A stretch of DNA of 64,000 nt from Phormidium sp. OSCR (GTDB lineage: Bacteria; Cyanobacteriota; Cyanobacteriia; Cyanobacteriales; Geitlerinemataceae): positions 4,392 to 68,391 of the forward strand of contig LJZT01000003.1 in assembly GCA_001314905.1 (NCBI GenBank), given 5' to 3'. The position numbers were made by a program, and so were the translations under genes. The notes beneath the pieces were generated by a model. That model was not told the DNA's origin. It made no database searches and saw nothing but the letters and a program-made list of their open reading frames with translations. Below, one piece after another: positions 1-64,000 of the stretch. Numbering within the stretch: position 1 is the stretch's first letter; each line of letters starts with the position of its first letter.

Positions 1-1043
1 CCCAACAATGGGCACAAACCACAGGACGAGAACTGGATGAGTTGCTGATGGCTCCCATTCGTCCTCTACTGGGAGATGCTACTCATCTACTCCTGTCTCC
101 TGATGGTCAACTGAACTTAATTCCTTTTGCTGCATTGGTGGATGAGGAGAATCGTTATTTGGTGGAATCCTATCAGTTGACTCATTTGACCACCGGACGA
201 GACTTGTTACGACTGCAAAATCCCCGCCCCAGTCGTCAACCGCCCGTGTTGTTTGCTAATCCTGATTATGATGATGCTGATACCTCTGCCGTGACGCAGG
301 TGGCCAGTGCCACTCGGGGAGAGTCTCAACGGTCTATGGAGATAGAGGATTTACGGTTTGGAGAGTTGCGGGGAACTCAGCGGGAGGTGGATGCTATTGC
401 ACCGCTACTTGATAATCCCATCATTCTCACCGAGGCGGAGGCGACGGAAAATGCTCTCAAACAGATTCAGGCTCCCAGTATTCTTCATCTGGCAACTCAT
501 GGTTTCTTTCTCCAGGATGTGGAGTTTGTACCGCCTCAGCCCAGTCCTCGTGGTGACATTCTTGTGGTGACGGGGGCACAGCCGGGGCAGTTTTTTGCTC
601 CCCCCAGTGACCGTCCTACCAGTAGTGAGAATCCTCTGCTGCGGTCTGGGTTGGCGTTTGCGGGGTTTAATACCCGAGATAGTGAGGGGGAGGATGGGGT
701 GTTGACGGCCCTGGAAGCGGTGGGGTTGGATTTGCGGGGGACTCGTTTGGTGGTGATGAGTGCTTGTGAGACGGGAGTGGGGGATGTGGCGAATGGTGAG
801 GGGGTTTATGGCTTGCGGCGAGCCTTGGTGATGGCGGGGGCGGAGAGTCAGTTGATGAGTTTGTGGAAGGTGGCGGATGAGGAGACGGCGCAGTTGATGC
901 GGGATTATTATCAACGGTTGTTGGCGGGGGAGGGTCGCAGTGAGGCGTTGCGGGAGGTGCAGTTGGCCTGGCTGGAACAGGGGAAGCACCCCTATTATTG
1001 GGCCTCGTTCCTGTTTTCGGGGCAATGGACGGCGATGGATTGA
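1..1043 (+). CDS. CHAT-domain cysteine protease, C-terminal part (5' end outside window)
   Basis: The frame is open to the left edge (first full codon at 3), so only the C-terminal ~347 residues are present. This part is a complete CHAT domain, a caspase-like clan CD peptidase domain. The catalytic His is in LHLATHGFF (codon 498-500) and the catalytic Cys in VVMSACETGVG (Cys codon 765-767). The family's closing signature YYWASFLFSG is followed by the stop at 1041-1043. In cyanobacteria such domains usually sit behind TPR repeats, which would lie upstream of this window (inference). The next gene downstream is an orthocaspase, so two His-Cys dyad proteases of the same clan stand side by side. 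The substrate is unknown. The internal TTG at 42 is not a credible start because coding continues above it. Confidence 0.9.
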   Translation, partial: QQWAQTTGRELDELLMAPIRPLLGDATHLLLSPDGQLNLIPFAALVDEENRYLVESYQLTHLTTGRDLLRLQNPRPSRQPPVLFANPDYDDADTSAVTQVASATRGESQRSMEIEDLRFGELRGTQREVDAIAPLLDNPIILTEAEATENALKQIQAPSILHLATHGFFLQDVEFVPPQPSPRGDILVVTGAQPGQFFAPPSDRPTSSENPLLRSGLAFAGFNTRDSEGEDGVLTALEAVGLDLRGTRLVVMSACETGVGDVANGEGVYGLRRALVMAGAESQLMSLWKVADEETAQLMRDYYQRLLAGEGRSEALREVQLAWLEQGKHPYYWASFLFSGQWTAMD

Positions 1044-1058
1044 GGGAGGATGGATTAT

Positions 1059-1195
1059 CCCCTCCTGGGAGGGGCTGGGGTGGGTTTCCCCTCCTGGGAG
1101 GGGCTGGGGTGGGTTTCCCCTCCTGGGAGGGGCTGGGGTGGGTTCTCCCCTCCTGGGAGCTGGGGTGGGTTCTCCTAGGAGGGTTTAGGGGGTGG
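1059..1195. repeat. Four 29-30 bp tandem repeats, most with a perfect 16-bp palindrome
   Basis: The core CCTCCTGGGAG recurs at 1061, 1090, 1119 and 1149, a period of 29, 29 and 30 bp. Units contain CCCCTCCTGGGAGGGG, a 7-bp stem with a 2-base loop, followed by CTGGGGTGGGTTT. The last unit has lost part of the right arm. The block fills the gap between the CHAT and orthocaspase genes and creates several spurious Gly/Pro/Trp-rich open frames on both strands. Confidence 0.9.
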
Positions 1196-1228
1196 GTCTT
1201 CGCAGTACTGACAGCCCGAAGACCCACC
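1191..1228. other. 12-bp perfect inverted repeat (hairpin)
   Basis: GGTGGGTCTTCG at 1191-1202 is the exact reverse complement of 1217-1228, with a 14-base loop. It directly follows the tandem palindromes. No T-run follows on the plus strand, so it is a stable hairpin rather than a clear intrinsic terminator. It may limit read-through from the CHAT gene into the orthocaspase gene (inference). Confidence 0.7.
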
Positions 1229-1319
1229 CCGCCCTTCGGGCACCCCTCCCGGTCGGGGATTTTGGTCGGGGTTCACGTTCAATAATCATCGCCGTTGACG
1301 GGTATTGGAGAGGTCAGGT

Positions 1320-3599
1320 ATGAAACGTCGTTATTTTCTTCAGGGGGCTGGTGGGGCGTTGGGGGCGATCGCCCTCAGTCAGTGGGACCTCGCTCGACAA
1401 GGCGATCGCCTCGGCCATCTCCTCGCTCAACCCACACCCCGCAAATTAGCCCTCCTGGTGGGCATCAACCGCTATCCCCTGGGCATTTCTCCCCTACGAG
1501 GCTGTGTTACGGATGTGGAGATGCAGCGGCAGTTACTGGTGCATCGCTTTGGCTTTAATCCCCAGGATATTCTCACCCTCACCGATGAAAACGCCACCCG
1601 AGAGAATCTCTTAACGGCTTTTGAGTCGCACCTGATTGACCAGGCTCAACCGGGCGATATCGTGGTGTTTCACTTCTCGGGTCATGGGGCCTTGGTCCGT
1701 GACCCTGACCCGATTCCTCTGCCCCAAGACCCTCGCTATCAGGGGGTTCAGGGCTATAACGGAACCCTGGTTCCCTATGATGGTCGCCTTAATCCCCAGG
1801 CCACTGAGGTCAACGATATTATGGGCAAAACCCTGTTTCTGCTCATGTCAGCCCTGAAGACGGACCAAGTGACGGTGATGCTCGATAGTTGCCATTCTGG
1901 GGGCGGAACCCGAGGGGATATCCGCTTCCGCGCCATTGAATCTCGCTTCGGTGCGGGCTATTCTGACCCCAGTGAGCAAGAATTGATGACTCAAGAGACC
2001 TGGATGAGTCGTCTTGACTTGTCTCCGGCGGAGTTGAAACAGCGACGAACTCAAGGTATCGCCAAAGGGGTGGCCATTGGCTCGGCTCAAGCTAATCAAC
2101 TGGCGGCCGATGCCTCCTTTGGCCGTGGTTCGGGTCGCTTCTTCGCCGGGGCCTTTACCTACGGCGTGACTCGCTATTTGTGGCAACAGCCGGGAAGTTT
2201 GCCCCTAGAACGGGTGTTTGTGGATTTATCTCGGAGTGCGCGGGATGTGGCTAATAGTTCCGGGATTCAGCAGGCTCCCGTGTTTGCTGTTGCACCGGGG
2301 AGTGATCACGACCAACAACCCCTCTATTTTCTCACCCCGCCAACCCCACCAGCGGAAGCCGTTGTCTTGGCAGAGGAGAATGGTGAAATCAGTTTCTGGC
2401 TGGGGGGGGTGTCCTCCCAGAGTTTGGAGGCCTTTGAGGAAGGGGCCGTGTTTGCAGCCATTGATGCTCAAGGGCAGGAGCTGGCGCAGATTGAACAGAC
2501 GCGACGGGAGGGGTTACGGGGCTATGGCGTTGTCCAGGGTGAGGCGCGATCGCTCCCTCAGGCGGGACTGCTGCTGCGGGAACGGGTGCGAGGGGTTCCC
2601 CCAGATTTGAGCCTGCGTCTGGGACTCGACCCCTCCTTAGCAGATGACCTCAATGAAATGCGATCGCTCCTCCAACAGATTCGACAAGTTGACCCCGTCC
2701 CCCTCGACAGCGGCGAAACCCCCCACTTTCTCATCGGCCGCATGACTCGCATCGCCCAAGCGGCCGCATTTGAACAAGGCTCACGCGACATCGCCGCACT
2801 CGCAAGCATTGGACTGTTTACCCGAGGCCTGATTCCTATTCCCCAAAGCTTCGGCCAACCCAACGAATCCATCGCCGCCGCCGCCAACCGTCTCGTTCCC
2901 CGCTTTCAACTGCTCCTGGCGGGACAGATTCTCGGCTCAGTCCTCAACAGTGACACCTCCAACCTCAACTTAGAGGTTCAAGTCGAAGTGGCCCAAAGCA
3001 ATCAGACCCTGGCCCGTGGCGGGACTCGCGGCGGTCGCGATTTAGTGGTTCAACAGCGAGAGCATGACCTCAATAGTCTCCCCTCTGGGTCAGAAGTGCT
3101 GATTCAGGTGACCAATCACGAAGATCGCGATCTCTATGTCAGCCTCCTGGCCATTGGCAGTAGTGGTCGTATCACCGTCCTCTATCCCAATGATTGGGAT
3201 GCCCCAGAAGAAGCGGCTCGCCTGGTCTCAGGTCAATCCTTAACCGCTCCTGAGCATGAGGGACACCGCAACACCCAACGGGACTATTGCCGCAATCCCA
3301 GTGAGGAATTTCATCTCTGTCTCACCGGCCGTGGCTATGTGGAAATCCTGACCATTGCTAGTACGCGCCCCCTGCGGGAGGCCCTGCGCGTCATTGCCCG
3401 CATTGCGGCTGATACTGGCATTGCCCGCCGCGCACCTCTCTCCTTGGGGGATGAGGATTCTCTGAATGTGGTGGAGACGTTGCTTGGGGATATCGATCGC
3501 CATACCCGAGGAGATATTGAGGTTCGTACCACCCGCAATGCCGTAGATGTGAATCAGATGGCCGCCTTATCCACCATGATTGAAATTATTGACCCCTGA
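1320..3599 (+). CDS. Secreted orthocaspase (caspase-family protease) with C-terminal DUF4384-like domain
   Basis: 759 residues from ATG 1320, chosen over the in-frame TTG at 1305 because GGAGAGG lies 6 bases upstream. The N-terminus MKRRYFLQGAGGALGA resembles a twin-arginine signal peptide, so export is likely. The caspase-like p20 domain (about residues 40-330) has LALLVGINRY, catalytic His122 in HFSGHG and Cys191 in MLDSCHSGGG. The segment around residues 590-720 (LIQVTNHEDRDLYVSLL, ITVLYPN, YVEILTIAS) fits DUF4384, often attached to bacterial caspases. Family knowledge: orthocaspases cleave after basic residues. The substrate and any role in cell death are unknown. It follows a CHAT protease gene in the same direction. 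Confidence 0.9.
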   Translation: MKRRYFLQGAGGALGAIALSQWDLARQGDRLGHLLAQPTPRKLALLVGINRYPLGISPLRGCVTDVEMQRQLLVHRFGFNPQDILTLTDENATRENLLTAFESHLIDQAQPGDIVVFHFSGHGALVRDPDPIPLPQDPRYQGVQGYNGTLVPYDGRLNPQATEVNDIMGKTLFLLMSALKTDQVTVMLDSCHSGGGTRGDIRFRAIESRFGAGYSDPSEQELMTQETWMSRLDLSPAELKQRRTQGIAKGVAIGSAQANQLAADASFGRGSGRFFAGAFTYGVTRYLWQQPGSLPLERVFVDLSRSARDVANSSGIQQAPVFAVAPGSDHDQQPLYFLTPPTPPAEAVVLAEENGEISFWLGGVSSQSLEAFEEGAVFAAIDAQGQELAQIEQTRREGLRGYGVVQGEARSLPQAGLLLRERVRGVPPDLSLRLGLDPSLADDLNEMRSLLQQIRQVDPVPLDSGETPHFLIGRMTRIAQAAAFEQGSRDIAALASIGLFTRGLIPIPQSFGQPNESIAAAANRLVPRFQLLLAGQILGSVLNSDTSNLNLEVQVEVAQSNQTLARGGTRGGRDLVVQQREHDLNSLPSGSEVLIQVTNHEDRDLYVSLLAIGSSGRITVLYPNDWDAPEEAARLVSGQSLTAPEHEGHRNTQRDYCRNPSEEFHLCLTGRGYVEILTIASTRPLREALRVIARIAADTGIARRAPLSLGDEDSLNVVETLLGDIDRHTRGDIEVRTTRNAVDVNQMAALSTMIEIIDP

Positions 3600-3683
3600 T
3601 CGGGTTTCCCCCCCTTGTTCCCCGACGGGTCAACAATGTTAGGATGCCAACAGATATATGAAGAAATGTAAGGAGATCTCGAT

Positions 3684-4118
3684 ATGACTCTCGCTGTTGG
3701 CTCCACTGCCCCCGATTTCACTGCTAAAGACACCAACGGAGACACCATTAGCCTGTCTCAGTTCAAAGGTAAAACCGTGGTGCTGTACTTCTATCCCAAA
3801 GATGACACCCCCGGTTGCACCAAAGAAGCCCAAGGGTTCCGCGATGCCTACTCGGAAATCCAAGGCAAAGATATGGTGGTCTTAGGGGTGAGCATGGATG
3901 ACGAAGCCTCTCACAAGCAGTTCACCGAGAAATATGGCCTACCCTTCCAACTGGTGGCTGATGCCGATGGAACTGTGACTCGCGCCTATGATGTTGAGGG
4001 CGACGGCTACTCCAAGCGTGTCACCTACATCATCGACGGGGAAGGCAAAATTATCCAAGTCTTTGATAAAGTTGATACTGCCAACCACGCCAAAGACGTT
4101 CTCAGCAGCGTCTCCTAG
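3684..4118 (+). CDS. bcp: PrxQ/BCP-type peroxiredoxin with a single cysteine
   Basis: 144 residues, the full length of the BCP/PrxQ family, which reduces hydrogen peroxide and organic hydroperoxides using thioredoxin. The peroxidatic Cys45 is in YPKDDTPGCTKEAQGFRD. Many PrxQ proteins have a resolving Cys five residues later (CxxxxC). Here that position is Gln and the protein has no other cysteine, so it is a 1-Cys form and must use an external thiol (inference). AAGGAG lies upstream of ATG 3684. It is probably its own transcription unit. Confidence 0.93.
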   Translation: MTLAVGSTAPDFTAKDTNGDTISLSQFKGKTVVLYFYPKDDTPGCTKEAQGFRDAYSEIQGKDMVVLGVSMDDEASHKQFTEKYGLPFQLVADADGTVTRAYDVEGDGYSKRVTYIIDGEGKIIQVFDKVDTANHAKDVLSSVS

Positions 4119-4162
4119 CCTCACCTGTTGATGGATTGACCGGCGCAACATCAAATTTATGA

Positions 4163-4217
4163 GAAAGGGGAAGACTCGGGCGTTAGAATGTAGCCAGCCT
4201 TTGATTCTTCCCCTTTC
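4163..4217. promoter_or_regulatory. 12-bp inverted repeat ending 2 bases before a start codon
   Basis: GAAAGGGGAAGA at 4163-4174 pairs perfectly with 4206-4217 across a 31-base loop. The right arm is a pyrimidine tract just before ATG 4220, so that gene has no Shine-Dalgarno sequence at the usual place. A -10-like TAGAAT lies in the loop at 4184-4189. It may end bcp transcription or control the next gene; either role is inference. Confidence 0.55.
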
Positions 4218-4219
4218 CT

Positions 4220-6928
4220 ATGGGTGTTTTAACCTATCTCACTCCCCAACAAATTCTCATCAATACACCGACGGTATTGGAGGGAACCTATGATCCACAA
4301 CAGATTGCTAAGGTCTCGGTAGCGGCGGAGGATCGCTTCTCCCTACCGGTGACGGTGAACGCCAGTGAGGGCTTGTGGCGGGTTCAACTGGATAACGGTT
4401 TTAATCAAGCTGGGATTCGTCGGTTTCGCCTGAAGGGAACTAATCGTGATGGCGAGGTGGTGGGCGATCGCACCTTCTATGTCACTGTCAGCCAAAAACC
4501 CCTGATTGAAGCCGATGACCTCAAACTGACTCTCAAACAGCGTACCTGGTTCAAAGCCGCCCCTATTCAAAGCGACCAACTGGCTGACCATCAAAAGATT
4601 CGCCTCGAAGCAGAGGAAACCCTACGGCTGCGTCGCTATACCCTCGAAGGGAATCATCTCGGGGTGGAATTGGAGTCACGGCGATCGCCCGTCGGGACAT
4701 TCGGTTATCTCTACGAACCCCACACCCGCTTAGACGTCGGTGGACTCCCCTTCTACTTCAGCGAAGCCAGTTTACCTGAACCCCCTTCCGGAACACTGCT
4801 GCTGTGGGTCACTCATGACACCAAAATCAAGCAAATTCCTGAGAGTTCCACACTTCTTTCAGGAAGTCAGCAAGCGGAACTCCTCAAAGGACAAGTCTTT
4901 TTCCTCACGGGCTACGCTTGTGTCAGTGGTCATTACCGAGTCACCTTTGTCGAGGACATGACGATTCCCGGCTTTGGTAATACAGGCTTTCTCTACAACC
5001 TCCATGTCCGCATCAACCAAGACTCTACCTGGTTAGCCTTCGATCCAGACCAAGTGGTAATGACCATTTTGCGGGACACCTCCTTCACTAAACGCCCCGC
5101 TGATGCCGCCACCTTGTCAGACTCGGACAAAACCTCCCTCGCCCCAACACGCATCTATGGGGTGAAGAGTTATGAATGGGAAGCCAGCTATCTCAAACTC
5201 ACCCTAACGGAGAATTTTCCCGGATTTGGTAACAGTGGTTATGTGTCCCCGGATTTTGTGGAGTTTCAAAAAGGCGGACAACCGTTCCTGATTGCCCCAA
5301 CCCTCGACTATCGCGGTCCCAAAGAGGTGTTGGTTGAACAGGCTACCACCCTCAACGGTCAATTCGATCGCAACAAAGTCACGTCTATCTCCGTGGTGGC
5401 TGAGGATAAGTTTTCCCTTCCTGTCACCCTGAATGCCAATGAAGGAACTTGGCAGGTGAAACTCGATAATGGCTTTCAAGATGAAGGCTTGCGTTGGTTG
5501 CGGTTGCGGGGAACCGATGCCAACGGGGCCACAGTCCATAACGAAATTATTTACATCACTGTCAGTACCGACTCAGAAACCCTCGGGGAACCTCTCACCC
5601 TCAAAACTCGGCAAGAAACCTGGTTTAAAGTTGCCCCCCTTGATAGTGCGACCCTCGGCGATGGTCAAAAATTGCAACTTCAAGAGGGATTGGAACGGGA
5701 GGTGGAGCAATATGCTTATATTGATGGCCATCTGCAAGTTCGCTTGACTCAACCCCTCAGTCCCATCGGCGAGTTTGGCTATCTCTATGAACCCCATGTG
5801 GAATTACGCAAAGGCGATCGCCCCTTCGTCTTTCAGGTCAGTAATCTGCCGGATATTCCCACCCAGGCCCAACTCCTGGTCACCCGCAACACCCACATCA
5901 AAACCTCCACGGAACCTCAAGATACTCTTCCGGCTAATGTCAAAGCCCAATTACTCAAAGGACAAACCTTTGCCATTCGCGGCCATGCCTCTATTGCTGG
6001 ACATTTCCGCGTCACCTTAGCGGAATCCATACCTGGTTTTGGCAACATTGGCTATATCTACTGGCAACATGTGGAACTCGTTCGTGATGGCCAGTCTATC
6101 CCCTACGACCCGGAAGCCCTAACCGTGACCATGCGTCAGCAAACGGTCCTTAAACGTCGTCCCGTTCCCAGTGGCGAACTTAGCAGTGACGACCGGACGA
6201 CCCTACCCTTAGGCCGCGTCTATGGCGTCAAGAGTTACACCACCGACCCCGAGACGAACCATGTGCGGGTCGCCCTAACGGAAGAATTGCGGGGATATGG
6301 CAATACTGGCTATCTCTTTGCTGATCATGTTTGGGTACGACGCGGGGCCGATGGGGTGGAGTTAGTCCCACCGCCGGCGCCAACTCCAGCCCCAGCCCCA
6401 CCTCCGTCAACTTTACCGAGTCGCAAGGAACTGAATGTTCCCTATTTTTCGCAACGGGACAATCCCAGCTATTCTTGGGCTACCTGTAACCCCACTTCGG
6501 CGGCTATGGTCTTGTACTATTACGGCCTACGACCGACGGTGAGTCGTTTATTAGCTGATGAGTTATTTCAATGGATTGTCCGTCGTTATGGCATTGGTGG
6601 CCAAACCGACCATGGGGCGTTATCGGCGGTGATTCGGGCCTATGGCTATCGCACCAACTTTGGCACGCGACGGCGTTGGGCCGAGATTGATAAGGAGATT
6701 GCTGAAGGTCGGCCGGTAGTGTTGCCCGGCTATTTCACCGCCACAGGTCATGTGGTGACGGTGATTGGCTATACTCCCTCGGGCTTGATTGTCAATGACC
6801 CTTGGGGCAATGCCTTGACGGGCTATCGGGATACCTATGGGGCGCGATTGTTTTACCCCAATGGTTTCTTATTGGACAAATGTGGTCGCGATGGGGACCT
6901 TTGGGCTCATTTTATTTATCCCAATTGA
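4220..6928 (+). CDS. Large protein with duplicated Ig/SH3-like half and C-terminal C39-like peptidase domain
   Basis: 902 residues. Two similar halves of about 360 residues each begin with an Ig-like module: VLEGTYDPQQIAKVSVAAED in the first and TLNGQFDRNKVTSISVVAED in the second. Each is followed by repeated SH3-like segments containing KxxTWFK and GxFGYLYEPH. A Pro/Ala linker (about residues 715-730) leads to a C39_2-type cysteine peptidase domain: Cys756 in SWATCNPTSAAM, His844 in GHVVTVIGY and Asp860 in VNDPWGN. No signal peptide or membrane segment is visible. C39-like domains cleave peptides or bind substrate. The SH3-like repeats suggest cell-wall or surface binding (inference). Start choice is uncertain because no ribosome-binding site precedes ATG 4220. 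Confidence 0.85.
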   Translation: MGVLTYLTPQQILINTPTVLEGTYDPQQIAKVSVAAEDRFSLPVTVNASEGLWRVQLDNGFNQAGIRRFRLKGTNRDGEVVGDRTFYVTVSQKPLIEADDLKLTLKQRTWFKAAPIQSDQLADHQKIRLEAEETLRLRRYTLEGNHLGVELESRRSPVGTFGYLYEPHTRLDVGGLPFYFSEASLPEPPSGTLLLWVTHDTKIKQIPESSTLLSGSQQAELLKGQVFFLTGYACVSGHYRVTFVEDMTIPGFGNTGFLYNLHVRINQDSTWLAFDPDQVVMTILRDTSFTKRPADAATLSDSDKTSLAPTRIYGVKSYEWEASYLKLTLTENFPGFGNSGYVSPDFVEFQKGGQPFLIAPTLDYRGPKEVLVEQATTLNGQFDRNKVTSISVVAEDKFSLPVTLNANEGTWQVKLDNGFQDEGLRWLRLRGTDANGATVHNEIIYITVSTDSETLGEPLTLKTRQETWFKVAPLDSATLGDGQKLQLQEGLEREVEQYAYIDGHLQVRLTQPLSPIGEFGYLYEPHVELRKGDRPFVFQVSNLPDIPTQAQLLVTRNTHIKTSTEPQDTLPANVKAQLLKGQTFAIRGHASIAGHFRVTLAESIPGFGNIGYIYWQHVELVRDGQSIPYDPEALTVTMRQQTVLKRRPVPSGELSSDDRTTLPLGRVYGVKSYTTDPETNHVRVALTEELRGYGNTGYLFADHVWVRRGADGVELVPPPAPTPAPAPPPSTLPSRKELNVPYFSQRDNPSYSWATCNPTSAAMVLYYYGLRPTVSRLLADELFQWIVRRYGIGGQTDHGALSAVIRAYGYRTNFGTRRRWAEIDKEIAEGRPVVLPGYFTATGHVVTVIGYTPSGLIVNDPWGNALTGYRDTYGARLFYPNGFLLDKCGRDGDLWAHFIYPN

Positions 6929-6935
6929 TACCCTC

Positions 6936-7478
6936 TTAAACCCACCAGGGCTGTTCTCCGGTGCGAGGATCGGTTTCTGTCCAGGGATATAACCAGATGC
7001 GATCGCCCTTCACCTCGACGTGAGCAATTTTCAAGGGACGATTGGCGGGTCCGCGCAACACATTGCCCTGCTCATCATAGCGTGAGCCATGACAGGGACA
7101 TTGAAACTGGCCGGCGCTGGCATTCCAGGGGAAGGTACAGCCGAGGTGGGTACAGTTATCGACAATACCCATGGCGTTAAGCTGTCCGTCGGCTTCTACG
7201 GTCAGATAGGTGGGTTCTCCAGCCAGTCCAGCAATTAAGGCCCGGGTTCCCGCAGGTTGGCTGAGAATTTGTTGGGCCGGGATGGGATTGCCAAGTTTAT
7301 CTTTGGCCACAATGGCCCCGCTACCGTCACCCTCTTGAGGCGGGACGAAGTAGCGCAGGGCCGGATAGGCTGCACCGCCTACGGCTGCGGCGACTGTTGC
7401 GCCTGTCAGGAAGTTGAGTAACTGACGGCGAGACATATCTGGGGCTGGGTTGTTGTTAATCGGTACGTTAGTCGTCAT
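6936..7478 (-). CDS. petC: Cytochrome b6f Rieske iron-sulfur protein
   Basis: 180 residues. A Tat-like anchor ([20 protein letters not shown]) is followed by a hinge and the Rieske domain. The 2Fe-2S ligand boxes are CTHLGC and CPCHGS. The C-terminus [14 protein letters not shown] is typical of cyanobacterial PetC. The protein passes electrons from plastoquinol to cytochrome f in thylakoids. In most cyanobacteria the main copy lies just upstream of petA. Here no petA follows; the convergent 902-residue gene ends 7 bp away. It may therefore be a secondary PetC paralogue (inference). AAGGAT precedes the ATG. Confidence 0.95.
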
Positions 7479-7570
7479 AGAATCCTTATGATTGCGTCGT
7501 GCAAATCAATAAATCTTCAAATATCGTTGCACTTATTTATATTTTATGCCTATTGAGTTAAATTTGCCAC

Positions 7571-7605
7571 AAAAAAAGCGCCCGAAGCAGTGGGGATTCC
7601 CCCAC
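7571..7605 (-). terminator. Probable terminator for the 7631-8962 gene
   Basis: Reading the minus strand after the stop at 7631, a 6-bp stem (7600-7605 with 7590-7595) is followed 12 bases later by seven T residues (complement of 7571-7577). The gap between stem and T-run is longer than usual, so confidence is moderate. Confidence 0.4.
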
Positions 7606-7630
7606 ATCTCCAGGCTATCCCCCCCCGACC

Positions 7631-8962
7631 CTAAGACCCGGAATCGAGGCGATCGCGCCACTCTTGGTCAATCTTATCCGATTGTTCAAATTCTTGTTGC
7701 GCAATATCCTTTTCTGTGGTATAGGCAAGGTCGTCTGTACCAATGGCTGTTTGTTGCGCAAACTGACGGGCATAATCCAGTTTAGGCCGCAACTGGGGTT
7801 CGAGGCGTTCAAACTCCAGCGCCCGTTCCTGACGTTCAGCATTGCGGCGTTGCACCTTCTGATTGCGCCGTTGAATCCAGAAATAGCGCACTAGAGGAAG
7901 TGTTAAAAAGGCAATTCCGTAAGCAATTAACAGCCAGTAAATCGAATCGACAAAGCCCACTAAACCGCCCAATTCGGCGACAATTTCTTGGACTTCCGGT
8001 TTCTGTAACAAAACCCCTAAAATACCGCCACCAATCACGTTAACTGCACCCAAACCAATGGACATCGAGATTTGTCCAGAACTGGCTTGGCTGAAGGTCC
8101 AGGGCGACTCCGTTAAATAGGTTTCGACGGGTTTACGGCGCTGTTGTTTCGCCGTTACCTGTAACTCGGGGAAGCGATAGACTAAATTTCCTTCAGGACT
8201 CACTTCAGGAATACCGTCAAACTTGGACAACACGGGAATCATGTAGTCTTCCGTTTCCCGAGAAAATTGATTTCCTAAATCATCCAAATAGGGAGCGATT
8301 TGTTCGGCCACTACCACCCCATTATGATTACGAATCACCTGAGCGATATCTTTCCAGCGGCGTTCCTCCAAATCAGCATTGGGGTTTCCGTCGCCGAAGA
8401 GAAACGAGAAAACGGCTTCTAGGAAGTTCATCTCAGAACTATCTCGGCCCGACTTCGCCTTGCGTTGGCGAGCGCGGCGAGGATTGGGATCATAAAACCA
8501 GAACATATCCCCAATCCAGAAGCGGGGAATAAAGAACAGCCCCCCACCGCCGCCGCCACGGCTACTACTACGGCCACCGCCGCTATCATTGTCACGGCTG
8601 GAGTTAAGGGCGACAATAATGATGGTGATGGTCACGAAAATGAGGATAATCGAGACAATCAGCAAGGTTCCGAAGGAAATCCGGATTAGGTAAAACAGAA
8701 CATTCCAGATCTTGTCCCACCAGGCCTTTAGACGCAGTCGTAAGAACTTCCCGCGCAGGATGTTGCGGAAATTGCGGGGGAAGTCATAGACAATATCGCC
8801 AGTTTCGGCGACTTGTAAATGGGCGTTAGCATCGGAGGCCAGAGCCAACAGGCCTTTCTGAGCGAGGTTAACATCGAGGCCGGCTTGACTGGCCACGTCG
8901 CCGACGGTGACGCGGTAGTCGAGTCCTTCTACCGCTTGCATAATCTTGGGGTTGGGAGCCAT
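7631..8962 (-). CDS. Conserved membrane protein of unknown function
   Basis: 443 residues. The N-terminal ~80 residues look like a winged-helix-type fold (VTVGDVASQAGLDVNLAQKG) that recurs around residue 200 (WKDIAQVIRNHNGVVVAEQI). Between them lies a long membrane segment (about 90-120) and a Ser/Gly-rich stretch (SSSRGGGGGGLFF). Two further membrane segments lie near residues 305-350, and a charged coiled-coil-like tail follows. I have a weak impression of similarity to plastid proteins of plants, but no function can be assigned. It is transcribed with petC direction but separated by a probable terminator. Confidence 0.8.
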   Translation of the reverse strand: MAPNPKIMQAVEGLDYRVTVGDVASQAGLDVNLAQKGLLALASDANAHLQVAETGDIVYDFPRNFRNILRGKFLRLRLKAWWDKIWNVLFYLIRISFGTLLIVSIILIFVTITIIIVALNSSRDNDSGGGRSSSRGGGGGGLFFIPRFWIGDMFWFYDPNPRRARQRKAKSGRDSSEMNFLEAVFSFLFGDGNPNADLEERRWKDIAQVIRNHNGVVVAEQIAPYLDDLGNQFSRETEDYMIPVLSKFDGIPEVSPEGNLVYRFPELQVTAKQQRRKPVETYLTESPWTFSQASSGQISMSIGLGAVNVIGGGILGVLLQKPEVQEIVAELGGLVGFVDSIYWLLIAYGIAFLTLPLVRYFWIQRRNQKVQRRNAERQERALEFERLEPQLRPKLDYARQFAQQTAIGTDDLAYTTEKDIAQQEFEQSDKIDQEWRDRLDSGS

Positions 8963-9023
8963 TCTGTCCTACTTGAACCACCTACTCTCGTTATAACAGA
9001 TTTGGCGATCGCTCATCGGCATG

Positions 9024-9062
9024 TCTCATCGGCCTTTCTCATCGGCCTTTCTCATCGGCCTT
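9024..9062. repeat. Three perfect 13-bp tandem repeats
   Basis: TCTCATCGGCCTT occurs at 9024, 9037 and 9050, with a partial unit just before. It lies between the starts and ends of two minus-strand genes, upstream of the 7631-8962 gene. Confidence 0.85.
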
Positions 9063-9066
9063 TCCC

Positions 9067-9691
9067 TCACCAGGAGATTCTCCCGAAGGCTAAGGAGTCG
9101 ATGACCATTTCTAGCACGTCCACCTCCTGGGGTGCGATCGCGCCTCCAGAATCGCCAACAGAAATGTGAATCAGATGCTCACCATCGGGATGCAACAGCG
9201 CGGCATTATAGGTGATATAGTTGGCGCGAAACTCTTGTATCCAAGTTATGGCCTCTTCTCCGGCGATCGTATTGCGGGTGAAGTCCCGGTTTTGAGAGAT
9301 GGCGGAGTCCAAGATATCCTCAATCTGCTGCACATGGCTTGGACGCGGTTTAATCTCGACGATAATATCCGAAACTTGATGGCCCGCACCCATAGGACCA
9401 TGTTCTCTAGCACAGTCGAGAAAGGCCACATCGGTCGGATTACGAATCGAGACGCGGAGTGTATCGGCCATGGGGGGGGTCATCGTCCCAAATCATCTCA
9501 TAGTTGCGGGGAATCTCGAAACGTAGGTCATGGCGGGGGATGACCGCATCCCGACGTTCAGAGGAGGGAGGTTCTGGGTTCTCATTAGAACAGAGGGATG
9601 AGGGAGGGTTAGCCCTCAGGGGTGCTGTGGGAAACCAGCAAAGTCCCAGAACAGCCGGTACAATTATCGCGGTGAGCCAAGGCGTTTTCAT
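9067..9691 (-). pseudogene. Secreted cyanobacterial protein gene broken by a frameshift in a G8/C8 tract
   Basis: Two overlapping minus-strand frames make one protein. The 83-residue frame from 9691 starts with a signal peptide ([19 protein letters not shown]) and runs to RFEIPRNYEMIWDDDPP. The second frame continues with MADTLRVSIRNPTDVAFLDC to the stop at 9067. The join is at the run of eight G on the plus strand (9472-9479). With seven bases there, the reading frame would run straight through, giving about 207 residues. The cause could be sequencing error, a true mutation or a phase-variable tract. No function is recognised. Its start lies 18 bp from the ddl start, divergently. Confidence 0.75.
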
Positions 9692-9709
9692 GGTGGAGGT
9701 TTTGAAGGT

Positions 9710-10771
9710 ATGACAAAAGAACAGGTGGGATTGCTATTTGGCGGACGGTCTGGGGAACATGAGGTATCGATTTCCTCGGCCCGGGCGATCGCCACCGCTC
9801 TCCTCTCGGCGGATAATGCGAGTCGCTATGCTGTCCATCCCTTTTATATCAGTAAGGATGGACGTTGGCATGGCCCCGATGTGGCTCAAAGGATTTTGGA
9901 CTCGGGACAGCCTCTCTCACAGGATGAGTCGGATAAAACCAGCTTGTGGGAGTTTCCCCCGGAAACCGCCGCGATGACGGTGTGGTTCCCGATTCTCCAT
10001 GGCCCCAATGGGGAAGATGGGACGATTCAAGGGTTATTGCAGTTGATGCAAGTGCCGTTTGTGGGATCGGGGGTTCTCGGTTCGGCGGTGGGAATGGATA
10101 AGCTGGCTATGAAGTCGGCCTTTGCCCAGGCGGGACTTCCCCAAGTGGCCTATCGGGAGATTCGCCGTCATGAGATTTGGTCCAATCCCTGTGTGTTTCC
10201 CAAACTCTGTGATGAGATTGATGGGGTATTAGGCTATCCTTGTTTTGTCAAACCCGCCAATTTAGGGTCTTCGGTGGGCATTTCCAAGGTGCGATCGCGC
10301 AGTGAGTTTGAAGCCGCCTTAGATAGTGCCGCCAGTTACGATCGCCGCGTCATTGTCGAGGCCGCTGTTCCCAAGGCCCGCGAGGTCGAATGTGCCGTCC
10401 TCGGAACCGACAACCCCCGTGTTTCCGTGGTGGGTGAGATTCGCTTTCAGAGCGATTTCTACGACTATGAGACCAAATACACAGCGGGCCAGGCCGATTT
10501 GTTGATTCCCGCACCCCTCCCCGATACAATTGCCCAACAGATTCGTGAGTTGGCGGCCCAAGCCTTTACCGCTGTCGATGCGTCGGGGTTATCTCGGGTA
10601 GACTTTTTCTATCAGGAGGAGACGGGGGAGATTTTCCTCAATGAGATCAACACCCTCCCCGGCTTTACCGCCACCAGTATGTATCCCCAATTGTGGCAAG
10701 CGACGGGGATCTCCTTTCCTGAGTTGGTGCATCAGTTAATTGGTTTCGCGTTGGAACAGGCTGATGGTTGA
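9710..10771 (+). CDS. ddl: D-alanine--D-alanine ligase
   Basis: 353 residues, normal family length. It joins two D-Ala with ATP for peptidoglycan precursors in the cytoplasm. The N-terminus [19 protein letters not shown] is the family signature. ATP-grasp features are [25 protein letters not shown], and [18 protein letters not shown], which carries the metal-binding Glu/Asn. GGAGG lies upstream of ATG 9710. The stop overlaps the start of the GNAT gene, so the two are probably translated together. Confidence 0.97.
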
Positions 10772-11255
10772 AGGACAGTATTTAGACTTTAGAATCCGTC
10801 CTTGGCAAAAGGGCGATCGCATCCCGGCCGGCCGCCTGATTGCCTCGATTCTCCTCGAATATGGCCTCGGCTGGGAACCCGAAGGGGCCGATCGCGATGT
10901 GGTGGAAGTCGAACGCTTCTATCTCGACAGTGGAGGCGGATTTTGGGTAGTTGAACAGGGGGAGACTCTAGTGGGAACGGCGGGATTTTACCCGGTCTCT
11001 CGGGGCGATCGCGCGGTGGAATTGCGTAAAATGTATCTGGCCCCCTCGGTTCGAGGCTGCGGTTTAGGGACCTTTCTCCTGCAACAATTAGAAGCCGAAA
11101 TTCAACAACGGGGCTTCGAGACAATTTGGATCGAAACCGCCACGATTCTCAAGGAAGCCGTCCAATTCTACGAACGACACCACTATCTCCCGGCGACTGG
11201 GGTGGAAACCGCCAGGTGCGATCGCATCTACTCTAAAACCTTTACCGCCAACTAA
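10764..11255 (+). CDS. GNAT-family N-acetyltransferase
   Basis: 163 residues from ATG 10764, which overlaps the last 8 bases of ddl. The motif A region [19 protein letters not shown] carries the acetyl-CoA pyrophosphate-binding R-x-x-G-x-G, and [13 protein letters not shown] is the typical end. The start was chosen over upstream codons inside ddl because GNAT homology begins soon after it. Substrate unknown. The overlap with ddl points to one operon, not to a shared pathway. Confidence 0.88.
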
Positions 11256-11289
11256 CCCACCCCCTATTATCAATTATCAATTATCAATT

Positions 11290-11796
11290 ATGTCCGAGCT
11301 TTATGTGTCCTGGTCAGACTATCATCGCACTGTCGAACGTCTGGCAGTACAAATTTATAAATCCCAATGGGAATTTGACGAAATCATCTGTTTGGCCCGA
11401 GGGGGATTACGAGTCGGCGATACCCTTTCTCGTATCTTTAATTGTCCCCTCGCCATCTTATCTACAGCATCCTATGGGGGACTTGAGGGACGAGAACAGG
11501 GGGAGGTGATTGTCTCTCGTTCCCTGTCGATGACTACTCCCCAACTGGGACAACGGCTGCTAATTGTTGATGATTTAGTCGATTCTGGGGATTCACTAAA
11601 AGCGGTATTAGCTTGGCTGTATGAGCATTATGGTCAGCATATTTTAGAACTGAGAACAGCGGTATTATGGTGTAAGGCTTGTGCGACGTTTACGCCGGAT
11701 TATTATGTTCGTTATTTAGAGGATAATCCCTGGATTCATCAGCCGTTTGAGGCGTATGAAAAAATGGATTTATCAACGTTTTCCGAGGAGAATTAG
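11290..11796 (+). CDS. Phosphoribosyltransferase (xanthine/guanine type-like)
   Basis: 168 residues. The PRPP-binding loop is RLLIVDDLVDSGDSLKAV, and an upstream ICLARGGLRVGDTLS forms the second PRPP-contact region. The family transfers a purine base onto PRPP in salvage. The C-terminal WIHQPFEAYE fits the Gpt-like cyanobacterial group. The exact base preference cannot be read from sequence. The stop codon is included in a direct repeat (11791-11962). Confidence 0.88.
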   Translation: MSELYVSWSDYHRTVERLAVQIYKSQWEFDEIICLARGGLRVGDTLSRIFNCPLAILSTASYGGLEGREQGEVIVSRSLSMTTPQLGQRLLIVDDLVDSGDSLKAVLAWLYEHYGQHILELRTAVLWCKACATFTPDYYVRYLEDNPWIHQPFEAYEKMDLSTFSEEN

Positions 11797-11962
11797 GGCA
11801 TGAGAAAGCGAATTTCTGAAAACAAAGAAACCGAGTTTCTCCAAGAAACCCGGTTTCTGGTATTCGAGTGTTTGTAACTGCGTACAATTAGGGCATGAGA
11901 AAGCGAGTTTTTGAAAACAAAAGAAACCCGGTTTCTAGTATTCGAGTGTTTTTAACTACGTA
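11791..11962. repeat. Imperfect tandem direct repeat, 94 bp and 77 bp copies
   Basis: The 308-bp gap 11797-12104 is largely this repeat. Copy 1 is 11791-11884 and copy 2 is 11886-11962. Both begin AATTAGGGCATGAGAAAGCG and end in TTCGAGTGTTT followed by TAACT(A/G)CGTA. Copy 1 carries about 17 extra bases from duplication of an AGAAAC(C)xGGTTTCT palindrome. Copy 1 begins in the last codons of the phosphoribosyltransferase gene. The rest of the gap shows only HIP1 sites. Confidence 0.85.
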
Positions 11963-12104
11963 TTTTTACTAATCGTATTTTTACGCAAACTGAACCGCCA
12001 TGCGATCGCCGTCACAAGGAACAAGTAAGCGCGATCGCATAGCCAAATTAAAGTTCTTGTTAAGATGAAAGAAATCGAACAGAACTGGGTAGAGAGATTA
12101 GCGT

Positions 12105-12311
12105 ATGACTGCCACACAGGTGCAACATCGAGATTCCAATGTTCAGGAAATTGCCCACCGCATTTTTGAATCTCATCAGATTACCCGAGCCGACCAGTCC
12201 GTCTTCATGAGGAGTCTGCTCTCCAAATCCGCCCTCAGTCGTGAAGAAGAAACCATCATTAACAAAGTTTTCGAGGAACTCAAACGAGGTCTGCTGCGTG
12301 TTGTGGACTAG
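12105..12311 (+). CDS. Small conserved-looking protein, unknown function
   Basis: 68 residues, soluble and charged, ending EEETIINKVFEELKRGLLRVVD. It has an ATG start and is followed 46 bp later by a strong intrinsic terminator, which supports a real short gene. The composition suggests two or three helices. No family is recognised with confidence. Confidence 0.7.
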   Translation: MTATQVQHRDSNVQEIAHRIFESHQITRADQSVFMRSLLSKSALSREEETIINKVFEELKRGLLRVVD

Positions 12312-12357
12312 CCGAAATGCAGACATCATCGCTGTTATGCCAATTGTACATACCCCC

Positions 12358-12389
12358 AAAACCCCGGATTTTCAACAAACCGGGGTTTT
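12358..12389 (+). terminator. Intrinsic terminator
   Basis: A 10-bp perfect stem, AAAACCCCGG at 12358-12367 with 12380-12389, ends in TTTT. It closes the small gene at 12105-12311 and, being symmetric, may also serve the convergent VOC gene ending at 12422. Confidence 0.8.
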
Positions 12390-12421
12390 CTGTTGCAAAC
12401 AGATAATCAACGCCTAACCCG

Positions 12422-12784
12422 TCACGAGCACCCCTCAGCAGTGGGTTCATAAAGATACTCAAACCAGTTCCCATCGAGATCCCGACCATAAAACGAGGCG
12501 GTTCCATCGCGGTGTTCGTGAACCTCGCTGACGTGAACCCCATCAGCCTTTAACTGACTATAGGCCGACTCCATTTCGCGGCGATCGCCAAAGACAAAGC
12601 CAAAATGAGGACCCGCCTGGTCATAATTGGGACTCAGCAGGGCCAAACCGTCCTCTCCCGCCTTCAGATAGGCCCAGTCCCTATCCTTCCACACCAGGGT
12701 CATCCCCAGATTTTCATAAAAGGCGGCCGCCTTGGGAATATCTTGCACGCAAATGGCCACATGGCCGAGTCGTTTGAGCTGCAT
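12422..12784 (-). CDS. VOC (glyoxalase/bleomycin-resistance fold) family protein
   Basis: 120 residues, one VOC domain made of two beta-alpha-beta-beta-beta units. Motifs are LKRLGHVAICVQDIPKAAAF at the start and GTASFYGRDLDGNWFEYLYE at the end. His8 and the final Glu are in positions usually used for metal binding. It could be a glyoxalase-like or dioxygenase-like enzyme; the substrate is not evident. It is divergent from the YqiJ-like gene 78 bp away. Confidence 0.88.
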   Translation of the reverse strand: MQLKRLGHVAICVQDIPKAAAFYENLGMTLVWKDRDWAYLKAGEDGLALLSPNYDQAGPHFGFVFGDRREMESAYSQLKADGVHVSEVHEHRDGTASFYGRDLDGNWFEYLYEPTAEGCS

Positions 12785-12862
12785 ATCGTGAATTTTGTTA
12801 GCTTATACCCACATTTCCATTGTAGGGCGGTTATTCTGTGGGAGAGCCTTTCGAGTGACACG

Positions 12863-13477
12863 ATGTTTGATCTCGCCAATCTTCCCTATTGGATCTTTCT
12901 CATCGCAGGAATCGTCCTGTTTGTCGTCTCCATCTCCATCGGCGGTGAAGATGACCTCGATGGCGATGGCTTTGATATCCCCATTTTAGGCTGGTTGGGC
13001 ATTGGCCAGGTTCCTCTCATGCTGCTCTTGGCGGCGGACTTAAGCCTCTGGGGCCTGTTTGGCTGGGTGGCGACTGTGGCCCTAGGTGTTCCAGGAACTC
13101 CCTTAGATATAGGAGTTTTCCTCGTCAGCGGAGGCGTGAGTGTCTTCCTCGGGGGAGCGATCGCCCGGCCCCTGGGCCGGCTGTTTTTCGCCAGTTTTAG
13201 TGAAGACTCCAGCAGCGATCGCCTCGTGGGATGTCTCGGAACCGTCAATTCCCGACAACTTCCCCGCCAACAGGAGGGTAAAGTGGGCCAAGTCGATGTA
13301 GTTGATCCGGCCAAAAACCTTGTCACCGTCAACGGGGTGATCCCCGACGAGGCTGAGATTGTCCCCCAACGGGGAGATACGGTTCTGATTGTCGAACATT
13401 GTCCCGATTACTACCTGGCGATCGCCCATAACTCCATCGACTGCGATCGCTGGCTCGGCTCTACAAATACCCCTTAA
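12863..13477 (+). CDS. YqiJ/NfeD-like membrane protein with OB-fold, flotillin partner
   Basis: 204 residues from ATG 12863. Earlier in-frame starts lie in the opposite-strand VOC gene and are unlikely. Three membrane segments are visible (about 8-27, 45-70 and 80-105), then a soluble OB-fold-like tail (LVGCLGTVNSRQLPR, GDTVLIVEH). This layout matches YqiJ/NfeD-type proteins that act next to flotillins in membrane microdomains. The flotillin gene follows 24 bp later on the same strand, which strongly supports the assignment. Confidence 0.75.
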   Translation: MFDLANLPYWIFLIAGIVLFVVSISIGGEDDLDGDGFDIPILGWLGIGQVPLMLLLAADLSLWGLFGWVATVALGVPGTPLDIGVFLVSGGVSVFLGGAIARPLGRLFFASFSEDSSSDRLVGCLGTVNSRQLPRQQEGKVGQVDVVDPAKNLVTVNGVIPDEAEIVPQRGDTVLIVEHCPDYYLAIAHNSIDCDRWLGSTNTP

Positions 13478-13501
13478 TGAAACTTTAAGAAATATCCAAT
13501 T

Positions 13502-15706
13502 ATGCTGTATTGGTTAACCCTGCTCCAACACCTCTCCCCCCCCAGCACCACATCCACCAGTACCACATCCACCACCATCGAGGTGAATCCTCCTCCACCC
13601 ACCTCCCCTCTCAAATCCGCCGCCGTTCCGCCACCGGTTCCCCAACCTCCCACCACCGCCAATCCCGACCACTCGGAAACCCCGCCGGTGATTATCGCCG
13701 ACCTCATGAGTGAGAATGAGTATCAAGAAATTCGCCAAGAGGTTCGAGAAGAGGCGGAACTCCCGGTTATTTATAGTCAAACCGGGTCAATTATTCTCGG
13801 AGGAACCGCCGCCGGTATCGTGGGGATTATCGTTCTCATCTTATTGGGATTTTGGGCCTACACCCGTGTCTATCAAATTACTCCCAACAACGAAGCCTTT
13901 GTGCGAACTGGGGGCTTTTTAGCCAAGAAAAACTCCGTCATTCTCTATGGGGGCTGTATCGTTCTCCCCGGCTTCCATGAACTGACGCGGGTTCCCATGC
14001 GGGAGATTACCATCAACGTCGAACGTACCGGAAACCTCGCCGTTCGCACCCAGGACTATTTACGGGCTAATATGCGGGTGACGTTCTATGTTTGCGTCAA
14101 CCACGATGAACAGGATGTCAAAACCGCCGCCGCTCGTCTGTCTCGGGATGGAAATATCTCCCCGGCGGACATTAAAGAAGCCCTAGAAACTCGCGCCGAT
14201 GATGCCATTCGCGCCGCTGCAAAACGCAAGACTCTGGCAGAAATTGATTCCGACAAATTGGGCTTTGCTGATGAAGTTTTGAACTTGATTCAGCAAGATT
14301 TGAAAAAAGTAGGTTTAACCCTCAACAATATCGCAATTTCCGAAGTTGAAGAAAGCGATACCTACGATACTAACAACTTTTTTGATGCTCAAGGGGTGCG
14401 GCTGCGCACGGAGACGATTCAGAAGTCTATAAAGCAGAAAGAAGAGGTTGAACTTCAGACAGAGCAGGAGCGACGGCAATTCCAACTCCGAACTCAAGTC
14501 AGCATTAAACAGCAAGAATTGGCGGCTCGAAAAGAAGCCTTAGAAATCGAGCGGGATGAGGAAGAATCGCAACTCCAGCAACAGCAAGAAGTGGAGTCGA
14601 TGCGGGCGCAGCGAGCGCGGGAAATTCAGGAAGCGAAAGACCGAGAGGCGGCCAATCAAGAGCGCAGTAAAATCTTGCAGCGCCAAGCCGTCGAAGAAGA
14701 AGAAATTGCTAAATCTCAAGCGGTACAAGAGAAGCAAATTCTTTCGGCTATTGCGATTGAAGAACAACAGAAAAAACTCAAAGTGGCCCAGGCCTTGCAA
14801 AAACAAGAAGCAGAGATGGCCGAGATTAACCGGCAGAAAACCATCGATGCTAACCGCTTGAAAGCTCAGGTGGAAATCTCCGAAGCCGAGCAACTGTCAG
14901 AGTTAGCCAAACAAGAGACGGCGATCGCCATCGCCAAGAAAACCCAAGAACGCCTCGAAGCTGAAGCCATGCGCGCTCAGGCCGAGTCTGCGGTGGAAAC
15001 GGCGATCGAACTCGAACGAGCGCAACGGAAACAACGCCTCTCCGCGTTAGCCGCCGAAGAAGCCGCCGAGAAACAACGCATCGCCGATAACAACGTCATT
15101 GAAATCGATGTCTTTCGCCGCCGTCGCCAAGCCGAGAGCGCCCGAGAAGCCGCAGAATTGGAAGCCGAGTCGATTCGGACGTTAGCCGCCGCTGAACGCG
15201 ATCGCGCCCTAGCCGAAGCCGAAGGGATTGAAGCGAAAATCCAAGCGGAGAACGCCCTGAGTGACGCCAACCGTAACGCCGATCTGATTCGGGAAATCGC
15301 CCCCGAGTTACTCAATCGCCTCCCCGAAATTGCCAAAGCCTTGGCCCCACAGCCGGGCGTGTTGGGCGATGCCAAAATCTATGCCTTTCCCAACGGCAAC
15401 ACCGGCAATGGTAATCTCTCCCAAGATATTAACAAGCTCATGATCTCAACTAGCGCACTGGGATTACTCGAAAACCTCAGCCAAGAGGGAAAACTCGAAG
15501 GATTGATGACCACCTTGGCGCAACTGCTAAAAAGCAACAACAACGAGGGGACAACAGCAGAAGCAACTCAAGCAGCTAAACCGGCTCAAACCGAAGCCTC
15601 GAAACCTCCTAGCTCGCCCCAAGGAGGCGGAGGTAGCCGCCGCAGTTCCGCCATTAGCCAGACTCCCCCGGCCCCCAAAACCCGCCGAGATGGCCCTCAA
15701 GCCTGA
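13502..15706 (+). CDS. Flotillin-family protein (YqiK-like)
   Basis: 734 residues. A Thr/Ser/Pro-rich N-terminal stretch of about 65 residues precedes a membrane segment (about 97-120, IILGGTAAGIVGIIVLILLG). The SPFH/PHB domain follows (about 125-300, FVRTGGFLAKKNSVILYGG). A very long Glu/Gln/Ala-rich coiled coil covers about 300-600, and a Pro/Ser-rich tail ends the protein. Flotillins scaffold membrane microdomains. An alternative start at ATG 13707 (MSENEYQEIRQEVREE) would drop the unusual Pro-rich part; neither ATG has a strong Shine-Dalgarno. It forms an operon with the YqiJ-like gene. Confidence 0.92.
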   Translation: MLYWLTLLQHLSPPSTTSTSTTSTTIEVNPPPPTSPLKSAAVPPPVPQPPTTANPDHSETPPVIIADLMSENEYQEIRQEVREEAELPVIYSQTGSIILGGTAAGIVGIIVLILLGFWAYTRVYQITPNNEAFVRTGGFLAKKNSVILYGGCIVLPGFHELTRVPMREITINVERTGNLAVRTQDYLRANMRVTFYVCVNHDEQDVKTAAARLSRDGNISPADIKEALETRADDAIRAAAKRKTLAEIDSDKLGFADEVLNLIQQDLKKVGLTLNNIAISEVEESDTYDTNNFFDAQGVRLRTETIQKSIKQKEEVELQTEQERRQFQLRTQVSIKQQELAARKEALEIERDEEESQLQQQQEVESMRAQRAREIQEAKDREAANQERSKILQRQAVEEEEIAKSQAVQEKQILSAIAIEEQQKKLKVAQALQKQEAEMAEINRQKTIDANRLKAQVEISEAEQLSELAKQETAIAIAKKTQERLEAEAMRAQAESAVETAIELERAQRKQRLSALAAEEAAEKQRIADNNVIEIDVFRRRRQAESAREAAELEAESIRTLAAAERDRALAEAEGIEAKIQAENALSDANRNADLIREIAPELLNRLPEIAKALAPQPGVLGDAKIYAFPNGNTGNGNLSQDINKLMISTSALGLLENLSQEGKLEGLMTTLAQLLKSNNNEGTTAEATQAAKPAQTEASKPPSSPQGGGGSRRSSAISQTPPAPKTRRDGPQA

Positions 15707-15854
15707 TTCCCTGGCTAGACGACATTGGGGCGATCGCACTACCATTAACTCTGGTTGCAACAGAGGCGATCGCCCTGGTGCTCGCCCCTCGTCCAGCCGG
15801 TTTAACATTGCCCCGTTTGTCACGCCCTTCGCGCAGCTGAGTCTAAAACACGCT

Positions 15855-16826
15855 ATGAAAGAAATTTTGACCCTCGTTCCGGGGGGAATTGGTGACCAGT
15901 TATTGTTTTTCCCCACCCTCGAACAACTGAAGCGTCACTATCCCAATTCTCAACTAAGTGTCGTCGTTGAACCCCGCGCCAAAGGAGCCTATCGGGCTAA
16001 CAAGTATTTCCATGATGGCTCCTTGAACCTGATTCCCTTCGACTTCAAAGATCGCAACGGCCCCGCCGATTGGGGAAACCTGATGGGAATTATCCGCGAT
16101 CGCGAGTATGATGCGGTTTTATCCCTCGGTCGTCGCTGGACTGTGGGCCTACTACTCTGGCTGACGGGGATTCCCCGCCGCGTCGGCTATGGTGAACCCG
16201 GTCGCCTCTTCCTGACTCATCCCGTTCCCCTCAAACCCGAACAGTACGCCGCCGAAATGTATCACGACTTGGTGCGCGGCCTGGGAATACAATCCCCCTG
16301 TCCTCCTATCGAGGTGACTCTGCTCAAAGAGGACGTCGAGTGGTCCCAACAGCAACAACAGCAGCTTGGTGTCGCAGAGAGTGGTTATGTCCTGGTTCAT
16401 GGAGGTGCTAGTCAGTTAGCCCAGCAGAAGGGACTCGATAAAATCTATCCCGTTGAAAACTGGGTCAAAGTCTTACAGGGACTGCAACAGCGACAGCCCA
16501 ACCTACCCATTGTCGCCGTCTGTGGCCCCGACGATAAGGCGTTGATCCGGGAGTTAACCAACGCCGTCCCTGGCCTAAAAACCATTTCCCCTCCCGATAT
16601 CGGGAAACTGGCCGCCACCATCGCCGCCGCCAATGTCATGCTTTGTACCGATAGTGCGCCCATGCACCTAGCCGTAGCAGTCCAAACCTACACCTACGCT
16701 CTGTTTGGTCCGACCGATGCTAAGAAACTCCTCCCCGATGGCGATCGCGCCCAAGGAATTGTCTCGGCAACGGGTAAAATGGCGGACATTGACCCGCAAA
16801 CTATCTTAGACAAGGTGTTTAGCTAG
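15855..16826 (+). CDS. Glycosyltransferase family 9 (heptosyltransferase-like)
   Basis: 323 residues from ATG 15855. Upstream in-frame codons overlap flotillin and give no homology. The N-terminus EILTLVPGGIGDQLLFFPTL carries the GGIGD donor-site loop. C-terminal YVLVHGGAS, VAVCGPDD and CTDSAPMHLAVAV are the family's nucleotide-sugar-binding motifs, with D-S-G/A-P-M-H. GT9 enzymes add sugars to lipopolysaccharide core or similar glycans at the inner face of the cytoplasmic membrane. The actual sugar is unknown. Confidence 0.9.
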   Translation: MKEILTLVPGGIGDQLLFFPTLEQLKRHYPNSQLSVVVEPRAKGAYRANKYFHDGSLNLIPFDFKDRNGPADWGNLMGIIRDREYDAVLSLGRRWTVGLLLWLTGIPRRVGYGEPGRLFLTHPVPLKPEQYAAEMYHDLVRGLGIQSPCPPIEVTLLKEDVEWSQQQQQQLGVAESGYVLVHGGASQLAQQKGLDKIYPVENWVKVLQGLQQRQPNLPIVAVCGPDDKALIRELTNAVPGLKTISPPDIGKLAATIAAANVMLCTDSAPMHLAVAVQTYTYALFGPTDAKKLLPDGDRAQGIVSATGKMADIDPQTILDKVFS

Positions 16827-16954
16827 AAGTTGGCCAACAGGTAAACAGAAAAACACAACACAAGATGGGGTAGGTTCTGACAGTCTCTAACCTTCCCCTC
16901 GTTGCTCATGGTCTGTTCCCTGTGGCCACTTCCCCTGATCTTACCGTTTGAATT

Positions 16955-17551
16955 ATGACTCCTGAAGGAACTTGGACGATCGCCGAGGCCAAAACCATGG
17001 CCGGAACCCCTTATAGCGGAACGGTACAGATCTCCCGTACCGGTTCGGTGTATCAAATCTTTTGGTTGAGCGATCGCAGTAACTTTTCCGGTCTCGGCTT
17101 CTATCACGATAACCGCCTCTGTGTCGGCTGGAGTTTAGATAGCTCCTTCCGCGTCGTCGTCTATCGGATTCACCGCGATGGAACCCTAGAGGGACAATGG
17201 ACAACCCCGCAGATGTTTCCCGAATTTGGAACCGAACAAGCCACATCTGCGCCCTCTCAAGAGGTTGGAGGACTCTATCAGGTGTCGGGAACCTATCCTA
17301 AAAAACAACCCCCCTACACCACCAGTCTGGCCATTGGCCAAAAAGAACAGATTTATCACCTCACCAGCAGCGGTAGCCCCAAGTTACAGGGAATTGGCCT
17401 GCGTAGCGGTGACTGGTTAGTCACCAACTGGGGCTATGACGGTAAATTTGGGGTCATGGTCTATGAAATCGACCGTGACATCGCCGAAGGACGCTGGACT
17501 CGTCCAGGGACCAATCAGGTAGGGATCGAGAAATTGTTAAAGATTTGTTAA
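16955..17551 (+). CDS. Protein of two repeated beta-rich halves, unknown function
   Basis: 198 residues. The first half (about 1-85) and second half (about 103-190) share a pattern: GTWTIAEAKTMAGTPYSGT against GLYQVSGTYPKKQPPYTTS, GLGFYHDNRLCVGW against GIGLRSGDWLVTNW, and VVVYRIHRDGTLEGQWT against VMVYEIDRDIAEGRWT. This looks like an internal duplication of a small beta-barrel-like unit. No signal peptide is visible. It is convergent with the CRR6 gene, 7 bp apart. Confidence 0.75.
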   Translation: MTPEGTWTIAEAKTMAGTPYSGTVQISRTGSVYQIFWLSDRSNFSGLGFYHDNRLCVGWSLDSSFRVVVYRIHRDGTLEGQWTTPQMFPEFGTEQATSAPSQEVGGLYQVSGTYPKKQPPYTTSLAIGQKEQIYHLTSSGSPKLQGIGLRSGDWLVTNWGYDGKFGVMVYEIDRDIAEGRWTRPGTNQVGIEKLLKIC

Positions 17552-17558
17552 GAGTTCC

Positions 17559-18044
17559 CTAACCCTGTCCCAGCAATAAGTCAAACAAACCCTCGTCGAG
17601 TTCATAGCCAAGAAGCTGGGACATCGCCTTAAGGCGAGAGCGACTCGGACAGCCCTGTTCTTCGAGCCAACTCGCCAGAATGAAGATTTTGCTCATCAAG
17701 AAGATTTCCAGGGCTTCTGGGTTGAATTGGATGCCCTCAGTGCGATGAAACTCATGGGGAACCAACATGGCCACATAGCGGGCCAACTCACCACTCGACC
17801 AGTCGAGGAACAGGGGAAGCCAGGGATAGGCCGCATCGAGACGGATAAACCAAAGACGAATTTCGGGAATCTCTGACAATTCCCGAGGATCGCTCGGCTC
17901 ACGAGGAATGTCAATCTGAAACCGCAGAGACTGCTCAGCATCAGCAATACCGCGCTCAAGCTGTTGGGCGATCGCCTCCCGGGCCGGGCTTAAATCCAAG
18001 CTTTCAATCGTCGTGGCGTCGAGGTGAATCTCATTCGTGGACAT
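17559..18044 (-). CDS. CRR6-family NDH-1 assembly (NdhI maturation) factor
   Basis: 161 residues, as in cyanobacterial CRR6 proteins. The signature stretch IPREPSDPRELSEIPEIRL followed by WFIRLDAAYPWLPLFLDW and LVPHEFHRTEG is what I recognise. In plants CRR6 helps mature NdhI, the iron-sulfur subunit of the photosynthetic NDH-1 complex; a similar role here is inferred from the family. No metal-binding or catalytic motif is visible. Assignment is by memory of the family and could be checked by one profile search. Confidence 0.75.
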   Translation of the reverse strand: MSTNEIHLDATTIESLDLSPAREAIAQQLERGIADAEQSLRFQIDIPREPSDPRELSEIPEIRLWFIRLDAAYPWLPLFLDWSSGELARYVAMLVPHEFHRTEGIQFNPEALEIFLMSKIFILASWLEEQGCPSRSRLKAMSQLLGYELDEGLFDLLLGQG

Positions 18045-18304
18045 GAACAGTGCCGCCTTTGAAAATACTAGAGTAGGATGGTTTTCTAACCTTTTCTACC
18101 CTACTGTATTGGCTCTCCTCCAAGCTAGGAGTAACGCTGATCGCACCCCCCGCCCCAAGTGGGTACGTTACAATGGCTCATAGATGGAAACAAAAGTCCC
18201 CTTCCATAAGATAGATTTTTAACTCTGGCCGATTCTTGACTTAATGTTCATTTCGCCAAGAGTCGTCAGCCTCCCCCTGTTGATAGCAAGCCAAACCTAG
18301 ACTG

Positions 18305-18796
18305 ATGAAACATGAGGCGATCGCCCTAAAACCCATACGCTCCCTTCAAGACGCTCTCGATCGCTGCCAAGCCCTGGGAATGAGATTGAGTCGCCAACGT
18401 CGGCTCATCCTCGAACTTCTCTGGGAGGTTCAGGATCACGTCTGCGCCCGGGACATCTACGATCAACTCAGTCGCGCTGGCAAAGAGATCGGCTATACGT
18501 CCGTGTATCAAAACCTAGAAGCCCTATCGAGTCACGGCATTATCGAATGTATCGAACGCTCCGACGGCCGCCTCTATGGTAACATTAGTGACCCTCATAG
18601 CCATATCAACTGTCTCGATAGTCAGCAAATTCTCGATGTGTTTGTCGAACTTCCCCCGGACTTAATTGAACGCATTGAAGCCGAAACCGGGGTTCGCATC
18701 ACCGACTATCGCATTGACTTCTTTGGCTATCGAAATCCTGAACCGGAGGCTTCTGCGCCAACAGATAGCGTTGAGGCTATCCCAGTTGATTCTTAA
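18305..18796 (+). CDS. Fur-family regulator, PerR/FurC-like
   Basis: 163 residues. The winged helix (about 15-95) has RLSRQRRLILELLWEVQDHV and GYTSVYQNLEALSSHGIIEC, typical recognition-helix sequence. The metal-sensing region is YGNISDPHSHINC. The usual structural zinc CxxC pairs are absent; only isolated Cys residues remain. The N-terminus (KPIRSLQDALDRCQALGM) matches my memory of cyanobacterial FurC, which responds to peroxide. It precedes an ABC permease gene by 18 bp, so it may share a transcript. Confidence 0.85.
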   Translation: MKHEAIALKPIRSLQDALDRCQALGMRLSRQRRLILELLWEVQDHVCARDIYDQLSRAGKEIGYTSVYQNLEALSSHGIIECIERSDGRLYGNISDPHSHINCLDSQQILDVFVELPPDLIERIEAETGVRITDYRIDFFGYRNPEPEASAPTDSVEAIPVDS

Positions 18797-18814
18797 CGAT
18801 ACCCGCCTTCCGTT

Positions 18815-19699
18815 ATGACGAGCGCCCCCAAACCTTCCCTCAACCCCACAGCACCTCGCAAACGTGCCAATCTCTCAATCCGGTTGATGTGGGTGGGGCT
18901 AGTCATCACCGGGGTCTTTATCCTCATCGCCCTCACCGCCCCCCTCTTGCAAGGGGTGGGCTTGATCCAAAGTCCTAGAGAACTCCTCGATAATCCCATT
19001 CACCAGCCCCCCTCCTGGGGGCATTGGTTTGGTACAACTCGCCTAGGCTACGATGTCTTCTCCCGCACCCTCTACGGCTCCCAGTCGGCGTTAAAAGTGG
19101 TGGTTTTAGCCACGTTACTCAGTATTTTGACGGGAGTCCCCCTCGGACTGGCCAGCGGCTATCTCGGGGGCAAAATTGACCGGCTCTTGCTGTTCGTCAT
19201 GGATGTCATCTATACCCTACCGGGGTTATTGTTATCCATTACCTTGGCGTTTGTGGTCGGGCGGGGCTTGTTTAATGCGGCTTTAGCTCTGAGTATTGCC
19301 TATGTCCCCCAGTATTATCGGGTGGTGCGCAACCACACCGTCAGCATTAAAACCGAGTTATATGTCGAAGCCGCCCAAGCCATGGGGGCCTCGACTTGGC
19401 GCATTCTCTCGAAATATCTCTTTTTCAACGCCATTCAGACGGTTCCAGTTCTCTTTGCTCTTAATGCAGCTGATGCGATCGCCATCCTCGGCGGACTCGG
19501 CTTTCTTGGGTTAGGACTCCCCGAAGCCACCCCAGAATGGGGCAATGACCTCCGCCAAGCCCTCGAAGCGCTCCCCACCGGGATTTGGTGGACAGCCCTG
19601 TTTCCGGGCTTAGCCATGACCCTGATGGTGATTGGTTTGTCTCTGTTGGGGGAAGGCTTGAACGAGTTTGTTAACCCGAAGCTACGGCAAAATCGTTGA
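18815..19699 (+). CDS. ABC transporter permease, OppC/DppC family
   Basis: 294 residues with the N-terminal membrane segment (about 24-46) and five or six more. The ATPase-contacting EAA loop is EAAQAMGASTWRILSKYLFF. The WFGTTRLGYDVFSRTLYGS stretch is characteristic of OppC/DppC subunits of peptide or nickel importers. No OppB, OppA or ATPase gene lies nearby, so partners must be elsewhere, as often in cyanobacteria. It ends 29 bp inside the convergent C15 gene. Confidence 0.93.
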   Translation: MTSAPKPSLNPTAPRKRANLSIRLMWVGLVITGVFILIALTAPLLQGVGLIQSPRELLDNPIHQPPSWGHWFGTTRLGYDVFSRTLYGSQSALKVVVLATLLSILTGVPLGLASGYLGGKIDRLLLFVMDVIYTLPGLLLSITLAFVVGRGLFNAALALSIAYVPQYYRVVRNHTVSIKTELYVEAAQAMGASTWRILSKYLFFNAIQTVPVLFALNAADAIAILGGLGFLGLGLPEATPEWGNDLRQALEALPTGIWWTALFPGLAMTLMVIGLSLLGEGLNEFVNPKLRQNR

Positions 19700-20237
19700 A
19701 CCGCTCAGAGGCGAGGGGATACACTGTGGGAGTCCACGAGACCAGCCGCTGTAGGACCTGTTGGGCCTCCTCGACAATGGCAGGCCAAGCCGGTTCCTCA
19801 GACGTGGGAACATGGAGAAATACAGCTTGAGTGGGCAAGTTAGCAGCGGCGATCGCCGACAAGACCCGATAATAGGTGGCATTACAGACAAACCGGCCCG
19901 CGTGATAACTCACGTCCGTATGAGGGAGTCCCGCCACGAGATCCCAAACATCGATGGGGGTGCAATAACTCCGCAACCCCTGCACCGCGCGGCGTTCCAC
20001 CGTCAGACGCGATCGCCCCTCCGCCATCCCGGCCAACACCACCCAGCGCGGTTGCACCTGTCTAATGGTGTCGAGGAGAAGGTCTGAGGCTTGTTGGGTA
20101 TTAACAGGGAGTTGTCGCAACAGTAGCGAGGCCTCGGGTAAGCCACCCTGATGCTGTAATTGAGCCAAGAGATCATCACTGGAGTTGCTACGGTGATGAG
20201 GTTTCCAGATATCGAAGGATGACAACAGTAGGGACAT
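19671..20237 (-). CDS. Peptidase C15 (pyroglutamyl-peptidase I)-like protein
   Basis: 188 residues from ATG 20237. The open frame extends to 20330, but similarity starts at MSLLLSSFDIWKPHHRSNSS. The family catalytic triad Glu-Cys-His can be placed at Glu81 (LTVERRAVQG), Cys118 (AGRFVCNATYYR) and His142 (VFLHVPTSE). Family enzymes remove N-terminal pyroglutamate. The first loop deviates from the usual GFxPFGG motif, so activity is uncertain. The last 29 bp overlap the convergent permease gene. Confidence 0.8.
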   Translation of the reverse strand: MSLLLSSFDIWKPHHRSNSSDDLLAQLQHQGGLPEASLLLRQLPVNTQQASDLLLDTIRQVQPRWVVLAGMAEGRSRLTVERRAVQGLRSYCTPIDVWDLVAGLPHTDVSYHAGRFVCNATYYRVLSAIAAANLPTQAVFLHVPTSEEPAWPAIVEEAQQVLQRLVSWTPTVYPLASERFNDFAVASG

Positions 20238-20326
20238 GGACCAGTTAATCGTTAACAGTGAACAGCCAACAATTGTCCATTGTTGATAGTGGTTATTCCT
20301 AACTGTCCTCTGACCCTTGCTCTGTG

Positions 20327-21544
20327 TCAATCAGGCAACGAATGGTTGACTAGATTTTCGGGGTTCGGCACCACCGAGGCAAAGGGGTTTTTAACTTCCG
20401 GGATGTCCTGACCAATTTTGACCATATTTTCGTAGTTATTTTGGGCCTTGAGTTCATACTCACGACGCTCTTGAGCCTCTTTGTCTCCATAGAGGAAGGA
20501 AAACAGCCCAAATCGTCGTCCTGCGGTCACATCCGTGGCTTCGTGCATGAGGCTACAGGAAAAAATCACAGCTGATCCCAATCCTGGCCGATAGAGATGA
20601 CCTCCATATTCGGGAAAACGCAGATACCCCCCTTCATACTCACCCGTATTCAGGTTGAGAGACATGGCAAAGCGTCGATGGGCTGTGCCGCCAGTGGTAT
20701 TATCCCGGTGGGGACGGAAATAACCGCCGCGACTCGAATCGTAACCACCGATGCGATAGTCTTCCCGACGAGTTACGTCAAAGGAAAAGGCCTTTTGCAC
20801 TTCAGGGAAGACTCGTCGTTTCATCACGCTGTCAAGATAGCGCAATAACTCCAGGTCTTTAATGAAATGGTCGCGGCGGATTTTGTGGGAATAGTTGATT
20901 ACGCCAATGGTTTTATTGCCTTCCCGTCGCATTGAACCGGATTCACTGTTATCACCTTCCCATAACTCGATCAGATGTTGACAGATATCCGGGGGAAGCA
21001 CTCGGGGAATGAGCAAGACGGGGGCTTGCTGGATCACCTCGCGGGGAGTCTCCTGGGGAATTTGGCGAATGTCATCTAAGATGGTGGCGATCGCCTGTGG
21101 GGGGTCGGCCAGGCTATAGATACCCATGATGGTTAAATTGGCATCGAGCAAGACAGCAGTGCGAGTATAAATGAGATAAGGGTCTTGCTCAGGATCATCA
21201 CTGTCCTGGTTGTAGAGGACTCCATATTTGCGGCTGGTTTGACCGTTCACGTCAGACAACAGCCCGAAGCTGAGTTGTTCAGCGTCCCGGAACTGTTGAC
21301 GCTTGTCTGGGGCATCGAGGCTAATACTAAACACCTGGACGTTTAAAGACTCGAACCGGGCGATCGCCCCCTGGAACTCACGAGCAATCTCTTGGCATTT
21401 CGGGTTAGCGTCATTGCCATAAAACACAAGTATCGTCGGCTTGCCCACCACATCGCGGAGAATGAGATAATCATTGTCGGGAGTCGGAAGTCCCAGAAGG
21501 GGGGCGGGATCACCAATACTCAGAGTTTGGGTTTGAAAAGCCAT
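20327..21544 (-). CDS. Peroxiredoxin-2OG/Fe(II) oxygenase fusion protein
   Basis: 405 residues from ATG 21544; an in-frame ATG at 21574 adds 10 residues and cannot be excluded. Residues 1-165 form an AhpC/TSA-like thioredoxin fold with a candidate peroxidatic Cys50 (FYGNDANPKCQEIA). Residues 170-360 form a prolyl-4-hydroxylase-like 2OG oxygenase: iron ligands His279 and Asp281 (FRPHRDNTTGG) and His334 (LMHEATDVTAGRR), with 2OG-binding Arg344. The tail after 360 is unassigned. One chain may thus carry a redox-active thiol and an iron hydroxylase. Substrate unknown. Confidence 0.88.
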   Translation of the reverse strand: MAFQTQTLSIGDPAPLLGLPTPDNDYLILRDVVGKPTILVFYGNDANPKCQEIAREFQGAIARFESLNVQVFSISLDAPDKRQQFRDAEQLSFGLLSDVNGQTSRKYGVLYNQDSDDPEQDPYLIYTRTAVLLDANLTIMGIYSLADPPQAIATILDDIRQIPQETPREVIQQAPVLLIPRVLPPDICQHLIELWEGDNSESGSMRREGNKTIGVINYSHKIRRDHFIKDLELLRYLDSVMKRRVFPEVQKAFSFDVTRREDYRIGGYDSSRGGYFRPHRDNTTGGTAHRRFAMSLNLNTGEYEGGYLRFPEYGGHLYRPGLGSAVIFSCSLMHEATDVTAGRRFGLFSFLYGDKEAQERREYELKAQNNYENMVKIGQDIPEVKNPFASVVPNPENLVNHSLPD

Positions 21545-21646
21545 ATCGAGAACAGTCGACCATCGTCGTTGCATTCAACCCATCTGTTATCGCTGATGAG
21601 GATGAAACCTAGATGAAACTATGATGAGAATTTTCTCATGGTTAGA

Positions 21647-22312
21647 TTATCGGAAACGATAGCCGCAACCTCTGACGGTTTCAATGCGATCGGTGTTGAG
21701 CTTTTTGCGTAGATAGCCCACATAGACATCGACGACATTAGACATGGGTTCAGCGTCATAGCCCCAAACATGGCTAAGCAGTTGGGCACGACTGAGAACT
21801 TGGCCTCGATGGCGGAGGAAGGTTTCGACGAGGGTAAATTCTCGGGCCGACAACTCGATGGGGCGATCACCGACACAGACGCGACGGGTGCGTAAGTCTA
21901 AGGAAATCTCCCCTACCTTTAGCTGCATGGCGGTACGGGTGCGATCGCGTTCCTGATGACGCAGTTGAACGCGAACCCGGGCCAGAAGTTCTTCAAAGCG
22001 AAACGGTTTCGTGAGATAGTCGTCAGCCCCTCCCTCTAGGGCGGAGACTTTATCGTAAATGTCATCTCGGGCCGTGAGAATCACGATGGGGATATCTTCA
22101 CCCCGGCCACGAATTTCGGCGATGGCCTGTAATCCGTCTTTTTTCGGAATCCCTAAATCGAGAACGAGCAAATCAAAATGCTGTCCTTCGGCCAGTTCGA
22201 CCGTTGTTTCTCCATCACTGACGACGGTTGTTGTAAAGCCATGAGCGCGAAATCCTTTTTCTAAAAAGGCGGTAATTCGGGGTTCATCTTCAGCGATTAG
22301 GATGCGAGGCAT
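21647..22312 (-). CDS. OmpR-family response regulator
   Basis: 221 residues from ATG 22312. A longer frame from TTG 22402 overlaps the kinase stop but adds sequence unlike a receiver. The receiver domain has the acidic pair in LIAEDEPR, phospho-acceptor Asp52 (LLVLDLGIP) and Lys102 (YLTKPF). The C-terminal winged helix ends in the usual VRGCGYRFR. It is the partner of the sensor kinase immediately upstream, transcribed together. The stimulus is unknown. Confidence 0.95.
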   Translation of the reverse strand: MPRILIAEDEPRITAFLEKGFRAHGFTTTVVSDGETTVELAEGQHFDLLVLDLGIPKKDGLQAIAEIRGRGEDIPIVILTARDDIYDKVSALEGGADDYLTKPFRFEELLARVRVQLRHQERDRTRTAMQLKVGEISLDLRTRRVCVGDRPIELSAREFTLVETFLRHRGQVLSRAQLLSHVWGYDAEPMSNVVDVYVGYLRKKLNTDRIETVRGCGYRFR

Positions 22313-22398
22313 GGGACGATCTGGCAAGAGACAAAAGATACAAGCTAAAAGACCAAAGGAAATTAACCTGTTGTTTGTTTTCAAGACGATCGCTTCCG

Positions 22399-23784
22399 TC
22401 AAGATGTTTCTAGGGGCAGATAAAGACGAAAGGTCGAGCCTTGATCTATCATACTTTCGACCTGAATCTGACCTCCATGAGCTTGGGCGATCGCTCGTAC
22501 AATCGCCAGACCTAAACCTGAGCCATCTTCTCGGGACGTGATTCCATTCCCGCGCTCAAAACGCTCAAAAATTCGAGCTTGGTTCTCCGCCGTAATCCCG
22601 CATCCACTGTCTTCTAGCCAAATGCAGATCCGGCCTATTTCTCGCTCAGCCCCCAAAATGATATCATCTCCGGGTTTCGTGTGTTTTGTGGCATTGTCCG
22701 CCAAGTTGATGAGAGCTTGTGTTAGACGCTGGCGATCGCCCACGAGTTTCACGTTCGGTCGTTCTGCAAGGTGCCAATGACGATTCCCTAAGGCTGTAAT
22801 CTTCCTAAAAACGTCTCCCATCAGATAAGGTAGATCAATCACCTCTAAATTTAAAAAATCGGGACGTTCTGACTTCGCGAGGAGCAACAAATTATTGATT
22901 AAGCCACTCATGCGATCAAGTTCATCCTCAACAATCGCAACAGTTTCTTGCTGTTCGTTCGGGTCAGGTCCCATCAACTCTAAATGACCCTGAATAATCG
23001 TAATTGGAGTGCGTAATTCATGACCAATATCGTTGAGAAGGTCTCGTTGACTGGTGAACGCCATTTCTAGGCGATCGAGCATTTCATTAAAGCGTACTGT
23101 CAACTGGGTTAACTCATCATCGCCTCGGACCGGAATACGCTGAGCCAAATTGCTCTCACTAATCGAGTCTACGGTTTCTCTCAGCACTCGCAGGGGGCTG
23201 AGGGTGCGTCCTGCAACCCACCACGTGAGGACTGCAAATCCGATAAATACGCTTAACGACACTTGAATGGCAACAACAACGGCTTCGCGAATTTCGGCAA
23301 TTTCTCCCTCCATCGATTGCACAATAATCAACATTGCTTCGACCTCTTCGGTGGCGATCGCACTCGATCTATAAATTAAAGTATCTGTTCGGGTTGTATA
23401 TTGTCCTTGTCTGGACGTATCAAGACTCACCAGTTGATTGAGGATATAGGGATTATTTTGTAAGCTTTTAGGCAATGCAGTTGGACTAGATTTATAAATT
23501 TCATTATCTAAAAACGTGATGATAAAAATTCCATCATAGGGAATGGTTTGATTGATATACTCATCAAAAGCATCGCGAATCTCGGAGTTGTTAACTTGAC
23601 TTAAATCTCTAGTTTTAAAATTAAATCTAGTATTAAAATTCTCAATTCCTTGGTCGAGGTTATGGTGAGTTCGCTCTTGCAGTCGTAGCCACAACACTTG
23701 ATAAATTGCCATGATTGATAAAATCATAGAGCCTATCATCAAGCCAAAGTAGCTAATTAAAATCCGTAAACGAATCCTAGACAT
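22399..23784 (-). CDS. Membrane sensor histidine kinase
   Basis: 461 residues. Two membrane segments (about 8-32 and 168-191) frame a periplasmic sensor region of about 135 residues. A HAMP linker (about 192-245), HisKA with phospho-acceptor His255 (NDIGHELRTPITIIQGH) and an HATPase domain (N-box LINLADNATKHTK, G-boxes DSGCGI and GSGLGLAIVRAIAQ) follow. It phosphorylates the response regulator encoded just downstream. The sensor region matches nothing I recognise. Confidence 0.95.
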   Translation of the reverse strand: MSRIRLRILISYFGLMIGSMILSIMAIYQVLWLRLQERTHHNLDQGIENFNTRFNFKTRDLSQVNNSEIRDAFDEYINQTIPYDGIFIITFLDNEIYKSSPTALPKSLQNNPYILNQLVSLDTSRQGQYTTRTDTLIYRSSAIATEEVEAMLIIVQSMEGEIAEIREAVVVAIQVSLSVFIGFAVLTWWVAGRTLSPLRVLRETVDSISESNLAQRIPVRGDDELTQLTVRFNEMLDRLEMAFTSQRDLLNDIGHELRTPITIIQGHLELMGPDPNEQQETVAIVEDELDRMSGLINNLLLLAKSERPDFLNLEVIDLPYLMGDVFRKITALGNRHWHLAERPNVKLVGDRQRLTQALINLADNATKHTKPGDDIILGAEREIGRICIWLEDSGCGITAENQARIFERFERGNGITSREDGSGLGLAIVRAIAQAHGGQIQVESMIDQGSTFRLYLPLETS

Positions 23785-23855
23785 GGACTTTCTCCAGGAA
23801 TTACACCCGTTTATTGACTTATCTCACTCAAACCATGGTCGCTGTTTTTTTGAGC

Positions 23856-24452
23856 TTATCGTGGCTGTTGTAATCGCTGCCGGACAACCTCAATCGTGCG
23901 ATCGCTCCACGCCATCATACCATGAGGAATAACCTTAACTTGCACCACCTCACCCACTGGCAAACAGCAATGATGAGCCGGAACAATAATAAAATCCCAA
24001 AAGGTCCAAATACTGGTCATCTCCAGATTGAGTTTCTCCAAATCCCCATTTAAATCCTGCAACAACCGACTCCCCGGCCGCATCTCTAACCCGGTTCGCC
24101 GAGGAAAGGTATACGCAAACCAAGTTCCAAAATGAGGCGAGGCGATGCTAATAAACCGTTGAACTCGGTCAACTCCCCCCAACCGTTGTAGATAGTAGCG
24201 ACTAACAATTCCTCCCATACTCAACCCCACTAAATCAAAGGAAGACTCAGCCGGTAGAGTGCTGTCGATAAATTCTGCAAGTTGTCCCGCTACATCAGAC
24301 AAACTTAACGCACCCCAATGATGATACAAATCGGGGGTATAAACCCTGTAGCCGTCTTGCTCTAATTGCTGTTTCATCTTCGCAAATACCTTCGATTGGC
24401 GAAAAATTCCGTGAACCAAAATAACATTTTTTTCAGGATGTATTGCAGACAT
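23856..24452 (-). CDS. Alpha/beta hydrolase, lipase-like
   Basis: 198 residues. The oxyanion-hole region is VILVHGIFRQ and the nucleophile elbow is LVGLSMGGIVSRYYL, with Ser as nucleophile. A catalytic His is likely in VKVIPHGMMAWSD. This resembles the short triacylglycerol-lipase/PGAP1-like group. No signal peptide is present, so it is probably cytoplasmic. Substrate unknown. Confidence 0.87.
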   Translation of the reverse strand: MSAIHPEKNVILVHGIFRQSKVFAKMKQQLEQDGYRVYTPDLYHHWGALSLSDVAGQLAEFIDSTLPAESSFDLVGLSMGGIVSRYYLQRLGGVDRVQRFISIASPHFGTWFAYTFPRRTGLEMRPGSRLLQDLNGDLEKLNLEMTSIWTFWDFIIVPAHHCCLPVGEVVQVKVIPHGMMAWSDRTIEVVRQRLQQPR

Positions 24453-24586
24453 AAAACCCCAATTTTTTTAGATAAAATTACAGTAAACTATCCTAAATTA
24501 TAGCAATCCAAGCGTAGCTTCAGACATTCCAAAACCCGAGAAAATAACGACTTACGGCCCCTTGCCATCCCCTTACTGGAGGGTGA

Positions 24587-24625
24587 TGTTGCCTGTTGCC
24601 TGTTGCCTGTTCCCTATTCCCTCCC
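24587..24625. repeat. Short heptamer repeats (TTGCCTG / TTCCCTA type)
   Basis: Three TTGCCTG-type units (24590-24610) are followed by one TTCCCTA unit and CCCTCCCG. The rest of the gap 24453-24631 shows no gene. Confidence 0.6.
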
Positions 24626-24631
24626 GTTGCC

Positions 24632-25339
24632 TCATAGCAACGACGACTGTAAATAAAACGCTAAGGTTGCACTGCCAACGGGAACCGTCAAATTATCTAA
24701 TCCTAAGGTCGAAAAAGATTCCAATAGAGTGGCAACCATCGCTACTAGCAAGGATACTAAAATAAGTTCCGTCCAGTTGGCCCCAGAGGCCAGTAACACA
24801 AACTGGCTGATGAGATAACTAATCACAAACATGGCCGAGGTTCCCTCAACACTTTTCGTCATCCCCAAAACACGATAGCGATGACGACCAAACCGCATTC
24901 CCACTAACGCCGCACAGCCATCACCCCAGGTCATAATTAGGATTCCCAGAGCCGTATAATAAGGAGAAGTTTGCCAAAATGCGGCAATCAAAACCCCAAT
25001 ACTGACGGCATAAAAGAAAGTTCCGAGGCTTTGACGACCAATACTATTGACCCCCGGAAGCAGGGGAAACCAGTAAGATAGCAAAGCCGCAAACCCGGCG
25101 ACAATCGCCGCTGCAATGCCAATCCAGGCCGGGATTCCCAATCCCCAGGCGATAAGGATGACGTTTCCGGTGCCGATATGGACGATTTTACGGCTAAACT
25201 CAGGGTTAAGATGGCGGCGGCGGTAGAGTCCTTCGGCGGTGGCTAACACTAACCCCAACCAAACGACAACTAATCCACTGGAGAACCACAGAGGGATTGG
25301 GGTTAGGGAACGTCCGAACTCTAGCATGACATCTGGCAC
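24632..25339 (-). CDS. Phytol/polyprenol kinase family membrane protein (VTE5/DGK1-like)
   Basis: 235 residues with six or seven membrane segments. Family signatures are LNPEFSRKIVHIGTGNVILI near the N-terminus, IMTWGDGCAALVGMRFGRHR and KSVEGTSAMFVISYLIS. The family uses CTP or ATP to phosphorylate phytol, dolichol or diacylglycerol. In cyanobacteria members salvage phytol for tocopherol and chlorophyll, which is the likeliest role (inference). A start at ATG 25327 (MLEFGRSL) is also possible. Confidence 0.88.
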   Translation of the reverse strand: MPDVMLEFGRSLTPIPLWFSSGLVVVWLGLVLATAEGLYRRRHLNPEFSRKIVHIGTGNVILIAWGLGIPAWIGIAAAIVAGFAALLSYWFPLLPGVNSIGRQSLGTFFYAVSIGVLIAAFWQTSPYYTALGILIMTWGDGCAALVGMRFGRHRYRVLGMTKSVEGTSAMFVISYLISQFVLLASGANWTELILVSLLVAMVATLLESFSTLGLDNLTVPVGSATLAFYLQSSLL

Positions 25340-25477
25340 AAGAGGATTGAGGGAAGGGTTAGGGGGGGCTGAACATTCTCCATAGTATTGTTTATGGGGA
25401 CGGTTAATCGCGACAGGAAACCTAGACCCATTCTAGGAGCGTTCATCGCCGCTATACCATGATAGGAGGAAGCCTCA

Positions 25478-25735
25478 ATGTTGAATGCGATCGCCAAAAA
25501 AGTATTCTTAACCCTCATTCGGGCCTATCGTCTCCTGATTTCTCCCTGGACGTTGCCCTCCTGTCGCTTTCACCCCACCTGTTCCACCTACGCCGTCGAA
25601 GCCATTGAGCGATTTGGCCCCTGGCGAGGGGGTCTGTTGGCATTGCGCCGTCTGTTGCGCTGTCATCCCTTCCATCCTGGCGGATATGATCCCGTCCCCC
25701 CAAACGAGTCAACTGCCGTTTCTAGGGACTCCTAG
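25478..25735 (+). CDS. yidD: Membrane protein insertion efficiency factor
   Basis: 85 residues. The family core [20 protein letters not shown] and [13 protein letters not shown], then [17 protein letters not shown], is unmistakable. YidD is a small membrane-associated protein that helps YidC insert membrane proteins. Here it stands alone, without rpmH, rnpA or yidC beside it. AGGAGGA precedes the ATG at a good distance. Confidence 0.96.
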
Positions 25736-25809
25736 CCCCCGCTATGGCAACGATTATGGGGGAGAACTATCCGCCTAAAGTTGTTATGCTAAGTTTTATG
25801 ACGGCCGTG

Positions 25810-25844
25810 TCGGGGTCTAGGGGTCTCTGAGGCTCTGACCCCGA
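25810..25844. other. 8-bp hairpin in a 295-bp gap
   Basis: TCGGGGTC at 25810-25817 pairs with 25837-25844 across a 19-base loop. No T-run follows, so it is not a clear terminator. It lies between yidD and the DUF4079 gene. Confidence 0.5.
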
Positions 25845-25937
25845 TACAACGCCTTTGGAGAACAAAAATCGCAGTTGACCGAGGTCGACAGACTTGAACT
25901 CAACTCAAAAGGAATACAATGAGAGAGTCGTTGAATC

Positions 25938-25985
25938 GTGAGTTGAACCATGAGTTGAATCATGAGTTGAACCATGAGTTGAACC
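25938..25985. repeat. Four 12-bp tandem repeats
   Basis: The unit ATGAGTTGAACC occurs four times with two single-base changes, 46 bp upstream of the DUF4079 gene. A degenerate fifth unit may precede it. It could lie in the 5' leader of that gene. Confidence 0.85.
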
Positions 25986-26030
25986 ATCAACAGTCGACTG
26001 CCATCTTGCTTACTATCGAGGAGAACCCCA

Positions 26031-26498
26031 ATGGATTTTATTCCCGAATCAATTAAACCCTGGCTGAACTTTGTTCACCCGTCACTGATGTGGGTTATGT
26101 TGGCGATCGCCATCTATGCCCTCTATACCGGTCTCAAAGTCCGTAAACTGCGCTCCGCCACCGGTGAGGAGAAAAAAGAGCTCGTTCAAGGAGACTTCCG
26201 CAGCAAACACTTCAAAATCGGCTCATTGCTGTTAGTGGGTATCGTCTTCGGGGCGATCGGCGGTATGTCCGTCACCTACATCAACAACGGTAAACTCTTC
26301 GTGGGTCCCCACTTACTCGCGGGACTTGGCATGATGGGACTCGTGGCCCTCTCAGCCTCCCTGGCCCCACTCATGCAACGAGGGAAAGACTGGGCTCGCT
26401 ACAGCCATATCAGCCTCAATATCGCCGTCGTCGGCCTATTTGCTTGGCAGGCCGTTAGCGGAATCGGCATTCTGCAACGGATTCTAGAAAACTTCTAG
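26031..26498 (+). CDS. DUF4079-family membrane protein
   Basis: 155 residues with four membrane segments (about 15-35, 62-85, 92-112 and 122-145). Conserved-looking His residues lie near the membrane faces (NFVHPSLMW, VGPHLLAGLG, YSHISLNIAV), as in DUF4079 proteins of cyanobacteria and plants. The pattern could suit heme or quinone binding, but that is only inference. GAGGAG precedes the ATG. Confidence 0.8.
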   Translation: MDFIPESIKPWLNFVHPSLMWVMLAIAIYALYTGLKVRKLRSATGEEKKELVQGDFRSKHFKIGSLLLVGIVFGAIGGMSVTYINNGKLFVGPHLLAGLGMMGLVALSASLAPLMQRGKDWARYSHISLNIAVVGLFAWQAVSGIGILQRILENF

Positions 26499-26505
26499 TC
26501 TCCCC

Positions 26506-26526
26506 TGGGGGCCAGTTTGGCCCCCA
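26506..26526. terminator. Hairpin between convergent genes
   Basis: TGGGGGCC at 26506-26513 pairs with 26519-26526, loop AGTTT. It lies between genes ending at 26498 and 26556 and can serve both strands, though T-runs are weak. Confidence 0.6.
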
Positions 26527-26555
26527 ACGGTCATCCTAAGCGTCACCTCAAGCGC

Positions 26556-28058
26556 CTACTCAATGCCATGATGAGCCAGAGTACTACGAATCGCCGCAAT
26601 GCGACGGGCTTGGTCATAGCGTAACCATTCCCAGTTATTGCGGAAACCGCTGGCTTCCAACCGTCCCGTAGCGGGGTTGATATAGCTATAAGTCCGCGCC
26701 TCTAGGATCGCATCGACACCTGTAAAGCCTCGGGCCTTCAACTGTTGTAAATTCGCTAGATAATGTTGAGCCGCCAAAGGAGCTTGGTTGGCTAAATCCA
26801 ATCCCGCCACTAACTCCAACACCGACAACTCCATATTGTGCGCCGCCGCGTACTCTTGCAGAGCCTCGTTGTACCGATAAATCCGTTGCAGTTGCAGCCA
26901 GTCCGCTTCTTCAGGGGTTCTGGCACCATGTTGATAACTGAACGTTCCCATATTATGTTTGCCATTACCGGGATCGCGGTGTCCCCAGTAGCCAGAGGTT
27001 TTGCCACCATCAATGGTGCGCGTTCCTTCAGCTAACCCAATAGCGATGGTTCCGGGGGCATTAGAATCGGCAAATAGGCGTTGTATGAGGTCTGGGTTGA
27101 CTAGCGCCGAGTGAATCGGTTGTCCCGAGGAGGTCATAGGGATTTGGCGATCGCCGATGGACCCGTTGGGATTGATAGCGATGGGCGCTAATCCTCCCCC
27201 TTTCACCATGGATTTGTACAGCAACACCGCAATATCGGCTCGCGTAGCCGAGAAATGAGGATAAAGTGCGGTTTCTTCCTCCTCATTGGCGATAATAATC
27301 TCATGACCGAGAACTGCCTTGAGAGACTCATGAGCCGATTCTGGAATTAACTCAAGATCGCTAAAGCTTAAAACCGTATTGGCCTCTAACTCCTCCGTCA
27401 ACTCTAAATCCAAGTTCTTGGCTAAGGCCACCAAGGCTTGCAAGCGAGAGACCACCGGTTCCGGGGATTTCTCAGCCGACTTCCCGCTTAAGCGTTTCCC
27501 AAAACGCTCCAGATGAATCTCTGTCTCGGATGTATCACTATCCGTTTCATCGGCTTTCGTCTCTTGGCCCGACTCAGCCGTTGTCTGAGCATCACCGGTC
27601 AGACTATCTAATGTATCCGTTTCTGAGGCTTTCAGAGATGGGTTCATGGCTTGACGCGCTTCGACACTGTGAGTCAGCCAAGCCTGGAAATCTGCTTCCG
27701 TCAGAGGTGCATCGGGGTTAAACTGCTCATCCTCAGCAGCGGGGATAATCCCTTGGCGAGCGAGTGCTTCGATATAGGGTCGTTCCCAGCGATCGCCCAA
27801 ATCAGCAAACTCCACGGTATCTTGGAGTTCAGGAATATCGATATTGTTGCCCAAAATTGGCGCTGGGCCATCGAGGGACTCCGGCGCACAGACGCGCATT
27901 CCACCGGCGCGTCCCGTTTCCGCCGGACTCAAGTGAACCACATTGCAGTTATCGGGAAGTTGAATCCCCACCGATGCAGCGCTGACTGCACCCGCATTGG
28001 GGAAAATGGCGGCCAATGCGATCAGGGTAACAGGGGGAAACTTCATAGCCTTAAGCAA
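26556..28058 (-). CDS. Exported SLH-domain protein, unknown C-terminal domain
   Basis: 500 residues, or 496 from ATG 28046. A signal peptide (FPPVTLIALAAIFPNAGAVSA) is followed by an SLH motif at about 85-135 (FADLGDRWERPYIEALARQG) and a second SLH-like region near 200-280 (ADIAVLLYKSM). An acidic Thr/Glu-rich linker lies between them. The C-terminal ~190 residues (GYWGHRDPGNGKHNMGTF, RTYSYINPATGRLEASG) match no family I recognise. SLH motifs anchor proteins to the cell-wall polymer. Confidence 0.83.
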   Translation of the reverse strand: MLKAMKFPPVTLIALAAIFPNAGAVSAASVGIQLPDNCNVVHLSPAETGRAGGMRVCAPESLDGPAPILGNNIDIPELQDTVEFADLGDRWERPYIEALARQGIIPAAEDEQFNPDAPLTEADFQAWLTHSVEARQAMNPSLKASETDTLDSLTGDAQTTAESGQETKADETDSDTSETEIHLERFGKRLSGKSAEKSPEPVVSRLQALVALAKNLDLELTEELEANTVLSFSDLELIPESAHESLKAVLGHEIIIANEEEETALYPHFSATRADIAVLLYKSMVKGGGLAPIAINPNGSIGDRQIPMTSSGQPIHSALVNPDLIQRLFADSNAPGTIAIGLAEGTRTIDGGKTSGYWGHRDPGNGKHNMGTFSYQHGARTPEEADWLQLQRIYRYNEALQEYAAAHNMELSVLELVAGLDLANQAPLAAQHYLANLQQLKARGFTGVDAILEARTYSYINPATGRLEASGFRNNWEWLRYDQARRIAAIRSTLAHHGIE

Positions 28059-28359
28059 TCCTTTCGTAAAATAGTCAGAATAGGGGGGCAGTTAATAATC
28101 TGTCTTCGTCCTTCAAGACTCTAGCGCAAACTTCGGGAGAATTGGCGATCGCCCCTAAGACTCCCCCAGTAATTCCCAGACATCAGCCATCGAGACAGGA
28201 GTGTTGTGGCAGTTTTTTGGCGGCGATCGCCCCAGTTTTCTCCCGGCCGATTAAACTAGAGACAGTTGACCGATCGCAAGGGGGTGCAAGTTCCCACTGG
28301 TCGACTCAGATTCCAAGTATCAGACCGCGACCCGTTCTAACGACTCGTTTTTCCCAACT
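28059..28359. other. Intergenic region between divergent genes
   Basis: These 301 bases separate the SLH gene from the DUF3172 gene. Two HIP1 sites are visible, and promoters for both genes must lie here. No gene, clear hairpin or riboswitch was seen. Confidence 0.5.
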
Positions 28360-28881
28360 ATGACGCGTAGCAGCCGACCCAGTAGCAGAGCCAAATCCGC
28401 CTTAAACTACACTCTCCTCGCCATCATCGGGGGTGTGTTTATTCTCGGTGTGGGAATTGGTATTGCTTTTAGTTCCACCACCAACGTCAACGCTCAAAAC
28501 GTCGCCTCCCGAGAATTTCTCGATCGCAGCGTCGCCAACCCCGAACTCTGCGTGCAATATGGGGCCAGTGCCATGGTGGTTGAAAGCTACGCCTACATCA
28601 CCATGAACCCGTTTAACGTCTATGTGTCCCAGCCCAGTATGCACCCCGGCTGTGTCATCCGGAACACCAACTGGTCGGTGCTAGAACGCATGAACGTCGT
28701 CTCCTCCAACGAAGTCCGCAATTGTCGGAATCGCCTCAATACCTTCGGCTTTATGGGCGATATCAACAACGATCCCAAAGTCCAATGTATCTATCAAAAC
28801 CAAGCCGACGATAACAATTTCCTCGCCCCTCAAGGCGGCACAGGAGTCGGCAATAAGGCCCCAGAATCTAACCGCTTCTAG
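28360..28881 (+). CDS. DUF3172-family protein
   Basis: 173 residues: short basic N-terminus, one membrane segment (about 16-38, YTLLAIIGGVFILGVGIGIA), then a soluble part with four Cys (ELCVQYG, HPGCVIRN, VRNCRNRL, KVQCIYQ) and conserved NVYVSQPSMHPGC. I recognise it as the cyanobacterial DUF3172 group. Function unknown. The even number of Cys outside the membrane could form disulfides (inference). Confidence 0.78.
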   Translation: MTRSSRPSSRAKSALNYTLLAIIGGVFILGVGIGIAFSSTTNVNAQNVASREFLDRSVANPELCVQYGASAMVVESYAYITMNPFNVYVSQPSMHPGCVIRNTNWSVLERMNVVSSNEVRNCRNRLNTFGFMGDINNDPKVQCIYQNQADDNNFLAPQGGTGVGNKAPESNRF

Positions 28882-28959
28882 GACGAAGGTTCAGTTCGAT
28901 GAAATTTTGTTGCCCAGCGATGCTGACGTTGCGATGACAGGGCTGAAAGTTCCGAACTG

Positions 28960-29029
28960 TTCCCTATTCCCTATTCCCTATTCCCTATTCCCTATTCACT
29001 ATTCCCTATTCCCTATTCCCTATTCCCTT
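28960..29029. repeat. Heptanucleotide short tandem repeats (TTCCCTA), about 10 units
   Basis: TTCCCTA is repeated in phase from 28960 to 29029, with one TTCACTA unit and a final TTCCCTT. Such 7-bp repeats are a known cyanobacterial repeat class (STRR). It lies between the DUF3172 gene and tRNA-Ser. Confidence 0.95.
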
Positions 29030-29114
29030 CCCAACAACAAAAGCGCACCATAACGGTACGCCTGAACGAGTCTATCTGGGGAATTTGAGAACTGAAACAT
29101 CAGTTCGACGAGAA

Positions 29115-29203
29115 CGGAGAGGGAGGGATTCGAACCCTCGGTACGGAGTTCACCGTACAACAGATTAGCAATCTGCCGCTTTCGACCACTCAGCCACCTC
29201 TCC
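29115..29203 (-). tRNA. tRNA-Ser (GCT)
   Basis: 89 nt with acceptor GGAGAGG/CCTCTCC. The anticodon loop TGCTAAT gives anticodon GCT (AGC/AGT codons). The long class II variable arm of serine tRNAs is present (GTACGG/CCGTAC), and the T-arm has GGTTCGAATCC. The CCA end is not encoded. Confidence 0.96.
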
Positions 29204-29270
29204 AGGTGCAACAGATAAACATCGTAGCATATCTGTTGGACATTGCAAGAGATTTAAGAAATTTTTTTCC

Positions 29271-30215
29271 CTAGCCCTGAGACAACTCTCGCATCGCCTG
29301 GGCCACCTGTCCCGAAATAAACGGTAACAGGGTATCACTGCGACTTTGGTCGGGTCCCTCACTGAACACCACCAACAGATAGGGATTAGCGTCGGCCAGT
29401 TCAATATAGGCCGCATCATGGCGAACTTGACTGGTTAACCCCGCCTTCGACCAAACCCCAGTCTCTAAGGGTAAACCATCGCCGAGAAAGCCCGTCACCT
29501 GGTTTTCAGGATCGGCGTCTAAGGCGGCGGGGTCCAGGTTGCGTTGCATCAAGGCCATCATCTGCTGGGAGCGTTGCGACGATACCGCCACCCCGCCGAC
29601 AATACTATGTAATAAGCGAGCGGTAGCGTTGGTGGTGAGCATATTGCGGTTGTCCATCATCGTGCCGAGAAAGGCCCGTTCCCGACCATAGGCTCCATCA
29701 CACCAGGTTTTATGATTGACATTGATGGTGGCCAATTCCTCCCAGCCTAGGGATTGGAAATAGCGGTTGACGATGTTGCGTTGACTTTTCCAGGTTTCAA
29801 AGGGGCCAGGGGGCAATTCGGGACCGCTGGTGGTTCCGGTGAGGACATCGACGATTAAGCTGGTGGCATCGTTGCTGGAGTCGACAATGCTATCGCGAAT
29901 GGCGCGATCGAGTTCCGGTGAGGGTTCAATCATGCCCGTCTCTAGCCATTCGTAAACGGCCACTAGGTAAAATAACTTGACGACACTGGCCGGGTAAATG
30001 CGTTCAACTCCTCGATAGTGGAAGCCTCGGGGTTGATATTTCCAAAATTCCTCGGCACTGAGGGCACCGCCTGTGTTGACCGCAATGGGGGGGTCATAGG
30101 GAATCCAGGTCAGGGCCAGTTGGTTTTTGGGGAGTTGGGGAAAGGCCTGCCAGATTGCCTCTAAAATGCGATCGCCGACTGGTTCGAGTTGTTCGTCTTT
30201 TCGGAAAAACGTCAT
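29271..30215 (-). CDS. Serine hydrolase of the class A beta-lactamase family
   Basis: 314 residues. The three active-site motifs are SxxK in YPASVVKLFYL, SDN-like SSNDAT, and a KTG-like SKAGLTSQVRHD. No clear signal peptide is present, so it may be cytoplasmic. The KTG variant (K-A-G) and the lack of export argue against classic beta-lactamase; a peptidase or esterase role is possible. Its start lies 14 bp from the divergent NlpC/P60 gene, suggesting a shared cell-wall theme. Confidence 0.85.
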   Translation of the reverse strand: MTFFRKDEQLEPVGDRILEAIWQAFPQLPKNQLALTWIPYDPPIAVNTGGALSAEEFWKYQPRGFHYRGVERIYPASVVKLFYLVAVYEWLETGMIEPSPELDRAIRDSIVDSSNDATSLIVDVLTGTTSGPELPPGPFETWKSQRNIVNRYFQSLGWEELATINVNHKTWCDGAYGRERAFLGTMMDNRNMLTTNATARLLHSIVGGVAVSSQRSQQMMALMQRNLDPAALDADPENQVTGFLGDGLPLETGVWSKAGLTSQVRHDAAYIELADANPYLLVVFSEGPDQSRSDTLLPFISGQVAQAMRELSQG

Positions 30216-30229
30216 GGTGGAGTTTACTA

Positions 30230-30946
30230 ATGCCTACAGGAGCGATCGAGTTGCCTGAATCCGGGGAATATCGCAGTCTTGCCCCGCTCAATCTTTATGA
30301 TTCCCCCCAATGCGATCGCCTGGCAACCCAGGCCGCACCAGGGCGACATTTGCGAATTGTATCACTGCCCCAGGGAGAGACGGGGGCGCTACGGGGGCGC
30401 CTGTGTGAAGATGACTATCCCGGTTGGCTGGCCCCAGATGCGGTGGCCCAACTCCAACCCACTACGCCCTATAGGCCGGTGCGTTTCTCGGAGATGGAAA
30501 TTCGCGATCTCATCCCCCAGGTGATTGAGTTTACCCAGCAGGCTATGGCTAAGTCGGAGTATTACCTCTGGGGGGGAACCCTCGGCCCCAATTATGACTG
30601 TTCGGGGCTGATGCAAGCGGCGTTCGCCTCAGTGGGGGTGTGGCTTCCCCGAGATGCTTACTTACAAGAAGCCTTCAGCCTCACCATTGGCACTGATGTC
30701 ATGCAACCGGGAGATTTAGTCTTTTTTGGTACGCCTCTCAAAGCCACTCATGTGGGCTTATATCTCGGTGATGACCGCTATATCCATAGTTCTGGTCGAG
30801 AACTTGGTCATAATGGCATTGCGATCGATTATCTCAGGGACGGGGGCGGCCAAGTCAGTCGCAACTATCGACGCATTCTGCGAGGGGCGGGCCGCGTTAG
30901 CCGCAGTTATCAACCGGGAGATTTGTTGGATTTGCAACCGGACTAA
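30230..30946 (+). CDS. NlpC/P60 cell-wall endopeptidase (gamma-D-Glu-diamino acid type)
   Basis: 238 residues from ATG 30230. GGTGGAG lies just upstream; the longer in-frame extension overlaps the divergent gene. An N-terminal SH3b-like region (about 1-85) precedes the NlpC/P60 domain. Catalytic Cys is in PNYDCSGLMQAAF, His in KATHVGLYLGD, with a third polar residue in YIHSSGREL. This layout matches cyanobacterial endopeptidases that cut gamma-D-Glu-mDAP bonds, probably in muropeptide recycling, since no signal peptide is visible. Confidence 0.92.
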   Translation: MPTGAIELPESGEYRSLAPLNLYDSPQCDRLATQAAPGRHLRIVSLPQGETGALRGRLCEDDYPGWLAPDAVAQLQPTTPYRPVRFSEMEIRDLIPQVIEFTQQAMAKSEYYLWGGTLGPNYDCSGLMQAAFASVGVWLPRDAYLQEAFSLTIGTDVMQPGDLVFFGTPLKATHVGLYLGDDRYIHSSGRELGHNGIAIDYLRDGGGQVSRNYRRILRGAGRVSRSYQPGDLLDLQPD

Positions 30947-31000
30947 GGATCCCAAAGTCTCTACAATAAATGGAGGACTTCCCCCTCAACTGACCTCACC

Positions 31001-32002
31001 ATGCACGTTACCTTTCAAATTCTGCGCCAAACTCGCGATAACGCTCCCCACTTGCAAACCTATCACCTCGATGTTGACCCCAGTGAGACGATTCTCACCT
31101 GTCTCGATCGCATCAAATGGGAACATGATGGCACTCTCGGCTATCGCAAAAACTGCCGTAACACCATCTGTGGCAGTTGTTCGATGCGGATTAACGGCCG
31201 TTCGACTCTGGCCTGTAAAGAAAACGTCGGCGCAGAATTAGCCCGGTTGCGACAAATTCATGGGCTATCAGATGAGGACATCCCAGCGATGACCATTGCC
31301 CCCATGGGGAATATGCCGGTGATTAAGGATTTGGTGGTGGATATGCGCAAATTCTGGGATAACCTGGATGCTGTAGATCCTTATGTGAGTACCCAGGCCC
31401 GGCAGATTCCCGAACGGGAGTTTTCCCAATCGCCTCAGGAACGGGAAAAACTCAGTCATAGTGGTAACTGTATTCTCTGCGGGGCCTGTTACTCGGAATG
31501 TAACGCCGTGGAGGTGAACCCGGATTTTGTCGGTCCCCACGCTTTGGCGAAGGCCCAGCGGATGGTTGATGATAGCCGGGACGATCGCACGGAGGCCCGT
31601 GTGGACCAATATGAACAGGGAACGGCTGGAGTTTGGGGCTGTACTCGTTGTTATTACTGTAATTCAGTTTGCCCGATGGAGGTGGCCCCCCTCGATCGCA
31701 TTGGTGAAGTTAAGCAAGCAATTCTCTCGCGCCGTGATGCGAACGCCAGTCGGGCGGTGCGTCACCGGAAAACTCTGGTGGAGTTGGTACGAGATGGGGG
31801 TTGGGTGGATGAACGCAAGTTTGGCGTGCAAGTGGTGGGCAATTATTTCCGGGATTTGCGCGGTTTGTTGAGTTTGGCGCCTCTGGGGTTACGGATGTTG
31901 GCCTGTGGCAAGTTTCCTCTGCGGTTTGAGAAGTCGGAGGGAACCGAGGAGGTGCGATCGCTCATTGATTCGGTGCGGGAGTTGGAGGCGCAGAATCGTT
32001 AG
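31001..32002 (+). CDS. sdhB: Succinate dehydrogenase/fumarate reductase iron-sulfur subunit
   Basis: 333 residues. The 2Fe-2S ferredoxin domain has CRNTICGSCSMRINGR plus a further Cys in STLACKENVG. The alpha-helical domain carries CILCGACYSECNAVEV and CTRCYYCNSVCPMEV for the 4Fe-4S and 3Fe-4S clusters. It moves electrons from the flavoprotein SdhA to quinone. No sdhA or membrane subunit lies nearby, as is common in cyanobacteria. The C-terminal ~100 residues exceed the shortest family members. Confidence 0.95.
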   Translation: MHVTFQILRQTRDNAPHLQTYHLDVDPSETILTCLDRIKWEHDGTLGYRKNCRNTICGSCSMRINGRSTLACKENVGAELARLRQIHGLSDEDIPAMTIAPMGNMPVIKDLVVDMRKFWDNLDAVDPYVSTQARQIPEREFSQSPQEREKLSHSGNCILCGACYSECNAVEVNPDFVGPHALAKAQRMVDDSRDDRTEARVDQYEQGTAGVWGCTRCYYCNSVCPMEVAPLDRIGEVKQAILSRRDANASRAVRHRKTLVELVRDGGWVDERKFGVQVVGNYFRDLRGLLSLAPLGLRMLACGKFPLRFEKSEGTEEVRSLIDSVRELEAQNR

Positions 32003-32402
32003 GGGGAACCCCGTCGGGGCAGAACCCACTCCTAGCCTCTCGGGTGGAGGCGATATTCTAAGCCCTGGCGGGGATGTCCTCTAGCTCGTAACCCTTGTGT
32101 CATGGGGGTATGGGGGCTTCTGGGGACAAGGGGCTAGGTGTCGACTTTAATGTAAAGTTTTGTACAAGGAGTCGCGTTCGTCGGAAAATCCTAGAAATAA
32201 GCGGGAAATGAGGATTTTAGATTTTCTTAAGGAAAGAAATGGTTGACAGGTCTTGGGAAAGCTTGTATCTTTAAGTAGTGCGCTAAAGCTGATGTTTTCA
32301 GTTGCCTCTCTGAGCCTCAGAATCAGGATGTAACAGAATGTTAAGTTGGTTCGCGCGATCGCACCTTGAAAGCTGGATATGGTAAGGGTTTCAAACCTAT
32401 AG
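32003..32402 (+). promoter_or_regulatory. CRISPR leader region
   Basis: These 400 bases separate sdhB from the first repeat and hold no gene. The first ~150 bases are GC-rich with a small CCCC/GGGG hairpin. From about 32150 the sequence becomes A/T-rich and carries a sigma70-like promoter, as expected of a leader. The assignment as leader rests on this and on repeat polarity. Confidence 0.65.
32243..32271 (+). promoter_or_regulatory. Candidate pre-crRNA promoter
   Basis: A perfect -35 TTGACA (32243-32248) and -10 TATCTT (32266-32271) are separated by 17 bases. Transcription would start near 32278 and run into the array 125 bases later. Confidence 0.6.
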
Positions 32403-35400
32403 GTCTTTCCCTATCTTTTCCCCGCAAGGGGACGGAAACCTTGAGAAGTATCTGGCGTAGCATCTTGCGATTGACGTCTTTCCCTATCTTTTCCCCGCAA
32501 GGGGACGGAAACAACCTAAACCCGAACCGGAAATGGAGGCTGCAAAGCCCCAGGTCTTTCCCTATCTTTTCCCCGCAAGGGGACGGAAACTTCCGTTTCC
32601 GTTGTTGGATCCACGGGGTTTCCAACGTCTTTCCCTATCTTTTCCCCGCAAGGGGACGGAAACCTTGGAGGAGGGGGTAAGTCTCGAATTCCTCTCCCCA
32701 GAGGTCTTTCCCTATCTTTTCCCCGCAAGGGGACGGAAACGCCGATGCCCTCAACTCCACTTCCTCCTCGGGGGTGAGGTCTTTCCCTATCTTTTCCCCG
32801 CAAGGGGACGGAAACATAGTCCCAATCGACCCGGACTCACTGCAAGCCGAAGTCTTTCCCTATCTTTTCCCCGCAAGGGGACGGAAACAAAGACGATGAT
32901 TTGTTGCTAGAAATGGCGCGGTCACCCTATGTCTTTCCCTATCTTTTCCCCGCAAGGGGACGGAAACAACAGTTCCAGCAGTTTCTCGGTCTCCTTCTCC
33001 ACCCGTCTTTCCCTATCTTTTCCCCGCAAGGGGACGGAAACTTTATAGAGATAGAGGCTCTCGGCCCGCACTCTAACCGTTGTCTTTCCCTATCTTTTCC
33101 CCGCAAGGGGACGGAAACGCCGGTCCCAGTTTATGGAGACGGGGAGCCGCTTCTGCAACGTCTTTCCCTATCTTTTCCCCGCAAGGGGACGGAAACGCTA
33201 TCCTGGTACTCAAAACCCTTTATCTAAGACTTATAGGGTCTTTCCCTATCTTTTCCCCGCAAGGGGACGGAAACCTTTTGTTTTCTGTCACATATTTTCA
33301 CCTGTCTGTCTGATTGTCTTTCCCTATCTTTTCCCCGCAAGGGGACGGAAACAACTTATCTCCAAAGCCGGTATTTATCCCGGTGTCTGGTCTTTCCCTA
33401 TCTTTTCCCCGCAAGGGGACGGAAACCCCTTCTTCATGAGTTTCCGTACCCGTCGTTTGTCCGGTCTTTCCCTATCTTTTCCCCGCAAGGGGACGGAAAC
33501 TCCCAGTCTATGAGAGTGTGGTACTAGTCGCTAACAATGTCTTTCCCTATCTTTTCCCCGCAAGGGGACGGAAACCTGGAGGTCCAAGCTTCCCACGATA
33601 TGTGGGAAGGAGGGTCTTTCCCTATCTTTTCCCCGCAAGGGGACGGAAACAAAGAAAGTGGTAGCCCGCAAGGCGGCCATCCGCGAAAGTCTTTCCCTAT
33701 CTTTTCCCCGCAAGGGGACGGAAACACATTTTTATAGTTTAATGGTTGCAACAGATTCTAAACCGTCTTTCCCTATCTTTTCCCCGCAAGGGGACGGAAA
33801 CGCGGGACATGTCAATTCCCAGCTCCTCGGCTGAGGTCTTTCCCTATCTTTTCCCCGCAAGGGGACGGAAACGCACCCCAGAGATCGCAATCCTCAATCA
33901 GGGGTCGGAGGTTGTCTTTCCCTATCTTTTCCCCGCAAGGGGACGGAAACAAGGGGTCCTCCGCAAGGAGACCTACCACCAGCAAATGGTCGTCTTTCCC
34001 TATCTTTTCCCCGCAAGGGGACGGAAACCTTCGACGAGGAGGAGGACCTCGATTTCGATGAGGTGAGGTCTTTCCCTATCTTTTCCCCGCAAGGGGACGG
34101 AAACTATGCACCCGAACAGCATCCCCGGGTTCGACTTTTTGTCTTTCCCTATCTTTTCCCCGCAAGGGGACGGAAACAAATGGAGAACCATCCACACCGC
34201 CGACAAGGCGGCGAAGGGGAGTCTTTCCCTATCTTTTCCCCGCAAGGGGACGGAAACAAGGGTTATCACCCTTTACGGCTTTGAAGTAACTCTCATAGTC
34301 TTTCCCTATCTTTTCCCCGCAAGGGGACGGAAACACCCCGGCCAGGCTGTTGAACCAGCCGGAGTCATTGTCTTTCCCTATCTTTTCCCCGCAAGGGGAC
34401 GGAAACACTTCCTCTTCGGCTGTGTAGAGGAAATTATCCTCGTACGTCTTTCCCTATCTTTTCCCCGCAAGGGGACGGAAACCCCGATCCGGGTGAACGG
34501 TTTGCAAACCATTTCACCGTCTTTCCCTATCTTTTCCCCGCAAGGGGACGGAAACATTGGATGATGGGGGTTTGATTATGCTCGGGTCCCCGAGACGTCT
34601 TTCCCTATCTTTTCCCCGCAAGGGGACGGAAACTTACCCTTTTCCTGAACGACGATCTCCACGGGAGCCACCCGCAGAGGTCTTTCCCTATCTTTTCCCC
34701 GCAAGGGGACGGAAACATCGAGAACGAGAGCCTCCCCGGTTGGGTTATCCTCGGTGTCTTTCCCTATCTTTTCCCCGCAAGGGGACGGAAACGATTCGTT
34801 CGCGGTACGCACCGCCCCCATCCCCATCGTGGGTCTTTCCCTATCTTTTCCCCGCAAGGGGACGGAAACGATATAAAACATCAGCGTTTCCTTCGCGGCG
34901 GTGGTGTCTTTCCCTATCTTTTCCCCGCAAGGGGACGGAAACCCGGGCCCGGGAAGATGGTATGGGGAGCTCAATTTCTACATGTCTTTCCCTATCTTTT
35001 CCCCGCAAGGGGACGGAAACTGAAGTAAGTAGAGACACTCCCAGGTGTCTTTTTATTGTCAAAAGTCTTTCCCTATCTTTTCCCCGCAAGGGGACGGAAA
35101 CCTCTTGACGAATATGAACTAGGGATGATAAGTTGGGTCTTTCCCTATCTTTTCCCCGCAAGGGGACGGAAACTACTCCGAGAACTATATCGACCCCACA
35201 GAGTCGATGAAGTCTTTCCCTATCTTTTCCCCGCAAGGGGACGGAAACTCTTATTTATAAATGATAAATTTTATTTTTATAAAAAGTCTTTCCCTATCTT
35301 TTCCCCGCAAGGGGACGGAAACTTATATATATATAGGTATACCCCCCTACCCCCTTGCCGTCTTTCCCTATCTTTTCCCCGCAAGGGGACGGAAACCTTC

Positions 35401-38400
35401 AACTACCGTATTACATACCGGTAGATTAGCTTCATGGCTAGTCTTTCCCTATCTTTTCCCCGCAAGGGGACGGAAACGACGAAGAGCAAGGAAAAGAACT
35501 AGACTTAGAAGAGGTCTTTCCCTATCTTTTCCCCGCAAGGGGACGGAAACAATCGGTAGTTGTAGCTACCGATTACCCCCAATAAAGTCTTTCCCTATCT
35601 TTTCCCCGCAAGGGGACGGAAACTATTCTACTTCAGTTGGACACTCAACTGGAAGAGATGGGAGTCTTTCCCTATCTTTTCCCCGCAAGGGGACGGAAAC
35701 TTTGGGCCCGGATCTGGGGGGTTCCTACACCCCTAGAGTCTTTCCCTATCTTTTCCCCGCAAGGGGACGGAAACGAAGTGCAGTGCGAGCACTACGAGCG
35801 AGACGTAGTTTATAGTCTTTCCCTATCTTTTCCCCGCAAGGGGACGGAAACGCTTCATCAATCAACTCACTTAACAGGAAATCGTGAGCAAGTCTTTCCC
35901 TATCTTTTCCCCGCAAGGGGACGGAAACAGTCTTCCGCTTCTATCTGCACCTCCCAAACTTGGAAGTCTTTCCCTATCTTTTCCCCGCAAGGGGACGGAA
36001 ACCTTGTTTTGCAGTTTCGCGATCATGTTTTTAACACCGTTCGTCTTTCCCTATCTTTTCCCCGCAAGGGGACGGAAACTCACACGGGAGGGGTTGACCT
36101 CATTCAAAGAAAGCTAACCCTCGTCTTTCCCTATCTTTTCCCCGCAAGGGGACGGAAACCAGGAGAATGCCCTGTAGGGGGGCGGGGAGCCCCTTGGAGT
36201 CTTTCCCTATCTTTTCCCCGCAAGGGGACGGAAACCGCAGGGAAACCTGTCCCTCGTCATCTGCAGTAATAAGAATGTCTTTCCCTATCTTTTCCCCGCA
36301 AGGGGACGGAAACCCACCCCCAGAACAAAGGGGTCCTGGTCAAGTGCTGGGTCTTTCCCTATCTTTTCCCCGCAAGGGGACGGAAACAATATTTGTAAGA
36401 TGGCTATAGAAGAAGGTATGGAAGTCTTTCCCTATCTTTTCCCCGCAAGGGGACGGAAACTATGGGATTTACTGGAAAAGCAGCAGCTTTATGGAAAGTC
36501 TTTCCCTATCTTTTCCCCGCAAGGGGACGGAAACTTTGGAGTTGCTCTTGAGCCTCCTCCATATTCTCACGTCTTTCCCTATCTTTTCCCCGCAAGGGGA
36601 CGGAAACACGAAGACCCCCGTGTCTCCCACCATTCCTAACATGAGGGTCTTTCCCTATCTTTTCCCCGCAAGGGGACGGAAACAAATTAACTAATTAAAG
36701 AGTAGTATAGCCATAACTACGTTCTTTCCCTATCTTTTCCCCGCAAGGGGACGGAAACTCTTCAACAGTGAATTCCCGCATCCCCCGAACGAGCTCCAGA
36801 CGGTTCTTTCCCTATCTTTTCCCCGCAAGGGGACGGAAACTTTCAAGTCCTCCTGTTCCAGGAGGGTGAAGTGGGGTTCGTCTTTCCCTATCTTTTCCCC
36901 GCAAGGGGACGGAAACTCCTTGCCCAGCCAGAGCAGAGGAGATTTCCAAAGTCTTTCCCTATCTTTTCCCCGCAAGGGGACGGAAACGAGTGCTAGACAC
37001 CCTTGTCGAAGATCATCCCATTCTACGTCTTTCCCTATCTTTTCCCCGCAAGGGGACGGAAACCTCCTGAGTGAATAGAGGATTAGCCTCCGATACGACC
37101 CTTTCGTCTTTCCCTATCTTTTCCCCGCAAGGGGACGGAAACGAGGATAAACCGTTCACGAGCGTGAGCGACCTAAACGAGTCTTTCCCTATCTTTTCCC
37201 CGCAAGGGGACGGAAACTTCCCTGAAACCGAATGGTCGACTGCTACGGGGGATGAACGTCTTTCCCTATCTTTTCCCCGCAAGGGGACGGAAACTTCTTT
37301 GAACGGGAGGCCCCCGAAGATGAGTTTGAGGTCTTTCCCTATCTTTTCCCCGCAAGGGGACGGAAACCTAATCAACAACGGTTAGAGTGCGGGCCGAGAG
37401 CTTCTATCGTGTCTTTCCCTATCTTTTCCCCGCAAGGGGACGGAAACCTCCAACGTCACCCGTAGTTGGATGTTGTATATCATAGTCTTTCCCTATCTTT
37501 TCCCCGCAAGGGGACGGAAACGGAGGCGAAAGCTGAAGCGGTGGACCTGGAAACCTGGCAGTCTTTCCCTATCTTTTCCCCGCAAGGGGACGGAAACCAT
37601 CCCAAGCCACCGATCCATCGACCGTCCCCATGCGGTCTTTCCCTATCTTTTCCCCGCAAGGGGACGGAAACCACGGTCACGCTCTGGGACCATGGCTGTG
37701 AGGTAGAGCCAGTTGTGTCTTTCCCTATCTTTTCCCCGCAAGGGGACGGAAACTTGACTCGGTGTTGGGGGGCCCGTCCCATGTCGAACCCGTCTTTCCC
37801 TATCTTTTCCCCGCAAGGGGACGGAAACCTAGTCTCTTTATTTTTAGATCATCGCTTCAATCTCGTCTTTCCCTATCTTTTCCCCGCAAGGGGACGGAAA
37901 CGTTTCAGTTTCCCTTTATCGTTTAAGACGATCGTGACTCCGTCTTTCCCTATCTTTTCCCCGCAAGGGGACGGAAACGGGGTTGACGCTGAGTTGCAGC
38001 GTCCCTAGCTTCCGGGGGGTCTTTCCCTATCTTTTCCCCGCAAGGGGACGGAAACTTGTCTGGGTCGGGGACTTCCCGCCCGGACTCGAAGCCTGTCTTT
38101 CCCTATCTTTTCCCCGCAAGGGGACGGAAACTTCGTCTAATTCTTTCTCTAGCCGGAAGGTAAAGTTTTTCTCAGGTCTTTCCCTATCTTTTCCCCGCAA
38201 GGGGACGGAAACGCTAGATAATTTGGGCTGCGAGCTGTTCTCAATTGTCACAGTCTTTCCCTATCTTTTCCCCGCAAGGGGACGGAAACAGACGAGTGGC
38301 CTGACAGCTTGCCAGGACTCGGGGTTCGGTCTTTCCCTATCTTTTCCCCGCAAGGGGACGGAAACAAGAAGAGATTCTAAACCTTCTTAAAGAGCTCAAT

Positions 38401-40120
38401 CTTTGTCTTTCCCTATCTTTTCCCCGCAAGGGGACGGAAACGCCGCGCTACGTGAAACCCTACGGGGTGAATCGAGCGGGGTCTTTCCCTATCTTTTCCC
38501 CGCAAGGGGACGGAAACGCGCGTCGCAAGGCGCGCAAAGCCCAAGCCCAAGTCTTTCCCTATCTTTTCCCCGCAAGGGGACGGAAACATGAGGTTAAGGG
38601 GGATTAATGCTTGAGACGTCCTCAGGTCTTTCCCTATCTTTTCCCCGCAAGGGGACGGAAACTTCCCAGACTGCCTCCTTGTCCCAAACCTCTTCATTGT
38701 CTTTCCCTATCTTTTCCCCGCAAGGGGACGGAAACAAAGATTCTCCCCATGGAGTTCTAGACGATAAGGGTTATGTCTTTCCCTATCTTTTCCCCGCAAG
38801 GGGACGGAAACAACTCGTCCTCGGTAAACGAGACTTTCCTCATAACGACCCCAAGGTCTTTCCCTATCTTTTCCCCGCAAGGGGACGGAAACATACCCGT
38901 AGTACAGGTCTAGTAGTGAACCTACGCTACTGGTCTTTCCCTATCTTTTCCCCGCAAGGGGACGGAAACCTCGTCCGACCATCGGACTCAATGCGGGACT
39001 TCTACGCAGTCTTTCCCTATCTTTTCCCCGCAAGGGGACGGAAACCTCCTCAAGCGGATCCTCCATTACTTTGGACATTCCGTCTTTCCCTATCTTTTCC
39101 CCGCAAGGGGACGGAAACGCATCCTGACTATGAAGATGATAGTTGGGGTGAAGTCGAAGAGGTCTTTCCCTATCTTTTCCCCGCAAGGGGACGGAAACCT
39201 CGACAAGGGGGTAACCCCTTTTGCTTCAAGAGCCATTGTCTTTCCCTATCTTTTCCCCGCAAGGGGACGGAAACGTCTTCATTAAGTCTAAACAAGGTAG
39301 TCAAAATACTAATGTCTTTCCCTATCTTTTCCCCGCAAGGGGACGGAAACAAAACGTTTGGACTATATCCTTTTTTAATGAAGAGTTGGAGTCTTTCCCT
39401 ATCTTTTCCCCGCAAGGGGACGGAAACTACGCCTTTAAGCATTTCCTTGATACCTTCCGCGTCTTCTTGTCTTTCCCTATCTTTTCCCCGCAAGGGGACG
39501 GAAACTGCTCAAAACCCCTGCCGGGATGCAGGGGGCATGGTACGCCATGTCTTTCCCTATCTTTTCCCCGCAAGGGGACGGAAACAAGCGAAGGGGGGTA
39601 CGCTCAAGGGCTTGGAAACGGTGAGTCTTTCCCTATCTTTTCCCCGCAAGGGGACGGAAACACGACGTACTTGCGTCCGCCGTATTGGAGGACGCCCCCC
39701 GTCTTTCCCTATCTTTTCCCCGCAAGGGGACGGAAACTTTCATCCCGTTCTTATCTGGGAAGAACTCACGTCCCTCCTTGTCTTTCCCTATCTTTTCCCC
39801 GCAAGGGGACGGAAACGATAACCAGGTTGTTAGCGTGGAGGTCATTGTGAATAACTCGTCTTTCCCTATCTTTTCCCCGCAAGGGGACGGAAACTCAGGG
39901 AAAGTCTCCTTCAAGCTCTCCCAAGCTTGAAGGGTCTTTCCCTATCTTTTCCCCGCAAGGGGACGGAAACTTTATTAAATCTAGTGCTAAGCACTAAATC
40001 CTAAAAGCGTCTTTCCCTATCTTTTCCCCGCAAGGGGACGGAAACGTCGAAGACCTGTTGGAGCCGAAGGGGCTGTTGAGCCAGTCTTTCCCTATCTTTT
40101 CCCCGCAAGGGGACGGAAAC
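32403..40120 (+). CRISPR. CRISPR array, 102 repeats and 101 spacers, no cas genes in window
   Basis: The 37-base repeat starts GTCTTTCCC, has a central CCCC-GCAA-GGGG hairpin and ends ACGGAAAC. Manual counting gives 102 copies, first at 32403 and last at 40084, with spacers of about 33-46 bases (mean about 39). One hundred repeats look identical. The two at 36721 and 36803 have one extra T near the start. Both terminal repeats are intact. The GAAAC-type 3' end and the left-side promoter suggest rightward transcription with an 8-base ACGGAAAC crRNA tag. Such repeats accompany type I-D and III systems in cyanobacteria, but the type cannot be set without cas genes. No duplicated spacer was noticed. 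Confidence 0.98.
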
Positions 40121-40222
40121 ATTTCACCTCAAATAAACACAATGAACGATCGCATTACAACTAAAAAACAAGATTATAAATGATTGGAACCAAAATACTT
40201 TTAGAGAGATAAATAATTTGTT

Positions 40223-40492
40223 ATGGAAATTTTATATGTCAGTAATGGGAAATATCGCGAAGTAGTTTTGTATAGAAATCCACCAGAAAACCCTGCTTGG
40301 ATAGTTTTAGGGGAAATTGCCCAGTCTGAATACGAAAATGTTTTTGGCACAGGAAGTATGTTCGGTAGAGATATCTGTTGGGTGGCTTTAAACCCCCAAC
40401 GTGGTGATTTTTTTCAGCCATATCTACTGTCAGATACATTGTTCAATACTAAGGACGAAGCGACAATGTTTCTGTTAGATTTATTAGACTAA
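40223..40492 (+). CDS. Small protein of unknown function
   Basis: 89 residues, acidic, soluble. Sequence such as YVSNGKYREVVLYRNPPENP and TKDEATMFLLDLLD resembles no family I know. It begins 102 bases after the last CRISPR repeat, in an A/T-rich stretch unlike the rest of the window. It is not recognisable as a cas gene. Confidence 0.6.
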   Translation: MEILYVSNGKYREVVLYRNPPENPAWIVLGEIAQSEYENVFGTGSMFGRDICWVALNPQRGDFFQPYLLSDTLFNTKDEATMFLLDLLD

Positions 40493-40557
40493 AGTCAACC
40501 AACCAAGTTGATAGTGATACGATTTTAAAAAATACTTGCTATACGTTAACACCGGGG

Positions 40558-40602
40558 AGGGCGAACAGCACCTCGACTATCGCTCGCTGAATACCGTTCG
40601 CC
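40558..40602. repeat. 8-bp inverted repeat GGGCGAAC/GTTCGCCC
   Basis: The arms are at 40558-40565 and 40595-40602. This G/C-rich arm pair recurs between genes in many cyanobacterial genomes. The remaining gap 40493-40734 contains no convincing gene; a 72-codon minus frame there has no coding character. Confidence 0.6.
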
Positions 40603-40734
40603 CTTATAGACATTGATGCTACGACGTCTGAAAGTCGGTATGTTCTTGATGAACAGGGAGCGAAGGCAACAAAAATTGTTCCACTTCTGCACAAAGACAC
40701 ATCCCTGGGGAACCAACCAACATCCAATTTAATA

Positions 40735-41343
40735 TTACTCGCCAATTCTTTGACCACGAGTTTGAGTAACCGCAGGTTCCTGAGGCAAATTTGCCCGAGT
40801 TAGATGTAACTCATAGCCAAGCCAAGCCAACATTCCACCCATCACCGCAACCGTAATCAAGAGGGTACTCGTGAGTAACTGTACCTGTCCAGATAACCGC
40901 TCAACCTCCTGATTGCCCCGTTCAACAACAACCAAATTTTTCTGAAGTTGTTGCTCCGGTTGTAACGAACTCGATGAAACAGCAGCGACTTCGTTTTTTA
41001 CTTCGTTGTTTTGAGACTGCGTTTGCTTCTCAAACTCCACCAAAGAACGGAGCCAATCAGCAATTAACAACGGACAATTTGCCTTAAACCAACGCAGTCC
41101 AAAAAAGAGGAAAACAGGCTTAGAGACCTTAGTGACCGGTCGAAATACACCCCGAAGTATGCGACTGCGAAGTTGACGGTAGTAGATATTTTCCACACCC
41201 ATATCATAAAGGGCCGCCAAGACAATTTTTGCCGTGGCCTCTTCCCGCTCAAACAAATGCTCCAAAGTTAGAAGCATCTCATCCATACTTTTGTGTTCTA
41301 CCGCCTCTCGCGGTGAGTTCGGTTGATTTGACTGGGTATCCAT
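40735..41343 (-). CDS. Tail-anchored membrane protein, unknown function
   Basis: 202 residues. A largely helical, charged N-terminal part (SMDEMLLTLEHLFEREEATA) is followed by a Gln/Glu-rich linker (about 110-155). A single membrane segment lies near the C-terminus (about 158-182, TSTLLITVAVMGGMLAWLGY). No family is recognised. Confidence 0.7.
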   Translation of the reverse strand: MDTQSNQPNSPREAVEHKSMDEMLLTLEHLFEREEATAKIVLAALYDMGVENIYYRQLRSRILRGVFRPVTKVSKPVFLFFGLRWFKANCPLLIADWLRSLVEFEKQTQSQNNEVKNEVAAVSSSSLQPEQQLQKNLVVVERGNQEVERLSGQVQLLTSTLLITVAVMGGMLAWLGYELHLTRANLPQEPAVTQTRGQRIGE

Positions 41344-41445
41344 AGCTTCGGGAGAATCACTATCTCCATTAAAGCGTTAATCCTGGCAACGCCAAGTCTC
41401 AGATAAACCTTCGTTAACAATTGCGAGCAGAGGCCACTCAAGCCA

Positions 41446-44202
41446 TCAAACTAGATAAGGCGAGTCGATCGCCTCGATGTCCCATAACCCCGCATCGAGT
41501 AGCGCCTGATAGAGAATCACCGCCACCTCACCGCGAGTTGCATCCCGATTAGGGTTGAGGCGATCGCCGTCAGGATAATTCACCACCAAGCCGCGCTGCA
41601 CAGCCATCGCCACCGCCGGTTTCGCCGCCGTAGCAATCTCTTGATGATCGCGAAATTGCTCCAACCTCGCCACATCCGCGTCCCCCAAATTCTGGCCACT
41701 CACCAACGCCAACCAAATCGAGACTCGCTGCACATTCAACTGAGGCGCAAAGCGATCGCCCCCCACCCCCGACATAAAGCCACCACGAGCCACCTGTTGA
41801 ATCGCCTCAGCCGCCCAAAACCCCGGAGAAACATCCCGGAAAGCGATCGCCTCGCGCACTGGCGGCGGATTAAACGCCGTCGCCAACAACGTCGCAAACG
41901 CCGCCCGGGATAGAGGCGCATCGGGGCGAAAACTACCATCAGGATAGCCATTCAGCAATCCCTTCCTCATCAACACCGCCACAAACGGCGCAGTCCAATG
42001 ATCATCCAAATCCGTAAAAGCCGGCGCCGCCAGAGTATCCGCCGTAATCACATAGGGTGACTCCCTCGGCGGCACCTTGCCCAACTGCACCAACGCCTGA
42101 TACACCGTCACCGCCACTTCCGCCCGTGTCATAGACGCTTGAGGCCGTAAGCGGCGACGATTAGGGTAATTGGCCACCAACTCCGCCACCGTCGCTTGAG
42201 CGATCGCCGTTTGAGCATAACTGGGAATCTGCTTGCGATCGCCATAAAACGACAGCACCTCCGTCTCCGCCTGAGGAGCTAACCCCAAGCCATTCACAAT
42301 CGCCACCCAGGCCTGAGTCCGCGTCACCGAGTCCTCAGGGCGAAAACTGCCATTGGGAAACCCCGCCATAAACCCCATTTGGTTCGCCTTACGAATGGCC
42401 GAATAGCCCCAAAACCCCGCCGAGACATCTAAAAACACCTGCGGCTCACGCACTGAGGGAACCTCAAAGGCCTTCGCCAAAATCGCCGCAAAACTAGCCC
42501 GCGTCAGCGGTGCATCCGGTAAAAAGCGGCGATTTCCCACCCCGGAAATCACCTCCCGTTCAAACAAATCCTCAATAAATCCTTCCGCCCAATGGCCCGT
42601 AATATCCTGTAACTCTCCTGGGGGAGACGGTTCCACCTCAGCCGGGGCTAACACCGTTTCAAACTCCTGAAGATACTGAGCCGCCTCCGTTTGAGAAATC
42701 CCATAAACCTTAGAAAGCTGACCCCGTTGAGCCAACACCTGACGCACCTCAGAATTGGCAATCTCCGAGAGTTGCCGTCCCTGATGCAACGCCAAAGCCG
42801 CCGCAATGCCTAACCCCTGAGCCACCCCGACATTGTATTCAACAATCCGGCCCGCCGAAGAGGCATAACCGGGAAAATCCGACGCGGGACTCACCACCGC
42901 CAAATTGGCAACGGATTTGACTTGAGCATGATCAATCCCGATGTTAAACACCGGTTTAGCATGAATACTGACACTCTCATAGCCCTTGCCCCGTGCTTTC
43001 TGACCTAATCCCTCAATGCCGCCGCGTACATCGAAATGATAGCCAAAGGTGCCCAAGGCCTCACCGGCATCCACTCCACCGTTGAGCATTTTCGCACCAC
43101 TGAGGGGACTGACTGCCCCACTGATATTCCCAGCATGACGAATATAGAGTTCCTCAGCGGGGCGCACCTCTGAAGCGCCAAAACTCTCCATAAACCAACG
43201 TCGCACCTGCTCAAATTCCCCTAACATCGCCTCCGTTGGACGGGCGTTCTTGCGGGCGAGGGCCTCGGCTTCGGAACCGGTAACAAACCACAAGAGGGAG
43301 TTCCAAGAGAGGCGGTTCCCCGGCAAAATGGCCACATTGCCATTGTCGAGGAGAAAGCCACTCTTTTTGAGGGAAAAGGCCCGGTTGCGGCGAGCATGGT
43401 AGCCAATGCTGAGGGCGCGCGATCGCACATCAATAAAATCGCGATCGCTATAGAGTTTCAACGGTCGTCCTTGAGCGTCTCTTAGGGAGTTCTCTAAAAA
43501 CTTAGCAATGCCAGGATCTCCCCCAGAAGCCAGTTTCAATAATTGCTGTCCCATCGAACTTTGGGAATCGAGGAGATTGCGTAAATAGTAATCCTCCACC
43601 TCCCGGACTTTGGCGACACTCACCCCCTCCGTTTCAAAACACAGCGTCACCGGCAGTTCCGCCTCCGGGAGTCCGAAGGTAGCAAATCCTTGTAATTTCT
43701 TAACTCCAGCGGCTTGGGCCAGTTCAGCATTCACTGTAGCGTCAATGAACTGGCCCGCCAAAAAGGTCTCACCGCGCGTCAAGCGGATACCACTGAGGCG
43801 CGATCGCGTTTTCAACACCTCAGCGATCTCAGCCTGTCCCGTCATTAAGGCCCCCACCTCCCCCAACATGGCTCGTAGGGCAGCATTCGCCCGCAACGGA
43901 TCGAGAGCAATAAACTGGACTTGGGCGCGTTTGAGAAATTCTTGATAAATAGCCGGAGGATCACCAAATGTATCTAATCCATGACGGCGACGGACATCGG
44001 CAGGAATGCCACTGCGATCGAGATAGGAGAGTCCGCCGCGCACTAGATGTCCGCCAATGAGTCCCGTCGCGGGGCCTTTGAGCATCAGCAGCGATCGCGG
44101 CCAATCCCCCGTCCGCTGGCGCAACTCACGAGCCGCCGTCACTAACGCTAAAACACCGGGAACTTCATCACCGAAAACAATCAGATCAAAGGTGCGAACC
44201 AT
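41446..44202 (-). CDS. FAD-dependent oxidoreductase fused to six SLH motifs
   Basis: 918 residues from ATG 44202. The upstream extension to 44292 abuts tRNA-Arg and has no homology. The N-terminal ~530 residues resemble the FAD_oxidored group: FDLIVFGDEVPGVLALVTAA, GLIGGHLVRGGLSYLDRSG and, later, GLGIAAALALHQGRQLSEI. The C-terminal ~380 residues hold two SLH triplets, with repeats such as FLPDAPLTRASFAAILAKAF, FRPEDSVTRTQAWVAI and FRPDAPLSRAAFATLLATAF. No signal peptide is visible, which is odd because SLH motifs normally act outside the cytoplasmic membrane. Function unknown. Confidence 0.88.
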   Translation of the reverse strand: MVRTFDLIVFGDEVPGVLALVTAARELRQRTGDWPRSLLMLKGPATGLIGGHLVRGGLSYLDRSGIPADVRRRHGLDTFGDPPAIYQEFLKRAQVQFIALDPLRANAALRAMLGEVGALMTGQAEIAEVLKTRSRLSGIRLTRGETFLAGQFIDATVNAELAQAAGVKKLQGFATFGLPEAELPVTLCFETEGVSVAKVREVEDYYLRNLLDSQSSMGQQLLKLASGGDPGIAKFLENSLRDAQGRPLKLYSDRDFIDVRSRALSIGYHARRNRAFSLKKSGFLLDNGNVAILPGNRLSWNSLLWFVTGSEAEALARKNARPTEAMLGEFEQVRRWFMESFGASEVRPAEELYIRHAGNISGAVSPLSGAKMLNGGVDAGEALGTFGYHFDVRGGIEGLGQKARGKGYESVSIHAKPVFNIGIDHAQVKSVANLAVVSPASDFPGYASSAGRIVEYNVGVAQGLGIAAALALHQGRQLSEIANSEVRQVLAQRGQLSKVYGISQTEAAQYLQEFETVLAPAEVEPSPPGELQDITGHWAEGFIEDLFEREVISGVGNRRFLPDAPLTRASFAAILAKAFEVPSVREPQVFLDVSAGFWGYSAIRKANQMGFMAGFPNGSFRPEDSVTRTQAWVAIVNGLGLAPQAETEVLSFYGDRKQIPSYAQTAIAQATVAELVANYPNRRRLRPQASMTRAEVAVTVYQALVQLGKVPPRESPYVITADTLAAPAFTDLDDHWTAPFVAVLMRKGLLNGYPDGSFRPDAPLSRAAFATLLATAFNPPPVREAIAFRDVSPGFWAAEAIQQVARGGFMSGVGGDRFAPQLNVQRVSIWLALVSGQNLGDADVARLEQFRDHQEIATAAKPAVAMAVQRGLVVNYPDGDRLNPNRDATRGEVAVILYQALLDAGLWDIEAIDSPYLV

Positions 44203-44292
44203 AATCAGATCACCATACAGGGGAGAGACCTCCAGTGTATAGCAATCCCCTGACACCATCGCCGCTGCCGGGTTGCTAATTCGATTCATCAA

Positions 44293-44366
44293 CGGGACTG
44301 GCGGGATTCGAACCCGCGACCTAGCGCTTAGGAGGCGCTTGCTCTATCCATCTGAGCCACAGCCCC
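44293..44366 (-). tRNA. tRNA-Arg (CCT)
   Basis: 74 nt. Acceptor GGGGCTG pairs with CAGTCCC (one G-T pair), D-arm GCTC/GAGC, anticodon stem AGCGC/GCGCT with loop CTCCTAA giving anticodon CCT (AGG codon). T-arm GCGGGTTCGAATCCCGC. CCA is not encoded. Confidence 0.96.
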
Positions 44367-44722
44367 AAAACTTTGGACATGATAACAAGTCGTTGGCTGC
44401 GATCGAAAAGTTCCCATCAAAAGGCTTTCATTCCCCCATGCCCATGTCGATAGAGGGACATTCCCCCCAATCGTTTTTTGAATCAGAGTGATACACTACG
44501 GGAAATCCCACTCCTAACTGGCTTGTAAGGGAGACCCTTAGCTTCCGACCTATCCCTGGGTCGATTTGGACAATTGATGGCTGTTGCCGATACGTTAAGC
44601 CAGACCCTTGAGACTACCCTGATTCGGTTACAGACTTTTGTGTCTCAAACAACATTCAAACCGGTCTGCCCCGTTCTACCCTAGAAGTGGGACTGCCGAT
44701 CGCGAATTGAACATAGATTGGG
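44367..44722. other. Intergenic region
   Basis: These 356 bases lie between tRNA-Arg and the GGDEF-EAL gene. A 35-codon frame starts at ATG 44577, but it has no support. No strong hairpin or known RNA motif was seen. Confidence 0.4.
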
Positions 44723-47167
44723 ATGGGTACTGCATTGGATGGGAGCCGTATGACAGCCGAGGATTCTAACCGAGATCGTTTTGGGCTGACCACGGCGAAA
44801 GTTGCTGTCATTATGATTCCCATTGTCTTAGCAATTTGGCGAGGACAAGAACTTTGGCGGCGCTACCTATCTGACTCACAGGGATTGACCGTATCTCAAT
44901 GGAGTCAACGTGAGTTCGGTCAACTTGACTTAGAATCTTGGCTAACTCTGACGTTGACGGGATTCATGGGTGTACTGACGACAATTGTGCTGACAAACAT
45001 TTTACTGTTTCTACGTCGCCTGTATCGACGGCTTCGTTCCCCACGCGGCGATCGCACCGCTGTTGAATTTGCCCTCAATCGCGAACGCCTGTTTAATCAT
45101 ACGCTGATTGAAGCGAATCCGGCATTTGTTGTCGCGATTTCTCCCTCAGGAGAGGTGCTGCGCATGAACGAAGCGATGCTGACGGCTTTGGGGTATTCCC
45201 GCCACGAAGTCCTCGGGCGAGATTATCTGTCGACGTTTATTCCCCCTGAGGAGCAACCACGGGTGCGAGAGATGTTTCAGAGCCTGGTTCATCTCCAAGA
45301 TATGACCCATAGCGAAAGTTCTCTCATGACACGGGATGGACGAATCTTGTGGGTGGCTTGGCATGGTCGCTCAGTTCGTCAATGGCCCCAGGGGTGTTGT
45401 GAATTTATTATTGGTATTGGCAATGATATCACCGATCGCCAGCGTACCATCCAAGCCCTGGCCACGGCCGAAAGCAAATATCGCAGCATTTTTGAGAACG
45501 CCATTGAAGGGATTTTTCAAATCTCTCCAGAGGGCTATTATCTCAGTGCCAATCCTGCCTTAGCAACGATTTTGGGCTATGATTCTCCGGAGCATTTGAT
45601 TCGTACCCTCGATAACATCGATCGCCAACTCTATGTTGATTCAAGTCGTCGCAGCAAACTGCTACGACTGTTACAAACCCAAAACGTTGTGTCAGGTTTT
45701 GAGGCGGAAGTCTATCGCCGCGATGGTTCAGTGGTTTGGATTTCTGAGGATGTCCGTGCGGTGCGTAACGAGCATGGAGTGTTGCTTTACTATGAGGGGT
45801 CTGTGGTGGATATCACAGAACGCAAACGCACTGAACAACGACTGCGCTATAACGCCTCTCATGATGAATTGACGGGATTATGGAACCGAGGCTGGTTTCT
45901 CTCCCAACTTGAACGCAGTTTGCGGCGATCGCGTCGTCACCAGGAGTATCGTTTCGCACTGTTATTTCTGGACTTAGATAATTTTAAAGGGGTTAATGAT
46001 AGTCTCGGTCATGTAGTGGGCGATCGCCTGCTGTTAGAAATCGCCCAACGACTCGAACTGTGTTTACGTCCGGGAGATGCTTTAGCTCGACTCGGTGGCG
46101 ATGAATTTACCATCTTGATGGAAAATATCCGCGATCTCGACGAGGCCATTGAACTGGCCGAACGGCTACAACAGTCTCTCCAAGACCCCCTTCAAGTGGC
46201 CAATCATCGTATCTTTACCCAAGTTAGCATTGGTATCGCGCCAGGAGACCCGAGTCACCGTCAACCTCAAGATTTATTACAGGATGCCGATATTGCTCTG
46301 TATCGGGCGAAAAAGCAGAAACCCAGCCAAGGCTATGTCCTGTTCGATCGCACCATGCGCAGTGAAACCGTACGACGGCTGCAACTCGAAACGGACCTGC
46401 GAGGAGCGATTAATCGCAATGAACTCAATGTGGTGTATCAACCCATTGTCTGTCTCAAAAGCTTAACCGTGACTGGATTTGAAGCCCTCGTCCGCTGGCG
46501 ACATCCCCAGTATGGGAATATCTCTCCTTCCGAGTTTATCCCCATTTCCGAGGAAAGTGGCTCAATTCAAGCCCTGGGAGCCTGGGTATTACGCACCGCT
46601 GGCTATCAACTGCGATCTTGGCAAGAAACAGTGAGCGGCTGCGATCGCCTCTCGATGAGCATTAATCTCTCGGGAAAACAACTCTCGCCGGCCTTTATTG
46701 AGCAACTCGATACCCTTTTAGCCGAAACCCATCTCGATGGACAAACCCTAAAACTCGAAATCACTGAAACCGCCTTGATGGAAGATGTTGATACGGCCAT
46801 CGGCCTGCTCGAACAAATCCAACAGCGTCAAGTCGTCCTTTGTCTCGACGATTTTGGCACTGGCTATTGTTCTCTTAACTATCTACACCGCTTTCCCATA
46901 CAAATTCTGAAATTAGATCGCTCCTTTATCGAGCGGTTGTTTAACGGCGATGGCCAGCCTCCCATTGTGCAGGCGATCGTCAATTTGGCTCAACACTTAC
47001 AGATTAAAACCATCGCTGAAGGCATTGAAAATCTACAGCAACTGCAATACCTACAAAATCTCGGTTGTCATTACGGACAAGGATATTGGTTCTCCCGTCC
47101 CCTTGCATCCCAAGCAGCCGAAGCGATCTTACAACAGCAGTTTGATCCCAAAGCCTTAGTCCGTTAA
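44723..47167 (+). CDS. Membrane-bound PAS-PAS-GGDEF-EAL c-di-GMP enzyme
   Basis: 814 residues. Two membrane segments (about 24-40 and 72-97) precede two PAS domains (about 125-245 and 250-370). The diguanylate cyclase domain has an intact GGDEF at about 458 and a product-inhibition site RxxD (RPGD) five residues before it. The phosphodiesterase domain has EALVRW at about 587, KLEITETALM, DDFGTGYCSL, LKLDRSFI and IAEGIE, all needed for activity. Both making and breaking c-di-GMP are therefore possible. The PAS ligands are unknown. A start at a later ATG (residue 10) is possible. Confidence 0.93.
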   Translation: MGTALDGSRMTAEDSNRDRFGLTTAKVAVIMIPIVLAIWRGQELWRRYLSDSQGLTVSQWSQREFGQLDLESWLTLTLTGFMGVLTTIVLTNILLFLRRLYRRLRSPRGDRTAVEFALNRERLFNHTLIEANPAFVVAISPSGEVLRMNEAMLTALGYSRHEVLGRDYLSTFIPPEEQPRVREMFQSLVHLQDMTHSESSLMTRDGRILWVAWHGRSVRQWPQGCCEFIIGIGNDITDRQRTIQALATAESKYRSIFENAIEGIFQISPEGYYLSANPALATILGYDSPEHLIRTLDNIDRQLYVDSSRRSKLLRLLQTQNVVSGFEAEVYRRDGSVVWISEDVRAVRNEHGVLLYYEGSVVDITERKRTEQRLRYNASHDELTGLWNRGWFLSQLERSLRRSRRHQEYRFALLFLDLDNFKGVNDSLGHVVGDRLLLEIAQRLELCLRPGDALARLGGDEFTILMENIRDLDEAIELAERLQQSLQDPLQVANHRIFTQVSIGIAPGDPSHRQPQDLLQDADIALYRAKKQKPSQGYVLFDRTMRSETVRRLQLETDLRGAINRNELNVVYQPIVCLKSLTVTGFEALVRWRHPQYGNISPSEFIPISEESGSIQALGAWVLRTAGYQLRSWQETVSGCDRLSMSINLSGKQLSPAFIEQLDTLLAETHLDGQTLKLEITETALMEDVDTAIGLLEQIQQRQVVLCLDDFGTGYCSLNYLHRFPIQILKLDRSFIERLFNGDGQPPIVQAIVNLAQHLQIKTIAEGIENLQQLQYLQNLGCHYGQGYWFSRPLASQAAEAILQQQFDPKALVR

Positions 47168-47565
47168 AACCGGCGGTATCCTCGTCTTCTTGGCTGATGC
47201 TGAGTCATCTCATCTGACGTTGCGAGTTTTTTCGCGTCACCTCAATGTCAAGCGACAGTCATAGGATTGACAAACCTGATGATATCGTGTAACGCTAATG
47301 CCTAAATTTAGGCGTTGATCCGTTGGCGATCGCGCCTCAGGGTGCATCGTTCCTGGCCTGGAGCGAAATGATAAAGGTTCTTGACCTGATTCAAGCTGTT
47401 GAGACCTCATGTTCTAGGTTTTGGATAAAATCAAAACCAACCTTTCATCTCTACTGAGCTGAGACTGTCGTTCTGGAGGACAGACCCATTAATCGTTCTT
47501 TTGACTCTAAGGAACTCCGTTCCCCCTATCCCAACACCAATCGTCCTGATACTGCACATCCCCCT
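47168..47565. other. Intergenic region before murA
   Basis: 398 bases with no credible gene. A 12-bp palindrome CCTAAATTTAGG lies at 47301-47312, flanked by AACGC (47291-47295) and GCGTT (47312-47316). The murA promoter should lie here. Confidence 0.4.
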
Positions 47566-48894
47566 ATGCCAAGCAACACGCAAGAACTGACCGCCGCTAC
47601 GGAAGTGACTGAGTCCGTTCTGCATATTTGGGGACGGCAGTCTCTCACTGGAGACGTCACCATCAGCGGCGCTAAAAACGCTGCCCTGGCCCTGATTGCC
47701 GGCGCCTTGCTCTGCCCCGAAACCTGTCGCCTACGCAATGTCCCTGGACTGGTTGACATTGCTCGAATGGCGCAAATTGTCAGCGCCTTAGGGGTTAAGC
47801 TGCGCCGTGACGGGGATCTGATGGAAATCGATGCAACCCATATCGGTCAATCCCAAGCTCCCTACGAACTCGTTAGTCAACTCAGGGCCAGTTTCTTCGT
47901 CATTGGTCCGCTGCTGGCTCGCCTGGGTGTGGCGAATGTTCCCCTTCCCGGTGGCTGCGCCATCGGCGCTCGTCCCGTTGACTTGCACGTTCGTGGCCTA
48001 CAGGCCCTCGGGGCTGATGTTCAAATTCAACATGGTGTTGTCCGAGCCTGCATCGCCGGTGGACGACGTCGCTTGCAAGGGGCCAAAATTTATCTCGACT
48101 ATCCCAGTGTCGGTGCTACGGAAACCCTAATGATGGCCGCTACCCTCGCTGATGGGGAAACCATCCTCGATAATGCGGCTCAAGAACCTGAAGTTATTGA
48201 TTTAGCTAACTTCTGTCGCGCCATGGGGGCGCACATTCAAGGTGCGGGAACCAAAACGATTCGGATTCAGGGAGTTCCTAAACTCCATACAGCCGACTAC
48301 AGCATTGTCCCCGATCGCATTGAAGCCGGCACGTTTCTGGTGGCGGGCGCCATTACCCAGTCCGAGATTAGCCTCTCACCGGTCATTCCTGACCATCTAA
48401 CGGCTGCCATTGCCAAGTTACGTACCGCAGGGACTCAGGTGGTCATGGATGCTCCTGACCGCCTGCGAGTCATCCCTGGGGCGATCGAAGCGGTCGATAT
48501 CGAAACCCAACCCTTTCCCGGATTCCCTACTGATATGCAGGCCCAATTTATGGCCCTACTCACCCTCAGTGACGGTAGCAGTGTGATCACGGAAACGGTC
48601 TTTGAAAATCGCCTGCGTCATGTGGCGGAATTGCAGCGGATGGGGGCTGATATTCGCGTTAAAGGCAATATTGCCGTAGTTCGTGGGGTTCCTATGCTCT
48701 CAGGCGCTCCCGTGGTGGCCACGGATTTACGAGCCTCAGCCGCTCTGGTGTTAGCTGGATTAGCGGCTGAAGGCAAAACCATTGTCCAGGAGTTACGACA
48801 TCTCGATCGCGGCTACGAAAATCTAGCCGGAAAACTCCAAAAACTCGGCGCTCAGGTCGAACGAGTGGCCATCACCAACGACAGCACCCCCTAA
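47566..48894 (+). CDS. murA: UDP-N-acetylglucosamine 1-carboxyvinyltransferase
   Basis: 442 residues. It transfers enolpyruvate from PEP to UDP-GlcNAc, the first committed peptidoglycan step. The N-terminal [19 protein letters not shown] carries the Lys-Asn substrate pair. The catalytic loop [16 protein letters not shown] has Cys131, the residue attacked by fosfomycin, so this enzyme is of the sensitive type. Other family motifs are [13 protein letters not shown] and [13 protein letters not shown]. The first ~18 residues are a variable extension. Confidence 0.97.
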
Positions 48895-49029
48895 CCTTCA
48901 TCGGATAGAGCTTGAAAAATAGACAGTTGAAAATGGACGGTTAAAAGTAGTAAAACACTTGCTAAGCAAGGTTTACTACCATTATCGCTGTATTATTTCA
49001 TCTGACTAGCGACAATAAGTCACTAGCCC

Positions 49030-49064
49030 AAACAGTGAGCCATCGTTGGATTGACTCACTGTTT
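49030..49064 (+). terminator. Probable murA terminator
   Basis: A 10-bp perfect stem, AAACAGTGAG at 49030-49039 with 49055-49064, is followed by GCCTTTT. Confidence 0.65.
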
Positions 49065-49089
49065 GCCTTTTAGGGCCGCCTATCAACTA

Positions 49090-49117
49090 TTCACTATTCA
49101 CTATTCACTATTAACTA
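49090..49117. repeat. Four heptamer repeats (TTCACTA)
   Basis: Three perfect TTCACTA units and one TTAACTA, one base away from the TTCCCTA repeat at 28960. It lies 50 bp upstream of the M48 protease gene. Confidence 0.85.
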
Positions 49118-49166
49118 TTCCAAACTATGTACACTTAGACAAGATTAGTTTTTCCTCCTCCTCATC

Positions 49167-50042
49167 ATGTCTTTTCCCAAAACCCTCTTGCTGGGGCTAA
49201 AGTCGGAACAGTTCCGTCATCCCCTCGATTTACAGGCCACCACAGCCCTAAAACAGATTCCTGGCGTCGATTTACTGGTGCGAAATTTGTTGGGGGCTTT
49301 GGGAGAACAGTATTTTTATCTCGAAAATATCGCCTCGGGGGTGCGCGTCAGCGAACAGCAACTCCCCGAACTGCATCAGTTACTGGTTGAGGCGGCAAAG
49401 GTGTTGGATGTCGAAGCACCGCAATTGTATGTCCGCCAACATCCAGTGCCGAATGCCTACACCTTTGCCATGCGGGGACGACAAGCCTTTGTGGTGCTGC
49501 ATACCTCGTTAATTGAACTGTTAACCCCCGAAGAAACCCAGGCTGTGATTGCCCATGAATTGGGACATCTCAAATGCGAACATGGGGTCTATTTGACCTT
49601 AGCCAACTTAATTACCCTCGCGGTGGGGCAAGTGCCAAATTGGGGAACCCTCGTGGCCCAGAGTTTACAGGCGCAAATGTTGGAATGGCTGCGCTGTGCC
49701 GAGTTTAGCTGCGATCGCGCCGCCTTGTTAGCCACCCAAAACCCTCGCACCGTCATGTCAGTGTTGATGAAACTGGCCGGCGGTTCCCCAACACTCTCCC
49801 CACAGTTGAACCTAGATGCCTTCCTAGAACAAGCCCGCTCCTATGATGACATCAGCGATGATGCCCTCGGAGACGCCCTCAAACAACTGCAAACCGAACA
49901 ATTGAGCCATCCAGTTCCAGTTCTACGAGCGCGGGAGATTGATCGCTGGGCCAGCAGCCAAAATTATTCTGACTTGTTAAATCAGAGTAAAAGGTGCTAT
50001 AGTGACAAAACCAACGCAACGGGCGGATGGCGAAATTGGTAG
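49167..50042 (+). CDS. M48-family zinc metalloprotease whose 3' end overlaps tRNA-Leu
   Basis: 291 residues. The zinc site is His130-Glu131-His134 in VIAHELGHLKCEHG, and the third ligand Glu is in RCAEFSCDRAALLA. It resembles the HtpX/M48 group, but only weak hydrophobic stretches are seen (LTLANLITLAV). The normal-looking family end is near REIDRWASSQNYSDLL. The last ~15 residues are encoded by the tRNA-Leu promoter and first 22 bases of the tRNA; the stop is at 50040-50042, inside the tRNA D-arm. Confidence 0.9.
   Translation: MSFPKTLLLGLKSEQFRHPLDLQATTALKQIPGVDLLVRNLLGALGEQYFYLENIASGVRVSEQQLPELHQLLVEAAKVLDVEAPQLYVRQHPVPNAYTFAMRGRQAFVVLHTSLIELLTPEETQAVIAHELGHLKCEHGVYLTLANLITLAVGQVPNWGTLVAQSLQAQMLEWLRCAEFSCDRAALLATQNPRTVMSVLMKLAGGSPTLSPQLNLDAFLEQARSYDDISDDALGDALKQLQTEQLSHPVPVLRAREIDRWASSQNYSDLLNQSKRCYSDKTNATGGWRNW
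49974..50003 (+). promoter_or_regulatory. Candidate tRNA-Leu promoter inside the protease gene
   Basis: -35 TTGTTA (49974-49979), 18-base spacer, extended -10 TGCTATAGT with TATAGT at 49998-50003. Transcription would start near 50010, about 11 bases before the tRNA. Confidence 0.6.
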
Positions 50043-50102
50043 ACGCACCACACTCAAAATGTGGCGGCTTCGGCCGTGAGAGTTCGAGTCTCTCTCTGCC
50101 CA
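50021..50102 (+). tRNA. tRNA-Leu (CAA)
   Basis: 82 nt. Acceptor GGGCGGA/TCTGCCC, anticodon stem CCACA/TGTGG with loop CTCAAAA giving anticodon CAA (TTG codon). A class II variable arm (CGGCTTCGGCCG) and T-arm GAGAGTTCGAGTCTCTC are present. No intron and no encoded CCA. Confidence 0.96.
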
Positions 50103-50118
50103 TTCAAAAATCAAGGCA

Positions 50119-50152
50119 AAAAGGCTAGGGGTAAGACCACCTCTAGCCTTTT
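50119..50152 (+). terminator. tRNA-Leu terminator
   Basis: AAAAGGCTAG at 50119-50128 pairs with CTAGCCTTTT at 50143-50152, a 10-bp stem ending in TTTT, 17 bases after the tRNA. Confidence 0.8.
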
Positions 50153-50265
50153 GCTATGGGAACGGCGATGTCACCCGGCTGGGATGTCTGAAGCAGCCGG
50201 CGGGAACCCTGCTATAACAGAGAGGGGCGATCGCCCTTGCGGACTGCCTAGGAACCTCAATTGTT

Positions 50266-51069
50266 ATGACTGTCGATAAATCTCTCTCAACGGCTAACCC
50301 CTCAACAGCCACATCCGGCTCATCCTGGTTTGCCAAAGCGGCGATCGCCGTGTTCGTGATTTTGCTCCTCCTCGGTGCAATTCCCAAATATCTGCAAGGG
50401 AAACCTCCCATTGACGCCATTCCCGAGGCTCCAATTTCCTCCCTACAACAGCTCACAGAAGAAGGATTAAGCCTGGAAAATTGGACCAGCGTTGATCGTC
50501 AGAACGTACGGCTTGGTCCCAACGACTGGGTTATGCAAACCCTGACCTGGGACAGCAATCAATCCACAGAAGCCCCGAGCGATTGCGGGTCCCGTACCCG
50601 TTGCGATCGCGCCACCATCCTCATGAGTCCCCAGCGCGTCCAAACCGGGACCTCCGCCCAACCTCAGATGGAATGGCTTGACGTGCGGGGACTCGGACGA
50701 GCCCAGGGACAAACCTGGACTGAAGACCAATATCAACAGATTGAATTTAGCCCGAGCAACACCCCCGGACAAGAGACAACCGTTCACGTCCGCTACTTCC
50801 GAGGCCGAACCGAACAGCGCAGCTTTGCCATTGCCCAATGGTATGCTTGGGAAAGCGGTGGCAATCCCAGCCTAGTGCGTTGGTTTTGGCGCGATCGCAT
50901 GGCTCGCATACAAGGTCGTCGCCTTCCCTGGGTAGCCGTATCTCTAATTGTTCCCATCGAGCATCTCAGCCCCGTCGAAGCCGCCCGTCCCTTCATCAAA
51001 GCCTTTGCCCAAGAGGTTCATGAAGCTCTCATCGAACAGGGCTTCACCGCCGAGACAAGCTCCCAATAA
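50266..51069 (+). CDS. EpsI-like, cyanoexosortase-associated protein (tentative)
   Basis: 267 residues. One N-terminal membrane segment (about 23-43, AKAAIAVFVILLLLGAIPKY) and a periplasmic domain: LTEEGLSLENWTSVDRQNVR, GPNDWVMQTLTW, and a closing PVEAARPFIKAFAQEVHEAL. This matches my memory of proteins encoded beside cyanobacterial exosortases. No exosortase is in the window. The exopolysaccharide export genes that follow on the same strand fit that context. The alternative is an unknown anchored protein. Confidence 0.6.
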   Translation: MTVDKSLSTANPSTATSGSSWFAKAAIAVFVILLLLGAIPKYLQGKPPIDAIPEAPISSLQQLTEEGLSLENWTSVDRQNVRLGPNDWVMQTLTWDSNQSTEAPSDCGSRTRCDRATILMSPQRVQTGTSAQPQMEWLDVRGLGRAQGQTWTEDQYQQIEFSPSNTPGQETTVHVRYFRGRTEQRSFAIAQWYAWESGGNPSLVRWFWRDRMARIQGRRLPWVAVSLIVPIEHLSPVEAARPFIKAFAQEVHEALIEQGFTAETSSQ

Positions 51070-51125
51070 CGCTGTCAAGGACTATTCCAGGGGTATTCCA
51101 GGGGATCTGCATCTTCTACCCCGCC

Positions 51126-52862
51126 ATGTCCTCTCGAAGCCCGAGATTCGCCATGACCCAGTTTCCCTTTCTCTCCTTCCTCTCCTTCCCCTCCTGGCGT
51201 TGTCGTACCGCCGTGGTCTCCGGTGCCGTACTCCTGGCCATTCAAGTGCTGCCCATGGCCAAGGCGATCGCCCAAATTCAGACGCTTCCCGCAATCCAGG
51301 ACTCCCCCGACAACGAGACAACTGGCGAACCCGAAGCCAATCCACAGATCCTAGATCCCAGCGTTCCTCAACCGCGATTCTCGCCTCAATGGCAACAAAT
51401 CGAGACCCAGTCAGAAGCGCAACATCGCCAAACCATGGACTATTTAGAGACGTGGTTACGCGATCGCCTCGACCAATTCCCCGCCTCCGAACAACTTCCC
51501 CGAGCCATCCTTCAAGATCCCCGGCGACCTCAATCCGAGGATGTTCCCATTGACAGTGTGGACTGGGAAGAATATCGCCTCGACATCGGCGACGGAGTGT
51601 CTATTGTTGTCCAACCCCCCTTTGAAGACCTCAGCACCACCGCCCAACTCTCCTTCCAAGGAACCATCTTCGTTCCCCTCCTCGGAACCATCAACCTACA
51701 AGGTTTAACCGTTGACGAAGCCGCCGACTTCCTCGAAGACTCCCTCAACCAATTCGTCGTCAACCCCGAAGTTCAGGTGGTTCTCGCCCAACCACGGGAA
51801 TCTCAAATCACCGTCACCGGTGAAGTTGAACGGCCCGGATTCTTCCCCATCGCCCCCAACTCTCCCCTCGTTCAAGCCCTCCTGACCGCCGGTGGCGTGA
51901 CCATGGATGCCGACCTGCGACAAGTCACCGTGGAGCGACGGTTTCCGAACGGAGAACAGATCACTCAAACCTTTGACCTCCATACTCCCCTCATTCTCGG
52001 CCAAGCCATTCCCGACGTGCGGCTACGGGATGGAGATGTGATTCGGGTTCCCACTCGACCCCGAGAATTTGACTCCAACTACGATCGCGACATCCTGCAA
52101 CGAACCGCCCTCGTCTCCACCACCGCCCAACCCATCGCCATCACTATCACCGGTGAAGTGGTGCGTCCCGGCTTCTACGACTTTTCTTCTCGTCCCGCCC
52201 CCGAAGTTGATGGTGCTCTCGTGGCGGCCCAGGGAACCAAAACCACCGCTGACCTGCGACGTATTCTCGTCCGTCGTCGCCTTCCTGATGGGACGGCGAT
52301 CGAACGAGAACTGGATCTGTTTACCCCCCTCCTCGAAGGACGGCCCCTCCCCGAACTGGGTCTCGAAGATGGCGACGTGATTATTGTCCCCGAAATTCGC
52401 CCCGAAGACCGAGAGGATTACGATGCCGAACTAATGACCCGCACCAGTCTCTCCCAACAACGCATTGTCGTGCGTTTAATCAGTCGTCCCGGGAACTCCG
52501 CCGGACGACAAGATTTACCCGCAGGTAGTCGCTTAGCCGATGCCGTGGCCGGCGTTCCCCTCAATACCGCTCGCTTAGGTCGAGTGGCGCTAATTCGCTT
52601 TGATGAAGAAGCCGGCGAACCCGTCACTCGACATTACAATGTACGAGAAGCCATCATGGGGAATATGGAGGAAAATCCCCTGCTGCAAGATCGAGATGTG
52701 ATCGTCGTCGGACGAAACCTGATTACCCAACTCGGCAACTTCCTCAATACCTTTACCCAACCCTTCCGAGATGTCTTAGGATTTCTCTTATTCTTTGATC
52801 AACTCTCCAATAGTGCGGATAATCTATTTGGTCCGGGAGGTGATACAAATAATGAAAACTAA
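51126..52862 (+). CDS. Polysaccharide export protein (Wza-like) with SLBB repeats
   Basis: 578 residues from 51126, or 569 from ATG 51153. A signal peptide (RTAVVSGAVLLAIQVLPMAKA) leads to the Poly_export domain (about 130-225: YRLDIGDGVSIVVQPPFEDL, FVPLLGTINLQGLTVDEAA). SLBB domains follow: ITVTGEVERPGFFPIAPNS, a second with ITITGEVVRPGFYDF, and a third region near 440. A hydrophobic C-terminal stretch ends the protein. It forms the outer-membrane channel for exopolysaccharide. The Wzc-like gene follows 69 bp later. Confidence 0.92.
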   Translation: MSSRSPRFAMTQFPFLSFLSFPSWRCRTAVVSGAVLLAIQVLPMAKAIAQIQTLPAIQDSPDNETTGEPEANPQILDPSVPQPRFSPQWQQIETQSEAQHRQTMDYLETWLRDRLDQFPASEQLPRAILQDPRRPQSEDVPIDSVDWEEYRLDIGDGVSIVVQPPFEDLSTTAQLSFQGTIFVPLLGTINLQGLTVDEAADFLEDSLNQFVVNPEVQVVLAQPRESQITVTGEVERPGFFPIAPNSPLVQALLTAGGVTMDADLRQVTVERRFPNGEQITQTFDLHTPLILGQAIPDVRLRDGDVIRVPTRPREFDSNYDRDILQRTALVSTTAQPIAITITGEVVRPGFYDFSSRPAPEVDGALVAAQGTKTTADLRRILVRRRLPDGTAIERELDLFTPLLEGRPLPELGLEDGDVIIVPEIRPEDREDYDAELMTRTSLSQQRIVVRLISRPGNSAGRQDLPAGSRLADAVAGVPLNTARLGRVALIRFDEEAGEPVTRHYNVREAIMGNMEENPLLQDRDVIVVGRNLITQLGNFLNTFTQPFRDVLGFLLFFDQLSNSADNLFGPGGDTNNEN

Positions 52863-52931
52863 GCCTTTGACGGTCAACTCACCGTCTCTAACCTCTAAAC
52901 TATAAATAGGACTCAACTAGGTAAATCAACT

Positions 52932-55163
52932 GTGGCCCCTTCAATCGTCAAACGGTATGTCATTGCCTTCGGCAAGTATAAATTCGCCGGATTTGCCGTC
53001 TTTGCCCTTGCGGTCGGCGTATCCGGCCTCCTGGGCTTAGAAGAACCGCCTCCCCCGAGTTATAACGCTTCGGGTGTGATGAGTCTTAATCAGGAACCGG
53101 TGACCGTCTCAGAAACTGGACCAACTATTCAAGAGCAAGGCTTACAGGCTCTGAATCGGGAGTTTTTGATTGATGACCAGGTAGCTGAGCAGATCTCGCA
53201 ACAGGTTGGAATCCCCCCTAAAAAGGTTAAATCTGCCCAACTCAAAACCCCCAGAGGAGATGGGCCAAAGTTATATAAATTTTCCTATGTCGATTCGACA
53301 CCAGAGCGAGCCGAAGAGGTGGTGCAGTTGCTGATGGAGTCGGCCGTTGAGAAAAGCCTAAGGCTCAACACCTCACGACTTGATGTCCTCATTGCTGCTC
53401 TCAACGAGCGCATTCCTGAAGTTGAAGCCGATTTACGAGAGGCCGAGGATCGTCTGGTTCAGTTTGACCGTATTGAAGGAGCGGCCTTGATTTTGGGTCG
53501 CGATGGCGTTTTGGTCAACAACATTCGCGGTGCTGAGAACCAGCAGGAACAACTCGAACGGCAAATCGAGGAAGTGACAACCCAAATGCAGAGTCTCGAA
53601 GCGCGTTTGGGGTTAACCGTTGATGAGGCCTATACGTCTTCTGCCCTCAGTCGCGATCCCATTGTTAATAATCTGCGGGGACAGATTCACCAAATTGAAA
53701 GCCAACAAGCCTTGTTGCGTCAAACCCTACGGCCAGATCACCCGGAAGTGGTTGAGTTACGCCGTCAGTTGTCTGGACTGGAGCGCTTACTGGAAAACCG
53801 CGCTCGGGAAGTGATTGGCGGTGACGGGGTTGGGACTCCGCTGTATGATAGCCGACGGATTCGAGTCCAAAGCAGCCTGGACCCGGCTCGTCAAGAGATG
53901 GCGAATCAGCTCGTGGAATTACAACGGCAGCGAGAGACGTTGGTGCAGAACTTGGCCCGGTCTGAGCAGGTGGAGAATGAGTTACGGGTTGAGTACCAAA
54001 ATCTGCCCAATTTAGAGTTGGAACGGGAACGACTCAGTCAAGTGGTGGCGATTCATAAGTCTCTGTTTAATCAGTTGCAGGCCCGCTTGATTGATGCGGA
54101 ATCGGCCCGCACTGAAACCGTCAGTAACCTCAGTATTGCTCAAGATCCTCAGGTGCAAGAACAACGGGAGGAGGCGGCGAATATCTTTATGTTGGTGCTG
54201 ATTGGGGGAGGCGCTGGATTGGCCGCCGGGGCGGTGTTGATTTTTGGTCTCTCGGCTCTCGAAGGACGTTTCTATACGATGGAGGAGGTCCAAGGTGCTT
54301 TAGAAGGACGGGATTTGACGGTCTTGGGTACGATTCCTCACATCGAGTCTTTAGATCCATTTGAGGAAAATCCTTTCCCACTGCTGCGATCGCCTCATTC
54401 TCCCTATTTGGAGTATTACGAACGAGTCCGCAGTAATTTACAACGACTCGAAGGGACGCCGCCACGTATTGTCTTGGTGACCAGTTTTGCCGCCGAGGAG
54501 GGTAAGTCCTTGACGGCCTATAATTTGGCGATCGCAGCGGCTCGTTCAGGGAAGCGGACGCTGTTGGTTGAAGCGGATGTGCGATCGCCCTCTCGGGCCG
54601 ACGTTTTGAAACTGGCCTTAGACCCACAACGGTTAACGGAACCCTTACGCCACTACGACAGCCTTAATCAGAATGCTCATTTAGTTCCAGATGTCCCCAA
54701 TTTCTATGTGGTTCCCAGTCCGGGGCCACAGCGAAATGTGCCGGCTATTATCGAATCAAGTGAACTACGACAACTGTTAATCCAGGCCCGCGCCCGCTTT
54801 GATCTCGTGGTGGTCGATTCCCCCGCCTTGAGTCGCTGCGATGATACTCTAGCTCTCGAACCCTTTACCGATGGCTTGCTACTCGTGGCCCGTCCCGGTG
54901 TGACTCAAGGAGGGTTGCTCAATGAATATGCTGAAATGCTCGAAGAAGCTGAAGAGCGAGTTCGGGTTCTCGGAGCGGTGGTGAATGGGGCCGAAATCAC
55001 CGTCGAGATTCCCTATGAGGAACCCGAAGAAGCGTCAACCGCCCCTGAGTGGGAGTATGAGGCGGCTCTTTATGATTCCCTTGATGATGCCTATGTGAAT
55101 GATGCCTATATCGAACATCCTGAAACGGCCGAGACTCGAACTCCCCCTCGCCGCCGCTCTTAA
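52932..55163 (+). CDS. Wzc-like polysaccharide co-polymerase / BY-kinase
   Basis: 743 residues from a GTG start. Two membrane segments (about 15-36 and 415-440) flank a periplasmic Wzz-type region with coiled coils (about 160-400). The cytoplasmic kinase-like domain has a Walker A variant AAEEGKSLTAYNLA, Walker A' LLVEADVRSP and Walker B LVVVDSPAL. The tail contains four Tyr (WEYEAALYDSLDDAYVNDAY), fitting an autophosphorylated Tyr cluster. It controls chain length and export with the Wza-like protein. Confidence 0.92.
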   Translation: MAPSIVKRYVIAFGKYKFAGFAVFALAVGVSGLLGLEEPPPPSYNASGVMSLNQEPVTVSETGPTIQEQGLQALNREFLIDDQVAEQISQQVGIPPKKVKSAQLKTPRGDGPKLYKFSYVDSTPERAEEVVQLLMESAVEKSLRLNTSRLDVLIAALNERIPEVEADLREAEDRLVQFDRIEGAALILGRDGVLVNNIRGAENQQEQLERQIEEVTTQMQSLEARLGLTVDEAYTSSALSRDPIVNNLRGQIHQIESQQALLRQTLRPDHPEVVELRRQLSGLERLLENRAREVIGGDGVGTPLYDSRRIRVQSSLDPARQEMANQLVELQRQRETLVQNLARSEQVENELRVEYQNLPNLELERERLSQVVAIHKSLFNQLQARLIDAESARTETVSNLSIAQDPQVQEQREEAANIFMLVLIGGGAGLAAGAVLIFGLSALEGRFYTMEEVQGALEGRDLTVLGTIPHIESLDPFEENPFPLLRSPHSPYLEYYERVRSNLQRLEGTPPRIVLVTSFAAEEGKSLTAYNLAIAAARSGKRTLLVEADVRSPSRADVLKLALDPQRLTEPLRHYDSLNQNAHLVPDVPNFYVVPSPGPQRNVPAIIESSELRQLLIQARARFDLVVVDSPALSRCDDTLALEPFTDGLLLVARPGVTQGGLLNEYAEMLEEAEERVRVLGAVVNGAEITVEIPYEEPEEASTAPEWEYEAALYDSLDDAYVNDAYIEHPETAETRTPPRRRS

Positions 55164-55190
55164 TGGACTCAGGTTCCGGGGTGTTCAGGT

Positions 55191-55709
55191 TTAACGGTTG
55201 GAGGGAACGCTTCCCCAGCCGGGAACTTTTTCGGCGGCGCTGAGGGTAAAGGCGGCCAGTTCTTCGAGTTCGGGGCGAGCTAGCCAACTTTCGGGGACTT
55301 GGCGACACCAGTCACTCGGTTCTGAGCCGTCGTAGGTCATAGGTTCCCGGAGATAGGTGACAAAACCATTAATGTTATCCCGGGGCGGGGTAGCGCCGGC
55401 GAGATCGGCCAAGGTTAGGGAGATGGGCGGCAGGGGCAGCGTTAAGCCGTTGGCATGACAGTAGGCGCAGTTTTCCATGAAGAGATCCCGGCCTCGGGTT
55501 AGGGCTTCGCCGCTATAACGGGCGCTGTTGCCTTGAGCGTCCAGCTTCACTTCGGCGGGGCCATCGGGGGTCAAATAACGCTTCACGTCGGCGTTAATGC
55601 CATCGGCTAGGGCGAGGGGGGTCTGGAGTAGTACGACGGCGATCGCAGCCATCGCGGCCAGGGTTCGTTTGAGCCAAGTTCCCGCAGCAGCGCTGGAATA
55701 AAAAGCCAT
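55191..55709 (-). CDS. psbV2: PsbV2-type c-type cytochrome
   Basis: 172 residues from ATG 55709. A signal peptide (LAAMAAIAVVLLQTPLALA) precedes a c550-like domain with heme site Cys81-Ala-Tyr-Cys-His85. The PsbV second heme ligand (His118 of the precursor downstream of psbV) aligns with SDWCRQ, so Cys135 may be the sixth ligand. I recall that a His/Cys-ligated heme was described for PsbV2 of Thermosynechococcus. It follows psbV on the same strand, with a terminator between them. Role unclear; it is not a standard PSII subunit. Confidence 0.88.
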   Translation of the reverse strand: MAFYSSAAAGTWLKRTLAAMAAIAVVLLQTPLALADGINADVKRYLTPDGPAEVKLDAQGNSARYSGEALTRGRDLFMENCAYCHANGLTLPLPPISLTLADLAGATPPRDNINGFVTYLREPMTYDGSEPSDWCRQVPESWLARPELEELAAFTLSAAEKVPGWGSVPSNR

Positions 55710-55750
55710 GATTGTTCTCCATCTAAAAACGGCAAAAAAGGGCAAAATCG

Positions 55751-55787
55751 AAAAAAACCGGCGATCGCACTAGCCGATCGCCCGGTT
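55751..55787 (-). terminator. Intrinsic terminator between psbV and psbV2
   Basis: On the minus strand a ~12-bp stem (55775-55787 with 55756-55767, one bulged base) containing HIP1-like sequence runs into seven T (complement of 55751-55757). It should end most psbV transcripts before psbV2. Confidence 0.75.
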
Positions 55788-55818
55788 CTCTCAAACCTGC
55801 AAGGGTGCAAATCGGGGC

Positions 55819-56310
55819 TTAGTTATAAACCTTACCACCACCCCATTGGGTTCCACGTAGTTTGGGCTGAATCAGAATATGCCCGGCAATGTTAAACAAA
55901 TCGTCGTCTGTTAAATTTCTCATCTCAGGGAAAATGTCTGCACTCGAGGTGGCCGGGTGCAGTTCAGAAATGTCAAACTCACCATCAAAGGTGGTGGGGT
56001 TTTTCATATAATCCACCAGGGCCTCAACATTATCCCGGCGGGGGGTGGCTAGGGCTAAACTCTCGGAACTTAGGTTGACGTTGGGGTTGGTCTTCGTCAG
56101 GCCAACGGGGTGGCACTGAGCGCAAATATCCCCAAATAGGCGCTTTCCTCGGGTGGCTTGTTCGAGGGACAAGGTGACGGTTTCCCCTTGTTCGTTCAAG
56201 GTCACGGTACGGGTTTCGGCATCTAGTTCCAACGCCATGGCGCTGTTGTTGCCGAGGTTCCAAACTAAGACGACCGTGGCGATCGCCAGCCAAAAGAATT
56301 TTTTTAGCAT
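55819..56310 (-). CDS. psbV: Photosystem II extrinsic cytochrome c550
   Basis: 163 residues. The signal peptide ends at AMA/LELD, leaving the standard mature start. The heme site is Cys63-Ala-Gln-Cys-His67, and the second ligand His118 (FDISELHPAT) corresponds to mature His92. It stabilises the oxygen-evolving complex on the lumen side. The C-terminus RGTQWGGGKVYN is typical. GAGGA lies upstream of the ATG. Confidence 0.97.
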   Translation of the reverse strand: MLKKFFWLAIATVVLVWNLGNNSAMALELDAETRTVTLNEQGETVTLSLEQATRGKRLFGDICAQCHPVGLTKTNPNVNLSSESLALATPRRDNVEALVDYMKNPTTFDGEFDISELHPATSSADIFPEMRNLTDDDLFNIAGHILIQPKLRGTQWGGGKVYN

Positions 56311-56448
56311 TGTTTTCCTCTAAACGTTATTGATGTTCAGCAAAGCTTGAATGTGGGACAAGCTGTGAAATTTCTTGTCAGTACACATATCATGCCAGAC
56401 TCTGGGGACGTTAGAGCAGGTGGTTTAAGGATTGTCATCTTTCGCGTG

Positions 56449-57393
56449 CTACGTTGACTCACTTGACCCGGAAACGTCCAGGGCGATGACATCATTCGTT
56501 AAAGGACGAGCAACTCGATGATGCTCCCGCTCGGGAGAGCGATGATGCAAACGAATCAACTGAGCCAAGAGTCCTTTCAGTTGAGGCCGTGGCACAATGG
56601 CATCGACAAATCCATGGTTAAGCAAATCTTCAGCCGATTGAAAATCGTCGGGGAGTTTCTGGCGTAAGGTTTGCTCAATCACCCGCCGTCCTGCAAACCC
56701 GATGGTTGCTTTCGGTTCAGCCAGGATAATATCACCTAACATGGCAAAACTGGCCGTCACGCCGCCGGTGGTGGGATGGGTCAAGATGGGGATATAGAGC
56801 AATTGGGCTTGACGATGCCGCTGCAAGGCCCCAGAAATTTTTGCCATCTGCATGAGGCTCAACATCCCTTCTTGCATCCGCGCACCCCCGGAGGCGCAGA
56901 CAATAATCACGGGACGGCGAGCGGCGGTTCCTGCTTCGATCAACCGGGTCAGGGTTTCCCCCACGACTGATCCCATGCTTCCTCCCATGAAGCGAAAGTC
57001 CATGACCCCCAGGGCCACGGGTAAGCCATCGAGGTCTCCAAACCCGGTTTGGATGGCATCATTGAGTTGGGTTTTGTTTTGGTAATCGCTGAGGCGATCG
57101 CGGTAGGCTTTGCGATCGCAAAATCCTAGGGGGTCCGTCGGACGTAAGTGGCTATTGAGGCGTTGCCACGTCTCTCGGTCGATTAGGTGTTGAATGCGAT
57201 CGTCGCTAAAAATGCGACCATGATGGCCGCATTCAGGACAAACCATGTGGTTTGCGGCTAAGTCTTTGCTATAGGTCAAGACGCCACAGGACTCACATTT
57301 TGTCCAAAGCCCCTCGGCGATTTCTCGTTCTTGCTGCTTCTGACCGATGGAATTTAACTTGCGTCGGTCGGCAAACCAATCAAATAGAGACAT
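56449..57393 (-). CDS. accD: Acetyl-CoA carboxylase carboxyltransferase beta subunit
   Basis: 314 residues. The N-terminal zinc finger is CESC (about 33) and CPEC (about 52). The carboxyltransferase core has [32 protein letters not shown], and [20 protein letters not shown] with [12 protein letters not shown]. It works with AccA to make malonyl-CoA for fatty acids. It stands alone, as usual in cyanobacteria. Confidence 0.97.
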
Positions 57394-57626
57394 GAAGTTC
57401 TGGGATTTTTAAAAGCAATCTCGTGGCTGAGGCCAGAGTATGAGCCTCAGCCGGTCACGGTTAAGTCAAGGATCTCTGTCATGGATCGCATCCTATCAAA
57501 TTCCGGGACTCAAACGCGATTTCTTGTGGCAGATTGGGATCTGGAATTATCGGAGGTTCTCTGCTCTTCCCCCAGGATACTCTGAACGGTAGGCGATTTA
57601 ACCCTAAATTTGTTGAGGAAATTTTG

Positions 57627-58034
57627 ATGAAACACGCTTTCCCGCTTATCCTGCTGACGTTCCTCACGGCTCCCTCTGTCACGATTGAGCCGGCTCAGGC
57701 TCAAGCTCAGATGCCGATGAATGATCCCGCGTTGGAGGCGTTCTCTCTGTCCCCCCTCGACCTTAACCGCGCCAAGAACCAGGCCCGTCAATTCGCAGAA
57801 CGACTCAACGGAGGATTACAGGTGTACCGGGCCGAACCGGCGATGCACGGTCCCTCAGCTGAGTCTCCCTATCGGGTTACAGAAGCGGGCCAGCTTGAAT
57901 TTAACTTTTTCGGACGAGCGCCTGGGGAGTCAAACTACACCACAGAAACGGTAGTCGTCGTTGATCCCGAAACCTGGGAGGTGGATCTAATCTATAACGG
58001 CGTGATTCGTCCTCGGGACGACAGTGATACTTAA
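57627..58034 (+). CDS. Small secreted protein, unknown function
   Basis: 135 residues from ATG 57627 (TTGAGG upstream). A clear signal peptide (MKHAFPLILLTFLTAPSVT) ends near PAQAQAQ. The mature part (FAERLNGGLQVYRAEPAMHG, NYTTETVVVVDPETWEVDL) is a short beta-rich domain like other cyanobacterial hypothetical proteins. It is convergent with pilD, 11 bp apart. Confidence 0.78.
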   Translation: MKHAFPLILLTFLTAPSVTIEPAQAQAQMPMNDPALEAFSLSPLDLNRAKNQARQFAERLNGGLQVYRAEPAMHGPSAESPYRVTEAGQLEFNFFGRAPGESNYTTETVVVVDPETWEVDLIYNGVIRPRDDSDT

Positions 58035-58045
58035 AGCCGTCATAC

Positions 58046-58864
58046 TTAAAGCACTCCAGCGGGGAAAAAGATCTCTAAATAAAGCTTGAGCAACGTCTCG
58101 CCCCAAATGGCTGCAATGGCTCCGCCCAGAGCGAGAAAGGGACCAAAGGGCATGGGTTGCGATCGCCTCAACAGTCCCAGGGCGATCGCCCCTGTACCGA
58201 TGACCGCCCCGAGGAAGGCCCCTAAAAAGCCGCTAATCACCATCAATCCGGGGCCTAACCAGGCGCCAATAGCGGCCAACAATTTACCATCACCGGCCCC
58301 CATCGTCTCCTTCCCCCAAGCCAACGACCCCAAAAACCGCACTGCATCCACCAGCCAAATGCCCAGGACAGCCCCGAAAATCCCTTGCATGAGGCCCCCT
58401 ATAGCTGAGTCCCCTTGCCAGCCTTGTAGGCAATGATAGAGCAAGCCTGAGATGACTCCTAAGCGGGTGAGGGGGTTCGGCAGAATCATCGTATCCCAGT
58501 CAATGAGAGCCAAAATCAATAAGCCGGTTAAAAACAGCCAATAGCCAAACGTCGTTAGGGACACCTGATAGCGCAGAAATACCCCTAAAAAGAGCAATCC
58601 TGTCACCGCTTCGACAATGGGATAGCGAGGGGAAATGGGGGCGTGACAATGGGCGCAACGTCCTTTGAGGCGCAACCAACCCAGAACCGGGATATTTTCC
58701 CCTTTACCTAGGGTATGGCCGCAATGGGGACAGCGAGAGGGCGGATGGAGTAGGGAACGTCCCGCCGGGAGGCGATAAATTACCACATTGGCGAAACTGC
58801 CGATAGACGCGCCCAAGGCAAATACAATAGCAAGCATAGGTAATGCCCACAGGTGATCGATCAC
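58046..58864 (-). CDS. pilD: Prepilin peptidase (type IV)
   Basis: 272 residues with about eight membrane segments. It cuts the leader of type IV prepilins and methylates the new N-terminus. The cytoplasmic zinc loop has CPHCGHTLG and CAHCHAPISPRYP. The two catalytic Asp are in LALIDWDTMILPNP and MGAGDGKLLAAIG. The single copy in this region suggests motility or competence, but no other pil gene is here. Confidence 0.96.
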   Translation of the reverse strand: MIDHLWALPMLAIVFALGASIGSFANVVIYRLPAGRSLLHPPSRCPHCGHTLGKGENIPVLGWLRLKGRCAHCHAPISPRYPIVEAVTGLLFLGVFLRYQVSLTTFGYWLFLTGLLILALIDWDTMILPNPLTRLGVISGLLYHCLQGWQGDSAIGGLMQGIFGAVLGIWLVDAVRFLGSLAWGKETMGAGDGKLLAAIGAWLGPGLMVISGFLGAFLGAVIGTGAIALGLLRRSQPMPFGPFLALGGAIAAIWGETLLKLYLEIFFPAGVL

Positions 58865-58919
58865 GGTGACGATTGCCCCTCAATGGTTACCTGTTTAAGT
58901 TTAAAACGGAAATTGCTTT

Positions 58920-59801
58920 ATGTATTTAGTCACTGGTGCAACTGGAAGTGTCGGCAAACGGATTGTACGGCGATTGCGCGATCGCGATCTCCCGGTGCGA
59001 GCCTTTGTACGACTGTCGTCGAGTTATGCTGAACTCGAACAACGAGGCGCTGAAATTTTTATCGGTGATTTAGCCCAAGAACGAGATATCCGCAAGGCCT
59101 GTCGTGATGTTCGCTATATTATCAGCGCTCATGGCTCTGATGGGGGTCAAGCTCAAGCCATTGACTACCGCGCCAACATTGATTTAATGGATTTTGGTCA
59201 GGAAAATCGGGTTGAGCAGTTTGTTTATGTTTCTGTGTTAGGAACCGATCGCGGCTACCAAGATTCGCCGGTCTTTAAGGCTAAACGGGAGGTGGAAAAC
59301 GCCTTACAAAAGAGTGAGTTGACCTATACGATTCTGCGTCCGTCGGGGTTTGCGTCTAATCTCTTACCCTTGGCGGAGCGATTTCGCGATACGGGACTCT
59401 ATTTTGCCATCGGCGATCTCAAGAATCGCTCGTCAATTCTCAGTCCTGATGATTTAGCTGAAATTGCCATTCAAGCCACCCAGCGAGAGGCGGCGCGAAA
59501 TCAAATTTTTGCGGTGGGTGGCCCCGAAATTCTCAACCGGGATGATATCCCGAAAATTTTTGGTCGCGTTTTTCAGAAAGATCCCTTTGTTGTCAATCTT
59601 CCCTTAAGTGTTTTAGATGGGGTTCGCTCAGCGGTTGGTTTTATCAATCCTGAATTACAGCGATCGCTCGGAACCTTACGCATTCTGTTGGCGAATGAGT
59701 TTTTCTGTACATCGGAAGAAATTCATCGCCTAGAATCGGTGTTTGACATTCAGATGGAATCTTTGGAGAGTTTCCTGCGGCGCTATTTGGTGAATAGTTA
59801 A
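58920..59801 (+). CDS. Atypical SDR (NmrA/Ycf39-like) NAD(P)-binding protein
   Basis: 293 residues. The dinucleotide site is YLVTGATGSVGKRIVRRL at the N-terminus, and YVSVLGTDRGY and YTILRPSGFASN fit the NmrA-like group. The SDR Tyr-Lys pair is not clearly in place, so it may bind cofactor without classic catalysis. Ycf39 relatives assist photosystem assembly; that role is only a possibility here. Confidence 0.85.
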   Translation: MYLVTGATGSVGKRIVRRLRDRDLPVRAFVRLSSSYAELEQRGAEIFIGDLAQERDIRKACRDVRYIISAHGSDGGQAQAIDYRANIDLMDFGQENRVEQFVYVSVLGTDRGYQDSPVFKAKREVENALQKSELTYTILRPSGFASNLLPLAERFRDTGLYFAIGDLKNRSSILSPDDLAEIAIQATQREAARNQIFAVGGPEILNRDDIPKIFGRVFQKDPFVVNLPLSVLDGVRSAVGFINPELQRSLGTLRILLANEFFCTSEEIHRLESVFDIQMESLESFLRRYLVNS

Positions 59802-59807
59802 ACATCA

Positions 59808-59845
59808 AGGAGTCAGGTTGAAACGTTTTGAGCAACCTGACTCCT
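59808..59845. terminator. Bidirectional hairpin terminator
   Basis: AGGAGTCAGGTTG at 59808-59820 pairs perfectly with 59833-59845 across 12 bases. It lies between convergent genes ending at 59801 and 59882. T-runs are weak on both sides. Confidence 0.7.
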
Positions 59846-59881
59846 GAACCTGGTATTAACACCATTTGACTCAGATCTAAG

Positions 59882-60421
59882 TTACTGCCAAACTAAATCT
59901 GCATAGCCATTACGACAGTTTTCTAGCACTCGGTTCGCCACGTCATCGGCAGTTTGAATCCGATAAAACCCTTCAAGCTCAGGTGTGATTGGTAAGGGGT
60001 TGGAGCTGGCGATCGCCGTATCTGAGCGTTGAACAGCATAGGGATAATTGTCCTGTTCATAGGTTGGAACCACCGTCACTTGTAAGGAATGATTCGTTAT
60101 TTGCCCATAGAAACAATCGAAGGAGGAATGATACATATAAAAGCCACCAACAACCTGATTGTTTCGTGATTCTAAGACCAAATACGCCACACCCAAAACC
60201 CCTGGCTGGGGAGACTCCCCATAGAGATAAATCCCGTCGGCAGAACTCCCAGAATTGTCGAGTCGTTCTTGGGCGATCGCCCGAGAACTTGGTGCGACGG
60301 TCGGGGATAGACCAGCGGCGATCGCCAAAACTAGGAGAGGGAAAGACAAGAGAAACCAACCGTAATGCCTTTTAACCCATTCTCGGTTAACCCGTTGCGA
60401 GAATCCCAAAAATTGAAGCAC
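59882..60421 (-). CDS. Membrane-anchored protein, unknown function
   Basis: 179 residues with an N-terminal membrane segment (about 22-42, GWFLLSFPLLVLAIAAGL) and a beta-rich extracytoplasmic part (YLYGESPQPGVLGVAYLVLE, GGFYMYHSSFDCFYGQI). Two Cys (FDCFYG, VLENCRNG) could form a disulfide. No family is recognised. Confidence 0.75.
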   Translation of the reverse strand: MLQFLGFSQRVNREWVKRHYGWFLLSFPLLVLAIAAGLSPTVAPSSRAIAQERLDNSGSSADGIYLYGESPQPGVLGVAYLVLESRNNQVVGGFYMYHSSFDCFYGQITNHSLQVTVVPTYEQDNYPYAVQRSDTAIASSNPLPITPELEGFYRIQTADDVANRVLENCRNGYADLVWQ

Positions 60422-60462
60422 CCCATTTACCTCTACTGCATCACCATCTTAAATTATAAAAG

Positions 60463-61497
60463 ATGAGGGCACTTCAGGAGCTAAAGAACAGTGAAGTTGT
60501 ACCAATTGTTTACAAGATGTTAAAGAACCGTAAGCACACCATGACAGTCGTTAATTCTGTGACGTCTTTCATGACTCGACCGAGCCATATCTTGACCTGG
60601 AGCCGTTTTTCCGTCCAGGTTGTTATGGTCGTGCTGGTTTTACTCTTCGGGGCAATCCCCTTACTCGCCATGCGTCCGGTAGTTTATACGCCAAGACTGT
60701 TACCATTGCAAGCTGCCCCAGTTGAAGATCATGTCAAACAACATACCGCAATGTCTGTCGCACGATTAGAACGACTTAAAGCCAATAGACAACTTCAACT
60801 CGAACAAAATCGCATTCCCCCAGATATCGAGCAATTTGTCCCCGAAGCCTATCAAGGTCAAATTGTGCGATCGCTGCCCCTAGCCCCGGGCGATCGCGCC
60901 ATCGCTTTAACCTTCGACGATGGTCCGTCCCCCTACACTGTGCAAATCCTGGATATCTTACAACGCTACGACATCCTCGCCACCTTCTTCGTACTCGGCC
61001 AAGTCATTTCTAGCTATCCCGAGATATTACAACGCATCGTCGCCGAGGGACATCTCCTGGGAAACCATACTTGGTCTCATCCCTACATCGTCAACAGCGA
61101 AGCCGAGGCCGACCGAGAAATTGAGCGCACCGCCGAAGTGATCTACGACTATACGCGAGTGCGAACCCAACTGTTTCGTCCCCCCGGCGGTTATCTTAAC
61201 AACGCCCTAACCCCCTATAGCGCCCGCCAGAACCATGCGATTACCATGTGGTCTGTCGATAGTTCCGATTATTTTCTCACCCAGTCGGAGATTCTCGATC
61301 AGGTTCTCGCCGAGATGCACCCTGGGGCGATCGTTCTCTTGCACGATGGCGGCGGACCCCGTCATCACACTGTCGCGGCCCTACCGCAGCTGATTGAAAC
61401 CCTGCAACAGCAAGGTTATGAGTTCCTGACGGTGACCGAGTTAATGAAACGCTCCCAGGCGGCGATCGCTCAATCTCCAGACTCAGAGGAGTTTTAG
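60463..61497 (+). CDS. Polysaccharide deacetylase (NodB domain), membrane-anchored
   Basis: 344 residues from ATG 60463; ATGs at 60517 and 60541 are also possible. A membrane segment (about 48-70, VVMVVLVLLFGAIPLLA) precedes the NodB domain. The motifs are ALTFDDGPSPYT (catalytic and metal Asp), GNHTWSHPYI (metal His pair), RPPGGYLN and IVLLHDGGG. Family members de-N-acetylate peptidoglycan or other glycans; the substrate is not evident. It acts outside the membrane. Confidence 0.92.
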   Translation: MRALQELKNSEVVPIVYKMLKNRKHTMTVVNSVTSFMTRPSHILTWSRFSVQVVMVVLVLLFGAIPLLAMRPVVYTPRLLPLQAAPVEDHVKQHTAMSVARLERLKANRQLQLEQNRIPPDIEQFVPEAYQGQIVRSLPLAPGDRAIALTFDDGPSPYTVQILDILQRYDILATFFVLGQVISSYPEILQRIVAEGHLLGNHTWSHPYIVNSEAEADREIERTAEVIYDYTRVRTQLFRPPGGYLNNALTPYSARQNHAITMWSVDSSDYFLTQSEILDQVLAEMHPGAIVLLHDGGGPRHHTVAALPQLIETLQQQGYEFLTVTELMKRSQAAIAQSPDSEEF

Positions 61498-61634
61498 CCC
61501 GATTGGCCATCTGAATCTAGCTCGCGAATCGGGGTTTGTGAGAATTTCGAGATATCCTTCGTCCGAGAACTGGTTTAAGATGAATACTCAGGCTTTAACC
61601 TTAGCACCGCCGCTCCCGACCTAGACTGCTCATC

Positions 61635-62702
61635 ATGCCGCAAACCATGCCGCAACAACTCTTTAACACCCATATTGCCAACGCCAAGGTTCTGCAACCA
61701 CCGGTTGAGATGAAGGCCCAGGTTCCCTTGAGCGATCGCGCCGAACAGACAATTGTTGAGTCTCGCCAGCAACTTGAGGCCATTCTCGATCGCCGCGATT
61801 CCCGTAGCTTTGTGGTCGTTGGCCCCTGTTCGATTCATGATGTCAACGCGGCTAAAGAGTACGCGCAACGGCTGCGGGAGTTGAGCGATCGCGTCCAAGA
61901 CAAACTCCTACTGGTGATGCGCGTCTATTTCGAGAAACCCCGCACCACCGTTGGCTGGAAAGGGTTAATCAATGACCCCGATATGGATGACTCCTTCCAC
62001 ATCCAAAAAGGCTTACTCTTGGCTCGCCAACTCCTGGTTGACATTGCCGATCTCGGGCTACCCACCGCCACCGAAGCCCTCGATCCGATTGTGCCGCAAT
62101 ATATTAGCGATGTCCTCAGTTGGTCGGCGATCGGCGCTCGCACTATTGAATCGCAAACCCACCGGGAAATGGCCAGTGGACTCTCGATGCCCGTTGGCTT
62201 AAAAAATGGCACTAATGGCAGTATCGAAGTTGCCCTCAACGCCATGAAAGCCGCCCGAGAACCCCATAGTTTTTTGGGAATTGACGATAATGGTTCCGTT
62301 AGCGTTTTCAACACCAGCGGCAACGATTATGCCCATATTATCCTTCGGGGTGGAGGCGGAACCGTTAATTATGATGCTGACTCTATCGCCGAAGTTGAAG
62401 GACAATTGAAAGCGGCGGGACTCCCCCCTCGCCTCGTGGTTGATTGCAGTCATGGGAACTCCCAGAAAGACCATCGCCGTCAGTCGGGGGTGTTTCAAAA
62501 TGTCATTCAACAAGTCCAGGCTGGTAACTCTTCGATTGTGGGCATGATGTTGGAGTCAAATCTCTTTGAAGGGAACCAAAAAATCCCTGAAAACCTCAAA
62601 GATCTCCGTTATGGTGTCTCCGTTACCGACAAATGTCTAAGTTGGCAAGAAACTGAGTCTATCATTTTAGAGGCCTACCAGACCTTAGGGGGCAAGGGAT
62701 AG
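61635..62702 (+). CDS. 3-deoxy-7-phosphoheptulonate (DAHP) synthase, class I
   Basis: 355 residues, the length of AroF/AroG/AroH. It joins PEP and erythrose-4-phosphate, the first step of the aromatic pathway. Motifs are VVVGPCSIHDVNAAKEYA (metal Cys), RVYFEKPRTTVGWKGLINDP, GARTIESQTHREMASGLS, GLKNGTNGS and VVDCSHGNSQKDHRRQ. Which aromatic amino acid inhibits it cannot be read reliably. ATG 61635 is used; a second Met follows at residue 5. Confidence 0.95.
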   Translation: MPQTMPQQLFNTHIANAKVLQPPVEMKAQVPLSDRAEQTIVESRQQLEAILDRRDSRSFVVVGPCSIHDVNAAKEYAQRLRELSDRVQDKLLLVMRVYFEKPRTTVGWKGLINDPDMDDSFHIQKGLLLARQLLVDIADLGLPTATEALDPIVPQYISDVLSWSAIGARTIESQTHREMASGLSMPVGLKNGTNGSIEVALNAMKAAREPHSFLGIDDNGSVSVFNTSGNDYAHIILRGGGGTVNYDADSIAEVEGQLKAAGLPPRLVVDCSHGNSQKDHRRQSGVFQNVIQQVQAGNSSIVGMMLESNLFEGNQKIPENLKDLRYGVSVTDKCLSWQETESIILEAYQTLGGKG

Positions 62703-62747
62703 AACCTAGCTCAACCGTGATCTGACTAGATAAATTGGGAGGTGGCC

Positions 62748-63557
62748 ATGACTAAGGGGCAAACTGCGCGACTTGTTGAAGTCTTTTCCGCCATTCAGGG
62801 AGAAGGCGCAAATATCGGCACTCGGCAAATTTTTATCCGTTTCGCCCTCTGTGATTTACGCTGTCTCTACTGTGATAGCGCCCATACCTGGCACGCTCCG
62901 GCTCGTTGTCGCATTGAACGCACACCGGGATTACGGGATTTTGATGAGTATGATAATCCGATTACCGTCGAGGTGTTGGCCGCTTGGGTTGAACGCCAAA
63001 ATCGACCGGGGCTGCATGACAGTCTTAGTTTGACGGGAGGAGAACCCCTCTTACACGCCCCGTTTCTGGCGGAGTTTTTGCCGGAAGTCCGCCGACGCAC
63101 CCGACTACCAGTTTACTTAGAGACTGGGGGACACCGTCCCGATAAATTAGAGCCAATTCTCCCCTATTTAGATTTGGTGGGGATGGATATTAAGTTACCC
63201 AGTACCAGTGGGGAAACTTGGTGGGAGGAACATGAGTTGTTTTTGAGACAATGTCATGAGGCTGGGGTGTCGGTGTTTGTCAAAACCATTGTCTGCGATC
63301 GCACCCCCGCCCAAGAACTCGAACGAGTGGCTCATTTGGTATCCCGAGTTAGCCCCGATACCCCCATTTATCTACAACCGGTGACTCCCCTGAATGGGGT
63401 TCTGCGAGCCACCAATGAAGCCTTACGCCGGGATTCGTTTCGTGATGCTGTTGTGCCTGATCCTGAGCAGGTTTTGGCTTGGCAAACGATGATGAAACGC
63501 ACGATTCGGCAGGTTCGAGTGGTTCCCCAAACTCATAAAATGATTGGGCAGTTGTAG
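62748..63557 (+). CDS. queE: 7-carboxy-7-deazaguanine synthase
   Basis: 269 residues from ATG 62748; GGGAGGTGG just upstream fits this start better than GTG 62742. The substrate-binding VEVFSAIQGEGANIGTRQIF precedes the radical SAM motif CDLRCLYC (CxxxCxxC). LTGGEPLLH binds SAM. It makes CDG from carboxytetrahydropterin on the route to queuosine. No other que genes are adjacent. Confidence 0.93.
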   Translation: MTKGQTARLVEVFSAIQGEGANIGTRQIFIRFALCDLRCLYCDSAHTWHAPARCRIERTPGLRDFDEYDNPITVEVLAAWVERQNRPGLHDSLSLTGGEPLLHAPFLAEFLPEVRRRTRLPVYLETGGHRPDKLEPILPYLDLVGMDIKLPSTSGETWWEEHELFLRQCHEAGVSVFVKTIVCDRTPAQELERVAHLVSRVSPDTPIYLQPVTPLNGVLRATNEALRRDSFRDAVVPDPEQVLAWQTMMKRTIRQVRVVPQTHKMIGQL

Positions 63558-63565
63558 GGGGAATA

Positions 63566-63609
63566 GGGAACAGGGAACTTCGGAACTGGGAACAGGGAAC
63601 TTCGGAACT
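63566..63609. repeat. Perfect 22-bp tandem duplication
   Basis: GGGAACAGGGAACTTCGGAA plus CT is repeated exactly at 63566-63587 and 63588-63609, with a partial third unit. Its complement resembles the sequence leading into the TTCCCTA array at 28949-28966. Confidence 0.9.
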
Positions 63610-63626
63610 TCGGAACAGTCGGGTAG

Positions 63627-63691
63627 GGTGCGTTCCGGCTTCATCACGTTTTTGGGCTCAACCAACCCGGCCAAAACTGCCGGAACGCACC
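63627..63691. repeat. 13-bp inverted repeat element, 65 bp
   Basis: GGTGCGTTCCGGC at 63627-63639 pairs perfectly with 63679-63691 across 39 bases. Similar GGTGCGTT/AACGCACC elements are scattered in many cyanobacteria. No open frame of note lies inside. Confidence 0.75.
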
Positions 63692-63735
63692 ATTTTGAGG
63701 CAAGAGGGGGAGGATGTGGGGCCTATTGTGGACGG

Positions 63736-64000
63736 TTAATTGCCATTGAGACTGCGCCGGGCCTGTTGTAAGTCCCGGTTGGCTGCGGTTATATGGGTTC
63801 GGGCTAATTCTCCGGCCAGGGTTTGTGAGGGAATTAGGTGTAGGCGATCGATGGCGGCTTGCCAATCTTCTAGGGCCGCTTCAGCACCTTGGTAGGTTGT
63901 GGCCTCTCGGTATTGCGATCGCGCGGCCTGGAGTTCCCCTAAGACCTCCTCTAAGGTATCATGAGCATTCTTTTCTTGAAATATCACCACATCCATGCGC
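63736..64000 (-). CDS. Small helical protein, possibly partial at the window edge
   Basis: 86 residues from ATG 63996, but the frame is open to the edge, so the true start may lie outside. Sequence (DTLEEVLGELQAARSQYREA, LARTHITAANRDLQQARR) suggests a helical bundle or coiled coil. No family is recognised. Confidence 0.5.
   Translation of the reverse strand, partial: RMDVVIFQEKNAHDTLEEVLGELQAARSQYREATTYQGAEAALEDWQAAIDRLHLIPSQTLAGELARTHITAANRDLQQARRSLNGN

Follow-up and report, generated by a model that had tools for sequence, protein, structure and literature searches.

Among the closest described systems to the array studied here is the type III-Dv locus of Synechocystis sp. PCC 6803, of which the repeat, the spacer size range (34-46 nt) and the gene content have been printed (PMC11026444) and the effector complex has been solved (8s9t). 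It is well established that orphan arrays can be used in trans, and this has been reported for a similar Phormidium (PMC10715143). Described there, in Candidatus Phormidium alkaliphilum, are several type III and I-D loci together with orphan arrays, for which use in trans is suggested, besides a 'hybrid' type III locus that is complete and fits III-Dv; the accessible part of that report ties none of these orphan arrays to a particular system through its repeat and leader (PMC10715143). Phormidium yuhuli AB48, with a chromosome of 4,747,469 bp and a plasmid of 51,599 bp (PMC9933718), is in one genus with our source genome.

The window, the whole stretch of 64,000 nt analysed here, covers bases 4392-68391 of contig C166 (125,405 bp) in a 4.69 Mb cyanobacterial genome of 187 contigs. 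On its forward strand, an array of 102 repeats of 37 nt and 101 spacers extends from the start of the first repeat at 32403 to the end of the last repeat at 40120. The sequence GTCTTTCCCTATCTTTTCCCCGCAAGGGGACGGAAAC is kept over all 37 nt in 100 of the 102 repeats, and both end repeats are perfect. The spacers (33-46 nt, mean 50% G+C) are all different. These counts bear out the original prediction of 102 nearly perfect repeats with intact ends and about 101 unique-looking spacers, and such near-identical repeats with unique spacers of similar length identify 32403-40120 as a CRISPR array. A control search with the reversed pattern found 0 repeat copies genome-wide, so the array is not due to chance. 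The crRNA sense is the + strand, and the newest spacers lie on the left. The two variant repeats, 58 (36721-36758, +) and 59 (36803-36840, +), reach 38 nt by one extra T (GTTCTTT...). Because these adjacent repeats carry the identical extra T, the variant probably has a single origin, followed by one copying or duplication event.

On C166, 36.8 kb separate the array from the left contig end and 80.9 kb from the right end. Profiles for RAMP (PF03787), Cas1 (TIGR00287) and Cas6 (PF10040), the families covered by our genome-wide cas search, matched other contigs and gave no match on C166. Meanwhile, tblastn with the nine Cas and Csx1 proteins of a second contig, C81, against the window and the examined parts of C166 returned no match. 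The absence of cas genes, first claimed for 32 kb to the left and 24 kb to the right, holds for the window and, by these profiles, for C166. The original prediction had also considered a cas operon sitting directly beyond the window; this can be dismissed over a distance of at least 37 kb to one side of the array and 81 kb to the other. By these searches, no cas genes lie within tens of kb of 32403-40120, and the label 'orphan' holds.

The genes around the array are chromosomal housekeeping and surface genes, among them a succinate dehydrogenase-like iron-sulfur subunit, EPSP synthase, DAHP synthase and an acetyl-CoA carboxylase subunit. The left flank is formed by the chromosomal iron-sulfur subunit gene (31001-32002, +; Fer2_3 and Fer4, succinate dehydrogenase B-like), and the right flank by a chromosomal gene for an FAD oxidoreductase with S-layer homology domains (41446-44292, −). 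These two genes are approximately 270-440 kb apart in three complete relatives, so the orphan array sits where gene order differs. Far to the left, positions 1305-3599 of the window encode a large caspase-domain protein (Peptidase_C14).

Searching the whole genome for the orphan repeat at up to 3 mismatches revealed only one other site, in reverse orientation on the 25 kb contig C81. Here, a sister array of 81 repeats is followed by a degenerate terminal copy, and its repeat version GTCTTTTCC has one base changed, leaving 36 of 37 nt identical to the orphan repeat. From the leader of the sister array, the genes follow in the order Cas2, Cas1, then Cas6, Cas10, Cas7-5-11, Cas7-2x, Csx19, Cas7-insertion and Csx1. 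Cas6 carries a C-terminal HTH, Cas10 retains the GGDD motif, and Csx1 is a CARF-HEPN protein. Each of the five effectors finds its best match in the corresponding chain of 8s9t (E=7e-272, 1.7e-42, 1.5e-175, 2.8e-178 and 7.7e-278), and the III-Dv effector set is complete (cas10, cas7-cas5-cas11, cas7-2x, csx19, cas7-insertion). The proposed search of the genome for cas operons and arrays with the same repeat has thereby turned up a sister array beside Cas1, Cas2, Cas6 and a III-Dv effector. The C81 repeat, a homologous leader and the complete III-Dv locus fit the original expectation that the array is served in trans or has its cas genes outside.

Compared with the Synechocystis III-Dv repeat, the orphan repeat has 27 of 37 identities, including the CTTTTCCCCG..AGGGGAC.GAAAC core; shuffled repeats gave a mean of 9.7 and a maximum of 20, and other repeats found in the genome gave 14-18. 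The two systems share this repeat core and the spacer size range, and Cas6, the adaptation genes and all five effectors are common to Synechocystis and C81. On the other hand, the Synechocystis array lies at the cas operon, whereas the orphan array is a second, distant one with a separate leader lineage.

An intact leader (32149-32402, +) is located to the left of the orphan array. It contains a predicted promoter, TTGACA-17-TATCTT (32243-32271, +), which coincides in position with the TTGACA conserved among cas-linked leaders. The leader-repeat junction GGTTTCAAACCTATAG (32387-32402, +) adjoins the first repeat in cas-linked leaders too, with one change in the leader that precedes a P. yuhuli plasmid array, and is likely to be part of the Cas1-Cas2 integration site. 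Identity with the C81 leader is 75% over 227 nt including the repeat and about 64% in a 260-nt alignment, and the cas-linked III-Dv leaders of the genus give about 63-66% over 260 nt. The closest leader is that of the P. yuhuli plasmid array (80% identity over 254 nt). In the leader tree, the orphan and plasmid leaders pair with full support, and the six cas-linked leaders of the genus stand separately. Judged by these alignments and the tree, the orphan and C81 leaders are homologous and belong to separate lineages. Two leader/repeat lineages thus exist side by side: all seven genus genomes examined have the first at the cas locus, and the second occurs in arrays away from it. The orphan array, unlike the III-Dv locus, does not occur in all seven.

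Taken together, the orphan array is very probably a second, chromosomal array of the type III-Dv system of this genome, served in trans. The assignment is based on the sequence relations of repeat (36/37 to C81) and leader, on gene content and on shared targets, and it makes the C81 III-Dv locus the best candidate to acquire, process and use the orphan spacers. Following the steps known from III-Dv biochemistry (PMC11026444), the leader promoter would transcribe the array rightwards, and the HTH-tailed Cas6 of C81 would cut in the repeat to leave the 8-nt 5' handle ACGGAAAC. The crRNAs would then load into a complex of Cas10, Cas7-5-11, Cas7-2x, Csx19 and Cas7-insertion, which would bind and cut invader RNA and signal to Csx1 by cyclic oligoadenylate. 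Cas1-Cas2 from the locus next to the sister array would insert new spacers at the leader end. The conserved junction motif and the overlapping spacers point indirectly to such acquisition by the C81 Cas1-Cas2, which is less secure because the orphan leader is of a distinct lineage.

Spacer overlaps connect the orphan array, all on its + strand, with other arrays. Spacer 29 (34556-34596) has 31 of 33 nt in common with C81 spacer 54, shifted by 5 nt and directed at the same target family, and spacer 26 (34335-34369) overlaps C81 spacer 59 exactly over 18 nt. Spacer 54 (36461-36497) and spacer 5 of a sister species' III-Dv array (G004) coincide exactly over 35 nt, at an offset of 2 nt. Within the orphan array, spacer 9 (33042-33081) and spacer 66 (37368-37410) overlap on opposite strands (31/32 nt). 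As a control for chance, 20 shuffles of all spacers yielded 4 pairs in total at E<0.001. Because the overlaps sit at shifted positions, the arrays sampled the same invaders independently, not by copying one another. Array duplication as the source of the sharing was rejected, as the overlaps are shifted and no spacer is identical between arrays.

Matching the spacers to phage and plasmid databases, as originally suggested, yielded no protospacer source. The orphan and C81 spacers had no match among 50,697 phage records, and a search of 2.9 million viral contigs with five exact core patterns from the overlapping spacers was likewise without a match. Plasmid matches were mostly long, multi-piece and in cyanobacteria, consistent with related repeats. 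Four weak single-piece plasmid matches (E=0.6) were in unrelated organisms and were set aside. Against 14 family genomes, spacers 1-88 (spacers 89-101 were left out) matched only CRISPR arrays, and no self-targeting was seen.

Related arrays occur in two relatives. The P. yuhuli AB48 plasmid array (NZ_CP098612.1, 11.7-13.3 kb) has about 15 repeats, which share the version GTCTTTCCC with the orphan array but have TACC where the orphan repeat has TATC. That plasmid encodes a Cas6 with 80% identity to its C81 counterpart, and no III-Dv effector is annotated on it. P. willei BDU 130791 (LSZA01000054.1) has an array at the orthologous site. The trailer of the orphan array (40121-40757, +), matched as a unit only in this strain among the genus genomes, stands there (88%) directly behind the last repeat. 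The four P. willei repeats seen are of the cas-linked version, however, and the spacers differ from those of the orphan array; the leader of this P. willei array was not found. We tentatively consider a further reading, which is possible and stays well short of probable: the orphan array might represent a mobile 'satellite array' lineage, with its own leader and repeat version but lacking effector genes, that passes back and forth between plasmids and chromosome in the genus and taps the resident III-Dv machinery. Such a lineage would travel with a III-Dv-type Cas6 on the P. yuhuli plasmid, and in our genome it would possibly have taken the place of a cas-type array such as P. willei still has at this site.

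Two sequence features around these arrays are recorded here. Trailer segment 40515-40640 (GGGCGAAC...GTTCGCCC) is a dispersed repeat with dozens of occurrences in the genus, including near the C81 array's own trailer. The P. yuhuli plasmid carries, between 11683 and 32094 (NZ_CP098612.1), short arrays of four repeat types and a lone Cas6, with no annotated effector.

The genome also contains two further type III loci. Contig C2 (L061 3662-12550) carries a III-A locus with Cas10, Csm3, Csm4, Csm5, Cas6 and CARF-RelE, free of arrays in the 17 kb examined. Contig C13 (L060 7753-19179) carries a type III cluster with Cas10, several RAMPs and a Csx1-like protein, with no Cas6 or array in the 20 kb examined. 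A further cas6 lies on contig C32.

Type III effectors can take crRNAs made for other systems, and the III-A and III-B loci of the genome could also use crRNAs of the orphan array. That the array mainly feeds one of these two loci, perhaps sharing crRNAs with III-Dv, is nevertheless unlikely. The reading gains from the combination of Csm1/3/4/5 with an own Cas6 on C2, a Cas10/RAMP cluster lacking Cas6 on C13, and the lack of arrays in the 17-20 kb examined around both. Yet the match of the orphan repeat and leader is specifically to the III-Dv array, the Cas6 proteins of C2 and C81 are just 30% identical, and arrays on contigs outside those examined may serve C2 and C13.

Service by the III-Dv locus also has to be weighed against a silent relic, an old array severed from its cas genes that has lost expression and extension. 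Stop triplets in the orphan spacers show no excess on the crRNA strand over the opposite strand (154 versus 167, p=0.42), and hence no coding-strand bias; in the C81 spacers (L049 2140-8550), they are fewer on the opposite strand (157 versus 110, p=0.0016). Such a missing stop-triplet excess, unlike the C81 array, would suit a relic, as would the spacers of a sister species, reported to be static in culture (PMC10715143). However, the 100 identical repeats include both ends, and leader, promoter and junction are retained. Matching cas genes exist in the genome, and the orphan spacers overlap those of two other arrays. We therefore regard a relic as very unlikely. As an exploratory lead only, the C81 spacers look as if they were antisense to genes; three cas-linked arrays of relatives show a stop-triplet bias in the same direction as C81, which is not significant.

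An assembly artefact, in which the array truly adjoins the C81 locus and was misjoined on C166, is scarcely credible: the assembly is a draft of 187 contigs and assemblies can break at long repeats, but the orphan and C81 arrays differ in repeat version, leader and trailer and have no identical spacer, unique sequence flanks the orphan array on both sides, and the P. willei array is joined to the same trailer.

The orphan array is real but a largely ordinary second array, and nothing in these results overturns current understanding. Its novelty is modest and lies in a leader/repeat lineage of its own, to which both a chromosomal orphan array and a plasmid array belong; a large orphan array is also assigned by sequence to a specific effector. 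The plasmid link suggests one route by which orphan arrays spread. With one III-Dv system and two long arrays in one cell, distinguished by diagnostic repeat and leader differences, the case is tractable and suits asking how a type III system that has one array nearby and another far away splits crRNA loading and the uptake of new spacers between them. Meanwhile, in the sister array on C81, the 11 newest, leader-proximal repeats (L049 7809-8550) end in T and not C, which would alter the last base of the crRNA handle.
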